From: Dermatophagoides farinae
Lineage: Eukaryota; Arthropoda; Arachnida; Sarcoptiformes; Pyroglyphidae
NCBI RefSeq assembly: GCF_024713945.1
Contig: NC_134677.1
Coordinates: 496,001 to 560,000, forward strand
Length of the DNA stretch: 64,000 nucleotides
Direction of reading: 5' to 3'
Part shown: positions 1 through 64,000 of the stretch, in pieces
How the letters are laid out: the number at the start of each line of letters is the position of its first letter
Position numbering within the stretch: position 1 is the stretch's first letter
The notes under the pieces: model-generated
The model's database searches: none
What the model was told of the DNA's origin: nothing
Seen by the model: only the letters and a program-made list of their open reading frames with translations
Position numbers and translations under genes: made by a program

Positions 1-360
1 TTCATATAATATGTGTGTGTGTGTGTGTGGATGTGTTTAGATTTCAGGATATGGAAAAACTTTCTTTCAACCGTTATTATGTGATTATTTGAATGTTTGA
101 ATAACTTTATGTTTTCATTCACTTTGACAATCTTTCTTGTTTTAGATTTTTTTTTTATTCGCGCTCCAATGGTTTTTTTTTTTTTTTTTTGGTGGCAATC
201 ATCATCATGACGACAATTCAGATCCAGATTTTGGGTATTTAATTTTCAAAACATTCTGGATTGGATTTTTGTGGCAATAAAAACTATGATGACGATGATT
301 ATTATTATGACTATAAATGGCCAAATATTAATGGGCCATTGCCAGAATCTAGGAATCTAT

Positions 361-391
<31 letters not shown>

Positions 392-3300
392 CTCTGTTTC
401 CGTTTTGTAAACGATGTTGATGATAATTTCAACAACAACATGTTTTCAATAAGATAATTTTATTATTCCAGCAAAAAAAGGAATCAAAAACTTTTTTTAT
501 GGTAACCATATAGAATGAAAGTATAAAATGATCATCATCATCATTTCGATCATTCTTCTTGGCCCATATATAATATCTGTTTATTTTTGTCAATTGTCAT
601 CGATGTGTGCGTGCGTGTGTTATGATCGCTCAATAACAACAATCGATTCTTGAGAATTTATGGCTCTCGAATTTATACATAAATACAAAAAAAAATTTTT
701 TATTTGATACAAACACAGAATTTTTGTTTGATTTTAGATTCTTGAATTTACAATTGAATTCTATAATGAATTCTGTTTCTATTTTCTATTTTTTTTTCGA
801 CTTGTTTGAAACTCCAATCTCGATGGAAGGATTTTTTGAACAATAAAAAAAACGAAGATGATCATCATTATAAAGTCAATAATAATGAACAAACTATATA
901 GACAGCAGAGTCAGTCAGTCAATATATAAATGTATGGATAGCAATAGAGAAAGCCATTGAATGATAATAATGTAATGTATATACCGAATAGTGATAACTA
1001 AACATCATCATCATTGAATTGGCACCACTAATCAATTGAACTTGTATTTATATATATATATCATAATAAATTGAATGAAAAAATTGACAATTGAAAAGTG
1101 AATGGAAAAGAAACGAAACGAAACGAAACGAGAAGAAAAAAAATTTTATGATCATCACCAAACACACACACACATGCACACAAAGAAAGAAAGATCGAAA
1201 TGAATTGAATTGAATTAATCGAACAACAACAACAAAAAAAAAACGGAAAAACGAAGAAAAACGATCAAATCAATTGCAGCAGCTTTACTTTTTTTTTATT
1301 TTATTTTATTTGCCATTTTCATTGCTTTTTCTTTGTAATGGTGATGGTCGTGTGTCGTATTTTGTTGGACGATGGTCGTCGATTGGTGTGTGTGTGTGTG
1401 TGTGTGTGTGTGGTGTGTTTTAATTTATTTTTTGAGATATTGACTCTCTCTCTGTGTGTGTGTGTGTATGGATATCCGGATAATGAATAATAAATAATAA
1501 TGAAAACGACCGAAAAAAATGGACTGCAAAAAAAAAAAAAATTTCTCTCATTTTTCATAATTATCGCGTTAATCAATTTAGTAATCATTTTTTTTCACAT
1601 TGAAAAAGTGAAAAAATGGAAAAAAAGGCGCGAAAAAAATATATCCAGATCACACACACACACACACACATATATTTGATTAAGACATCTATTCAATGAA
1701 AAAAAAACTGTCAATGTAAAACAAATTTACTGAAATTGAATGGAGAATGAATAAGATCCTTAAATTCAAAGTTTTTTTTCTTTCTTTCTTTGTTTGTCGT
1801 TTTTGTTGTTGTTGTCGATGTTGTTGATGTAAACATCGTATCGTTTATGAATGGGACTGATTTGGATTTTTGGTTATAATAATAGACGATGACGACGACG
1901 ACGACGATAATCGGATCATTTTTGTTCGTTTATTTTATAACATATCCATCAAAATGGATGGTTTTAATGCTGATAAATTAGTTCGACACACACACATACA
2001 CACACAGCACCTTAACGTAAACATAAAAAAAACCTGGAACGAACAAACGATCCTGGAACAACAACAACAACAATGGATGAATGAAACCCTGAATATAGTT
2101 GATAAAAAAAGAAAAGTGAAGAAAAAATTTTTTTCTAATGAATTGATCATCTCTCTCTCTCTCTCTGTCCCGTTCTCTTGTTGGCCGATTTGCTTTTTCA
2201 TGGATCATCGTGGCTGCTAATTTTCTAAACAAACAAAAAGATTATTTTCAATCATCATATAATCATGACGAAAATTTTTCGGATCATTTTACCGGACAAA
2301 TTGAATCGTTTTTGTTGTCATTTTCAAAATGAATTCCATACACACTGATGATTGATGAATAACATGAAATTGTTCATTCAATTTCAATCAATGATCCACG
2401 ATATTCAAAATGACTGAAAAAAATGACTGACTAAATACATTTCAATGGCAATGTCAAATATTGGATTTTGTTGTTGTTGTTGGCATCATCATCAACAACA
2501 ACAACAACAACAATAAACAGGAATCGATATTGAATCGGTAAAAAAAAATTATAATTGAAAAGTATCATCATCAACAACAACAACAACAACAAAAAGAAGA
2601 AGCAGAACTGATTGAAGATTGAGCGTCAAAAAAAAAGAATGAAATGAAATAAAATGACGGTATCAACAACAACAAAGACAACAACAACAACAACAACAAC
2701 TTTTTGTTGTTATTGAAGATGAAGTTTATTATTTACTGACATATCCAACGATGCATCGACGATTGTGGTTGTGATTGTGATTGTGAATCAAAGAAAAGAA
2801 TGAAAAGATTGAAATTGATTGATAAAAAATAAAAAATAAAAAAAAACGAGCGGCGAGTGGGCACGTTCTCTTTTTCTTCTTCTTCAAAACTCAAAAAAAA
2901 ACTGATGATTATCATCATCATCGTTTTGCAACATTCATACCCATACCAAATGACAAGTAGGTGATAGGTAAGTGATGTGTCTATGCCCATTATCATCATC
3001 ATCATCATTTTGTGTCAGTAGAAAAAAAAACATTCCAGCATGATGGGTATTTGTTGTTGATGTGAACAAGAGAGAGAGAGAGAGAGAGCGAAAGAGAGAA
3101 AATGATGTATTCGATTAGTTTATTTTTCACGTGAAATGTGTCATATTTCAATTGAAAAATTCATTCAATGATGAAAAAAACGAAAATTTCATAACAGATG
3201 AATCAAAGAGAGAAAAAAAATGTCATTTGAGATTCTAATTCAATCGATTGATGGAGTGATGAAAATTGAAAATTCAAATCATCATCATCAGAAGAAGAAG

Positions 3301-3810
3301 AAGCAGAAAAAGATTATGCAAATAATTAACTTTAAAGGCAACGACAAAATAATGTCATCATCAGTTTTTTTTCCAATCAAAATAAAGAATCCATTATTAT
3401 TTGTAACATAATATTCTGTTTTTCAATTCGTTATCGAAAATTCTGTTTTTGCCACTCATCTGGCTTAATGATTTAACAAATTAACCAACAACAACAACAA
3501 CAGAAAAAAAATGTAACACGCATGTTATCAATCAGAATAATTAAGAATTTTTTCATTTTCACAGCGTGCTGAATTGCTGATAATTTCATTTCACTGAATC
3601 GATTTACTGCTTTTATCTTGGCTTGGCACACACACACACACACACACACACACATTTGATAAATAATTTGATAATGATGATGATTTTGGTTTTTGGCTGT
3701 GCCGGAAAAATACCAAGATAACCAGAATCTTGTTTCCTGTTTTAGGCAAAAAAAAATGTATTCAAAAGTGTGCAAAATGTGCTTGGATCATCGGAATCAA
3801 TGACAATCAC

Positions 3811-3845
<35 letters not shown>

Positions 3846-6013
3846 TACAAAAATCCAAAAAAAAGGTTGATGACCAGATTAAAATGATGAATGATGAAAA
3901 AAAATTTCAAAATTTTTTCTCCATTTGTGTTGTTGTTGGTTCGGCAACACACCAATTGACAATAATCAAGAAATAAAACAAAAAAGCAAGGTGAAAATCG
4001 TCGAAATGGTGTGAACAAATTGATGATCCAGGTATCATTTCAAATCAGTGTGTGTGTGTGTTGCAAACAAACAAACAAACAAAACCAACCAAACCAATTT
4101 CTCTATATTTAATAATAATCGGATTTGGTAACAAAAAAAAAGAAAAAAAAATTTCCAGCACACAAATACCAAAATGACCAGAAAAAAATGTTTATGGTTT
4201 TAAAACACTGTGTGTGTGTGTGTTTATTTGTCATAAAGATTTCCAAAACACACACACACACAAATGACTGTCATTTTGTTGTGTTCGCTTGTGTGACAAT
4301 CTACTGTTTATCTCTATGGAACGGCTATTGCAACAATAAATTCTGTCAAAGGACAAAATCGTCTTAACGTTGAATTTTTTCTTTCATATCTAATCAATAA
4401 TAAACAACAAAGAATATTTGGGGGTTTTTGTTTTCAAATTTTCACACTTTTTTTCGCTCATTGATGATGATGATGATGATGAATAAATTGTTATTAAAAG
4501 TAACAAAATAAAAAATAGGAAAAGCGCGCCAAAATCATCATCATCATCATCAATATCAAAAACCATAATGTGCAGCCATCTCAACACACACACAAGATAA
4601 GATAGGATATGATGATGATGATGATGAACACACAAAAAAAACCAAACTTGACGCTGTTTTGTTCGTTGTTTCATTGTTGTTGTTGTTGTTGTTATTATGT
4701 GTGTGTGTAAATGATGATAAAAGGTTCAACAACAACAACACAACAACAACAAAAATAAGCCAATCAGAACAATGGGTCGGACCCACAAACACACACACAC
4801 ACATACACAATAGCCAATGGTATATAATGCATTATTGAACACACACACACACACAGATCATCACATAGAAAGAGAAAAAAGAGAAATAATGTGGGAATGT
4901 GTGTGTATGATTGTATTATATATTGAATTTATAAAAGAAAAAGGGAGGCGCTATTTTCCTTTATTTTTTCTTTTTCTTTTTTTTGCATATAACCATTGTA
5001 TTTTCATTCATTGTGTGTGTGTGTGTGTGTATTGTATTACCGAAAAAAAAACCCATAGTTCTTCTTGTTACAGTGCATTCTTGATCATCACTCAAAACAC
5101 CAAACACACACAAACATTTTTTTGACAATAAAAAGTCGAAACATAAAAATAAGCCCAGTTTCATTTCATTTTATCGGTCGATTGGTCGTGTTTTGAATTT
5201 TTTTTTTGTTTCATCTTTGTTTTTGTATTTTATTGTAGTGATCAACAACAACTCGTCAACTTTGAACAATTTTTTTGTTGTTGTGTGGCTATCGATTTGA
5301 TTTGATTCGATTCGATTCGATTCGATTGTGTGTATCATATCCAGGATCGACTAATCGATTTCAAATCTGTTTGATTGATTGACAGTTTTATTTTATTTTG
5401 ATAAATGAAAATTTGTCAAAAAAAAAAATTTTCGTTACAATTTTCCAATTTCCTTTTTTTCTGAATCTTCATCATCATCATCATCATCATTACTGCTGCC
5501 ATCGAGAGACGATAATATCGACGAAAAAAAAACAATCATCAGTGATCTTTGTAGACAAGCATCAATTATATTGTCATCATCAGTCAGTCATCATAATCAT
5601 ATCATTTTTTTTTTTTTTGATGTTATGTAATGTAATGATTATCATCGTCATCATCAAATGGACATTCTCTGACTATTTTAAAAAACAACAACAACAAGAT
5701 CATCATCATCATCATCCGATGATCATTCTATTGTCTTGACCAACCATTCAAAACAACAAATTCAACAAGGAAAACGATATAATGATATCATTTCAAAAAA
5801 AAAAAATCAAATCAAATCAAATTGTTGTTCGCTGTTCGTTGTTGTTGAAATGAAATGATTACCTCTGTTTGAAATTTCAATCAATCAAATAATCTGATTT
5901 GATGTTTTTGGTGACTTTGACTTGATTATTATTATCATTATTTAATCATTATTTCATCATACCTAATACATTACATTGTTTGTGTGTGTGTGTGTATTTG
6001 AACGAATTTCCGA
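1..6013. other. Gene-poor, microsatellite-rich stretch upstream of the Sox gene
   Basis: I see no coding exon here that I can support. The stretch holds GA repeats (about 361-382), a GT tract (1386-1412), several CA/GT tracts (about 3627-3654, 3814-3841, 4832-4855), many ATC/GAT and CAA/TTG trinucleotide runs and long A/T homopolymers. Open frames in it translate to Cys-Val, Thr-His, poly-Asp or poly-His runs, which are microsatellite translations. It probably contains the upstream regulatory region and 5' UTR of the Sox gene, but I could not identify specific elements. Confidence 0.6.
1386..1412. repeat. (GT)n microsatellite
   Basis: Uninterrupted GT dinucleotide tract of about 27 bases, followed after a short gap by a second GT run near 1455-1467. 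Confidence 0.9.
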
Positions 6014-8244
<2,231 letters not shown>

Positions 8245-9278
8245 AATAATCACATATACACACACACACACCATATATATCTAATATTAATCCAACCGAC
8301 ACAATTATCAAATTTAACAAAAACAAAAATCACCCTATACACACACACACTAACCAAACGCCCACGCATATTCACACACACACACACACACACACACATA
8401 TCAGTTTTCTGCCACGCAAAATTCATTTCAATTTAATTAAATTAAACACATCCTACTACTACTATTACTATCCACAACTGTTGATTTAGTCAATTTTGTC
8501 TGTGTTTTTCTCAACTTTCTTATACTTTTTGTCGCTTTGAGTGTACATAAAAAAAAAACCTCTGTACTTTTTTTTCTGTCGTCATTTTCATCATTTTGAT
8601 CATTTGATTGTAGTGTGAAAGCAAATGCGCAATGTGTATTTTATCAATAATTATTGAATTTATGAACAAAAAAAATAAAATAAAAGAAAAATGAAAGAAA
8701 AAAACGACAGAATTCTCTTTTTTTTGTTGAACATCAATTTGTTCAAATCTTTAATCATTGGCCGCTTTGCAATCACCAACTGATATATATTGAATCAATG
8801 GACAGCCGATGATTGTCGATTGGTAAAAAAAAGTAGTCATCATCATCATCATCGGAGCAGACAACAACAACAACAACAAAAAATACCGATAAATGATAAT
8901 GACAGACTGAAATCGTTCAACTTTCGCCATCTTTTTCGTTTTTCGCTTTGGTTGTTGCTGGTGTTGGTTGATAGTTTGTTACACGATGGTGGTAAATTGC
9001 TAAATTACTCATGGTGTTTTTTTTCTGTCCAGTCCGGTCCGGTCGACGGGACACGATCAGCAAAAAAAAAATGAAAATAAACTACAACCGTCTATGGTGG
9101 GCCATCACTTTTTCACCAAATGTGTATATATATTCTTTTTGTTTCTGTTTTGCGGCGGTAGTTAATTATTATTGTTGTTGTTGTTGTTGCTTTTTTTCAC
9201 TTTAAAAAATGGCAAAAAAAAGTGTTGAAAAACAACAACAACAACAACAACAAATATTCATTAATTTTCCAAAATGAG
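8245..9278. other. Sox 3' flank, repeat-rich, no gene seen
   Basis: Contains CA tracts (about 8266-8271, 8341-8350, 8375-8398) and an AATAAA-type signal near 8674 that could serve the Sox transcript. An (AAC)n run lies just before the retrotransposon. No additional coding sequence is supported. Confidence 0.5.
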
Positions 9279-9282
9279 CTAT
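9279..9282. repeat. Target-site duplication (left copy, CTAT)
   Basis: The four bases CTAT lie immediately outside the left LTR and are repeated immediately outside the right LTR (12959-12962). This is the expected footprint of integrase-mediated insertion. Confidence 0.7.
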
Positions 9283-9427
9283 ACTTGACGACATTGGTTT
9301 AACAAAACAAACTTTATTTATTTTCACAAAGAACAAGGGAAACAAAAAACAAGAACAACAATTTTACCACACCACACCACGTGTTCTCTCCGCGCCGTTC
9401 ATAACAATCGTTACCCCCGCGGTAGCA
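9283..9427 (-). repeat. 3' LTR of the gypsy-type element
   Basis: A 145-bp direct repeat of 12814-12958 with one mismatch (C here, T there, in the TTTTAC[C/T]ACACC segment). On the minus strand it starts TGCTACCGCG and ends TGTCGTCAAGT, and it includes an AATAAA polyadenylation signal. The pol reading frame runs into it and stops at 9411-9413. Confidence 0.93.
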
Positions 9428-9749
9428 TTCCCCCTCCTAAACGTGTACATGGACGTCCACGAAACCGCAATTCAGCCAACGGCCCATCACCAAAAAATCT
9501 TTTTAGATGATTCTTATGAATCAACTTAGAATTGCCATAGCAGTCCACAATTACAACATTCGGATCAGTAATTCGTAAAATTTTAAATGGTCCTTTCCAT
9601 TTTGGGTTCAACTTCTTCGACGTACCAACCCCCTTAGCCATTACATGCCATAATACCAAATCATTTACATTAAATTTTTGATTACGAACAGTCCGATCAT
9701 AATATTTTTTCATGACTAAATTCCAAAACTTTAGCACAAAAACCAGCAA
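9411..9749 (-). pseudogene. Integrase C-terminal fragment of the gypsy-type element
   Basis: An open frame of 112 codons whose retroelement part begins near the MKKYYDRTVRN segment and continues through VNDLVLW, NPKWKGPFKI and HLKRF. This is the SH3-like tail that follows the catalytic core in gypsy integrases. Neither the HHCC zinc finger nor the DDE core precedes it, because the preceding sequence is the foreign ORF in another frame. The first residues of the open frame therefore derive from the junction rather than from integrase. The frame reads through the polypurine tract and stops inside the 3' LTR. The fragment has no catalytic capacity. Confidence 0.8.
9428..9438 (-). other. Polypurine tract (PPT)
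   Basis: On the minus strand the 11 bases AGGAGGGGGAA abut the 3' LTR exactly. This is the position and composition expected for the plus-strand primer of an LTR retrotransposon. Confidence 0.8.
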
Positions 9750-10716
9750 ATTTACGATATTTCATTACAGAATGTTGTGTTAGAATATCTTTATGCAAAG
9801 CTGGAAATTCCAATTTTTCAGTTGCTTCTAAAGCCAACATATAAGCTTCCAATTCGCCATGATACCATTGATCAGAAATAGATTTCCACGGAAATGTTGA
9901 AAATTTTCCAATAGCTTCTGATATTGTGATCATAGAAGTGAGTCCATAAGTTTTAAAACGACCGTGAAGGATTGTAAAGATTTCAGTTAAATCATTAGGC
10001 CGTAAAAACATAGATGACAATAGTTCCTGTTGTTTTTCTGTTGTTATTGTTGTCATATCACTCCACACACCCATTTCAGTCGGAGTGAAAAAGAAGTCCA
10101 TTTGTCCTCCAGTAAGTGCTTTAACAAGATTACCAGTGGATCGAGATGGTTCTTTACCAATAACTGTAAAACCAAATTTTGCATAAGAATAAGCCATTAA
10201 TTGACTCACGGTCATAGTCGTTCGTGTCATGAACAAGTAATTAAAGAGAGTTCCAAGATAAGAAAACTTCTGATTCCGACTATATTTATTCCAAATTTCA
10301 GCAGTCATAATTGATGTTGGGTAGGCAGATTTGAGTACCTCAAATGTCACTTTATCCACTGTTGATAACGGGTACATCGTGATTCCGCTGACTTTATAAC
10401 TGAGCAATGTACCAATCCCGTATCGCATTGCATTTTCGGACGAGATTTTTTCAGGAGTCAAATTCTGTTTATCAAGAATATAACCCATGCCTGATGCCTG
10501 GCAGAACCAAATGTAAAATTCATGGTTATTCATATTAGGCCGAGTGATGTCTGTCGGAAAAGCTGGAAAGGGAAGAGCAAGTCTTCCACGGACCATTGAA
10601 GTGAAAATTGATGTGGCATCATTGCAATCTTCTTTAGTAAATCCAATAGTATTTTGATATGTTGAATAACCTTGGTTATTGAACACCTCAACATCAGACA
10701 CTTTTTTATCTGGCAT
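9697..10716 (-). CDS. Foreign ORF inside the retroelement; candidate endogenous RNA-virus nucleoprotein
   Basis: An uninterrupted frame of about 339 codons from an ATG at 10716; the frame is open further, to 10728. The product has a compact, globular composition with no low-complexity runs, membrane segments or signal peptide, unlike host proteins in this window. It sits where RNase H and integrase should be and shares nothing visible with either. Segments such as FSYLGTLFNYLFMTRTTMTV and FKTYGLTSMITISEA give the look of the helical core of a mononegavirus-like nucleoprotein. I cannot name a family from sequence alone, so this is a hypothesis. The native 3' end appears lost: the final dozen or so codons are retroelement sequence read out of frame. 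Alternatives are a captured host gene or an unrecognised retroelement accessory gene. Confidence 0.45.
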   Translation of the reverse strand: MPDKKVSDVEVFNNQGYSTYQNTIGFTKEDCNDATSIFTSMVRGRLALPFPAFPTDITRPNMNNHEFYIWFCQASGMGYILDKQNLTPEKISSENAMRYGIGTLLSYKVSGITMYPLSTVDKVTFEVLKSAYPTSIMTAEIWNKYSRNQKFSYLGTLFNYLFMTRTTMTVSQLMAYSYAKFGFTVIGKEPSRSTGNLVKALTGGQMDFFFTPTEMGVWSDMTTITTEKQQELLSSMFLRPNDLTEIFTILHGRFKTYGLTSMITISEAIGKFSTFPWKSISDQWYHGELEAYMLALEATEKLEFPALHKDILTQHSVMKYRKFAGFCAKVLEFSHEKIL

Positions 10717-10728
10717 GACATGATTCAC

Positions 10729-11742
10729 TGAAAATGATCACATCATCCAAGAAAATCTTAACAAAATTAAATCCTTTTAAAACTTCTTGCATCATTTGTT
10801 GAAAGGCGATAGGTGCATTTGTTAAACCAAATGGTAAGCGTTTAAATTGGTACAATTTATCTTTTAAAACAAAAGCAGTTTTTCGCGACTGTTTGTATCC
10901 AATGAAATTTGATAAAACCCTTTCGTTAAATCCAATTTGGAATAAACTTTAGATTCAGAAAGATCCAATAATGCTTCTTCAATGTTTGGCATCGGATTGC
11001 TGTCTTTTTTGGTAATTCGATTAAGATCTCTAAAATCAATTGCCAATCGAACTTCACCATTTTTCTTGATGATAGGGACAATTCTATTTCTGAATTCACT
11101 TTGTGACAACTCAATTATATTATCAGCTAATAAAGATTCAACATGATCCACCAATTTAGGAATAAGGTGAACCGGTAAACGTTGGACCCTATGCCGAATA
11201 ATATCATCAGATTTTGTAATTATCTTAAATGTAGAAACATCTGTGCACCCAACACCATGAAATAAATCTGTGTTTTGATCCAAAACGTTCTGTATTTCTT
11301 GATAAACAGAAAATTGACGTTCGACGAATACATTTGAAAAAGATTGAGCTGCTGCACAATGATCATGTGACGAAGGAACCGGTATATTACACATCGTTAC
11401 AACTCCTTGCGAACGTTGTTCCAAATCAAAAACATTAATAACGTTCATTCCTAATAACATCTTCGAACATAAATTTTCGGTAACTTTTACAGAAATCATT
11501 TTTGATATCGATCCAATGGTTAATTTAAATGTAGCCCAGCCCATACTAGTCATCAAAGATTTATTTGCCAACATAATTTTAGAAACATTTTCAATAAATT
11601 TTAATTTTAATTCCTTCACCAAATCGTAAGAAATAGTTGAAACAGAACAAGCCGTATCATACACGGCAGTTACAGGAAAATTATCAATAAAAATAGCACA
11701 ATGAATAAGCTTCTTATAATGGGCTGGGCGAACTAGTTTAAA
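10729..11742 (-). pseudogene. Protease and reverse transcriptase (truncated, frameshifted) of the gypsy-type element
   Basis: An aspartic protease with YDTACS replacing the usual D-[ST]-G, then an LLGMNV flap-side motif, then the RT domain (RLPVHLIPKLVDHV, RLAIDFRDLN, SKLDLTKGFYQI, LPFGLTNAP, FLDDVIIFS). The frame is open from just after the gag stop codon, with no initiator, so it would be made as a gag-pol fusion. It breaks near 10882-10886, where an A-run is one base short; the rest of RT continues in the next frame to about 10729. Homology stops just after the catalytic DD motif, so thumb, connection and RNase H are gone. Family: Ty3/gypsy. Confidence 0.88.
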
Positions 11743-12876
11743 TCATTGGAAGACACTGAAGGAAAATCCGCCACATTTAACATTTGATTTGCAAGCTTTA
11801 GCGATATGACCAATTTGAAAACAAATCAAACAACGACGAAGAGAAATCAGTTTTTGTTTACGGGATTGCACAGAACCAACATTGCAGACAGCTGGAGCAT
11901 GATTCTTATTACAAAACAAACAAATCACATTTGAAGGCCGAAGATTAGGAACATTAAATGATTGTTTCTTAAACCCATTAAAATTTGATCGTCCCGGACG
12001 ATTGAATTGAATTGACCAAAATTCTTTAATTCGTTTTGACAGACGGTCCAAAATATCTTCAATCAATTCGAAGCCTTCCAAATCCAGCGTCGAAACATAA
12101 TCTTTCATAGGCATAGCCCAACCATTTGGTAACAAGGAGAAAAAATTGTCCAAAAATTCTTGCTCCACCCTGCTCGAATCTGCTTCAGCATCGGATGCTC
12201 GTCGAAACCAAACCATTAATTCATCTGCTAACCGTCGGAGATCGTTATTGACAAAAGCCGGTTTAATTTTCTTGAAATCGCGAAAAATTTCGTTGATTGA
12301 ATCATCCGGGGAAACGTACCGGTCATCTAGATTAGATAAAATCCACTCTATATTTTTTAAAGTGGGATTCACATTAAAGAATGAATGTAAATAAACAGGC
12401 ATTGCCTGACGCAAAAGTTGGAATTTTTCAGTTTCGGACAACTGCGAATTTGCCAAATATCTCGTAACGAACAAATCACGGAAAGAAAGCCAATTGCTCT
12501 TCCTACCATCAAATTTAATAATGATTTTCGGCATATTTCGACATGCGTTATTATCCATCTTAACTTTTGAATCGAAAAAATCCCATACTGCTTTGATCTT
12601 GACGACATATGATTCGATTTTTTTTATTTCTTCTTCCGTACCATCCATGGAAACCAAAGAGTCGATTCTCTCTTCCACTAATGAATTGTACTCTTCACAG
12701 ATACTTTTAAATTCATTTATCTTCTCAAGTGAACATTCCAGAGCCCGTGACTCAACACCATGATAAAACTTCGTGATCACACCTCGAACCACTGTTAATC
12801 TAGACTTGGCACCACTTGACGACATTGGTTTAACAAAACAAACTTTATTTATTTTCACAAAGAACAAGGGAAACAA
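11743..12876 (-). CDS. Gag polyprotein of the gypsy-type element
   Basis: An open frame of 377 codons. An ATG at 12825 lies inside the 5' LTR; the first ATG in frame is at 12876, also in the LTR. The central region (MPKIIIKFDG, NWLSFRDLF, ETEKFQLLR) resembles the DUF1759-type capsid of arthropod LTR elements. Two CCHC-like knuckles follow near the C terminus: CLFCNKNHAPAVC (spacing slightly short) and CLICFQIGHIAKAC (canonical CX2CX4HX4C). The frame ends in UGA at 11743-11745, and the protease continues immediately after it in the same frame. Function: capsid assembly and packaging of the element RNA. Its reading frame appears intact. Confidence 0.87.
   Translation of the reverse strand: MFPLFFVKINKVCFVKPMSSSGAKSRLTVVRGVITKFYHGVESRALECSLEKINEFKSICEEYNSLVEERIDSLVSMDGTEEEIKKIESYVVKIKAVWDFFDSKVKMDNNACRNMPKIIIKFDGRKSNWLSFRDLFVTRYLANSQLSETEKFQLLRQAMPVYLHSFFNVNPTLKNIEWILSNLDDRYVSPDDSINEIFRDFKKIKPAFVNNDLRRLADELMVWFRRASDAEADSSRVEQEFLDNFFSLLPNGWAMPMKDYVSTLDLEGFELIEDILDRLSKRIKEFWSIQFNRPGRSNFNGFKKQSFNVPNLRPSNVICLFCNKNHAPAVCNVGSVQSRKQKLISLRRCLICFQIGHIAKACKSNVKCGGFSFSVFQ
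12796..12813 (-). other. Candidate primer-binding site next to the 5' LTR
   Basis: On the minus strand the sequence after the LTR contains TGGTGCCAAGTC, which begins with the TGG complementary to a tRNA CCA end. It lies at, or one or two bases across, the LTR boundary. I cannot say which tRNA it matches. It overlaps the start of the gag coding sequence. Confidence 0.45.
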
Positions 12877-12958
12877 AAAACAAGAACAACAATTTTACTA
12901 CACCACACCACGTGTTCTCTCCGCGCCGTTCATAACAATCGTTACCCCCGCGGTAGCA
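12814..12958 (-). repeat. 5' LTR of the gypsy-type element
   Basis: A 145-bp direct repeat of 9283-9427 with a single mismatch. It carries the element's presumed promoter, an AATAAA signal and, unusually, in-frame initiation codons for gag (ATG at 12825 and 12876). Confidence 0.93.
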
Positions 12959-12962
12959 CTAT
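12959..12962. repeat. Target-site duplication (right copy, CTAT)
   Basis: Matches 9279-9282 outside the left LTR. Confidence 0.7.
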
Positions 12963-12974
12963 GTCAATCAATCA

Positions 12975-13006
<32 letters not shown>

Positions 13007-16000
13007 GATTTGGCCACTATTCATTCATTCATTCAGGCAATAATGAATTGAATTTGACAATAATCATCATCATCATCATCATTGTTGTTGTTGTTGTTGT
13101 TATCTCCCAAAAAAAATCATTTCTTGATAATAATCTCATCATTTCAATTGTGTCATTGTGTGTGTGTGTTTAGAGATCATCAAGAAAATCTTTTTTTTCC
13201 ACTAATAAAAAGGAGACATACAATTATTATTGTTGTTGTTGTTGTTGTTGTCGTTGACAATTATTATTATTTTTTTTTTTCATTCAAAAAGTAAATGAAA
13301 TGAAATGATATCTGGTGACCCAAAGTCATGAATGATCACCACCAACATTCACAATATAATAACGTAACAATAACAACAAATCAGGGCCACCGAACAAACA
13401 AACAAACAAACAAACAAGTAAAGCCAACAATTCATCATCATCATCATAATCATTATGGACAATTCAATTCAATTCAATCCAATCCAATCCAATGATGATG
13501 ATGATGAAACAAAATTTTCATTTTTTTTCGGGTGATCCATTCATCCATAGGTCCAAATATCTCAATCATTTTCTCTCTCTCTCTTTCTCTTTTTTTTTGT
13601 TAACAATGAAAAAAATTATCTCTCTCTCTCTCCCACGCAAACAAAACATAAACATAAATTATGATAATTGAACAATAATAATGATGATGAGATTTGAACA
13701 ACAATGACCAACAATGACAAGTAATAATAATTTTCTTTTTTTTCATAACAAAAACGGATATGCATGGATAATTTGAATAAATTATCAAAAAAAAACTAAC
13801 AAAAAAAAATCATTATCATTCAGTTGGTCTGTGTATGCATGTTCAAAGATTCAGATATCAAAGTTCAAACAAACAAACAAACAAACAATCATCATCATCA
13901 TCGTTTGATAATGGCAATATCATATGGTTCACTGATGATAATGATAATGATGATCTAAACAATAGGAATTTTGAAAAAAAAGACGACGACGACGACGACG
14001 ACTACTACCAACTACTGGCTACATTGTGTTGTAGTTGTGAGTGAAAATTTTCCTGAAATTTTAATTTTATTTTAGATGAACGAAAAAAAAGTGGGAAAAT
14101 CAAAATGGAAAGATCATCATCAATGACAATGGGCAATTTTTTTCAAAAAAAAAGAGAAACAAACAAGCGAAATAATGATGATTTGGTTAACCAATTTGAT
14201 GGCATGGTCGTTGTTGTCGTCAGTTTTTTTTTTTTTTTTTTTTGAATAAAATCGTTAAAGTATCATTAGACTGATGATGACGAAGTTTTTTTTTCTTTCC
14301 ACAGATAAAAAAAAAGACTAAACCAATAAATGGGTGTTATGTCTATGTCGATGTAGGTGGAGACATAAAAGAGACAACAACAACAATTTTATCCATGTTT
14401 GACCCAATGGCGAATGGACAACAATAATAATGGGGATAATTGTTCGAGGATTGGATCGGATTCAAAAAAAAAAAAAAAAAAATTCTCCATTGTGAACCTT
14501 ATGGACTTGTAGATTTTTTTCATTACTGTGTGTGCATCAAACAAAAACATCAAGAAAAAGCAAATAACAACGACAAAAAACCACACACAACGAGCACGAA
14601 ATTCATCAACATTGATTCAGTCAAAACAATATTATGTGTGTGTACCTGGAATATAATAGATAGGAAAAGAAGAACAATTGGAAAGCCGCTTGATGATGAT
14701 GATGATTATAAGGTTTGTGATTGATTTAATGGTGTACAACACACACACACACACAAAGGAAAGAGAAAAATTTATCAATGAAAAACATGCATGTGTGTGT
14801 GTGTGAAATGTCGTTTGTAATTCAAAAATTTGTGCGTGTTTATTTCATTTCATTTCATTTTTCAGCGAGAGAGATATTGTACATGATGAAACCACAAATC
14901 CTCTTGAAATGAAGCCATTTTCCATCATCATCATTTTTTTTTGGTGTTCATGTCGTTTTTATTTCAATGATAATGATAATGGTTTGTGTTTGTTCGTTTT
15001 TTTTTTTTTTTTTGGTACATTATCATTACCTGAACCTAGTGATGACTGGTAACCAAAACGGACCTATGATGATGATGATGATTTGTGGAAGAAGAAAAAA
15101 AAGATTTTTGTCCATGTCGTAGTTGAACAATTACCGTATGTTTTTCTTTTTTTTCTGCCAAAAAAAAAAAAAAAAATAACAAATTGATATTCATATATGT
15201 GTGTATGGGGGTAAATCAATCATTCATTTTTTCTTGTTTTGTGTTTGTGTGAAACTCGTGTAACAACAACAACAACAACAACGATGACGACAACAACAAC
15301 AATGATATCATCATCAATGGACCACACTATTAACTAAATGATAATAATAATTATGATGATCATGACCACCACCACCATCAAACCATCATCATTTTTTTTT
15401 TTTTTTTGATTTAGATTCAATCGTTTCCGATTATTAACCACACACACACACACACACACAAAAAAAAGAAGAAAAAAAAACAGACATATGATACAAGATA
15501 ATAGATATGAATGGTCGTTCGTGTTCGTGTTTTTTTCCCCCCCATTCACTTGAATCAATGAATGATCATTGAAAAAAAAACGCCAAAAAATTATAGATAA
15601 CCTTGTCTTGTCTTGTCTAATCATCATCATTATCATTTGAATTGGATTTGAATGTCCATTAAAAAAAAGATCAAATCGATAAATAAATGACAAAAATTAT
15701 GCGCACAACGTAAATTGAATAGATTCACCATTGTGTTGAAATGTATATATATGCAGTTTATTTTTATTGTTTGCATAACGAGATTGAAATTTTTTTTTTT
15801 TTTTTTTGTTATCAATATTCTTGTGATAACCGATAAAAAAAACGGTCGTCGTTTTTTTTTTTGGTTCTGCCAAGGCCAAAAACACATAGACACACACACA
15901 CACACACACAGTACACACACACCAAAACGGCCATCAGATGAAGAGAACAAGAAAAAAAAATCAATTGTGATCAATATCCGTTTTTTTGTGATTCTTTTTT

Positions 16001-19000
16001 CTCTTTTTTGTAATTGTTTGATTGATTGAACAATTATGATTTCCTAATTTTCACCGAGTGGTGGAAAATGTTTATGTTTTTTTTTTCATATCAAATGACA
16101 AAATTTGATTTGATTTTTGTTATTAACTGATGGAAAATTGTGAAAAAAAAACAAATAGAATCTAAATCTAAAACACACAATTTATATTCATCAAATTTTG
16201 ATTGTATTCAATTGATCGGATTGTGTGTGTGTGTGTGTGTGTGTCATTCTTTGCCGAGTTTCTTTTTTTATTCATTTTTTTTGTGCACACGCATGAAAAA
16301 AAATGCTCTGATTTTCTTCCCACAGATGATGATGATGATGATGATGATTGGGTAAAATTATGGAACTAGAACATGGAACAAGATGATCTACTTCATCATC
16401 ATCATCATCAATTTATTTTGCACATGAATAAATCCATAAGAGTCTATCTATCTATCCATCCATCTATCTATATCGTATACATAAATCATCAAGGTCACAA
16501 ATGTAACAACAAAATGTAAACCGCTAAATTAACCATAAAATCATTCAATGATCAACAAACACAACAACAACAACAATAATAATAACCACACAATAGCAGA
16601 GAAGGAGAAAAAAATGTCATAATCTTTATTTATCAACAACAACAACAACAACAATGAACCAACGGAACGCAGATGTGACTCTTGATTATTATCATCATCA
16701 TCATCATCATTAGATAAAGAATTACAACAACAAACGACAACAACAAACACACAAACACAAACACAAACACAAACAAATGAAATCAACGACTACAAAAGGT
16801 CATGAATATAAAGCTTATATTTACATAATAATGACGATGATGATGATGATGATAAATCTAAAGTAAATCTATCCATTTCTTCTGCCCGTACCAATTGTTT
16901 GTTTTGTTTTGTTTTGTTATCATTATCATCCATTCATTTGTTCATTCATAGCAACCAAGATTTTACATTTTCTCTCCTTTATAGACACCAATCATTGCAG
17001 ATTGAGTTTTAATGAATAAAAAAAAAATTTTTTTTTTTTTGATTTGTATCGATCCGTATTCGATTGAATTCGAAATATGAATGATCGAGATTATCATCGA
17101 TATCTATTCGATATTGATATTTTTTTTTATATCCAAAGCGGATCGATTTTTTTTTTCTTGTTCAAAAACATCAAAGAGAACAACAACAACAAAAAAAAAT
17201 CTAGCACCAGAGAAATGAAAAAAAAATTGAATTGAATTGAATTTGTGAACAACAACAACATTCCAACAACAATCGAAATGATTGCAAAAAAAAAAATACA
17301 AAAAGATTGGACAACAACAACAGCAAAAAAAAAAAGTTTCAATTGATTTTCAATCGACACACCAACGATTATATTTTTCTGGTCGGTTGTTGTTGTTGTT
17401 GTTGTTGTTATTAGATTATTCGTAAACCAAACAATTTTTGTTGTTGTTGTTGATGATAATAATCATTGAATGATTGAATGGTTTCTCTCTCTCTCTTTCT
17501 TTTTTTGTTACATTTTTTTTCTGGTTCAAATAAACACATATACACACAAGGTATGTGTATCTGGAAAAGAAAGAATGAAAAACTGGATAAATTGACTGTA
17601 TTGGTTGTTGTTGTTGTTGTTGTCAATCAATTGTATTCAAATTTTTTTTTTCTCATTTGGTTCCATTCATTCATTCATTCATTTGGATATCAAAATGTAA
17701 CCAATGTGTGTGTGTGTGTGTGTGTGTGTTTTGTGTGTGAATTTGATTTTACAAAAGATTTTTCTCTTTTTGCTCGCTCATTGAGGAATGATGAAGAGAT
17801 GTAGAGGGTTTGTGTTGGTGTTCTGGTGATGATGATGATGATGATGACTATGATCGAACTAAGGAAGAAAAGGAGAACAAGGAGTAAGAGCGTGAAATGA
17901 ATAGAGAGAAAAAAAAATAACCGGACGATAAATGGAAAATTTCGGGATTTCTTTTTTTATATATTCAAACACAATTGTTGATTGTTTCAAGTGTAAGTGA
18001 GTTTTTTTCTTTCGTATTCAGCATGATAAAAAAAAATAATGCTTTTTTTCATTCATTCATTGTTAACGCAATCAAATGGGTCTGATTTTTTTTCATTGTT
18101 TCAAAACTAAGAGAGAGAGAGAGAATGGATGATTCACAATGATGATGATGATTGGTGACCAAATTCTATTGTGTTATTCATCTACACACACACACAAAAA
18201 CTATCGATTGTATCGTTTTTGTGTGATTGAAATACAACAAAAGGTTCAATTGACAGTGTATATTATTATTATTATACAACCAACCAAAATCAGCAACAAA
18301 TACTGTGTGTGTCTCACAACAATGGACTAATTGCAAAAAACATTCATTTTATGGATCATCATCATCATCATCAATTGAATTGAATTGAATTGGCATGATT
18401 AATACAATACACATACACACACACACACTGACAGACAATAAACTAAACCAATCTAATAACAACTCATTGGGAATCATCTATTCGATTGGATTCTTTTTAT
18501 TTCATTTTCATTTTTTTTATATTTGTTCAAAATCAGAATCAAATAATGACTGATATGATGATGATGATGATAATGATAAAATGGAACGACATCTTTTTTT
18601 TCATCAATTGACAATAACAATGGTTCGGTTTTTTTTCATTATTATCATCTCTGAATAACAATGTTCGTGCATCATGTTGTTTGTTTGTTGATGAAGAATA
18701 TTGTTTCCGATATGAATCTTCTTCGTTTTTTTCCATCTCCATCTCTATTCTATTGTGTGTAATAACAATTACGCGTTTATAATCATCATCATCATCGTGG
18801 ATGACAATGGAGAAACGAAATACTTTTGTTGAATAGAATAGAATCGATATCAATGAAAGAAATGAAACGAATGTTATGTAAAGTGGCTGGATGGGTGAAT
18901 TTTGCAACGAAAAAAAAAAAAATTTTTTTTCATCAAAAATTATGTAATCTATACAATACACACATAAATTGTGTGTACACAAAACAGAATTGAATTTTTT

Positions 19001-22000
19001 TTTTTGGGTGGCAAGTATTTAAAAAAATAATTTTCATTTTTCTCACTTTTCCGCTTGAAGAATAAACGACAATGATGATGATGTTTACACATATTCACGA
19101 ATTCTTTGTTCAAACATGGACAGTTTTTTTTTCAATACACCACTGGATTCATAATCATCAGAATCAAACAGAATCCAATTATAATTTCTATTTTTTTTTT
19201 ATTATTCATGGATCGATGTCATCATCTGATGTGTGTGTGTGTGTGTGATCCAAAATAGCGTGTACATTGTATAACAACAACAACAACAACCACACCAGTG
19301 TTATGGTGATTTTGGTTTAGCGATAATCCAATTGAATTTCAATTCAATTCACTTCATTTCAACAACAACAACAACAACAAACTAGAGAGAAAACAGACGT
19401 TCAAACCACATACACAGAAAAAAAAGATCGACTTGTCAAGATTGTTTTTTAATCGCTTTTTTTTCTTATTCGCCCATCATATTATTATTTACATTCAAAT
19501 GGAATAAATCTCATCATTGAGAATCCGAAAAAAAAATATGTAATATGCCAGCCAGTACGTGTGAATGATCATATCAAATAGAATGATTTCACTGTTGAAT
19601 TGTTCGGTTGTTGTTGTTGTCGTGGTTGTGGTTGTTGTGAGAGAGAGAAATAGAAAAAAAATATGTCACCAGAAACGATGATGATGATGATGATGATGAT
19701 TGAGATATAAAAAATTTATTCATCACAAGTTTGAAGCATGACATCGTATTTATGTAAATTTTTTTTTCATTTTCATTTTTATTTCATTCACCAGTCAATG
19801 ATCGAATTTTGATCAATCATTTTTTGATCAGCACACACATGAGTATGAATTTCAATTAAAATTCATTAAATCGTTAAATTTTTTTTTTCTTCATCTCCAT
19901 CGATGTGAACAATTCATTAACGTATCATCATCGTCGTAGTGTTAATCGTATTTTTTTTGGAAAAAAGGCAAAAAAAAACACAAACAAAAGATTCATTGAA
20001 ATGGATCATTTCACACACACACACACACATAGACAATATGTGTAAATTCAATTTAAAACTGTCATACTCCCCATGTGTAGTACTACCAACACACATACAT
20101 ACAATGGTGACAAACAAATAAACAAAAAATTGAATTAAATGAGCATCCACCAAATACACACACACAGAATATTTCTATTATTCTGGAACTCAGATAAATA
20201 AAGTCGATTATAATGAATAGCGAAACACCCCCCCGCCCCCACAAACAAAACCAATTGATTGACACGATTCTCATTTTTGTTTGTCTGTTTTTATTTTCTG
20301 GTTGTCAAATGTTTTCGTTGTCATTGTTCAAATGTGTGGAAATGATGACAACCATATATAGAAAACGAGAATTCATTGGTTCAAGAATTTCCGAATCAAA
20401 AAAGAAAAAGAAAAAAATGAATGAATGAACGAATGAATCAATAAATTGAAATAGAAACTATATAAAAAAACGATCGATTAATTCCATCATCATTTAAATT
20501 AATGTCATTCTGTTTCCGTTCGATTACAAATCATTTGTTCAAACCGGGCTCTAATAAACATAGAAATAGAAAAATGTTGGTGGTGGTGCGAAACGGAACT
20601 TCGAAAAAAAAGAAAAATTTCAACAGTCAGTCAATTCCATATGAATGGAACGAATGAAAGAATCGCGAAATTCAATTGTGAGAACAATGACAATGGCAAC
20701 AGAAATGGACCAGATACATATAAATATAGGAAAAGAAAACAAACAAACAAACAAAATAAATGTCCGATAAACCGTCCATTTTCTGGATTGCCATTTTTTC
20801 TATTGTTATCTTGAATGTGGATGGAACACATTTAAGACAGAGAGAGAGAAAAAAAATTGGAAAGAAAACGCCACTGTAGGCCAAATATACAATCGACAAC
20901 CAGAAACTACGACAACAAAATAGCCAATTTGACATATGTGTGTGCTTATACGCGGATCATTCATGAAGAATATTTTTATTTTTTTTTTGTTGCTGAATCC
21001 ATTTCCCAGACAAAGACAAGTTTGAAATTCTAAATTGACGTGATGGTGGGTAGAAAATCATTGAATAAGTTGAAGAAGAAAAAAAAAGAATGATGATGAT
21101 GAGGAAATGTAGAATAAAAAAAAAAAACTTGGACTTTCAAAGTTTTATTTTTTTGTTCTTTTTTCAACCACCAGAATCGACAACATTTTAATATAACAAA
21201 TAAAAATCCACCATCTTCTATTTATATGAAGAGAGAGAGAGAGAAAAAAAAATTTGCCAATTACACAATGCAAGAATAAAAAAGTTGAAGTTGACAACGA
21301 ATAATAAGTGTAAGAGGAATATTTTTTTTTTCTTTTCAAAAATAAAAAATTCTTTTCAAATTCATTCACTTTATCAATCCATTCATTCAATTTTGTCTAT
21401 CCACACACACACACACACACACATACAGAACAATACTCCATTTTCAATTCGTTCGATTCTATTTCCACACACACACACACACACACAATACACACAATAG
21501 AATACAATAGAAAATTCTTGATTCTCAATTTCTATTTCTACACCATTATATTCATATATAAATACAATTCAATTCTATTTCCATGTTCTTCTTCTTCTTC
21601 TTTTTATTCTTGTCATTGTCGTTGTTGTAGAATTTCAACATTTTTTTTTTAAATGCAACTTTTCCTCTCACACATTCTCTCTCTCTCTTTTTACACAAAC
21701 ACAAATTGAATACAATTATTATTATTATTACACCAAGAATTGGAAGAGAAGAAGAAATATTTATTTATTATTCTGTATTGGTCGCATCACCATCATCATC
21801 ATCGTCATCATTATCATTATCATTGTCAACACACCATTGGTGGTGGTGTTGGTGATGATTATGTATATATTCGACAACAACAACAACAACAACAACAAAT
21901 TGGAAAAAAATACAATAATAGATGATGAATGAATGAATGAATTCACAAAAAAAAAAAAAATTTTCCCATTACAAAAGATTTTCTTCTCATCTCTATATAT

Positions 22001-25000
22001 ACTGGATGGATGGATGAATGAATGAATGAATGGATGGATGAAATGGAATGAAAAAAACGAAAGAGGAAGAAAGCGAGAGACAGTGAATGAATATTCTTCT
22101 ACAAACAGCATCAATTTGACAATTGGCAACAACAACAACAACACCATATGTTGTGCGTATGTGTGTGTGTGTGTGGGTGTATGTATTGTGAATAATAAAA
22201 AAAAAATTCGTACCTCTATTATCACCAGATATATATGGAAGAAAACCATGGTTTTCAATATTGTCCAACACTTTTTTTTTTTGGTTGAATCCATTCATTT
22301 CATTCACACACACACACACACACACACACTCATTCACAGACAATAGACATCTTCGTAGTTTTTTTTCTGTCAACACACAATCCTTTTGTTAGTAATGTTG
22401 TTGTTGTTATTGTTGTTGTTGTTGTTGTTGTTGTTGTCGATGTTGTACAATGTCTATCATTATCTATCTTTTCAGTGAATTTGTTATTTTTTCTATTATA
22501 ACAACAACAACAACAATGCACACCAATACATCACAAGTTTCGAATATTTTTTTTTATAATTTTGGAATTCAAATTCTTTTTGTTCACCCAAGAAAAAAAT
22601 TGTTTTTTTATTTTGTTGTTGTTGTTGTTAACATGAAATAGAAAACCAGGTTGGTGGCTTGTCATCGATTTTGTTTATTTTTTTTAATTCAAATTCAAAT
22701 TTAAATTCAAAAACTTTATCATTTTACCATTCTTGGTGTGCTGATTCCGTATACAGTGATTATTAGTTTTTATGTGTGTGTGTGGGAGTTGTACAACAAC
22801 AACAAAATGACATGCCACAATATTCATATGGCCATGATGAACATGACCACCACCATCGAACATGATCATCATGCAATTAACAACGGTAAAACCAAAAAAA
22901 AAAACCGAAATCAACCGAAAACATACCAATATACCGTTATTGGCAATGGCGGTTATTGTGGTGGTGGTGGTGGTGGTATATCAATGTATTCGAGAGATAT
23001 TGATATCAATTCAATTGTCCATGTGTGTGTGTGTGTGTGTGTGTATATGCGAGTGAATGTATGAATTGAATCGACAATTCATACAAGGAGGCTCATACAA
23101 CAACAACAACAAAAAATGAATGAATGAATAAAATGAAACCATAGTTCATTATAACAAAATACAACAACATCAACAACAACAATGATGATGATGTGCGAAC
23201 AACAACAACAACAACAACAAGAATAACGAATGAATAAATGGCGGCCGAAACAACGAAAACGATCATCATTTTCATTACAACACTAGGACATATTGTGTGT
23301 TGAGTGTGTGATTGAAGTTTGTGTTTTTTCTATTCATTTTTTTTTTCGTTGATTTTATTTATTATCATCATCATCATCATCATGTTCAACATCAAAAAAT
23401 CATCCCCATTTTCGAACATTTGAAACCTCTATTCACAAATACAAGTAGATCGACGCTTTTTTTTTTGTTATCATTATTGTTTGAAGCAAATTGTCTCATT
23501 CATTCATTCATTCATTGTAAACTAACTATAACTAACTCATTCACATTCAATCTGATCAATGTGTTTTGTTGCTGTTAGTTATTGTTATTGTTAAATTTTC
23601 TATAGATGAGAGAGAGAGAAAAAAAAATATCACAAAACAATAGCCGAAATATTAGAAAGATTGAATGAATGAATGAATGAATGGATGGATCGATTGAATC
23701 AAAAACACAATAGAGAATCCTAACAAAACTTGAAAACAAAAGAGAATGATGATAATAGTGAAAAAAAACGAACGGACGGAGCGAACAATAAAAGCAACAA
23801 AACACAATTGTCAGTTGAATGAATTTGGAACAGCAAAAATGAAACGAAACGAATTGTTGAATACGTGGTGAATATATATATATATATATATACACAGAGA
23901 AAGAAGAAAGATATGTTCAGGAAAAAAAACCCGATCATTATTGGAAACAATGGCCAGACAGACAGAATCTATGAATGAATGGAATAGAATAGAATAGAGA
24001 ACAAGGAAAAAGATTGAAAGCCATTGAATGAATGAATGAAAAAAAAAAACGATGGAAACATGAGAATCATCATCATCATCATCATTATTGGATGCCGTTA
24101 TATAATGTTATAATGGGGTATTTCACTCAAATATCAACATATAACAAACAAACATAAACAGAAAAAGATGCTCAATGTATATATAAATATAGGAAATTCA
24201 TATTGTCATCGTTGTCGTTGTAGTTATTCTATTGTTTTCAAAAAAAAAAAAAAAAAAAAAATGAAACAAAAAAAAATTCCATTTATGTCCAAATAGTTGT
24301 TGACTGACTATTATCATTATCATGAAAATAAAAAAAAAAGAAAACAGACACAATAAATATATATAATAATGGGCAATTGTATTCAATGACAATGATCATG
24401 ATGATGATGATGATGTTCAATATGGGCGCCATTCGATATAACAATGAATAAAATACAAACAATGGAAAAATACACACTATATAGAGAGAAAGAAAGAGAC
24501 GCAACGAGTACGAGTACATCATTATCTCCCATTCAATTCACTTCATTCATTCATTCATTCATTCACTCTATATACATAAAAACAAAAGGATAAACGGAAC
24601 ATTGAACAACAACAAAAAATTAGTGGGAGGATGGAACAAAACAAAACAAAACAACAGAAAAAATTAACCTTATTGTATGTATATGCATTATTGGTGGACA
24701 TCCAATACATTTGTTCATTTGTACATGTTCATATATAGGAGTTTGACATATAATATGTGTGCATGTGTGTGTATTGCAAAAAAACAATAGACCAATCGGA
24801 AAATGAAAGCCAGCCCCAAAACACACGCACGCAAAATCATCTGATTTTTTTTTAGTTTAAAAATAAATTTCATCGAACGCGAAAAAAATCAGCTAATTCA
24901 GCAGATAGTACAGGTATAACAATGGGTAAAGAAAAAAAAATTCACATAATTTTTAAATTGAGAATGAAAAAATAAAATTGGTTGATAAAGTGTTACCTGT

Positions 25001-26324
25001 GAAATAATAATAATAATAAAAAAAAACAAATAATCATTCCGAAACTCAGGTGTTCACAAATGAATCATTCGCATTTTCTTCTTTCAATATAATGAAAAAA
25101 AAACTGTTCTTTTGTGTTTTTGATGACCATGCAACACGTGTGCGTGAATGCACACACACACACAAACACAAAGTAAGTGACAACAACAACAAAAGAAACA
25201 GAGAGATTCGTTTGAAATTTTTATGAAAATGTAAAAAAAAATTGAATGGTTCCAGCACTTTGGTCCATACAAATCAAGATTAAAAAGAAAAGAAAAAAGG
25301 AAAAAAAATTGTCAAATAACAAGCCGACACACACACATATAAGGTATCTTTCTCTATCTCGGTGTAAATTGCATTTGATGGAATCTATTGTTGTTGTTGT
25401 TGTTTTTTTGTGTAATTGTCACATTGTACGCTATATGGTGGTGGTGGATATACATTAGGTCAATTTACGTCAGGTAAAAATAAAAAAAAAACAGGCAGCA
25501 ATGGCAATCTAAATGATTTGTAGCTTTTCCCCTATTTACTATGTGTATGTGTGAATGAATGTCATGGTGGTGGTCTTTTTTTTTAAATACTAGCGAGAGA
25601 GAGAGAAACTTTTTCTTTTATTCTTCATCAATCTAGATCAGAAAGCTCACCTATTTTTTTCTCTCTCAAAAGGGACCCCATTAAGCCAAAAAAAAACACC
25701 CGATCGACTACACAATATACAATGGACAAAAAAAACAATAACCAAGAAAAAAAAACTAAAAAACAGTAGGATCCATGTATATATATATTTATTATGGTGA
25801 AAGAAGAAGAAAATAAAGTGTTAGTGTGACCAATTTTCATTCTTAGCGAGATCGCAAAATTCAATCGATTCGTTTCGAATCAATTTCGATGAACAATGAA
25901 CAATAACGAATCAGAAAAGAACAAAAGCCACGTTTTTTTTTTTGCTTTCGTTGAAAAATTGAGAGCAAACGAAAAAACAGTGGACATTGAAAAAAAAATT
26001 GAATGAAATTTTTTGTTGAAAATTTTGTATTTTATGTGTCCCATTGTAACCAGAAACAAGGAAAAAAACCAGAAACAATTACGTGCGTGTTTTGTATTTA
26101 TTTTCGTAATTCAAGAGTTGAATCGAGAGAATAAAAGAAAAAAAAATTCGTTGTCTTTATTCAGAATGAGAAAAAAAATTACAAAAAACCGAAATGCACC
26201 TGATTTCAAACCAATAATAAATTCAATTTCAAAAGAAGGTGTGTTACACGCACACACACACACACAGGTGCTGCAAAAAAAAAATCAATCACTATATCGA
26301 TCACTATGAATAGAAATTTATATT
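12963..26324. other. About 13 kb repeat-rich region without supportable genes
   Basis: Dense simple repeats: (TTG)n near 12977-13004 and 13084-13101, a tandem CAAA-type repeat near 13394-13417, poly-T near 14224-14243, CA/GT tracts (for example 15440-15460, 16223-16243, 17706-17730, 21402-21422 and 21466-21487), (TA)n near 23874-23891, poly-A near 24241-24260 and many GAT/ATC and CAA runs. The open frames are short and translate repeat units. Occasional exon-like patches with GT donors (near 24887-24930 and 25430-25475) are too short to call. It could be intergenic, or introns of a gene whose exons are too small to recognise here. Confidence 0.55.
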
Positions 26325-29300
26325 TCATGCCAACGTAACTGCCGTTTTTATTGGATCACCATCCAGATCATCATCATTCACCGGTAATCGTTGTCCAGAT
26401 AATTCGGCTTCAAATTTAGCATATCTATGAAAACAAAAAAAAACCAAAACAAATTATCATTTAAACGATGCACACGTGCAATGAAAAATCAAACAGAAAT
26501 AAAAATTCAATGGAAAACACACACACACACACAATGAATGAACAATAGAAAATTTTTTTCAAAGTTTGCACTAGACAAAAAAAATAACCACAAAAATAAT
26601 AGACAAAAAACGATAAATTTAGATTGCATCAATTTCATCACCATCATCATCATCAATTATCGATTGTAAATATTGGCACCAAAAGTCACATTAATCTTCA
26701 AACAAATGGTGTAATTAATCAAAAAAAAAAAAAAAAAAAAGCCAAAATGATCGGTTATAGATTCACAAAAGTAACAAAAAAAACAGACAAATAACCGAAA
26801 ATGAATGTGGAATCTTTCCATTTCTCTGTACATTCTCATGACTATCTTTCTGTCTGGAGAGAATGATAATATACACAATTTGACGATTTTTTTTGGTGAG
26901 AAAATCAAATAATCTAACGACATTCTCTCATCATCATCAAAAACAACGTTAATCTAAAGAACAAAATCAAAAGTTATCTATCTTTATTTCCGAGACAAAC
27001 AACAAACAAACAAGACAATAAAAAAAAACAACAAGACAAAATAAAACAAAACAACAGAAAGAAACAAAACAAAAAAAAATTCCGTTGATGGAAAAAATTG
27101 CTTTCGAAAGATGAAATCACAAATCAAAACTCATACAATAAACACAATGATGATCATCATTAGATCATTAATAAATCGAATTGGAAAGCCTAATTTTAAC
27201 AACAACAACAACAACAATAACAACGACGACCACAATGGTTACAATTTTGCACGAATAAGCAGCTAAAGAATGTGAATATTTTGAAATGAATGAAACGATT
27301 CACTGGAATATTCCTCACTCTCTTTATTCTGCAATGAAAAAAAAACATACTGATCTCAACCACGTTTTTTTTCTATTTAGACTGACACAACAAATTCAAC
27401 CACAATCATAATAACGATGATGATGATGATAATGAAATTTAAATTGAAAAGAAAAAAAATGTCTACAACAACACAATCCACATACATACAAAATGAACAT
27501 TTTTTTGTGAGCATCATCAAGAGAGTCTATTTATGTGTGTTTGTGTGTGCGACGACGACAACAAAAAAAATGGAAAAAGAATTTTTCTTTTCAGAATATA
27601 TTAGAATGAGAATAGAATCTAAAAAAAAAAATTTCAATTTAAAATTCTTTCAACAAAAAAAATAAAAAAAAAATGGAAAATAGTTTTATGCTTCAGTTAG
27701 CACTTAATATGATGATGATGATGCTTGACGCCGAATAATAACCAAAATGATTCGGCCATTCAAAATAATGATCATGATGGCTGCAAGAGAGAAAGAATAT
27801 TGTGTGTAAAAAAAATTCTGTAAATACAGAATATTCAACATACACACACACACACACACACAAGAAATTATGAATTAAATTATGAATTTCTTTCTTTCTT
27901 TAAAATCATCATCATGATCATGATCATGCCAACAAAAAGAAAAATATTAAAATTCAATTATTGAATTCAGATTCAAAACCATTGTGTTCATGTGTGTTTG
28001 ATTGAAAAAAAATTCTCACACTTTCTTGTCATAATAAACCTAATATAATAATATCGATAATATCGATACATGGATAGATAAATGATTCAATAACAAAAAA
28101 AGGTCATCATCATCATCCACCAAAAAAAAAAAATTTGTCACAAGTTAATAATAACTTTATGTGTTTGTCTATCTGTGTGTGTTTGTATGAGAAATTGATT
28201 TGTTGTTCAAATCAAATATTAATCAAAAATCGTAGCCACAGTAGCAGGTAAATAATAAAAATATGGCTGATGAGAAAATCATATCGCACACATATGATTT
28301 GTATTTGTATGTGTGTGTGTGTGTGTGGGAATAAATAAACGAAGAGATAAACAAATAGATAGTTTGATTTTGTCAAAATATAAATAACAAAAAAAAAAAT
28401 AAAATGAACAAAAAAAAACTTACATTCGATTAAATCGATTACGTTCCTGTTGACTAAGTGCAGGTCTTGTCATCTTCATTGCTTGTTGAATGTTTGTCCA
28501 TTCAATTCGAATTTTTTTATCATTATTTTTGCTGCTGTTGTTGTTGTCGTCGTTGCTGTTGTTGTTGTTGTTGTTGTCATTTTGTTGTTGAATGATTGAT
28601 TTTTGATGATCATCCATTGCCTGTTTGGTGGCATCTAAAAATGCATTATATAATAATGCCTGTATATCGGCACCAGTAAAATTTTCCATTGATTTCTCAA
28701 TCTTATTGAATGATGAATTGATGTTTTCATTAAAATCTATTGATAATTTTTGGCCATAAATAGTAAAAATTTCTTTTCGTTCATTTTCATCAGGCAAATC
28801 ACAACGTATTAATTGATCAAAACGTCCTGGCCGTAATAATGCCAGATCTATTAGATCTGGACGACTTGTGGCGGCTATAATGAATATATTTCGATCACGT
28901 TCTTCAAGACCATCCATTAGTGTTAACATTTGATTGACAACACGATCGGTAACGCCAGTACTATCATGACCACGACGTGGTGCTAATGAATCAAATTCAT
29001 CAAAAAATAGTATACATGGTGATGCGGCTTGTGCTTGACGAAATATTCGTCGTACAGATTGTTCACTATTACCAATATATTTGGACAATAATTCTGGTCC
29101 TTTAACATTTAAAAAATTCACTTTGGATTCATTTGCAATGGCTTCAACTATGGCCGTTTTTCCGGAACCAGGCATACCATAAATGAGTAATGAATTTGGT
29201 AATTTCAATGGTAAATATCGATGCAGATTTGGATGTCTTATTTGCATGAGAATAAGATCTGAAAGCATTTCTTTAACACGTTTCATACCGCCAATATCTT

Positions 29301-31927
29301 TAAACAAACGTTTAGTATTCAATTTTAAATTATCTGTTTTTTGTGTCAATTGAAAATTATTCCATTTCGTTATAGCTTGATTTACATGGACATCATTAAT
29401 CATAATCACTTTTGTATCATTCATTTGTTTTGGCATTAAATTATCAACCAATGCACTGTGAATAATCATATCGATTAAATTGTTCAAATGTTGAATGGGA
29501 AAATTTTTCGTTATTTTTGACAGATATTTCATATCAATATTTATTGATGTTGTCATTGTTGAACATTCACCATACGATAGATTTTTATATTTTTTGTTGA
29601 ATATTTCATTCAATATTTCAATTCTTTGTCCACTATTCAGTGGTTGTAAATCGATTGTTTGATCAAATGTTGGAAATTTTTTCAACACACGATTTAAACA
29701 TTCACTGGATTCAGCAGTAGCAATGATGGTGACACGAGAAAATGATGTACAAGATGATTTCAATTTTTTCAATGAATCAACAAGATGAAAAAATAAATAC
29801 GATATCCGTTCACAATAAAAACTTTCTGGTGTTGTTGATTTCGTTCGATCTGATTCATCATTTGAATCGAATGATCGTACATTGTTCCTGCCACCACCAC
29901 CATCATCATCATCACCATCACCGGTATCATAGGCAATCTGATGTAAATCTTCAAATACCAATATTGATGGTTGATGATGAATAGCTTCAGTGAATAATCG
30001 TGACCATGATTTCTGCAGTGATTCAATTCTTTTACCCTTAATGTTTGAACATTGAATTTTAGCACTCCAAATTCGATGATTTTCAAAACAATCATATAAA
30101 AGACGTTCGATTAGTGTTGTTTTACCAGTACCTTTTGATCCGGTAACCAATAAAGCGGTGAATAAATTTACATTGCCAGATTCTGTAATTGAATTTAAAT
30201 TCAATGAATTATGAATGAAATGTATGCATTCTTGTAAGGTTGCAGTACGGCCAGCAAACGGTTTGGTGAGGATTTTTTCATAATTTTCCATCATATCATT
30301 GATTATTTGACGTTTTTTTGTCAATTTATTCAAATGCATTGTCATGGAAGAATTCACAGCCGATACTTGTTGCATAATGATTTCAGTCAACAATGGATCA
30401 ACCACAAAACTTGTGGAAAGAAATTTAAAAATTTCCACATCAAAATCAGGCACCGGTGATTGTTGTTTGATGATGAAATATTGTTCATTATCATTTTTTG
30501 GATCAGCAACCAAGAATCCATTATACATGAGTATTTGATTGTTTGATTTTTTGACCAATTCATTGTGGAATTCATTCGATTTCAATTTTGACCACAATAA
30601 TGGAACTATGAATATTTTTCGAGCCACCGGAATATTCAGACAATCAATGCCATCATTGTTTTTTTCTACAACCAAATTTATTTGCCGTAAATCTGGACTA
30701 TCCAAAATGACGTAAGATAGAAACGATAATGAATACTGTATGATGAATGAATGGCTAAACATTATTGAATCATCTGGACATTTGTCATTTGCCATTACTA
30801 ATACGTTTAGATCATTTATGTGATCATAAATTTTCAGATATTTATCAACGAATGTTGTACAAAATTTTTCATTAGCAGACATTGTTGTCACATCATAGCC
30901 GATGGAAACAATGTCTGACGTTTTACTCGTTGAAGGATCTAATTTTATCAGTCGAACAATAAAACGACTTGATTGAGTGCCTAAATTTTCAAAATGTTTT
31001 CTAGATATAAATCCAATGGATGTTGTGTTTGAATCAATTTCTTTGGCCAGAATAACACGTAAAAATAGCTTTTTGCCATGATAAATTGGAAATAGTGTAT
31101 GATGATGTTTTGTCATGGTCATCGTATCACCATCATCATCAGTGATGGGATCATCATTCGATGATGAATGAGTAATGGGAAAAATATTTTCACGATTTGG
31201 AACCAAAGATTTGAATAGACCAAAAACGGATTTTAAACTTGTAGACGGCATTGTAATTGGCGGTACGATGGCGGCATCATTTTCAATTTCATTCTGCGGA
31301 ACGATAACAATTTTCGTTTGCCTGGTTATTATCAATCCGGTTTTATTTGTTGTTGTTGGTTCAACACGAAAAATTCGCACAAAAATCGGCACATTTGGTG
31401 AACTTTTCAACCACAATGGAAAAATATTGAATTCATTATTTTTCAAAAAAGCAACAGTCACCATTCGTATTTGATTTAGAAATTCATATTCAATTTCTTC
31501 AGCATTCATTTCAATAAGTTGATGATCATCATTGGATAATGGTTTCAAATAACAAGAAACACATGGTGATATTCGATTCGATAGATCATCGATAACTTGC
31601 ACCAGAATCAATTCATTATCAATAATATTAGATTTTGATGCAAAATTTCGATCCAAAAATATTGAATCTTCAGTACAATTTTTACTTCCATTCCATGTGA
31701 CATATAGAAATTTATCTGGTTTTATATCGTCCAAAAAGATTAATTTGATTATAATTAGACCCTATAGATCAAGAGAGAAAAATGACATGTGAATCAAATC
31801 AAATCGAATGTTAGATCTGACTTACAAATGAATTTGAACGAAAATTTTGTACAGTCCATTTCGATGGCAATGTTATGAAACAATTTTTCGTATCTTTTAA
31901 TTCTATTCGACCATGAAAGAACGACAT
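26325..31927 (-). CDS. PEX1: Peroxisomal biogenesis AAA-ATPase PEX1, three exons
   Basis: With PEX6, PEX1 forms the hexameric AAA motor that extracts ubiquitinated PEX5 from the peroxisome membrane. Exons: 31826-31927, 28424-31761 and 26325-26424, giving 1,179 aa (human PEX1 is slightly longer, about 1,280). The N-terminal double-psi/barrel region shows CYLKPLSNDDHQLIEMNAEE and LNQIRMV, typical of PEX1. D1 has Walker A GSKGTGKT (about residue 575) and a degenerate Walker B ILVFEDLH. D2 has Walker A GMPGSGKT (about 894), Walker B ILFFDEFDSLAPRRG, sensor-1 AATSRPDLID and the RPGRFDQ arginine finger. The last exon lies 2 kb away; it restores the conserved aromatic helix (YAKFEAEL) and a terminal TLA like that of vertebrate PEX1. 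The exon 2 donor is AT/GTAAGT. Exon 1 starts MSFFHGRIEL and carries the conserved NCFITLP segment. Confidence 0.93.
26425..28423 (-). other. PEX1 intron 2 (about 2.0 kb), unusually long
   Basis: Bounded by GTAAGT at 28419-28423 and an acceptor TAG at 26425. It contains a poly-A/T stretch near 26720-26740, CA tracts near 26519-26532 and 27841-27861, and GT near 28312-28327. No embedded gene is supported. Confidence 0.7.
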
Positions 31928-32382
31928 TTGATGATCATTGATTGATTGATTGAGATAAATAAAGAAAAACTTTTATTTTAATTTTTTTCAAAAACAAAAA
32001 ATTTATCGCCAAAACAAGAACAATTTTTTCACAACAAAAAAATTGCCAATATTACACAGTGTATAATGATGATGAACTTGCATTGTATGAATAAAATTAA
32101 TCATAAATTTCGAATGAATATAAAGTTTTTTTCAAGGTATAAAATGTATTTGGATGAGAAAAAAAAATGACCATCATCATCAAGATAATTGCGAAAAAAA
32201 TATCAAATTTTTTTTTGTAATGAAAAAAAATGGATAAAAAACAAGGCACACACACACACAAACAAGAAATGAAATCACAAAAATTAATTGCATTGTTTAT
32301 CTCTTTGCGTTTGTTTGTATATGTTGTTTAAAAATGAAATGTTGATTTTTTTTGTTCAGTTAAATTTTAGAAAAAATTGTAA

Positions 32383-32416
<34 letters not shown>

Positions 32417-32454
32417 GTAATGTTTAAAAAAAACAAGATCAAAAATTTAAATCA

Positions 32455-34250
32455 TCATGATTTAAAAATAAATAAATTCTTTGTAGATGCAACAGCAATC
32501 AGATTCTGATTTGGATTCCAAGCAGTATGATAGATACGTCGATTTAGATCAATATTGTCTACGAATGTTTCATCTTTTTTTGGCTTTCTACGAAAACTAT
32601 CCGTCGTCGTGTTTGTTGTCGTAATTTTTTGTGGCCGTAAATGTTTTTGTTTCACAACATCTTTATTAATTTCAAACAATGATTCTTGTCCGGAATTACG
32701 GTCGATAATTTTGAAAAAATTATATGATCCAGTCATTATATAACTATATATCAATGAAAAAGATTTGATTTTTGATTTGATAAAAACAAACAAACAGGCA
32801 AATAGTACTCACTTATCGTTTCCACTTAATGAAAATTCAAATTTATCAAATATATATTCATTCTCATAAAGTGTACCTAAACGGCCACGTAAATATTCAT
32901 GTACTTCATATGTTTCGATTGGATTTCGTTCCATATTCAGATCCCAAACATTTACGGTCATATAATCACGTGTAATCATATAACGACCACTATTTGTAAA
33001 TTTCAGATCTGATATAACAGTGATGAGTTCATGGAAAAAATTTGAATTATCTGAACCATTGATAGTATCACGAAATACTGAAAATAAAAAAAAATGAAAT
33101 CAAAAATGAATGAATGAAAAAAAAACAATTGAAATTCTTATTCTCACTTTTCGAATAATGATCACATAATGCAGCTTCACGCATGTCACATAATTTAATG
33201 GAACCTTTACTTGTTGAATATGCAAATATGTTACAATGTTGTGGATGAAATTCAGCGGCACTTATCACTTCGGATAAATCGGCCATATTTGATGGTTTAA
33301 TATCGACAATCACTATGGGAAAATTTCAATTAGAAAAAATTTACAACAACAACAACAACAACATACCAAAACTTTCATTGGTAATATCTAGATTCCAAAG
33401 ATTTATTCTTAATTCATCCGATGATATAAATGTTTCTTGATCACTATTAATAGAAACAGAATTGATATGAAATGAATGAGCATTGGAAAATATGCGACGA
33501 AGATTCGAACGAATTGTCGGTTCGGTGGCCATCATTTTAGGAACCCTTAATTCGGTATGATCAAATTCTGGATATTCAGTCGTATCACAGCCACCAATAA
33601 AATTTCTGTTAATATTTGAAAAACTATCATCAATACGTTTATCTTTTTCGGATAATTTCCATAATTTTATCGTCTTATCATTTGTGGTCAACATGAAATG
33701 ATTTGCCGCCGTTTTTGATTCATCTAGCCAACAAATTTTATTGATTTTTTCTTCAATTTCCAGACTTTTAAGATAATCAAATTCAGCTTCATGACTTTGA
33801 AATGTACTATAAAGATCATATTCAGTGGTTTTCTTTCCCTATTTGATATAGAAAAGATCAATTTTGTTTTTAGAACAAAATAAAACAGAAAAATTTACCT
33901 CATTCCCTTGGAATATAACGATTCTGCCACCTTTATCACCACATGCCAATAATTGACCGGTGGAATTGAATTCCACACATGAAATTAAATCGGCTAAATT
34001 TAAAAACACAAAGAATTACATCATCTTCACCAGAAAAACTTTACCAAAAAAAAAAACTTACCATCACTAAATTCATCTTCTAATGTTCCTTTTACCTGAA
34101 CGAATGACCAATTTAAATCGGTTGATGATGAATTATTTCCTTTTTTTTCAATAGACAAAAAAAATCAATCAATAATCAATCAGCAAAAAAAAATGTAAAC
34201 AAAAAAAAACACTTACGAATTCCGGATAAAATCGAATGTCTAGACGACAT
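32455..34250 (-). CDS. PPP2R2: Protein phosphatase 2A regulatory B subunit (B55/PR55), seven exons
   Basis: WD40 beta-propeller regulatory subunit that gives PP2A its substrate choice, for example in mitotic exit (Drosophila twins). Exons: 34217-34250, 34062-34139, 33899-33993, 33367-33838, 33148-33312, 32813-33077 and 32455-32743, giving 465 aa (human PPP2R2A is 447). Diagnostic segments: [52 protein letters not shown]-like (here [19 protein letters not shown]), [72 protein letters not shown] and IMTGSYNFF. Introns are short (about 70-140 nt) except intron 5, all GT..AG. A mildly longer, basic insert near residues 405-420 is the main departure from vertebrate B55. It lies just upstream of PEX1 on the same strand. 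Confidence 0.95.
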
Positions 34251-34696
34251 AGTAGTATGATGATGATGATGATGATGGAGAATATGATATGATGCAATCG
34301 GTGACAAAAATCAGACAGAGAGACAAAAATATTTGGTGGTAAAACGATTTGTCCAAAGACAAACATACAAAGTACATGCAAGAAATTAATTTAATTATCT
34401 TTTTTGTTTGATTTTGTTTGAAAAAATAAAACAATAATAATTCCGAAAGTAAAAATTATACAATTTGTGCGTGTGTGTGTGTGTGTGTGTAAATGTAAAA
34501 TGTTGAGCGAGTAGTAATAAAAAAAAATGGAATTTTAATTTTTTTTTTTGTCATTCATTCATTCATTCAAAGCCATCAATTTTTTTTTGTTTTTTTTTGT
34601 TGTTGTTTGAAATCATCGACAAATAATAATAGGCCAACAACAACAAAAAAAATTGATATATGGTACGTTTGTATGTCTATCTATGTGGTGGCGGTC

Positions 34697-34728
<32 letters not shown>

Positions 34729-35489
34729 CTATTGAATGATGATGATGATGATTAATGATGGCGCGATGAGAAATGTTCAAATGCAGTGTATTGGCAGCCA
34801 AATGATTTTTTTTTTTTTTGATGATAATGATGATGGCGATGATCACAAGATAAATTCAATCAGTGTGTTTGTATGTGCGTAAACATTCGATTTGTTTTGA
34901 AATGAACTTGATTTGAATTGATTCGAACAGATTTTTTTGATTGCAATAAAATTTTTTTTATCGATAAAATTTACAGGAACTGATTTATAATAATACACAA
35001 AAAAAAAATATAAACAAATAATTGATTGATTGTAAACTTGAAAAATTTACGAGAGCAAGAACAAACGAGCTTGACCCAACCCTTGATGGACACACACATT
35101 GATATATCAAGAGTAGCTGCAGTAGCAAGAAGCAGCAACCTCGACAATAAATCGAGTGAACAAAATAATAATAATAAACAGATGATGATTGTCTGAAAAT
35201 ATTTGCAAGAATTTTTCTTTTTTTTTGCGGTTAATCACAATATCACAATGGCAATAATGATGTGGTGGACAACAATAATAACAACAAATGGAAAAAAACC
35301 GAGCTAGCGGCTTTTCTTTTTTTTTCTAGTTTTTCACCCGATACACAGCGGGTTAAATAGCTTGCGTGCAATGCATGCTTGCATGTCTGGACAATACACA
35401 AATGTCATTCTCAAAAAAAAAAAATTCGAATGAAAAAAATTCAAAATTAAAAAAATTCAAATTTTATTTTAAAAAAACGCTAGAATCAT
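34251..35489. other. Intergenic between the PP2A B55 start and the ATG4 stop
   Basis: Contains a GT tract (about 34468-34490), a long GAT repeat (about 34697-34729) and A/T runs. It should include the B55 promoter and 5' UTR. No further gene is seen. Confidence 0.5.
34697..34729. repeat. (GAT)n microsatellite
   Basis: About eleven GAT/ATG units in a row, followed by a second run near 34737-34752. Confidence 0.85.
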
Positions 35490-37238
35490 TTAAATAATTT
35501 CAAATTCTTCATCATCACCATCATCATCATCATCAACATCATCATCAAATGTTGATGCAGATTGTTTTTGTTGTTGAATATTGTTACAATCAAAATTTGG
35601 TGAACTTTTTAAAAATGATCCATGAATAGATTTGGATGTGGAACCGATACAATCTAAATCATTACCATCTTCATCATTTTGCCATTCATATGGTCGTGAT
35701 TTCATTATCTCAAACAATGGCTGTGTTTGTTCATGAAATAATTTTCCCATCATCAATTGATGCCAATGATTAAATTCTTCTTCATTTTTACAGAAAAAAC
35801 ATAATGCTAATGATGGATCAAGTAATGAAATTGACATTCTATATGGCCGTTCACAATGATAGCTAACATCATCAGCTGAACGTTGATTTAATGATGATGA
35901 TGTTGTCGTTGTTAATTGATCATCAATATCATCAATAATCATCATCTGTTCTTCATGCTGTAATAATCGTTCCAAATATTCACGATCTTGAGCAACTATA
36001 TGGACATTCGATTGTGTTGTATGTGGATCTAAATAGATAAGATCATCACCACAACAACCAATAAAATACAGTGCATGATTTGGACGGCCACCAAGTATAC
36101 CTAATGTTTGTGGAAAAGTAAATGTTGTTTTTAAAGCACGAAAATAGATTGGATTAATTTCCGATAAACCCAATCGAAGTGGAATGAATAGTATTAATGG
36201 TTTCCATTTTTTTAAAGTTTTCATTTTTTGTTGTTCTTGGCACTTTGTTTCATCATCATCATCATCATCATAATCATCATTTTGAGAAATTTTACAAGAT
36301 TTTCCTAATTGTAAAACAAAAAGAGCAAAGAAAATTATTTTATGATTCCAAAGGTTCCAAATACTTACTAATATCATCGAGAAATACAATATTATCCATT
36401 GCAACATAGATGAATATATCGTTCATTTTATCAAACATTGATAGTTTCCTTTTGGAAGAAAAAGAACAGATTAAACAGATCAACAACAACAACAATGAAA
36501 GAAAAAAAATTCACCTTAAAACCTGTGCAATTGTATTTGGTCCAAACCATTGGCCAACATTTTTGCCTTCACAAACACCCATCAATGCAATCTGATGTAT
36601 TGAATAGGATTCGGTTTTTTGATCATTAAACATTTTCAATAAATTCTTATAGATAAGATATTTTTCTAGTTCTTCATCGATTTTTCTTTTTACATCTTCT
36701 TCTTCTTCTTCTTGGCCATCATGGTCCAACAATTGTTTGATTGATTCAAGATTCGCATAATTCCAACGCCAATCACGACCCATATAAAGATTGATGAATG
36801 CCCTGGCCAATACCATTTGACCACATCGTAGCATACAACCCCAACCACTATCGGATGTAAAATTTGTATCACCAATTGGCTGAAAATTTCGTCGATATGT
36901 CATCCATATATTTGTTCGAACATCTGAACGTATTTCATTCAATTCTTTCAGAGAAAACACAAACAAATTTAGTATTTTCTACTAGAATTTGAATCAAAAT
37001 TTACCATGTAAAGAGCTATATTTTTTACCCAATATATAAACAGGATCATCTGTTGGTGGAAAATCTTTCCTGTTTTCATCCGTTGATCCATGATTGTTAA
37101 AATCACGATTTAAATTAGTTACTGATGTGAATAAAAAGGTTTTTTTTTCTTATTATCATCGTTTACAGTTCAATCAATCAATTGATATTTACTTTTAGGT
37201 GCTAAAGAATTCAATGTTGAATATATGTCCATTTTCAT
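35490..37238 (-). CDS. ATG4: Autophagy cysteine protease ATG4, five exons
   Basis: Cleaves the C terminus of Atg8/LC3/GABARAP precursors and delipidates Atg8-PE, in the cytosol. Exons: 37193-37238, 37005-37121, 36515-36944, 36369-36448 and 35490-36304, giving 495 aa (vertebrate ATG4A/B are about 390-400). The catalytic cysteine lies in TSDSGWGCMLRCGQMVLARA (about C91). The Asp and His of the triad lie in YLDPHTT (about D317 and H319). Supporting segments are PVYILGKKYSSLH, GRDWRW and GGRPNHALYFIG. An acidic run DDYDDDDDDE (about 234-243) is inserted before the core strand PLILFIPLRLG. The protein ends in an acidic stretch followed by EEFEII, which fits a C-terminal LIR (W/F/Y-x-x-L/I/V). The start codon follows an in-frame stop. 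Confidence 0.94.
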
Positions 37239-37612
37239 TAGAGATGATTCGAATTTGATGAATTTAAAAAAAAATAAATTCAAAAAAAAAAAAATAAATT
37301 TTAACAAAAAAATTGAAAAAAAACGCTTGACTAGCCAATGGTTATTGGTTCGTAATGTACATGATTCTTTTGGATAAATGATGTTGGCGACCTGAAATTA
37401 CAATCACCATCATCAGCTCAAATGAGTGGATATCTGCTGTCTGTGTGTGTGATTCATTCACTTGATGGTGATTACAAAATAACAAATGGAAAACAAAACA
37501 AAACAAAACAAAAAAATTAAATCGTCATCTCAGGTGTTTTGTATGTGGATTGGATTGTTTTGAAACGTACAACAACAACAACAAAAACATAATTTTCATT
37601 ACCGTTCAAAAA

Positions 37613-37633
37613 TGACGTATTAGATCACGTGAT
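37613..37633. promoter_or_regulatory. CRE half-site and palindromic E-box (CLEAR/M-box-like) between divergent genes
   Basis: TGACGT at 37613-37618 is followed at 37624-37633 by ATCACGTGAT, a 10-bp perfect palindrome containing TCACGTGA. It lies about 385 bp upstream of the ATG4 start and 234 bp upstream of the divergent 111-aa gene. TCACGTGA is the MITF/TFEB-preferred E-box in animals. Use at this site is inferred from position and sequence only. Confidence 0.4.
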
Positions 37634-37866
37634 GATGATTAATTTAATTTAATTTTTTTTTTGAATTGAATTAAATTCAATTGAACAAACAAAAACAAAT
37701 TTAATTAGATTAATAGAAAATTTAATTTACTCATTCTTTTTTTTCAAATACATGATGATGTGACGACCATGGAAAGCATTTAAATCTCGTTTTCTATTGA
37801 AATTTCGTTATCGGTTTTTTTTCTCAAGTTTTTTTTCTAAATACCAACGAAAATTAAAAACAAACA

Positions 37867-38202
37867 ATGATGGGTGAAGAAATACAGCAATCAATTTTCG
37901 AGGTAAAAGAACCGGAAAGTGAAAAATTGAAAAGTTTTAAAAAAATCGAATACGAAGTTGCCGATGTTGGCAAAGTGATGGAAGAATTGAAAGTTGAATT
38001 GATAAAAATTATTAAAGGCGATCCAAAACAGGAAACAACGGCCATACATAAAGTATTCATTAATGATGAACTTGTACGTGAAATGGATTTCGTTAATGAT
38101 GTAGTGATTAAATCTGATTCACGATATGAACCATGGACCTTTCTACGAATGGATCAATCAACATTTAAACAGATGCGTGATAATGCGGCCATAACTTTTT
38201 GA
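37867..38202 (+). CDS. Unrecognised small charged protein, 111 aa, single exon
   Basis: I do not recognise the family. The frame has no low-complexity runs, which is rare in this window and favours a real gene. The start is at 37867 (two tandem ATGs). The product is rich in Lys/Glu; the centre looks helical (VGKVMEELKVELIKIIKG), and a C-terminal part contains EPWTFLRMDQSTFKQMRDNA. No signal peptide or membrane segment is visible. A poly-A signal (AATAAA) lies about 80 bases after the stop (near 38280). It is divergent from ATG4, sharing a roughly 630-bp intergenic region, and lies 290 bp upstream of the methyltransferase gene on the same strand. It may be cytosolic; no function is assigned. 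Confidence 0.7.
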   Translation: MMGEEIQQSIFEVKEPESEKLKSFKKIEYEVADVGKVMEELKVELIKIIKGDPKQETTAIHKVFINDELVREMDFVNDVVIKSDSRYEPWTFLRMDQSTFKQMRDNAAITF

Positions 38203-38492
38203 ATGGCATAGAGAGAAAGATGACGGATAAATGGATGGAAATCATGCATTTTTTTCATTTGTTTTTATTTGTTGTTGAAAAATAAAATTGTAAAGAATGA
38301 ATATCACATCACAATTGTCGTTGTTTTTTTTAAAATTTTCAAAAATCTTTTTTAACAGCAGCTATATTTGTGTGTGTGTGTGTAAATAGAACAATCATGT
38401 GAATGGTATAAAAATGTGCAATAAGCGACTGTTATTTAATTTTTTAATTTTCTATTTCTGTAAATAAATAGATTGTAGAATCCGATGTAAAA

Positions 38493-39728
38493 ATGTCCGA
38501 TGATGATCATCATCATCATCATCTAGATGATGATAATAACTATGAATCAATCAGTGATCAAATACAATCCGTATCAAATGAAACAATGTTAAGTGAGAAG
38601 GAAAATAACGAATCAAACAACGAAGACGATACTGTGGTTGATGAAGAGCTTGAAGAACAGCAACATTTTTTCGATATTATCAACACGTTTCGTTTTTATA
38701 AAAGTTATAATATGAAAAAAGTACAAAAACGAATCGATTTTGTTGGCACAATGTCCACAAAATATCAACAATTGTTGCAAAATTATTCCAAACATTTGAC
38801 TAAAGTTCAACATTGTATTCTACATAATTATGAAATAATTAAAGTGATCATTGGCGATGCAGCTAAAATATTTCGTAATCATGTTTTTCTCAAAGACAAT
38901 AGAAAAGAATCCAATCATTCATTGATAATGAAATTGGAAAAAGATCTTGATATTTCTCGTATCGATTCTATATTGAATCAAATTGTTCGTGAATGGTGTC
39001 ATGAAGGCGCTACAGAACGTGAATCATGTTTCCAGCCAATATTGAATACAATTGAAGAATATTTTCCTTCACTTGTGAATCGAAATCAAATCAGAATTCT
39101 GGTTCCTGGAGCTGGCCTAGGAAGATTACCATACGAAATAGCTAAACGTGGTTATTCATGTCAAGGAAATGAATTCAGTCTGATGATGTTATTCGTTGCC
39201 AATTTTATATTGAATAAAATTGATTCTACCGATATGTTTACATTTTATCCATGGATATCACATTTTTCAAACAATCTTCAATCTGATCATCAAACAATAC
39301 CGATAAAATTTCCCGATGTTAATCCTGCGACGATTTCGAAAGATGTAGATTTTTCAATGGTTGCTGGTTCATTTACGGAAATATTTAACAACCAACAACA
39401 GCATAAAAATGACCAATTTGATTGTATTGTCACTTGTTTCTTTTTGGATACAGCACAAAATATCATAAATTACGTGGAAACCATTGACAATATTCTTAAA
39501 TCAGATGGTGGTTTATGGATAAATTTTGGTCCATTACTTTATCATTATGCCGATTCATCACAAGATTCATCAATCGAACCTAGCTATGAAATTGTCAAAG
39601 AAATTATTGAATCATTTGGTTTTAAATTTTTACAGGAAAAAACTAATCAAACTTGTTATTATACTAGAAATCCAAATTCATTGGTTTCATATGAATATCA
39701 TTCGATTTTTTTTGTTTGTCGTAAATAA
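38493..39728 (+). CDS. CARNMT1: Carnosine N-methyltransferase-like (CARNMT1/UPF0586, N2227 family), single exon
   Basis: SAM-dependent methyltransferase; the vertebrate orthologue methylates the histidine of carnosine to make anserine and also methylates histidines in proteins. Length is 411 aa, close to the human protein. The N-terminal about 65 residues are acidic and low complexity, then the family core begins at FFDIINTFRFYKSYN. SAM-binding motif I is IRILVPGAGLGRLPYEIAKRG. Other family segments are CQGNEFSLMMLFVANFILN, FTFYPWI, FSMVAGSFTEIF, DCIVTCFFLDTAQNI, GGLWINFGPLLYH and YEYHSIFFVCRK. No introns. The substrate in this animal is unknown. It converges with CWC15, with only 67 bases between the stop codons. 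Confidence 0.92.
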   Translation: MSDDDHHHHHLDDDNNYESISDQIQSVSNETMLSEKENNESNNEDDTVVDEELEEQQHFFDIINTFRFYKSYNMKKVQKRIDFVGTMSTKYQQLLQNYSKHLTKVQHCILHNYEIIKVIIGDAAKIFRNHVFLKDNRKESNHSLIMKLEKDLDISRIDSILNQIVREWCHEGATERESCFQPILNTIEEYFPSLVNRNQIRILVPGAGLGRLPYEIAKRGYSCQGNEFSLMMLFVANFILNKIDSTDMFTFYPWISHFSNNLQSDHQTIPIKFPDVNPATISKDVDFSMVAGSFTEIFNNQQQHKNDQFDCIVTCFFLDTAQNIINYVETIDNILKSDGGLWINFGPLLYHYADSSQDSSIEPSYEIVKEIIESFGFKFLQEKTNQTCYYTRNPNSLVSYEYHSIFFVCRK

Positions 39729-39795
39729 ATTTCTTTTATTTTTAATTAAAAATGAAATGGTCCATTCAATGAAATACGTACATAGTAGCTGTAGC

Positions 39796-40622
39796 TTATT
39801 TAATGTATTTTTCCATAAATTTTTTATGAAAATCCGAACGTAATGTATCGTTGATGAATGATTTATCTTTATCTTTTAAATCATCTTTAGCACAATTTTT
39901 GAATACAACATCATCATCCCAACGTCTTTTCACTTTGAAATTTGTTGATTTACCAGCATTTAATAATGGATTTCCCGATAATATATTCTCCATACGTATT
40001 TTATTCTCATAATTTCGTTGTTCTTCTTCACGTTTAGCTTCTTCGGCGGCACGTTCACGTTTAATACGATTTAATTCGGCTAATAATGCCTGAGTATCAT
40101 CTTCGGAATCTTCATCGGAATCCGAATTTACATCGTCATTATTATTACCGCCACCACCACCACCACCATCATCATCATCGTCGTCGTCATCTAATTTTTC
40201 ATCAGCATCTAATTGTGATAAATTATTCGCCGTTCGTTGATATTCGATACGAGGTTTTTTATTCGATTGTGTTAAAGAATGATTTGAAGACGACGATGAC
40301 TGCTGTTGTTTAGAATTGTGGCCACGTTTTCCATCCTTTTCTAATTGTGCTAAACGTTCACGTTCTTCAAGTTCTTTACGAAAATCTTTTGTTTTCACAT
40401 CATCAGCTGTATTTTGTCCATGTTGTCTTTTTTATAGGAAAAATGAAAAATTAGTTTTATTTCCAATAAAAAAACAATCGATTTTTTTTACCTGTATTTC
40501 AATTTAAGATGAGATGGTAAATCTCTTGATGAATAATGTTTCGATAAAGAGCTAAGACTTTTTTCTCCACGACCAGAACCACCTTTGGCTGGTTCAAATG
40601 TTGGTCGAGCTGCTGTGGTCAT
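39796..40622 (-). CDS. CWC15: Spliceosome-associated protein CWC15, two exons
   Basis: Component of the Prp19/NTC-related part of the activated spliceosome; nuclear. Exons: 40492-40622 and 39796-40426, giving 253 aa (human is 229). The N terminus is near-invariant in the family: [20 protein letters not shown], then [18 protein letters not shown]. The middle is acidic and low complexity (poly-Asp and poly-Gly around the [20 protein letters not shown] segment). The C terminus has [23 protein letters not shown] and [20 protein letters not shown], as in other animals. The 65-nt intron splits a Gln codon. It is tail-to-tail with the CARNMT1-like gene, so the 3' UTRs probably overlap. Confidence 0.96.
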
Positions 40623-40872
40623 GATTTAGTGATAATGATGAAAATCAAATCAAATCTAATTCTAATTGAAATAACAAAAAAAAATGACGTTCAAATGTCG
40701 TGAGCACAAATGCGACAAAAAACGATGCCGTTCATAAATGACATTTCCATTTGAATTTTGAATAAAATTAATTGAATTTTTGAATTTATTATCAGTCAAA
40801 ATTTTTGTAATAATAAATAAAACATGCAATTAAATAATTTGTTTTTTTTTTTTTGTTAAATCAGAAAAAAAT

Positions 40873-43682
40873 TTACGCATCAATTGAATTGGATTTTGTT
40901 ATTCGTTTGAAACAATTACGGCATACCGATTTGAATGATACAATAGGCTGATGACATGGAAGGGTACAACGTTCACCTAAACATCGGACACAAAAAATAT
41001 GTCCACACGCAAAACAATGTAATCTTGTGGAATAAGGCTCTAACGGTGTTGAACAGCTACAATTTTTAAGATTCTGAAATGATTGCCAATTCAATGATAT
41101 GATTGAACAATCCTGTACAACTTGTTCCAATGGCATTGATAAACAATCTTCTTCGGTTTCATTCATGTTCATCATCTTGAATATTGTTTCCTAATTTCAA
41201 TGAATTAGGTCTAGGAATAGGACTCTGGAAAAAAAATTTCAGATCAAGATGATAATGATAAAGATCAAGAACATTAATTTAATTCTTTACCTGATTATCA
41301 ACGGTACGATTTTCATTCGTATCAAGTGATGATTTGGATTTTTCATCCTCATCAATACATTGTTGTTGTTGATCTTTAAGATTTTGTTCATGTTGCATCA
41401 CTAATCTTTGCATACATTGTTCAACCACTTTTAATGGTCTATCAATTTCATCCAAATCGATTGAACCTAGTGGTCGAAATTTTTGTGGTTCACCACCATT
41501 TTCTTTTGGCTGTTGTTGTTGTTGTTGTTGTTGTTTTTGTGCTAAATACTGAAAAAAAAAAAACAGAAAATCAGAATAATTCGAATATTGTTTGAAAAAA
41601 AAATATTTACATTTTCCAGAAATGTGATATGTTTTCTCATTTGATCAATATGATGATATTTGGCTCGTAAAATATCTTCAAGAAAATCACGTGGATGAAC
41701 ACCAGTTTCAAAACGATTGTACAGGCCTCTCCAAAATCTAATCAAAAACGAAATGAATTAAAGTTTTTTTATGATCAAAAAAAGGGGAAACCTTACTTAA
41801 TAAATTGTGGCGCCACCGATATTGTCAACATTGAATCCATTGGTTGATATAATGGATTTACATATTCAATGCGATGAGCATCCAAATAGCCCCATGCAGA
41901 AAATGTCCGTTTCGATAATCGTGATTCATTACGTTCACGTTCACAATTACGAACAAATGTGCCGAATTGAACATTGTAAACAAAATCATTTATATTGATC
42001 AAAAATCGTTCATTAAATTCAAAAGCACATGGATGTTGTTGCATTATTTGCCAAATAACATCCAAAAATTGTGTAAACACTGGTGCCATTTCACGATTAT
42101 CACCATTAAAATGGCCACAACGATCAGTGAATTTATGGCCAAAAGCAAGCCAATCTTTTTCAATCAATGTTTGAAAACCATCAATCGTACGATAAAAAGG
42201 GTCTAAAATTATCGATGCTATCGCTGAAACGATATCAGATTATTGATTGATGATTGATTTTACAACAACAACAACAACAAAAAACTTACAACAAGTTTGA
42301 GCGGTACGATCCCAACCATCGGAACAATGGATAACAATGCTGATACCATTGTGGACAGCGTTTGCAATAAACACTGATGTTTCCAATATCGATTTAACAT
42401 GACGTAACCAACCACTGCCTTCGACACCGGTCAAAAATGAATTCATTGAAGGTACACGAAGTTCACAAGCTACAGAGAAGAAAAAAAAATTAGTAAAAAA
42501 AACAAATGAACAAATCACTCAATAATAATAATACACACATACCATCGATCAATTTTTGTAAACTTCCACGCATAACATGAATATTTTCGATGCCAAAAAA
42601 ATGAAATTTAATATTCTCATAATACATTTCATTTTCATATCCTTTTCCTTGTGCTTTATTGACCATTGCATTGATCTGTATGGAATTGATTTTCAATCAT
42701 CAAATTTACAACAACAACAACAACAACAACAAAAATCAATCAATCCTACTCTTGGTCTTGTATCAACCACATACAAAAGTGGTGATTGTGGATTCGTTCG
42801 TCGAATATGATCCAATAATTTTTCATCTTCAATACAGCGAGCATTGAAACCAGATAATGGTTGTGCACAACGACATATTGAAGCCTGAATCAAATTGAAT
42901 AAAAAAAAATTTAATGGATATTTCACCTCGACGGGAATCATTACACAAACCTTGTTCGTATAAAGATAAGACAATACTGGTAAACGTGATTTTGAACGAA
43001 ATCTAGCACTACCACGTATAATATAATCATCGGCAGTACTTGGTAGAAATAAACATTGTGGATAAGTTTTACATAATTCATAATTTTTATTCAATGTTGA
43101 TAATTTCCAATTATTATTTGGACAGCCCATACGTTCGTATTCTTTTTCCAATGATATTTTATTCCATCCATCATCGATAGTGAAAAATTCATTCGATGCA
43201 GTATAATGAAAACAATATAATTGTTCAATTCGATCTATATCGAACGAATGAATAGTGTTAGTGATTGGAAAATTAATTTTTAAACTTACTTGGTTGTGAT
43301 AATTGAATCAAAGATTGATAAATATCATGAGCTTCTTTTTCTTTTGGTATCACAAATGTTATGCATAAAAAATGTTTACATCTCATTAATAATGGTGAAC
43401 CAATCGTTGTGATGGGTAATTTTTCCACTGATGCAATCAATGAATGTAGGATCCATGTTTCACGTTGTAGGCCAGGATCTACGAATATTAAATGTGTTGC
43501 CGTCAAATAAAGTGTGCCGGTAGACGATGAATTTGACACTGTTGGATAACGATACAAGAATCGTACATTTTCAACCTGTAGTTGTTTTTTCAAATGGAAA
43601 AATTTTTTCATTTCATTTAAATAGCAAAAAAAAACAAGGAATAAAAAAATAATTATACCTTTGGTGTACGTATAAATTCCAT
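40873..43682 (-). CDS. MTMR6: Myotubularin-related phosphoinositide 3-phosphatase (MTMR6/7/8 group) with FYVE-like zinc finger, ten exons
   Basis: Dephosphorylates PI3P and PI(3,5)P2 on endosomal and autophagic membranes. Exons: 43659-43682, 43290-43575, 42951-43234, 42750-42884, 42543-42675, 42290-42469, 41797-42223, 41611-41737, 41291-41548 and 40873-41190, giving 723 aa. The PH-GRAM domain shows [15 protein letters not shown] and [16 protein letters not shown]. The phosphatase domain shows [49 protein letters not shown], the catalytic [11 protein letters not shown] (CX5R) and [14 protein letters not shown] Gln-rich linker and coiled segment follow. The C terminus has paired cysteines ([24 protein letters not shown]) resembling a degenerate FYVE finger. 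Vertebrate MTMR6/7/8 lack this finger; I recall invertebrate members with one. The last acceptor choice is ambiguous (see findings). Confidence 0.93.
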
Positions 43683-44083
43683 TCTTTCAATCAGTCAGTG
43701 ATCAATTTTCCATGAATAAATTGAACAATCGATATAATTATTGATGAACAATGCTAATCGATGAATAAATTCATGGCTGCCTGGTAATGAATGTAAATGA
43801 ATGAATGGTCATAAAATCAGAAAGAAGATTAATGATTAACAATGACAACGACAACAACAACAACAACAGTGGAAAAAATTTAGTATTCGTGGAACAAAAG
43901 CATTGTCATTTTTTTTTATTTTACTTTATCATTTATATTTTGTCAAACAAGAAAAAAAATACACATGACCATTTGTGTTTAAATAGATTTTTTTTTATTA
44001 TTAATTCTTAAATCAGCTGATTGTATTTGTAATCTGCATTTGTTTGTTTGTTGATGAAAAATCAAAAAATTCACACACACAAT

Positions 44084-45405
44084 TCATTTTCGTGAATAAA
44101 ATTTTTGTAATGCATCAGCACATTCTTCAGATGCCCAACTTTGTTGTAGAAAATCACATTCAACTTTGTTGATTTCATGTAACTTTAATCGGGTTTCTTC
44201 ATTACGTACAATGCCTTTTGCATTGAACATTGAATTTGGATAACATGTTTTCACCAGTCCTTTTTCACTATATAGCCATTCTTCAAGATGATTTTGTAGT
44301 TTATCAGATGGAACGATCCGTGATACTAATCCTAAACGATGAGCTTCTTCAGCTGGCATTCGATAATTAAAATACAATAATTCCGATGCTAATGATGGGC
44401 CAAATATTTGTGGAAATGTATGTGTCGAACAACCTTCAGGTGATTGTCCCAACGATGAAAAAGGACAGGTGAAAAAAACTTTTTCCGTAGCGATGACACA
44501 ATCATATAGGCCCAACGTTGTGAACATGATTCCAAAACAAGGTCCATTAATGGCACCAATTAACATTTTAGGAAAATCAATAAAAGCCGATACAAATTCT
44601 TGACAAAGGGCACGTGATACATCCATTGCTTTCGGTATATCACCATCAAATTCTTCAATGGCTCGTGGAAAATTATCTGTAAATTTAAAATTTTAGTCGA
44701 TAATTCCACAAAAAAAAAATCTAGGCAAGCAAAACAAAACTTACTTAAATCATTACCACTGGAAAAATATGGACCATTACCAGTGATGACCGTAAATTTA
44801 ATACCAGGATCTTCAGCCGATCGTTTCAAAGCATCAATCAGTCCTCGATACATTTCCGGTGTAAGAGCATTATATTGTTTGGGGCGATTTAATTTAATCC
44901 AATAAACTTGATCACGTTCTTCGAATACAAGTTCAGGTTCTTTTTGTTTTGTCGATTTATCCGGATTTTCATTCAATAATTTATTAACAACTTCAATGTA
45001 TTCTTTTTTTGCATCATCTTGTGACATTTCACCTAACGATTTCCATGCTTGATATGTAGCTTTTTCACTTGCACTAAACATTGATGGTTTATCACCGGTA
45101 CAAGGTCCAATACTACCTTGTTTACAGAGAGCAATTAGTCGTAATTTTGTATCATTATCAGCGTTGATAATTTTTGGAAAATTAGCAATAGCTGTTTGAA
45201 AATCTTTTTCAATCTGATCTTGATGCGATGATGATGATGATGATGATGAGAATTTTCGTTTTGTTAAATCATGAATATTTGCATAGCTGATTTGTTGAGC
45301 TTTCATCAAACTTGGCAAATAATTTCGATTTGAAATGAAACATTTTTGATTTCTTATCAATGAATTGCCAAAATATTTGGCCAAAATTCCAAGATTTCGA
45401 TTCAT
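44084..45405 (-). CDS. ECI2: Enoyl-CoA delta isomerase 2-like protein (ACBP plus crotonase domains), two exons
   Basis: Shifts 3-enoyl-CoA double bonds to the 2-trans form so unsaturated fatty acids can enter beta-oxidation. Exons: 44745-45405 and 44084-44676, giving 417 aa (human ECI2 is 394). The first about 60 residues are basic, hydroxylated and Arg-containing, consistent with a mitochondrial presequence. An acyl-CoA-binding domain follows (DFQTAIANFPK, CKQGSIGPCTGDKPSMFS, ATYQAWKSLGEMSQDDAK). The crotonase fold then gives IKLNRPKQYNALTPEMYRGL, the oxyanion segment GPYFSSGNDL, INGPCFGIMFTTLGLYD and SSLGQSPEGCS, whose Glu is the expected catalytic residue. The C terminus is SRK, not a classical SKL-type peroxisomal signal. 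The start follows stop codons in all frames nearby. Confidence 0.94.
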
Positions 45406-45687
45406 TGTCTTTTTTTCTGAATAATTTCAATTCAATTGATAAACAAACACTTTCAAATGCAGGTACACAAGTAGCTCAGATGTTCAATTTTCTAAAATGG
45501 CATCGAAAAAAAAAATACTTAACGTACTCTATGAAGAGACCATCAAAAAAAATTCAATAAAAAAAATACGGATTTTTTTTCAAAACTTGAAATTTTTTCA
45601 TTTCCGGAATCATTTGACGGTTTTTTATGATAAAATAAATTTTAAAAAAATTGAAAAAAAATAATTTATCGGGATAGAAAAATACAT
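45406..45687. other. Short intergenic region between the homeobox stop and the ECI2 start
   Basis: AT-rich; it holds the ECI2 promoter and the homeobox 3' UTR. No gene is seen. Confidence 0.5.
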
Positions 45688-47042
45688 TTAGTAATACAAA
45701 TACGGATGATGATGATGATGATAATGTGGATGTCCCGTGTTTGCCGTCGTCGTCGTCGTCGCTGTTGTTGTTGTAGATGATGAATTTGGTTGGAAATTTG
45801 CATAATTTGATTGATGAGAATGGTGATTAAAATAATTACAATCAACAGCAGCAGCAGAAGCATCAGCATTGTTCGAAATGGTCATAGATGATGGTGGTGG
45901 TGATGAAATTGAATTGATCGGAAGCGGAGAAACAATGTTTCCAGGTATAGAACTATGATTTAAATCATTTCCATATTGTGAATAATTCCAACCACTGTTG
46001 CTATAAATTGTTGTTGTTGTTGGTGATGACGATTGATTCGAAGAATGATGATAATGATAAACATTCGAATATAATGAATTTGGCGGTGGTGGTGGTGGCG
46101 GTGAACTCGAACATGTGGATGATGATGTAGTTGAGGGTGGTGGTAGCGGCAGGGATGGTGGTTGTGAAACAAACATTCCACCGGAAGATGAGGAAAATTG
46201 TTCATGAAAATTACCAAATTTATGAAATATTGTTCCAAGGAAATTATTCGAATTTTGTTCGACTGGTTGACAACAACTACTGGTTGTGGTTGTTGGCGTT
46301 GTTGTTTCAGATTTTCTCGAAATATTAAATGTTTGATTTTTCGAATATATCGATGAATCGTGTGATGATGATGATGATGATGTGGTGATGATCATCGGTT
46401 TGATTGTAGACGGTGATGGTGATTTGGAATCAAAATTTGAATAGGAAAAATCTATGGATGAATTCGATCGAGATTTTGTTCGATCATTTTGTTTTTGTTG
46501 TTTATCATCATCGACTGTATTTCCGATAAAATCTTTCGATACTGAATCATATTTAACATTACGAATTTTTTCTTCACGTCTCCATTTAGCACGACGATTT
46601 GAAAACCATACCTGTATACGTGATTCAGGCAGATTGATTTTTGTGGCCAATTTTTCTCTAGCAAATATATCCGGATAATGTGTACGTTCAAATTCCTTTT
46701 CCAATGCATTCAATTGATATTCAGTAAATGCAGTACGATTACGATGAAGTTTTTGTGTAACTTGTTCCGCAGCCATTGTCATCATTGGTGGATACATTCG
46801 ATTATCATTATCCTCATGATTGGACATTGTTGTTGTTGTGGTATTTGTTGTAATTATTAAATTAGTTTGATGATGATGACTTTGATCATTTCGGTAATTA
46901 AATTTACCCGATGTATTTGATCGACGATTCGTTTTTGTTTTCAATAATGATGATGATGATGATGATTTAATAAAAGATTTTGATTTCATCGTTCGTTGTT
47001 GCTGTTGTTGTTGTCGTAGTAGGTATAAACATCTATCAACAA
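45688..47042 (-). CDS. PAX4/6-type (S50) paired-class homeodomain protein; 5' end not found in the window
   Basis: Nuclear transcription factor. An uninterrupted frame of 433 codons starts at an ATG at 46989, but the frame stays open to a good acceptor (TTTTTTTCTAG) at 47043, so upstream exons are likely. The homeodomain lies at about residues 81-141 of that frame: [50 protein letters not shown] and REEKIRN. Serine at homeodomain position 50 and the REEK C-terminal arm are hallmarks of PAX4/6 rather than PAX3/7 or Q50 paired-like proteins. The rest is Ser/Thr/Pro/His-rich, like the PST activation domain of Pax6. No paired domain is encoded anywhere in the 4.4 kb upstream that I can see. The best reading is a Pax6-related gene, complete or missing its distant 5' exons. 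Confidence 0.82.
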
Positions 47043-47894
47043 CTAGAAAAAAAAATTGGTAAAGAAATGGTCAATCAACAGGTGAAGATAATTTAAACGA
47101 CAAATGTTTCCTCTCTCTCTCTCTCTCTTTCTTTCTGTATGTTTATCTCTCCACGACGGTTTTTGGTCTATAGATCTATCGGTAGGTAAGTCGGTTATGA
47201 TCAAAGTGAAATGAAATAATCAGGCATTAATCTTGAAATAATTACGATGATGATGATGAAGATTCGAATATCAGGTTTTTTTTTGTTGTTATAAATCACC
47301 AACAACAACAACAACAACAACAAGATGATAATGATTGGCCATGCTAAAGATTTATCATCAAAGAAAAAATTGACCGACGATTATCGTTAAAACTGTGGTC
47401 GATGATGATGATGTGTGGAAACATGAAATAAAAAGACCAAACAAACACCAACACACACACACACAATGTCGATGAAATGGGTGGCAAAATGATCAAAAAA
47501 ACGACAAGAACAAAATATTCAAATATCGATATAAATCGATGACAGTCGTGGTCAAATTTTTTTTTGAAGAAAAATAATCTTGTTGTGTTATCACAAACAA
47601 TCATCGAATACAGAAACTTTTTTTTCCCAAATAAAACAATATAAAAACATTCTCGATTCATGATGATGATGAAACATTTTTTGAACCTGAACTAAAGAAA
47701 CGAAAGCTATGATGATCATGATGATGAACGCCTGCTGTCCATCCCTTATTATTGTTTTAAGCTCCACCATGGGATGTGCTAAAATCATCATCATCATCAT
47801 CATATTATCTATGGAGAAAAAAAGAAGAAGAAAACTTGATTATTTTCTTCTATATGGATGTGATATTTAAGAAAAAAAGTTTTTCCACCATCTA

Positions 47895-47920
47895 GTGGTG
47901 GTGGTGGTGGTGGTGGTGGT
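47895..47920. repeat. (GTG)n microsatellite
   Basis: Nine GTG/GGT units in an uninterrupted row. Confidence 0.85.
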
Positions 47921-48537
47921 CAAGTAGTAGTCTAATCCTTCCTTCAGAAATAATCAACTCTATAATGAAGCAAAATTTGGAAACTTTTTCGAATATATTC
48001 AAATCATTCAATGGCCATAACAATATTTTATTCTAGAAAAAATCTATAGGTGGATCGCAATGATAACCATGAATAATAATCGGAAAAAAACAAAACAAAA
48101 CGTTGAAGCGATTAATGTCAAAAAAAATGTTGACAACGAAACTGAAGACCAAAGACAAAGTGGATGAAAAAACCAAAAACCAAAACCAAAAACCAAAAAC
48201 AATCAAACAAACAAGAAAACATGTCACAGATTTTATCTACTCTAAGGTAATAATAACGACAAAATCTTATTATCGCATAATTATTAATAATAAAAAAAAA
48301 AGTTTTCTTATCAAAATTGTTCACTTATACAATTAACCAAAAAAAAAAAAAAAAAAAACAAAAAACAAACGAAAACAAACGAGACACACACACACACACA
48401 CACACACATTTGAATATATTGTCTATTATGATTATGGTCAAATGATGATGACGACTAAGACAACGACGACGACGACGACGACAGGACATAGTGATGACAC
48501 ATGTCTATGCAAAAAAAAAAGATAAAATATTTGTCCA

Positions 48538-48569
<32 letters not shown>

Positions 48570-48900
48570 TGATATTTATCTATATATATCAACCGCGTGT
48601 CAATAAGAATTGTTTTTGTTGTTGTTGTTGTTGTTGTTTTGTCTGATCCATCATCATCATCATCATCATCATCATTTATGACAATTTGAAGAATTTAAAC
48701 TGACACATTTCACCTGAAGATTTACATTGCGACCAGATTTATCTAACCAGAATGAATTTTTCATTATTTCACCCATAGAAAACACACATTGTATTCAACA
48801 TTTTTTTTTCGGTTATTTTCAACAACAACAACAACAACAAAATCAACAATTTTATTTCTAATTCATTTTGATTAGCCAAACGATGATCATGATGAATAAT

Positions 48901-48927
48901 GTCCATCCATCCATCCATCCATCCATG
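48901..48927. repeat. (CCAT)n tetranucleotide repeat
   Basis: About six tandem CCAT units. Confidence 0.85.
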
Positions 48928-49480
48928 CCGAATATTGTTCCAGTTGATCTGCCGACGATGACCACGAACGACACGGTAATCACACAGTTGTTTAATCACA
49001 GATGATGAATCCGTATGTAATATGTTTGGACATTTAGAATGAAAAAAAAAATCACTAGTCTTTTTTTTCATTTGATTTTTCATGTCAATTCTAATTAAGA
49101 TCGATGCAATTCTTCTATGGTTTATCATTACTTGATTCCTTTACATTTTGTGAAAGAATTACATATTATACAAACAACAAAAAACATCAAATCTTCTGAT
49201 TTTGGCTAAAATCTAAATTTTGTAATGATCAAAAAAAAAAAAAAATTCCAAATAATCGATTTGTTGAAAAATTCAAAATGATTCAAAATGGATGATGATG
49301 GTAATCAATTGTCATCACATCATCATCATTACAATGGGCAATCATCGAGATATGAAAACGAATCATGATCATCTCTTTCTGAATTTTTCTCTCTTTAGCA
49401 ATCAATTTTCCTCATTCATAATGAGGATGATGATAACTAAATCAACATGAAACAAAAAGACAAACTTTATGTGTGTGTTT

Positions 49481-49506
49481 ATTTCTATCGATCAATCGAT
49501 AGAAAT
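49481..49506. repeat. Perfect inverted repeat (12-bp arms, 2-nt centre)
   Basis: ATTTCTATCGAT, then CA, then its exact reverse complement. The structure can form a hairpin or cruciform. It lies in the intergenic region and is not part of a recognisable gene. Confidence 0.85.
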
Positions 49507-49820
49507 AAGAAAAAAAAGATATAGATTATTACATTAAACCATAATCATTCATTCATTCATTCATACATGCAGCTGCAATCAATCATGATCATCATCGATA
49601 ATCAGCAAAAAATGATCATAATGATGATGATGTCGGCGACTGAACAAAACCAAACGGATAACCATAATTCGACATTGATTGAAAACATTGTCGAATTTTT
49701 TTCTCTGCTGCGCGCTATGCCAATTCAAATATTTATTCTTTTTTTTCAGCTTCAAAAATTGATATTTTAATAACTCAATTAAATTTAAAAAAAATGTTAC
49801 CATTACTTTATCTATGGAAG

Positions 49821-49856
49821 AAAACAGGCAAAAAATTTTTTTTTTTTGCCTGTTTT
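49821..49856. repeat. Perfect inverted repeat (15-bp arms, 6-nt loop)
   Basis: The arms are AAAACAGGCAAAAAA and its exact reverse complement, separated by six T-rich bases. The GCCTG core is not simple repeat, so the symmetry is not just an A/T tract. Confidence 0.85.
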
Positions 49857-51282
49857 ATACTAGATTGTCCGATAATGGATGAGTGAGTGATTCATCATTT
49901 TGAATTCCTGTCCATCTAATATTTCATATAAATATTTTTGATCAATTAAAAAACAATCGATTAATCTATAATCGATCGATCGATTGATAATAATGATCCA
50001 TGATCTCGTTTTTCTAGCAACAACAGAAAAAAAATGAGAACATCATCATGTGATGCACACACACACACACACGTATATCCTGCTGGTTAAATACCAAAAA
50101 AACGATACACACGTTTTCAAAAAACCAAAAAAAAAAAAATTGCAAAATTTCATCATAGTAAAATACAACCAGGATCACAGTATCACATAGATTTTCGGCT
50201 ATATAGCCACCATTAATATTGCATGAACGAACGAACGAAAAAAAAATGGATAACCGTATATGTAAGTCTCGAGGTTTTTTTTTTGAATTGAAAAAAAATC
50301 GTCACCACACAAACACACACACACGCACACACCACGGCATTTTTGTTTTGTATCAATATCTAAATCTAAAATACTGAACAAAGAAAACATGCTGACTCTA
50401 TATAATCACCAGCAAAAAAATTGACGATCATCCATACCACTGCCACCACCATTTAACCATCATCATCATCATCATCGTCACCTCAAGCATGTCTAGTCTG
50501 GTCTGGTCTAGTCTGGTTAACAAGATTATATGAGTTACTGTTTTTTTTATTTTTTTTGTTATTTCGTCTTTGAATTGGATTCATTTTTGTTTGCTTTTCT
50601 CGTTTCGTTTGTTGATCATGAACATGATGATGATGATGATGATGATCAAAAAAAAAAAACGCGTGCACATAAAAAACAACAAAAAAAATAACTAAAAGGA
50701 AATGAACATCATCATCATCATCGTTTGTTACAATCATTGAATGTTGCTTATTCATTCATTTCATTCTATGAAAATTTTTAAACGACGACAACGACGACGA
50801 TGATGATGATAAACAACGTATCGTCTCGTTGAAAAAAAACCAACGTGGTTTTCTCTTCTTTTTATCATTTGCTCAACCGACAACGACAACGACAACAACG
50901 ACGACGAAGACAACGGTGGCAAACAACGATCATCATCACACATCAAAGCTTCAGCTTCAATCGTCGATGACTTTTTCCCTTTGATTTCATAAAGAAAAAT
51001 CATCACACTGTGTGTGTCACACCACACTGCGCAACACATTTTGGACATTGACTTTTTTCTTCTTCATTTTTTTGTTTCGTCAAGTTTTTTTTATTTTTAT
51101 TCAGAAATAAAAAGACCTGGTGAGTGTTAATCAATGATTTTAATTGAAAGAAAACAAATCATTATCAGTGGTCAATAACAAATCAAGTTTTATTTTTTGA
51201 TACCTGTATATTGGTCGATTCGATGTAGCTGTGTTGTTTGTTGTTGTTGTTGCCATTGCCATAGTCGTTGTCCTTTGTTCGT

Positions 51283-51290
51283 TGACGTCA
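51283..51290. promoter_or_regulatory. Full palindromic CRE (TGACGTCA) upstream of the uridine kinase
   Basis: A perfect CREB/ATF consensus lies 188 bp before the kinase ATG at 51478, the usual promoter-proximal distance. Function is inferred from sequence only. Confidence 0.4.
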
Positions 51291-51477
51291 TTTTTGTTTT
51301 CTCGTAAATATCAATTTCAGAGAAATCAAATTTTAATTCATCGTCATTTGAAGAATTCTTTTTTCGCAAGGATAAAAGAAAATCCCTGTACGTTTGTTTT
51401 CAACTTTTCATCATCCTTGATCAATTTCAATCAATCGAATTGAATCGAATCAAATCAAATCAAATCAAATCAAAAAC

Positions 51478-53559
51478 ATGTCGAATGAAAATCAATCATC
51501 ATCAAGTAAAACAACTGGAACGGAATCATTATATCAGGACAATTGTTTCACTAATTGTCTATCATCATCGTTGCCATCATCATCATCAGGTGGTGGTCAA
51601 CAACAAACCAGTGATGGTTTTCATCCTATCCGTTATTCATTTCAGAAACAACCATTTGTTATCGGTGTTGCCGGTGGTACAGCATCGGGAAAGGTATATA
51701 ATCGATATCAATCGGAAATGAATCAATAATGTAATTTTAATCCATCCAAAATCAACAATAGTCGACAGTATGTTCAAAAATCATCAAACGACTTGGACCA
51801 ATTGATCCAAAATCCATTTATTTATCACATGAAAAACGTGTTGTTCGTATTTCACAGGATTCATTTTATCGTAAATTAACCGATGAAGATCGTCAAATGG
51901 TTGACAAAGGAATGTTTAATTTTGATCATCCATCAGCGTTTGATGTTGATCTGATGGTACGTACATTACGTGATGTTTGTGATGGTAAAATGGTTCGTGT
52001 ACCAATCTATAATTATAATGAAAATGAAATGTAAGTTTTTTTTTTGTTGAAATACAAAATCACAAAACAAAACAAAAATTCAAATTGTTTTTTTTTGTGT
52101 TAAAAAAAAATAGCAGCGACAAAGAAGAGATAATTTATCCGGCTGACGTAATACTTTTCGAAGGCCTGTTGTTATTTTATTTTCCTGAATTACGTCAAAT
52201 GTTTCATATGAAAATATTTGTCGATACGGATCCAGATACACGACTATCACGTCGTGTTATACGTGATGTTAAAGAAAGAAATCGTGATCTAAGCCTAGTG
52301 TTGGCACAATATTTGAATTTTGTTAAACCTTCATTTGAAGAATTTTGTCTTCCTGTAAGTGTATATAGTGTGTTTGAATATGACCCAATCAATCGATTAA
52401 TTCATTTATTGATTGATTGATTATTTATATAGACAAAAAAATATGCCGATATAGTTGTACCACGTGGACCTGATAATGAAGGTAATTTTTATTAATTGAT
52501 TTTTTTCGCTATATTTCAAACAATGTTGCATGTTCATAATCAAAAAAAAAAAAAAAAAAATTTGGCCGGTTATTTCAAAGGGGTGGTAAAAAAAGGGTTA
52601 AATTTTCAAAAATCATACTGACACACAAACAAATGCACAGAGACCAAAAAAAAAAAAAAAATATAAAGAATCTAGGCCAATGTTATTTTGACTACAGATA
52701 AAAAAAAACCAAACACGCTACACACTTCACACTACTCTTATCTCTACTTATCTTTTCTTTTCTTTCTTTATTATGATGAAAATGATGATGATGACTTATA
52801 TTATGCTTTTTCATCCCATCCAAACAAAAACAACAACAACAACAAAAAAATATTTATCATCAAGTGGCGGTCAATTTGATCGTAACACAAATACATTCGG
52901 TTGTTGATCCTACAATACGACATCGAACAATAAAATTTGGCCGATTATCATTGATTAATGATAATGGTGATGAATTTAAAAATTCACCAAAAAGAAAATT
53001 ATTGTCATCATCGTCATCATCATCGTCGACATTATCATCATCATCATCGTCGACATTGTCGTCATCGATGGTTGAGAAACAAAATTCTCTTATTAATGGC
53101 TCAAACATTGTTAACGAAGAAAAAGGTGAAAAACCAATCAATGGTATATTGAATAAAACAACAAAATCGATTCCGGTTCAAATTCGATATCCTAATAATG
53201 GTGGTGGTGTTTACACCAATGGTCATCATCATCATCATCATCAAGCATGTGGTTTATTGGCTGATAAAATTGATGATCTATATCTATCATCATCAGCACC
53301 ATCTTATTTAAATAATGGAACCATAAAATTCACCACCACCAATCATAAACCATTGTTGATGGTCAATCATGATGATAATGAATTGAAAAATGATCTGGCT
53401 TTTCATCATCATCATCAAAATCATTTAAGGCCATCAAACCAATCATCATCATCATCATCATCATCGACGATATCTGTTTCATCGACAACAACAGTAACCG
53501 GTGTGGAAAACACCAATAATGGCCAATCGGCTAAAATTTTAATGATTGCAAGCCGTTAA
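51478..53559 (+). CDS. UCK2: Uridine-cytidine kinase (UCK1/2-like) with a long low-complexity tail, five exons
   Basis: Phosphorylates uridine and cytidine to UMP and CMP in the pyrimidine salvage pathway; cytosolic. Exons: 51478-51693, 51762-52030, 52114-52354, 52433-52481 and 52865-53559, giving 489 aa. The kinase core matches UCKs closely: P-loop [12 protein letters not shown] (split by intron 1), [71 protein letters not shown] and AVNLIVTQI. Human UCK1/2 end within about 260-280 residues. Here an N-terminal Ser/Gln-rich segment and about 195 residues of Ser, His, Asn and Thr-rich tail are added. Exon 3 begins at a NAGNAG acceptor (TAGCAG), so one Ser is optional. The UCK1 versus UCK2 choice is not resolvable. 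Confidence 0.94.
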
Positions 53560-54378
53560 AAAAAATTTATTAGACAAAGTATTTGTGTGGATGGATGAAA
53601 TTTTATAAATCAAAATTTTACAACAAAACAAAAATTTCAAAAAAATTTTTTAATTTTACACAAAACAACAAGCAAACATATATTGATTTTATTGTGATTG
53701 TGATTTTTTTTCATTCATTCTTCTCAAAAAAAAAGTAAAACAAAAACTTTATCTTATCAGATTTTCCACCACTATAGGATGGATTTGGACATTTTGAGAT
53801 TTATAAATTCAAAGAAAAAAAACCAAAAAAAAAAATCTGTGATTTTCTAGCTTTCCCTCTCTCTCTCTCACTCTCTCTCTCTCTCTCTCTCTCTCAATCA
53901 ATCAATCGATTAAACCGGGTAGAATTCAATGAAACAAATCAATCAACCATTTTTTTTTAAACCGGAATATGAAAAGGAATTCTGTAGGGAAAATTTTTTT
54001 TATAAAAAAGTATTTTTTTTTATTACTTGCATTTTCAATTTTTTTTTGTAATCTACAATAACCGAACCGGGCCAATATTTCAAAATTTTTTTTTTTGTAA
54101 TAAATTTTCTTTCTTTCTTTCTTTTTTACTTTCAATTTTTGATTATGAACAACATATATTTTTCATGTGATATGAGATGATGCAACATTGAAATGTTTTT
54201 TTTTCAATTTGAATCAAAATTTATTCGAAACTTATTATTCACAATCTATTTTCTTTCTTTCTTTCTCTCTCTCTTTTTTTCCCATTTAAAACACACATAC
54301 ACACACACACACACAAATCACTATTATTGATCAATCAATGCAGTTGCAATCGATTTCATTGTACAAACAATAAGAGAT
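53560..54378. other. 3' flank of the uridine kinase
   Basis: AT-rich with a long CT tract (about 53850-53894), poly-T runs and a CA tract near 54297-54315. Probably 3' UTR plus intergenic. No gene is seen. Confidence 0.5.
53850..53894. repeat. (CT)n microsatellite
   Basis: About 45 bases of CT repeat with one interruption (CACT). Confidence 0.9.
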
Positions 54379-54654
54379 TTGATTACAAATAAAATTAAAT
54401 TTCAAAAAATCATGACAACAACAACGACGACGACAAACAACAACAACAATGATAACAATAGTGGTTCAAATTCGACACCTGTATCACCTGTTGTCAATAA
54501 TAATGAACAAATGACAATTAAAAAATCAAATCATCATCACCATCATCATCATAGACATCGAAATCAATCGAAACCAATGGAAATTATACGCACTAGACAT
54601 AATAGTGATTCAAAAGAGGACATTTCATATAATCGATTAAATCCATATGAATAA
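54379..54654 (+). CDS. Possible small ORF or last exon, unrecognised
   Basis: An open frame of up to 91 codons; an alternative start at 54412 begins MTTTTTTTNNNNND. Most is repeat-coded (Thr, Asn, His), but the last about 25 residues (KPMEIIRTRHNSDSKEDISY and on to NPYE) look like ordinary protein. It ends 27 bases from the convergent TELO2 stop. It could be the last exon of a gene whose other exons I cannot see, an alternative 3' exon of the uridine kinase, or chance. No family recognised. Confidence 0.25.
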   Translation: MITNKIKFQKIMTTTTTTTNNNNNDNNSGSNSTPVSPVVNNNEQMTIKKSNHHHHHHHRHRNQSKPMEIIRTRHNSDSKEDISYNRLNPYE

Positions 54655-54680
54655 GAATAAATCTCATTATCAACCGAAAG

Positions 54681-57557
54681 TCACATCATCACATGTAACA
54701 TTGATTTCACCATACTCACCGATGATTGTTGCTGTGTCAATTGTGATTGAATTTGATTGACCATCTTGTCCAATGTCATCATCACTTGATATGCTTTGAT
54801 CATACAATTTTGATTTAAATCATCAATGATTATGTCTGTGTGAAAATGAAATCAAATTATTTATAATTAAAAAAAAATCAATATCAATCCAAACCTTGAA
54901 GCCAGATTTTAAAATCAATCATTTGATTTGATAATTCATTTAAAAGATAATGACCAGGTGTTGATTGTAAGACAATCTTAAATGTTTGAATGATTGCTGA
55001 ACGAACATTGCTGTTTGAATTTTGAATAAAAAAAAATGCAAACAGTAAATTAAATTAAAATTGTAATCAAACACAAAAAAACAGCGAACCTTTTCGAATG
55101 ATTACGATAAGAATAAATGAATGGCAATAATTCTTTTGACATTAACATTGTTTGTGAATGTTGATGACAATTCTGTAACAGGATGCCCAATGCCAATATT
55201 AATGATTCAACAATGAATGAATCGATATCGTTGATTTTCAATTTTAAATCCATTTTTTCAAAATCACGTAATAATGGAAAGAAAAAATATTTTGCAAATG
55301 GCACGAATCGATTCGATGATGATGACATTGTTGATGATTCTGAATGTTTTTGATGATAAATTGGTGAAATAAATCTTGTATTGGATTTTATTCGCTGTTC
55401 GATTATGGATTTCCAATTTTGCTGTTCAGAACGATCACCATCATCATTATAATCGGTATCGATAGTGAAAAAATCACGTTGAAATTTTTGATTCTTTTCA
55501 CTGATTGATAAAAGTTTCTGACTGTTTTCTGGAATTGGTTTGATAAATTTATCATGATCTTTATATTTAAATGGCTGTAATTGACACAGTTCTTCACTGG
55601 CTTTTGTCAATACAGCAAGAACATCTAAACGATTCTGGATGGATATATACGGTGCATAGAAACGATCAGCTAAATAGCTGGCAACAATTTTTGGTGATCC
55701 AACACAAAGTGCAATCAATGAATTCAGTCGTAATTGATCGAAATTTTCAATACCACCATTATTATCTAAATCTACAAGTATTTTTGCCAAACGTAATGAT
55801 ACCGAATCCAATTGATTATAATGATCAGTATTGGCACGAATTATTTTCTCAGCTGATTGTAGACATTTTTGTTTCCATTCAGATTTTTCGTCATCACTAC
55901 ATAGTCCTTCAATCAAATCTTGCAGATAGATGGGCCGCTGTTTAGAGCTATCAATCAATAGGATATCTTGAATATTTTTCTGATTTTTCAATATTGAAGA
56001 AGTGCCCAAATTTTTCTTTGTAAAACGAACATCATCACCGATTGGAATATCATTTGAAATATCATATGGTTCTAGATCATCATCGTCGTCATCATCGCTA
56101 TCAAATGTTGTTGATTTCATCATATCCACTATATTAACATTATCATCAGTAGTAGCAGTGGTTGTTGTTGTTTGTTCATCATCATTGGTCATCATAGATT
56201 GTGTGGAAATTTCGTTTTGATTTTGAACATTATCAAATAATTGATCCAAATCGAATGAACCAAGATATTTTAAATGTTTACAACAATCATCATTTTCTAA
56301 TGCATCAAGTTCTGGAAATTTTGGCAATTCAATATCGATAGAATTGAATCGAATGAAAAGATCAAATAGAATGACTGATGTAGTGAGGCCAATATTACGA
56401 AATTCTTGCTGTGAACAAGCCAGATTTATTGTCGAACCAATAAAAGTTGATGATTGTAATTTTTTGATAATTTTTTCCATATCTTTGACATTGCTTTGAT
56501 TTTCTGATAATAATAATAATCTTGTAAATAAAATCATTAAACGACAAAAATAAAATTGCTGTTGATATTGACGATAATTGAATGCATTAGAATTTGACCA
56601 TGCATCCATTACATTTAGTGAAGCATTGATGAACCACTTGCGATTCGCACGAAATAAATAGCCCAATAAATTATAGATGAATTGATCATCACGATTATTA
56701 TTATTGTTATTTTGATAAACAACCAATGGACAATGATAAATGAGAATGAATTTGTTTGTCAATAGAAATTCAATTTTCGATAATAATGAATCATGATGTT
56801 TGTGTAGATAATCGAATGGAAATAAAATTTCCATCGATTTAGGACTAGATGAATGATGCAATATCATTTTGAATAATGGTTCTAAAAATTTAGACATTTC
56901 AGAAATGGTTGGTCCATCATCATCATCCTCTTCACGGTGATATGAAAATAGAATATGTTGTGTAATGATCATCCATCGAACATCATCGATTAATTTATTG
57001 AATAAATTTTCAAACAAATGAATCCAAATCAATTCTTGATAACCACGTAGACACAAACGACGTATAATACAATGCATATGGTGCATAATAAATGATTCCA
57101 TAGCTTGTTCAACTCGATATATTCCATCAAGAATCTGTTGCAAAACCCGACAAAGTCGGGCAATGTAATTTTTTGTTTCAAATTTATGTGGATAACCAGG
57201 ACCATATAGATTTGCAATCAATTCGGGAAATGATACCAAAATGTTGATAAATTTATCCAACTCAAATGATGAATATTTCATCGTTTGTTTCCGGATAGAT
57301 GTTGTCATGATAAGATTTTCAAAATTTTCCGATTCAAAAATGACATCGATAAGAATCGCAATCATTTTATCACGTCTTAATGATTTTTCTTTTTCAATCA
57401 ATAATTTTTCAATAAAAACATTGAATTTGATGATTGATCGAGACGATAGAATATACTGGTGAAATTCATCATATTTTTCAGCATCATTTTCGATTCCATT
57501 CTTTAATCGATCAATATTTTGGGCAATATTTTCAAAATTATCTTCGATCGAATCCAT
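54681..57557 (-). CDS. TELO2: TELO2/TEL2 (PIKK maturation factor), three exons
   Basis: Core of the TTT complex (TELO2-TTI1-TTI2), which with HSP90/R2TP stabilises mTOR, ATM, ATR and SMG1. Exons: 55090-57557, 54895-55010 and 54681-54835, giving 912 aa (human is 837). The N-terminal HEAT-like helices are divergent; the C-terminal block is diagnostic: KQRPIYLQDLIEGL, RLAKILVDLDN, LRLNSLIALCVGSPKIVASY, FYAPYISIQNRLDVLAVLTK and FVPFAKYFFFPLLRDF. Exons 2-3 continue the helical C terminus (SNVRSAIIQTFKIVLQS, MIKAYQVMMTLDKMV). The acidic Asp-rich linker near residues 480-500 is where CK2-phosphorylated serines lie in other animals. The donor of exon 1 is the weak GTTCGC. The exact C terminus after residue about 895 is uncertain, because a GTGAGT donor lies inside exon 3. 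Confidence 0.88.
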
Positions 57558-57644
57558 GATTGATGATGAAATGTAAACAAAATTTTTTCAAAACAATGTG
57601 CTCGACGCTATTCATAAATGTGGTAATAATATAAAAAATCGATT

Positions 57645-58615
57645 TTAATTTTCCAGATATGTTAAAATCAATAAATCAGTTGAAAAAATGACATTATCAG
57701 CTAATAAATCTTTCAAATGATGAGAAAAACAAAAGAAATTCTTCTGTTTTTCACAACATTTTCGTTGATCATTCGTATCGATTAATAATCGTTCACTAGT
57801 AAGAATTAATTTTGGTGCATTCCATTGATTATTCTTGTTGATCAGTGACCATTTCTGTGCTAACCAATCAACACATTTACCAATGGACCATTCACGGCAA
57901 AGAAATATTGGTTCATCACGAAATTCTTTACATTGTTGATTGTAGCCAATTTCATTTGCAATGAATGAAAGATAAAAATATTCACGTTCTTCTTGCGGCG
58001 TTGATTCAAGACCAATGGCTTTGGATTTTAATTTCATTAATGCCACTTTCAATGCTAATGGATTATTTTTGGCACCACGATTTTTTACATTCATTCCCGG
58101 TTTATATACCGACCGTATTTTGGCTAATATTTCATCGGTTTTTGAATCAATTTTCTTGTCATCGATTTGATTCGATATGAGTTTCAAACATTTATGATCC
58201 ACTTGATGACGATGATTTAAACAAAATCTTTTCATACAATGATTACAAACTGATGATTGTGTAATTTGTACGGAATCTATGCAAAAATGGCATTTAATAA
58301 AATCATCATTTGATCGATGATCATTGTCTTGATTGGATTCATAACGTTTTTCTGCCACACATTCATGTGAAATTCTATGATCTTTGCTATTTCAAATGGA
58401 GAAATCATCATCATTTTCAGAATCTTAGAATCATCAAAAAAAAATTACCAGAAAAAATTATTACAATCAACACATTTGACTGGTAAATAATCTAAATGAT
58501 GATTGTTTTCAAAAGAAATTATTTGAAAAAAAAAATTTTTCAAACAACAAAAAAAATTATTACCCAAAATCGAACAAATGGAACAATGTTGACCTAAATG
58601 TGGTAATTCGGCCAT
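57645..58615 (-). CDS. ZFAND1: AN1-type zinc finger protein 1 (ZFAND1/Cuz1), three exons
   Basis: Recruits p97/VCP and the 26S proteasome to stress granules in yeast and mammals; cytosolic. Exons: 58564-58615, 58449-58491 and 57645-58386, giving 278 aa (human is 268). The first AN1 finger starts HCSICSILDYLPVKCVDC and continues FFCKDHRISHEC across two introns. The second is CHFC..SVCNHCMKRFCLNHRHQVDHKC. The C-terminal ubiquitin-like region has LALKVALMKLKSKAIG, IFLCREWSIGKCVDWLA and ILTYLEN, matching the family. Introns are 72 and 62 nt, GT..AG. It lies 87 bp upstream of TELO2 on the same strand, so its 3' UTR likely overlaps the TELO2 promoter. Confidence 0.95.
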
Positions 58616-58869
58616 GATTAACGAACAAAAAAAAAATTTAATTTCGGAATTCAAAGTTTATAAACAAAAAAAAATCATTTGTCAGCATTTTTTTTTATTG
58701 GTCAGTTTATACTCGACAAGTTACACACATGTGTACATTAAGATGTTGTGGTGACATTTGCGAAAAAAAAAAATTTCAAAATTCAAAAAATTCATCATTT
58801 CCGATAAATAAGCAATCAATCAAATCCAAATTGTTGTTAGTAGTAGTAGTAGTGGTGGTTGTCCAATTA

Positions 58870-59175
58870 TTATTTTGTGCATCCATTTTGTTGTGATGAA
58901 CCACCACCACCATCGGCATTTCGTTGTGTTAATAATAGGCCAAAACGTTTTTTAATCATAATTCTTTCATTTGCATAACGATCATCTGGTGAAAAACGAG
59001 CTACAAAAAAAAAAATAAATTTAGAACAAAAATTATGGCACTGAACAAACAAACAACATTCGCTTCATAATATACCTGGATGAGCCGAAAATGTTGGACG
59101 TCCAAATGGATCAACTTTGGCCATAGTATAGACACGTTTATTGCTTGTATCATCCAGATAATACATTAGATACAT
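58870..59175 (-). CDS. NOP10: H/ACA ribonucleoprotein subunit NOP10, two exons
   Basis: Smallest core protein of H/ACA snoRNPs; it bridges dyskerin/NAP57 and the RNA for pseudouridylation and telomerase RNP assembly, in nucleolus and Cajal bodies. Exons: 59076-59175 and 58870-59000, giving 76 aa (human is 64). The sequence is family-typical: [41 protein letters not shown] and [12 protein letters not shown] Gly/Ser/Gln tail of about 15 residues is extra. The 75-nt intron splits the Ala codon of SAHPA. It has no zinc cysteines, as expected for the eukaryotic protein. Confidence 0.97.
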
Positions 59176-59501
59176 TTTGTTTTCTTTTGTGTAATTAATC
59201 GATTGAAAAACCAAACCAAACAAACAAAATTAATTTGAATCAAAATTGATTTCTTTTTTTCTCTCTTCCAACACACACACACAATATATGTGTAATACAA
59301 AAAAAAATGACCATGTGCTCATGGCAATGAGCATGCTCAGAATTTTATTTTCAAAATTCATAAAATATGTAAACAGATTTTTTTTGTTTGTTTTTGTTTT
59401 TGTCTTTAGAAAACAATTTTTATTTTCAACTACAAATCAACCAAAAATACACAGCAAAACAAAAAACAAAATTACAGAAAGAGAAAGCGATCGAATGATG
59501 A

Positions 59502-60200
59502 TCAATGTAAATCAATACGTAAAACATATTTAAAATTATGGCGAATAATAGCGAAACCGATGCCGGTAAAAAATGACAAAATTGAACAAATCAAATGAAT
59601 AACGGCAACAATTTTCAAATCATAACGTATGGTTGTATTTGTTAACCAATCACCAGCCAAGATGGCCATCATATCATCATCATCACCATCATTACCATCA
59701 TGTTGATCAAAATAACAGCTAAACATGTTGAAAAAATAAATGGCAATGATAAAATTTATAATGGCAATCAATGTGAATAGAAAAAAACTTGTACGACAAA
59801 AATTACGACGAAATTTTGTCGTCTTAATTCTTGTACATAAACATTGTATGATCAATAATAATAATGAAATAACACTGGTTATAATGGCAACAATTAATGA
59901 TAGATTCACTTGAATCTGGCGATGATTCCAACATTGTGGTCGTGGAAATAATAGATAAATATAAGGCCATATCGATGTTGCCAATATGATCAATATGATC
60001 CATGTTAGATAATAAATGGCACCTAAACGTATTAATCGTATACGTCGTTCACGATTATTATTTTGATTTTGATAATTTAACATTGATTTTGGTGTCAATC
60101 GTTGACAATGACAATGATGATGATGATGATGATGATGTCCTTTTGTCGATGGTGTCATTGTCGTTAGACTTGTTGATTCTTCAATATTTGATGAATCCAT
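59502..60200 (-). CDS. Unrecognised four-transmembrane protein, 232 aa, single exon
   Basis: Not assigned to a family. The cytosolic-looking N terminus carries an eight-His run and a basic patch (NNNRERRIRLIRLG). Four hydrophobic segments follow at about residues 57-86, 97-123, 133-159 and 194-218. The loop between segments 3 and 4 is acidic (DQHDGNDGDDDDM), has a cysteine and an NTT glycosylation sequon, and is the larger extracellular or luminal loop. The short loop 1-2 has one cysteine (PQCW). Topology resembles small tetraspans (MS4A, LAPTM, claudin-like), but no signature (CCG or the claudin WxxC motif) is present. Its stop lies 300 bp downstream of the NOP10 start on the same strand. 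Confidence 0.65.
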   Translation of the reverse strand: MDSSNIEESTSLTTMTPSTKGHHHHHHHHCHCQRLTPKSMLNYQNQNNNRERRIRLIRLGAIYYLTWIILIILATSIWPYIYLLFPRPQCWNHRQIQVNLSLIVAIITSVISLLLLIIQCLCTRIKTTKFRRNFCRTSFFLFTLIAIINFIIAIYFFNMFSCYFDQHDGNDGDDDDMMAILAGDWLTNTTIRYDLKIVAVIHLICSILSFFTGIGFAIIRHNFKYVLRIDLH

Positions 60201-63200
60201 TTTTCTGTGTGTGTGTATGGGTGTGATTTGAAATTATTTAAATGAAAAAAAAATCCTCGGTTTTCAATTTTTTTCCTCTCTCTCACACACAATAAATTAT
60301 TTATAGAAAAATGAAAAAAACAAAGCAAAAAGTGTGCAATGTGCGGTAGAAAGCCACACAGACGAAGAAAAGTGAAAAATTTTTCAATCCATGGATGGAG
60401 GTTTTTTTTGTTCAATAATTTTTTCTCTGATGAAAGATTTTTCTATTTTGTCAATCCCAAACACACATGTGAAAACACTTTAAAAAAACGAGGGCAAAAA
60501 AAATGAAGCAAACTTTGTCTCTATGTGTGTGTTTGTTTGTTGTTGTTTTTTGTTGATTAAAAATGATGTTGTTCAACAAAAAAAATGAAATGAAGTGAAA
60601 TGAGATGCGAAAAACATAAATTCGACTTGTCAACTCTCTCTGTTCGTCTTGTTCTTCTTCAAAAAACTTGACAACAATAAATTATTTGTGTGTAGTTTTT
60701 TTTTTTGTGGTTTGATCAGTAAAGTTTTGCCAAGACCAGCGTGAAATGATGATCATAATAACAATAAAAATTAAGTCAAAAGAGGCAAAAAGTAAGAGAC
60801 ACAAATCTTACACACACACACACTGAGAGAAAAACATTTCAAAATTCAGTCATCCGTTTTTGTTTTACATCATCATGATCATCATTGTTATGTTTGGTTT
60901 CCATGTTTTTGATTATTATGATGATGTCGATGATGATTTCGGTTTACGGCTGTACAGACTACAGAATTCAATCTTTAAACAATCATCGTATAAGTTTTTT
61001 TTTTCATTCTGGGAAAAATGATTTTCTTTTGTCTTTTCTTGGCGGTGATTCAGTAACAGCAGTAGCAGCAGCAGCAGTAGTACAATTTCATTGTGAATTT
61101 GATTTAAAAAACATCAGTAGACATCATCATTATATGGCTAGGCTGTGTCATTAACGTCAAAATGAAACGAAATAAAATCATCATCATCTGTTTATTACAG
61201 AAAATAGAAAATGGAAAAAAAAACAAGAAAATTGATTAATTATTCATTGTAAAGCATCTGGAAAAAAAAACTAAAAAAAAATGAATCCAGAATCAAATTC
61301 TCTCTGCGTGTGTGTGTGTGTGTGTGTGTGTGTAACTTTGAAAAAAAAATCATTCCATTCTGATTGATCTGATATTGATTTCGATGTTTTTTTCTTTTTA
61401 CTACCACCACCAAAACTGTCACAACTTGTCAAAAAGAAAAAACAAATGTTACGCCTTTATTTGTTTTGTTTTTGTTGTTGTCGTTGTCGTTGCTGTCCGG
61501 ACATCATCATCATCATAATGCCACAACCACTAATGCACACCACCACCACCACCACCACCACCACCACCACCACTAACCACCACATCATTATAGACATCAT
61601 TGTTGATTGTCATCGAAAAAAAATATGATATGATCTCAAACATCTGACGATGACGACAACAACAACAACAACAGCGAAAAGTAGAATAATCGATATGACA
61701 ACCAAAAAAAAAAAAAAAAATTCTTCATTCATCCGGTCGAATGAATGAATTAGGATCATATACGACAAACACACACACACAGACATATGGAAACATAATT
61801 GTTATTTAGATGGTTTTTGTTGTTGTTGCTGCTGGATTTCCGGTTTTTGTGTGTGTGCGCGTGTTCGTCTACTAATTATTATAAATGTCCTGGATCATAA
61901 ATTCAATTTTTTTTTTCATTTTTAAATGAATAAATGTCAAGCTAGGAAGTTTGACATGAATATAAATAAATAAATCATTAAAATGAAACGAAAGAAAAAC
62001 TTTATGATCTAGAAAGAAAGAAAAACAAACAAACGAACGATATATCATCATCATCAAAATCAATCGATCGATCGATCATGATAATGTAAACAACAAACAA
62101 AAAAACAAACACAAAACACGCATATTAAAAAACAATGAAAACAGGTAGAATATATGCAAAATGATCAATAATCAATATATTGAAATATCAAACAGAATAA
62201 AAAACAAACAGCAAAAAAAAAATTGATACAGTAAAACATTGACCAAATTGTTGATTGACTTGATCGACTTGATCAATTGATCATTATCATTACCATCACC
62301 ATCACCATCACCATCACAACATACAAACAAAACGAAAATGGCAACCAAATGACTGACGATCGATTGATTGATAATGATGATGATGTTTGACGGTCATTGT
62401 AAAAAGGGAAAAACAAAATTTTCCACCTTCATTACTCACCAGAGGAAAAAGTGAATGTTTTGAAAATGAAAAAAAAAATTTTTTCGTTGTGAAAATATGA
62501 AAAAAAACTGGTTTACATTTTTTTTTTATTTTAGCTAGTGGCCATCATCGTCGTGGTAGTCGTCATTGCCGCCGTTGGTTATTTTTTTCAAAAAAATTAT
62601 CAAGAAAAAAAATGACGTTTGGCAACAACACATGCAATGTGTACATCCACACTGGCACACAAGTGATGTGAATAACTAGAGAAAAGGCGTCATACGAATC
62701 ATCGTCATGATCATCATGATCATGATGATGATGTGATGAGCTAAAAAAAACTTGTAATTACAAAATAGACACATCAAACGCACACACATAGACAAACGAA
62801 AAGAAAAACATCCAATGATCAAGAACCATGCGTTTAACCACACACACACACACACACAAACAAACAGAATAAGATGTGTGTGTGTGTGTGTGTGGATATT
62901 CAATTATTAATCATATCAAAAAATAGAATTCCGTATAAAACAAGAATCTTGATAATGGATCATTTCGTTCGATCGTTTATCGGCAAAAAAAAAACGTGAT
63001 TCAATTTTTGCCATTCAATTTAATCATTGATCTATTACATAGATAGATGGAAAGTCAATACTTGTTAAAATTCAAACATAACCCAAAAAAACACCAAGAG
63101 AGAAAATCAACAAATAAACAACCAGAATAAAATAAGGGCACGATTCTTGAATTCGTGAAAGAGAAGTGGAAAAAAAACTAGTCGTGTTGTCGCTGTTGTT

Positions 63201-64000
63201 GTTGTAGTTGTCGAGAATAACAATGTAATGATAATGATAAAATTTTAATGAATAAAATTATGGTGAAACGAAAAAAAGTTTTTTTGTTCAATTTCAAAAA
63301 ATTCTTTAAAAAAAAATCTTTGAACAAAAAAAAAATTCTCAACAAACGGTAGGTGGTTCGGTTCCGTGATCATTATATTATAAATGACAACAGACAAACG
63401 AATGAAAAACAAAGAATTGAATAGTCAAAACACAAGAATACAGAATTCCAGACAACAACAACAACAGTGCGGTAGCAATAAAAATGAGAGAATCAAAAAC
63501 CAAAAAAAAAAAAACGACAACAAAGACGATCCGACAAAGAATCGTCGTCGTAATAATAAATGAGAATATATATGGCACAGTTGATGGAGAATGGAGTTTT
63601 TTTTGAAATTAATTAATTTATTTATTCATTCGATTCATTCGGTGATTTAAGACGATGTTTTTTATTTCTTTCTTTTTTGCTGTTTTGTTTTCATTCTTTT
63701 GATGTTTTTCATCATCACCATAAAGAGAATGGTCATCATAAAATGAATTTTTTTTTCACTTACATCTGGTTGGTTGGTTGGTTGGATGGTCGTTTTTTTT
63801 TCGTACAGCTAAACACACAAATCGCATTACACAATTGACGCAGATTGAAAAAGATTTTCAATCGATCGATCTATGTGGTTTTAGATTACAACCACCATAT
63901 ATATATCTGATTACAATCGATAATGGTGAAACAAAAAAAAATTATCACTGATTGATTATCACACATTTATATTTAGATTATCATTGAAAAAAAAATATTC
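60201..64000. other. Gene-poor, repeat-rich end of the window
   Basis: Includes GT/CA tracts (about 61309-61333 and 62838-62858, with GT near 62876-62893), an (ACC)n run at 61537-61573, tetranucleotide ATCG repeats (near 62060-62077), poly-A/T runs and a GGTT repeat (near 63769-63784). The first 100 bases include the probable 5' UTR of the four-TM gene. No coding exon is supported on either strand. Confidence 0.55.
61537..61573. repeat. (ACC)n microsatellite
   Basis: About twelve uninterrupted CAC/ACC units. Confidence 0.88.

Follow-up and report, generated by a model that had tools for sequence, protein, structure and literature searches.

In a 64,000-nt stretch of contig NC_134677.1 of Dermatophagoides farinae, here called the window, positions 12958 to 9283 of the minus strand are an LTR retrotransposon in which part of pol has been replaced, not interrupted, by an internal piece of a nucleoprotein-like (N-like) gene. 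With moderate confidence we classify the element as a non-autonomous, chimeric Ty3/gypsy-type insertion. As to its origin, we give about even chances to a double template switch, in which a gypsy reverse transcriptase (RT) moved to a sense RNA whose source lies outside the assembled genome and then left it again; this RNA probably came from the nucleoprotein gene of a negative-strand virus.

The two LTRs of the element (Table 1) are 145 bp each and differ at one position. Together with the target duplication, the purine tract and the putative primer site they identify an LTR retrotransposon, and the order gag-protease-RT with an RT of gypsy type places it within Ty3/gypsy. RNase H and the integrase core, which an autonomous element would need, are lacking. 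The first ATG of the gag frame falls within the LTR (position counted in the translation), and Pfam gives gag a weak DUF1759 match (E 1.1e-3, under cut-off). The protease/RT frame matches RVT_1 (4.8e-8) and Asp_protease_2 (4e-5), the RT reading frame shifts once between about 10864 and 10909, and the SH3/MLVIN_C matches of the integrase tail are weak and under cut-off. LTRs, target duplication, polypurine tract, gag, protease and RT had all been recognised in a first-pass annotation of the same DNA, and all were borne out (144/145 LTRs, CTAT, Pfam). The chimera is found as a single copy in the genome; because of this, its mobility as a chimera rests solely on the LTRs and the duplication.

Table 1. 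Parts of the chimeric element, with positions in the window
Feature	Position	Strand	Evidence
Target duplication CTAT, right copy	12959..12962	.	Flank sequence, 4 bp
5' LTR (TGCTACC...GTCAAGT)	12814..12958	-	144/145 identical to 3' LTR
Putative primer-binding-site-like stretch, begins TGGTGCCAAG at LTR end	12797..12814	-	Sequence reading
gag frame	11743..12825	-	Translation; DUF1759 sub-cut-off; C4 gag, 27% identity
Protease and initial part of RT, single open frame	10864..11742	-	Pfam; C4 pol, 38% identity
RT palm through FLDDVIIFSE, different frame	10725..10909	-	Translation and C4 pol tblastn
5' join	10722..10725	-	End of RT similarity, start of N-like similarity
Captured internal piece, nucleoprotein-like gene	9715..10722	-	About 1,008 nt without stop; C3 match, own-genome searches
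3' join	9710..9715	-	Boundaries of N-like and C4 pol similarity
Integrase C-terminal tail	9411..9710	-	C4 pol 872-963, 52% identity
Polypurine tract AGGAGGGGGAA, directly 5' of 3' LTR	9428..9438	-	Sequence reading
3' LTR	9283..9427	-	144/145 identical to 5' LTR
Target duplication CTAT, left copy	9279..9282	.	Flank sequence

The breaks in pol were located by tblastn against the window, with the queries taken from the gag and pol of a related element, located at C4 in the same genome. Residues 2-254 of C4 pol match 11667-10882 (38% identity), residues 245-308 match 10909-10721 (52%) and residues 872-963 match 9710-9441 (52%). Nothing in the window credibly matches residues 309-871, the sole overlapping row having an E value of 3.6, and about 563 pol codons are absent relative to the C4 element, namely the remainder of RT, RNase H and the integrase core. 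RT similarity ends right after FLDDVIIFSE (10725), where a foreign frame of about 1.0 kb begins. The earlier claims of an abrupt halt in homology after FLDDVIIFS, followed by a foreign ORF of about 1 kb, and of a return of integrase homology only at the C-terminal tail both hold against C4 pol. A full-length, close parental gypsy copy was also sought in the assembly and was not found. Because the assembly is without such an intact parent, the joins are placed by a distant relative and microhomology at them is not provable.

It is very improbable that a gypsy lineage regularly carries the foreign frame as an accessory gene, an alternative already considered in the first-pass annotation, or that the joins are an artefact of assembly, and no positive support was found for either. 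Gypsy-RT matches number at least 24 genome-wide, and among those listed only this element has one of the four N-like loci at a distance of 10 kb or less; the foreign frame was not found in the C4 relative. As regards the assembly, G+C is alike across the parts of the element (0.32-0.37), and the identical 339-aa protein, listed with a longest contig of 2,133 bases, seems for that reason to come from another record, which has no bearing on the joins themselves.

The foreign open frame has 346 codons (10737-9697), and for its 343-aa form Pfam gave no family with an E value of 1 or less. The C3 copy is 534 aa long; the frame aligns to its residues 85-422 with 69.5% identity and is an internal piece, as 84 N-terminal and 112 C-terminal residues of the C3 copy have no counterpart. 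Both joins are internal to the donor gene as well as to pol. The captured segment is intronless, shares the orientation of the element and, as had been stated from the first reading, lies between the two LTRs and within the target duplication. Its family comprises four loci in the D. farinae genome, the captured copy and three resident copies. Between the captured copy and the three residents pS is 0.84, 0.82 and 0.74 (saturated or nearly so), and pN, in the same order, is 0.19, 0.21 and 0.32, a pattern that, as judged from these substitutions, is one of long divergence under constraint. Because pS is near saturation despite the near-identical LTRs, none of the three resident copies is a recent donor. 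The best other DNA match of the captured segment in the genome is 68%, and no family member found is near enough to have been the donor. Separately, the LTR-like stretch of the C3 copy was seen at five other places in the genome, mostly partial, and a 430-bp direct repeat, unexplained, surrounds that copy.

A template switch to a host mRNA, transcribed from a gene family whose donor paralogue is missing from the assembly or has since been lost, would account for the same anatomy, and we regard it as rather unlikely. In that case the N-like genes would belong to the mite itself and might go back to a viral gene domesticated long ago. The constraint on the family (pN well under pS), the long open frames of all three resident copies and the searches in which a viral relative was not found are all in keeping with this, as is the annotation of two copies as mite genes. 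However, the loci are intronless and scattered, similarity between their flanks reaches no further than about 65 nt 5' of the start codon, and two of them adjoin copia-type debris. Two of eight hits are named, and the named relatives come from D. farinae only. With synonymous sites saturated within one genome, the paralogues would also need to be of great age.

Less likely still is an event at the DNA level, in which a normal gypsy integration was later altered by deletion of the pol core and insertion of N-like DNA through break repair. The family is indeed present as DNA in the genome, and the hexamer GTCATG is present at both joins. However, when 22-nt stretches of the element were paired at random 20,000 times, with pairs less than 100 nt apart scored as no match, a 6-mer was common to 10.1% of the pairs. 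A loss of about 1.7 kb and a gain of about 1.0 kb would be needed within the short time set by one LTR mismatch, sequences only 68-70% identical are too distant to have served as donor, and the shared orientation would be a one-in-two chance. TCATG flanking the foreign piece was considered as a duplication and rejected, given the same rate of chance 6-mer sharing. The stretch TCATGAA at the 3' join recurs 24 nt further down the C3 gene, which is suggestive only.

Of the earlier proposal that a viral or host mRNA was captured by template switching, the part that stands is a foreign, intronless coding piece inside the element; switching on RNA and a viral donor are probable only, and the searches gave no sequence relatives outside the N-like family. 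Viral protein relatives of the N-like family were absent from the results of sequence, Pfam and PDB searches, of which the sequence and Pfam searches for a viral nucleoprotein depend on short exact words or curated models. A scan of IMG/VR with the N-like alignment gave 210 pattern matches, none confirmed. PF14318 retrieved nothing, a result of little weight since its 14 controls were likewise not retrieved, and the controls of the PF00946 search were also not retrieved. NCBIfam gave no families for three of the four proteins and, for the fourth, three weak matches far under the cut-off. Structure models were of low confidence; nucleoprotein rows were obtained with one model and were absent from the best 50 rows of the other. 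The predicted resemblance to nucleoproteins of chu-like viruses is a weak hint that was not reproduced.

Elsewhere in the same genome lies a decayed polymerase fragment of Mononegavirales type, which, as far as its sequence can be read, shows that viruses of this type have been endogenised. A Pfam search of the genome gave one sole polymerase-type hit, under the curated cut-off. Scans of the IMG/VR type with two polymerase pieces returned, in turn, no matches and none of seven confirmed, and a degenerate polymerase-motif pattern found 22 loci, none of which resembled a negative-strand polymerase when the reading frames were inspected by eye. A link of the fragment to copia was dropped, the adjoining LTR-like stretch occurring only once.

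In the double template switch that we favour, RT would begin copying gypsy RNA at its 3' end, depart within the integrase tail, copy about 1.0 kb inside the sense RNA of the N-like gene and then, within the RT palm and some 1.7 kb upstream of its point of departure, rejoin the gypsy RNA. The chimeric cDNA would retain both ends and integrate with a 4-bp duplication. We infer that the switching took place on RNA and that integrase was provided in trans; the donor would have been a negative-strand RNA virus present as an infection, or a sequence derived from one very recently and absent from the assembly. More tentatively, all of this may have happened in one round of reverse transcription, in a germ cell that was infected, the nucleoprotein mRNA of an unknown negative-strand virus being copied and integrated by the LTR pathway.

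Gene capture by retroelements is known already; in the mite a nucleoprotein-like piece replaces a gypsy pol core. LCMV RNA reportedly recombined with a mouse IAP element in an experiment, likewise a switch of a retroelement RT to a negative-strand RNA virus template; in that product the viral piece is said not to lie between two intact LTR ends, unlike the foreign piece of the mite element. The Anakin elements of mosquitoes are BEL/Pao elements with a chuvirus glycoprotein (PMC7642597) and similarly hold a negative-strand RNA virus gene within the LTR boundaries of a retroelement, although viral origin is unproven in the mite. In the available text of that report the glycoprotein was added to complete Pao elements with many copies, whereas in the mite there is one gypsy-type copy, in which the N-like piece stands in for the pol core. 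With an RT of gypsy type, no pol core and an insert lacking a glycoprotein family match, the element is not an Anakin.

Jingchuvirales EVEs of arthropods are flanked by Gypsy, Copia and Pao elements, two cases lying within complete transposon boundaries (PMC10084718); there, too, viral genes of this kind are found together with LTR elements. That study was a glycoprotein screen, however, and in its available text the authors report no clear glycoprotein capture by Gypsy or Copia. Non-retroviral integrations in Aedes are situated among gypsy and Pao elements, with AeBunya1 embedded in a full-length Pao-Bel element, and the viral DNA was attributed to retrotransposon RT, template switching being likely (PMC5497376). 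As far as the available text describes them, these integrations are mostly a matter of adjacency, whereas the mite element has two crossovers narrowed to a few bases. In plants, Bs1 (reviewed in PMC13317346) is an LTR-element gene capture and the Triticeae hold template-switch chimeras (PMC1950507); there too foreign pieces or second elements were fused via abnormal template switching or transduction, but the donors in these accounts are plant host genes or retroelements and not a virus-like gene. The tick EVEs of PMC10675110 include lineages of chuviral nucleoprotein EVEs, and a comparable element is not described in the available text.

Both crossovers of the mite chimera lie inside one element whose ends and duplication are intact, which makes the proposed mechanism readable from sequence. 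The RTs of resident retroelements are widely regarded as having brought RNA virus sequences into animal genomes, but mostly there is only adjacency to be seen. The mite lineage reportedly uses siRNAs and not piRNAs for transposon silencing. The 62-Mb dust mite genome, with three further family members and a polymerase fragment, makes the question testable. If the tentative origin in one round of reverse transcription is true, the element would be a fossil, with both junctions preserved, of the very process that brings RNA viruses into animal genomes.

The minus-strand Ty3/gypsy-type element of the window is bounded by two 145 bp LTRs that differ at one position, and CTAT is present at both of its outer sides. 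AGGAGGGGGAA immediately precedes the 3' LTR and TGGTGCCAAG sits at the 5' LTR end. Pfam gave a weak DUF1759 match in the gag frame, and the frame after gag contains an aspartic protease match and the beginning of RVT_1, with a frame change within the RT between about 10864 and 10909. The LTRs, target duplication, gag, protease and RT of the first-pass annotation are real.

The two joins, the borders of gypsy pol with a captured piece related to a nucleoprotein-like (N-like) gene family, have an uninterrupted frame of 346 codons between them (10737-9697). At the 5' join, the last codon with RT similarity is GAA, in FLDDVIIFSE (10725), and clear N-like similarity begins at the CAT codon at 10722, in agreement with the annotated abrupt end of RT homology at FLDDVIIFS and the unrelated ORF of about 1 kb that follows. 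At the 3' join, N-like similarity stops after LEFS at 9715, and integrase similarity runs from 9710. The insert aligns to residues 85-422 of the N-like protein on contig C3.

A gypsy-type element on C4 served as reference for the missing part of pol. Its 964 aa pol matches RVT_1, RNase H and the integrase zinc and core domains, the core below cut-off. In tblastn searches of the window, the two gag products share 27% identity, C4-relative pol residues 2-254 and then 245-308 find matches, and residues 872-963 match 9710-9441 with 52% identity, so pol homology does return only at the integrase C-terminal tail, as had been proposed. Residues 309-871 have no credible tblastn match in the window, and therefore about 563 pol codons, with RNase H and the integrase core, are gone. 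The integrase for insertion of the window element would have been supplied by another element.

Features of the window and of other loci in the Dermatophagoides farinae genome
Feature	Location	Strand	Remarks
LTR element	window 12958-9283 (3,676 bp)	minus	
Low-complexity frame	window 7054-8244	plus	about 1 kb from LTR element
PEX1-like AAA ATPase	window 28420-31734	minus	ordinary host gene; Pfam
Carnosine N-methyltransferase	window 38493-39728	plus	ordinary host gene; Pfam
ACBP + enoyl-CoA hydratase	window 44560-45405	minus	ordinary host gene; Pfam
Homeodomain protein	window 45688-46989	minus	ordinary host gene; Pfam
Telomere_reg-2 protein	window 55050-57557	minus	ordinary host gene; Pfam
Mini-element, window-element family	L045 (C9), 884-1118	minus	
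C4 relative	C4:6964846-6968960 (in L041)		complete gag + pol frames
Decayed negative-strand virus polymerase (L) fragment	C10:1992892-1993233 + adjoining sequence; L046 1067-1851	minus	

The low-complexity frame has no Pfam match; its start resembles the closing part of a Sox HMG box.

Full-length parental copies were sought in the genome (62,435,336 bases, 22 contigs), and the search returned the C9 mini-element and a distant match on C2 (68%), from which, together with the window copy, the element family is known here. The mini-element consists of one LTR and 81 bp of internal sequence at 98% identity, breaks off abruptly at the last bases of a second LTR and has CTAT on both sides. In the window and C9 copies, both rearranged, the outer ends are complete and 4-bp duplications are present. 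That the ORF might be a standard accessory gene is not what the genome displays: of the 24 listed RT matches, the window element alone has an N-like locus within 10 kb; next comes an RT fragment of 25 aa, some 11 kb away from the C6 copy. For a 339-aa protein of the insert the longest contig listed is 2,133 bases, which points to another record with this frame but has no bearing on the joins.

Searched against 5.8 billion proteins, the insert frame has six relatives besides itself (E up to 0.01); a profile search gave seven besides itself (E up to 10; scored over only the 8,000 candidates with the most words in common), and the family protein P0005 as query gave three besides itself. The genome holds four N-like loci, in the window and on C6 (483 aa), C3 (534 aa) and C10 (520 aa), and at every one of them the match stays within one open frame. 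LOC124494102 of D. farinae matches contig C6 at 100%, and LOC124489811 is identical to the C10 frame. The next-best genomic DNA match to the insert is C6, at 68%. Synonymous difference proportions of the window copy against C3, C6 and C10, computed by an NG86 script, are 0.84, 0.82 and 0.74, and nonsynonymous proportions are 0.19, 0.21 and 0.32. Because such synonymous divergence stands against a single LTR difference, the long divergence of the insert predates insertion and arose at another place, in a gene that was functional, and the three resident N-like genes include no recent donor. The main rival explanation is a donor that was a host paralogue, now lost or unassembled. A tree built from seven core sequences, with P0003 and P0008 omitted, separates two members, P0007 (76% identical across 177 residues) and the window copy, from the other five with support of 89. 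Divergence and tree pattern fit well with a virus lineage sampled several times.

Pairwise comparison of the four loci found no flanks in common further than some 65 nt upstream of the start codon. C3/C6 similarity is confined to that point through near the frame end, and C10 resembles the other loci in the gene and, versus the window, also in simple repeats. A T-run and then an A-run mark the edge of C3/C6 similarity (L018 about 4206, L020 about 4231), possibly an RNA end or leader. The C6 copy is adjoined by a copia-type gag, with three of 45 genome RVT_2 matches within about 5 kb, and the C3 copy by an integrase piece (tblastn with copia-type pol). On C3, the copia-like integrase piece and the N-like gene lie between the two arms of a direct repeat, each about 430 bp long (L018 2286-2710 and 5982-6405, 88.6%).

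The polymerase fragment on C10 is spread over at least two frames. Two of four tested pieces match Mononeg_RNA_pol collinearly, just below the curated cut-off (E 1.6e-6 and 4.4e-6), and all nine PDB chains listed for them are L proteins (E 0.042 to 1.1). Single open frames without shared flanks, the retroelement debris alongside and this fragment make a viral origin of the N-like family reasonably likely; a chu-like virus as its source is less likely than not. Direct support is weak: chu-like virus nucleoproteins came up with one structural model and in none of the 50 matches listed for the other. The annotation of the insert as a virus-like nucleoprotein is upheld in part, indirectly, by the single-frame loci and the polymerase fragment, and weakened by the lack of worthwhile relatives in Pfam, NCBIfam and PDB. 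The donor of the captured piece was probably, not certainly, viral.

A foreign ORF does stand in place of the pol core inside an LTR element, and LTRs and CTAT lie outside both joins, enclosing the foreign piece as first described. A double template switch is the most economical explanation. In dust mites, siRNAs have been reported as transposon silencers (PMC5886382; PMC5805368). Among the matches listed, titles and abstract starts of open-licence literature on Dermatophagoides EVEs and retrotransposons, mite Mononegavirales, chuvirus EVEs and gypsy template switching did not describe this element. Such captures are otherwise known; what is new is a nucleoprotein-like piece that replaces the pol core in a gypsy-type element.
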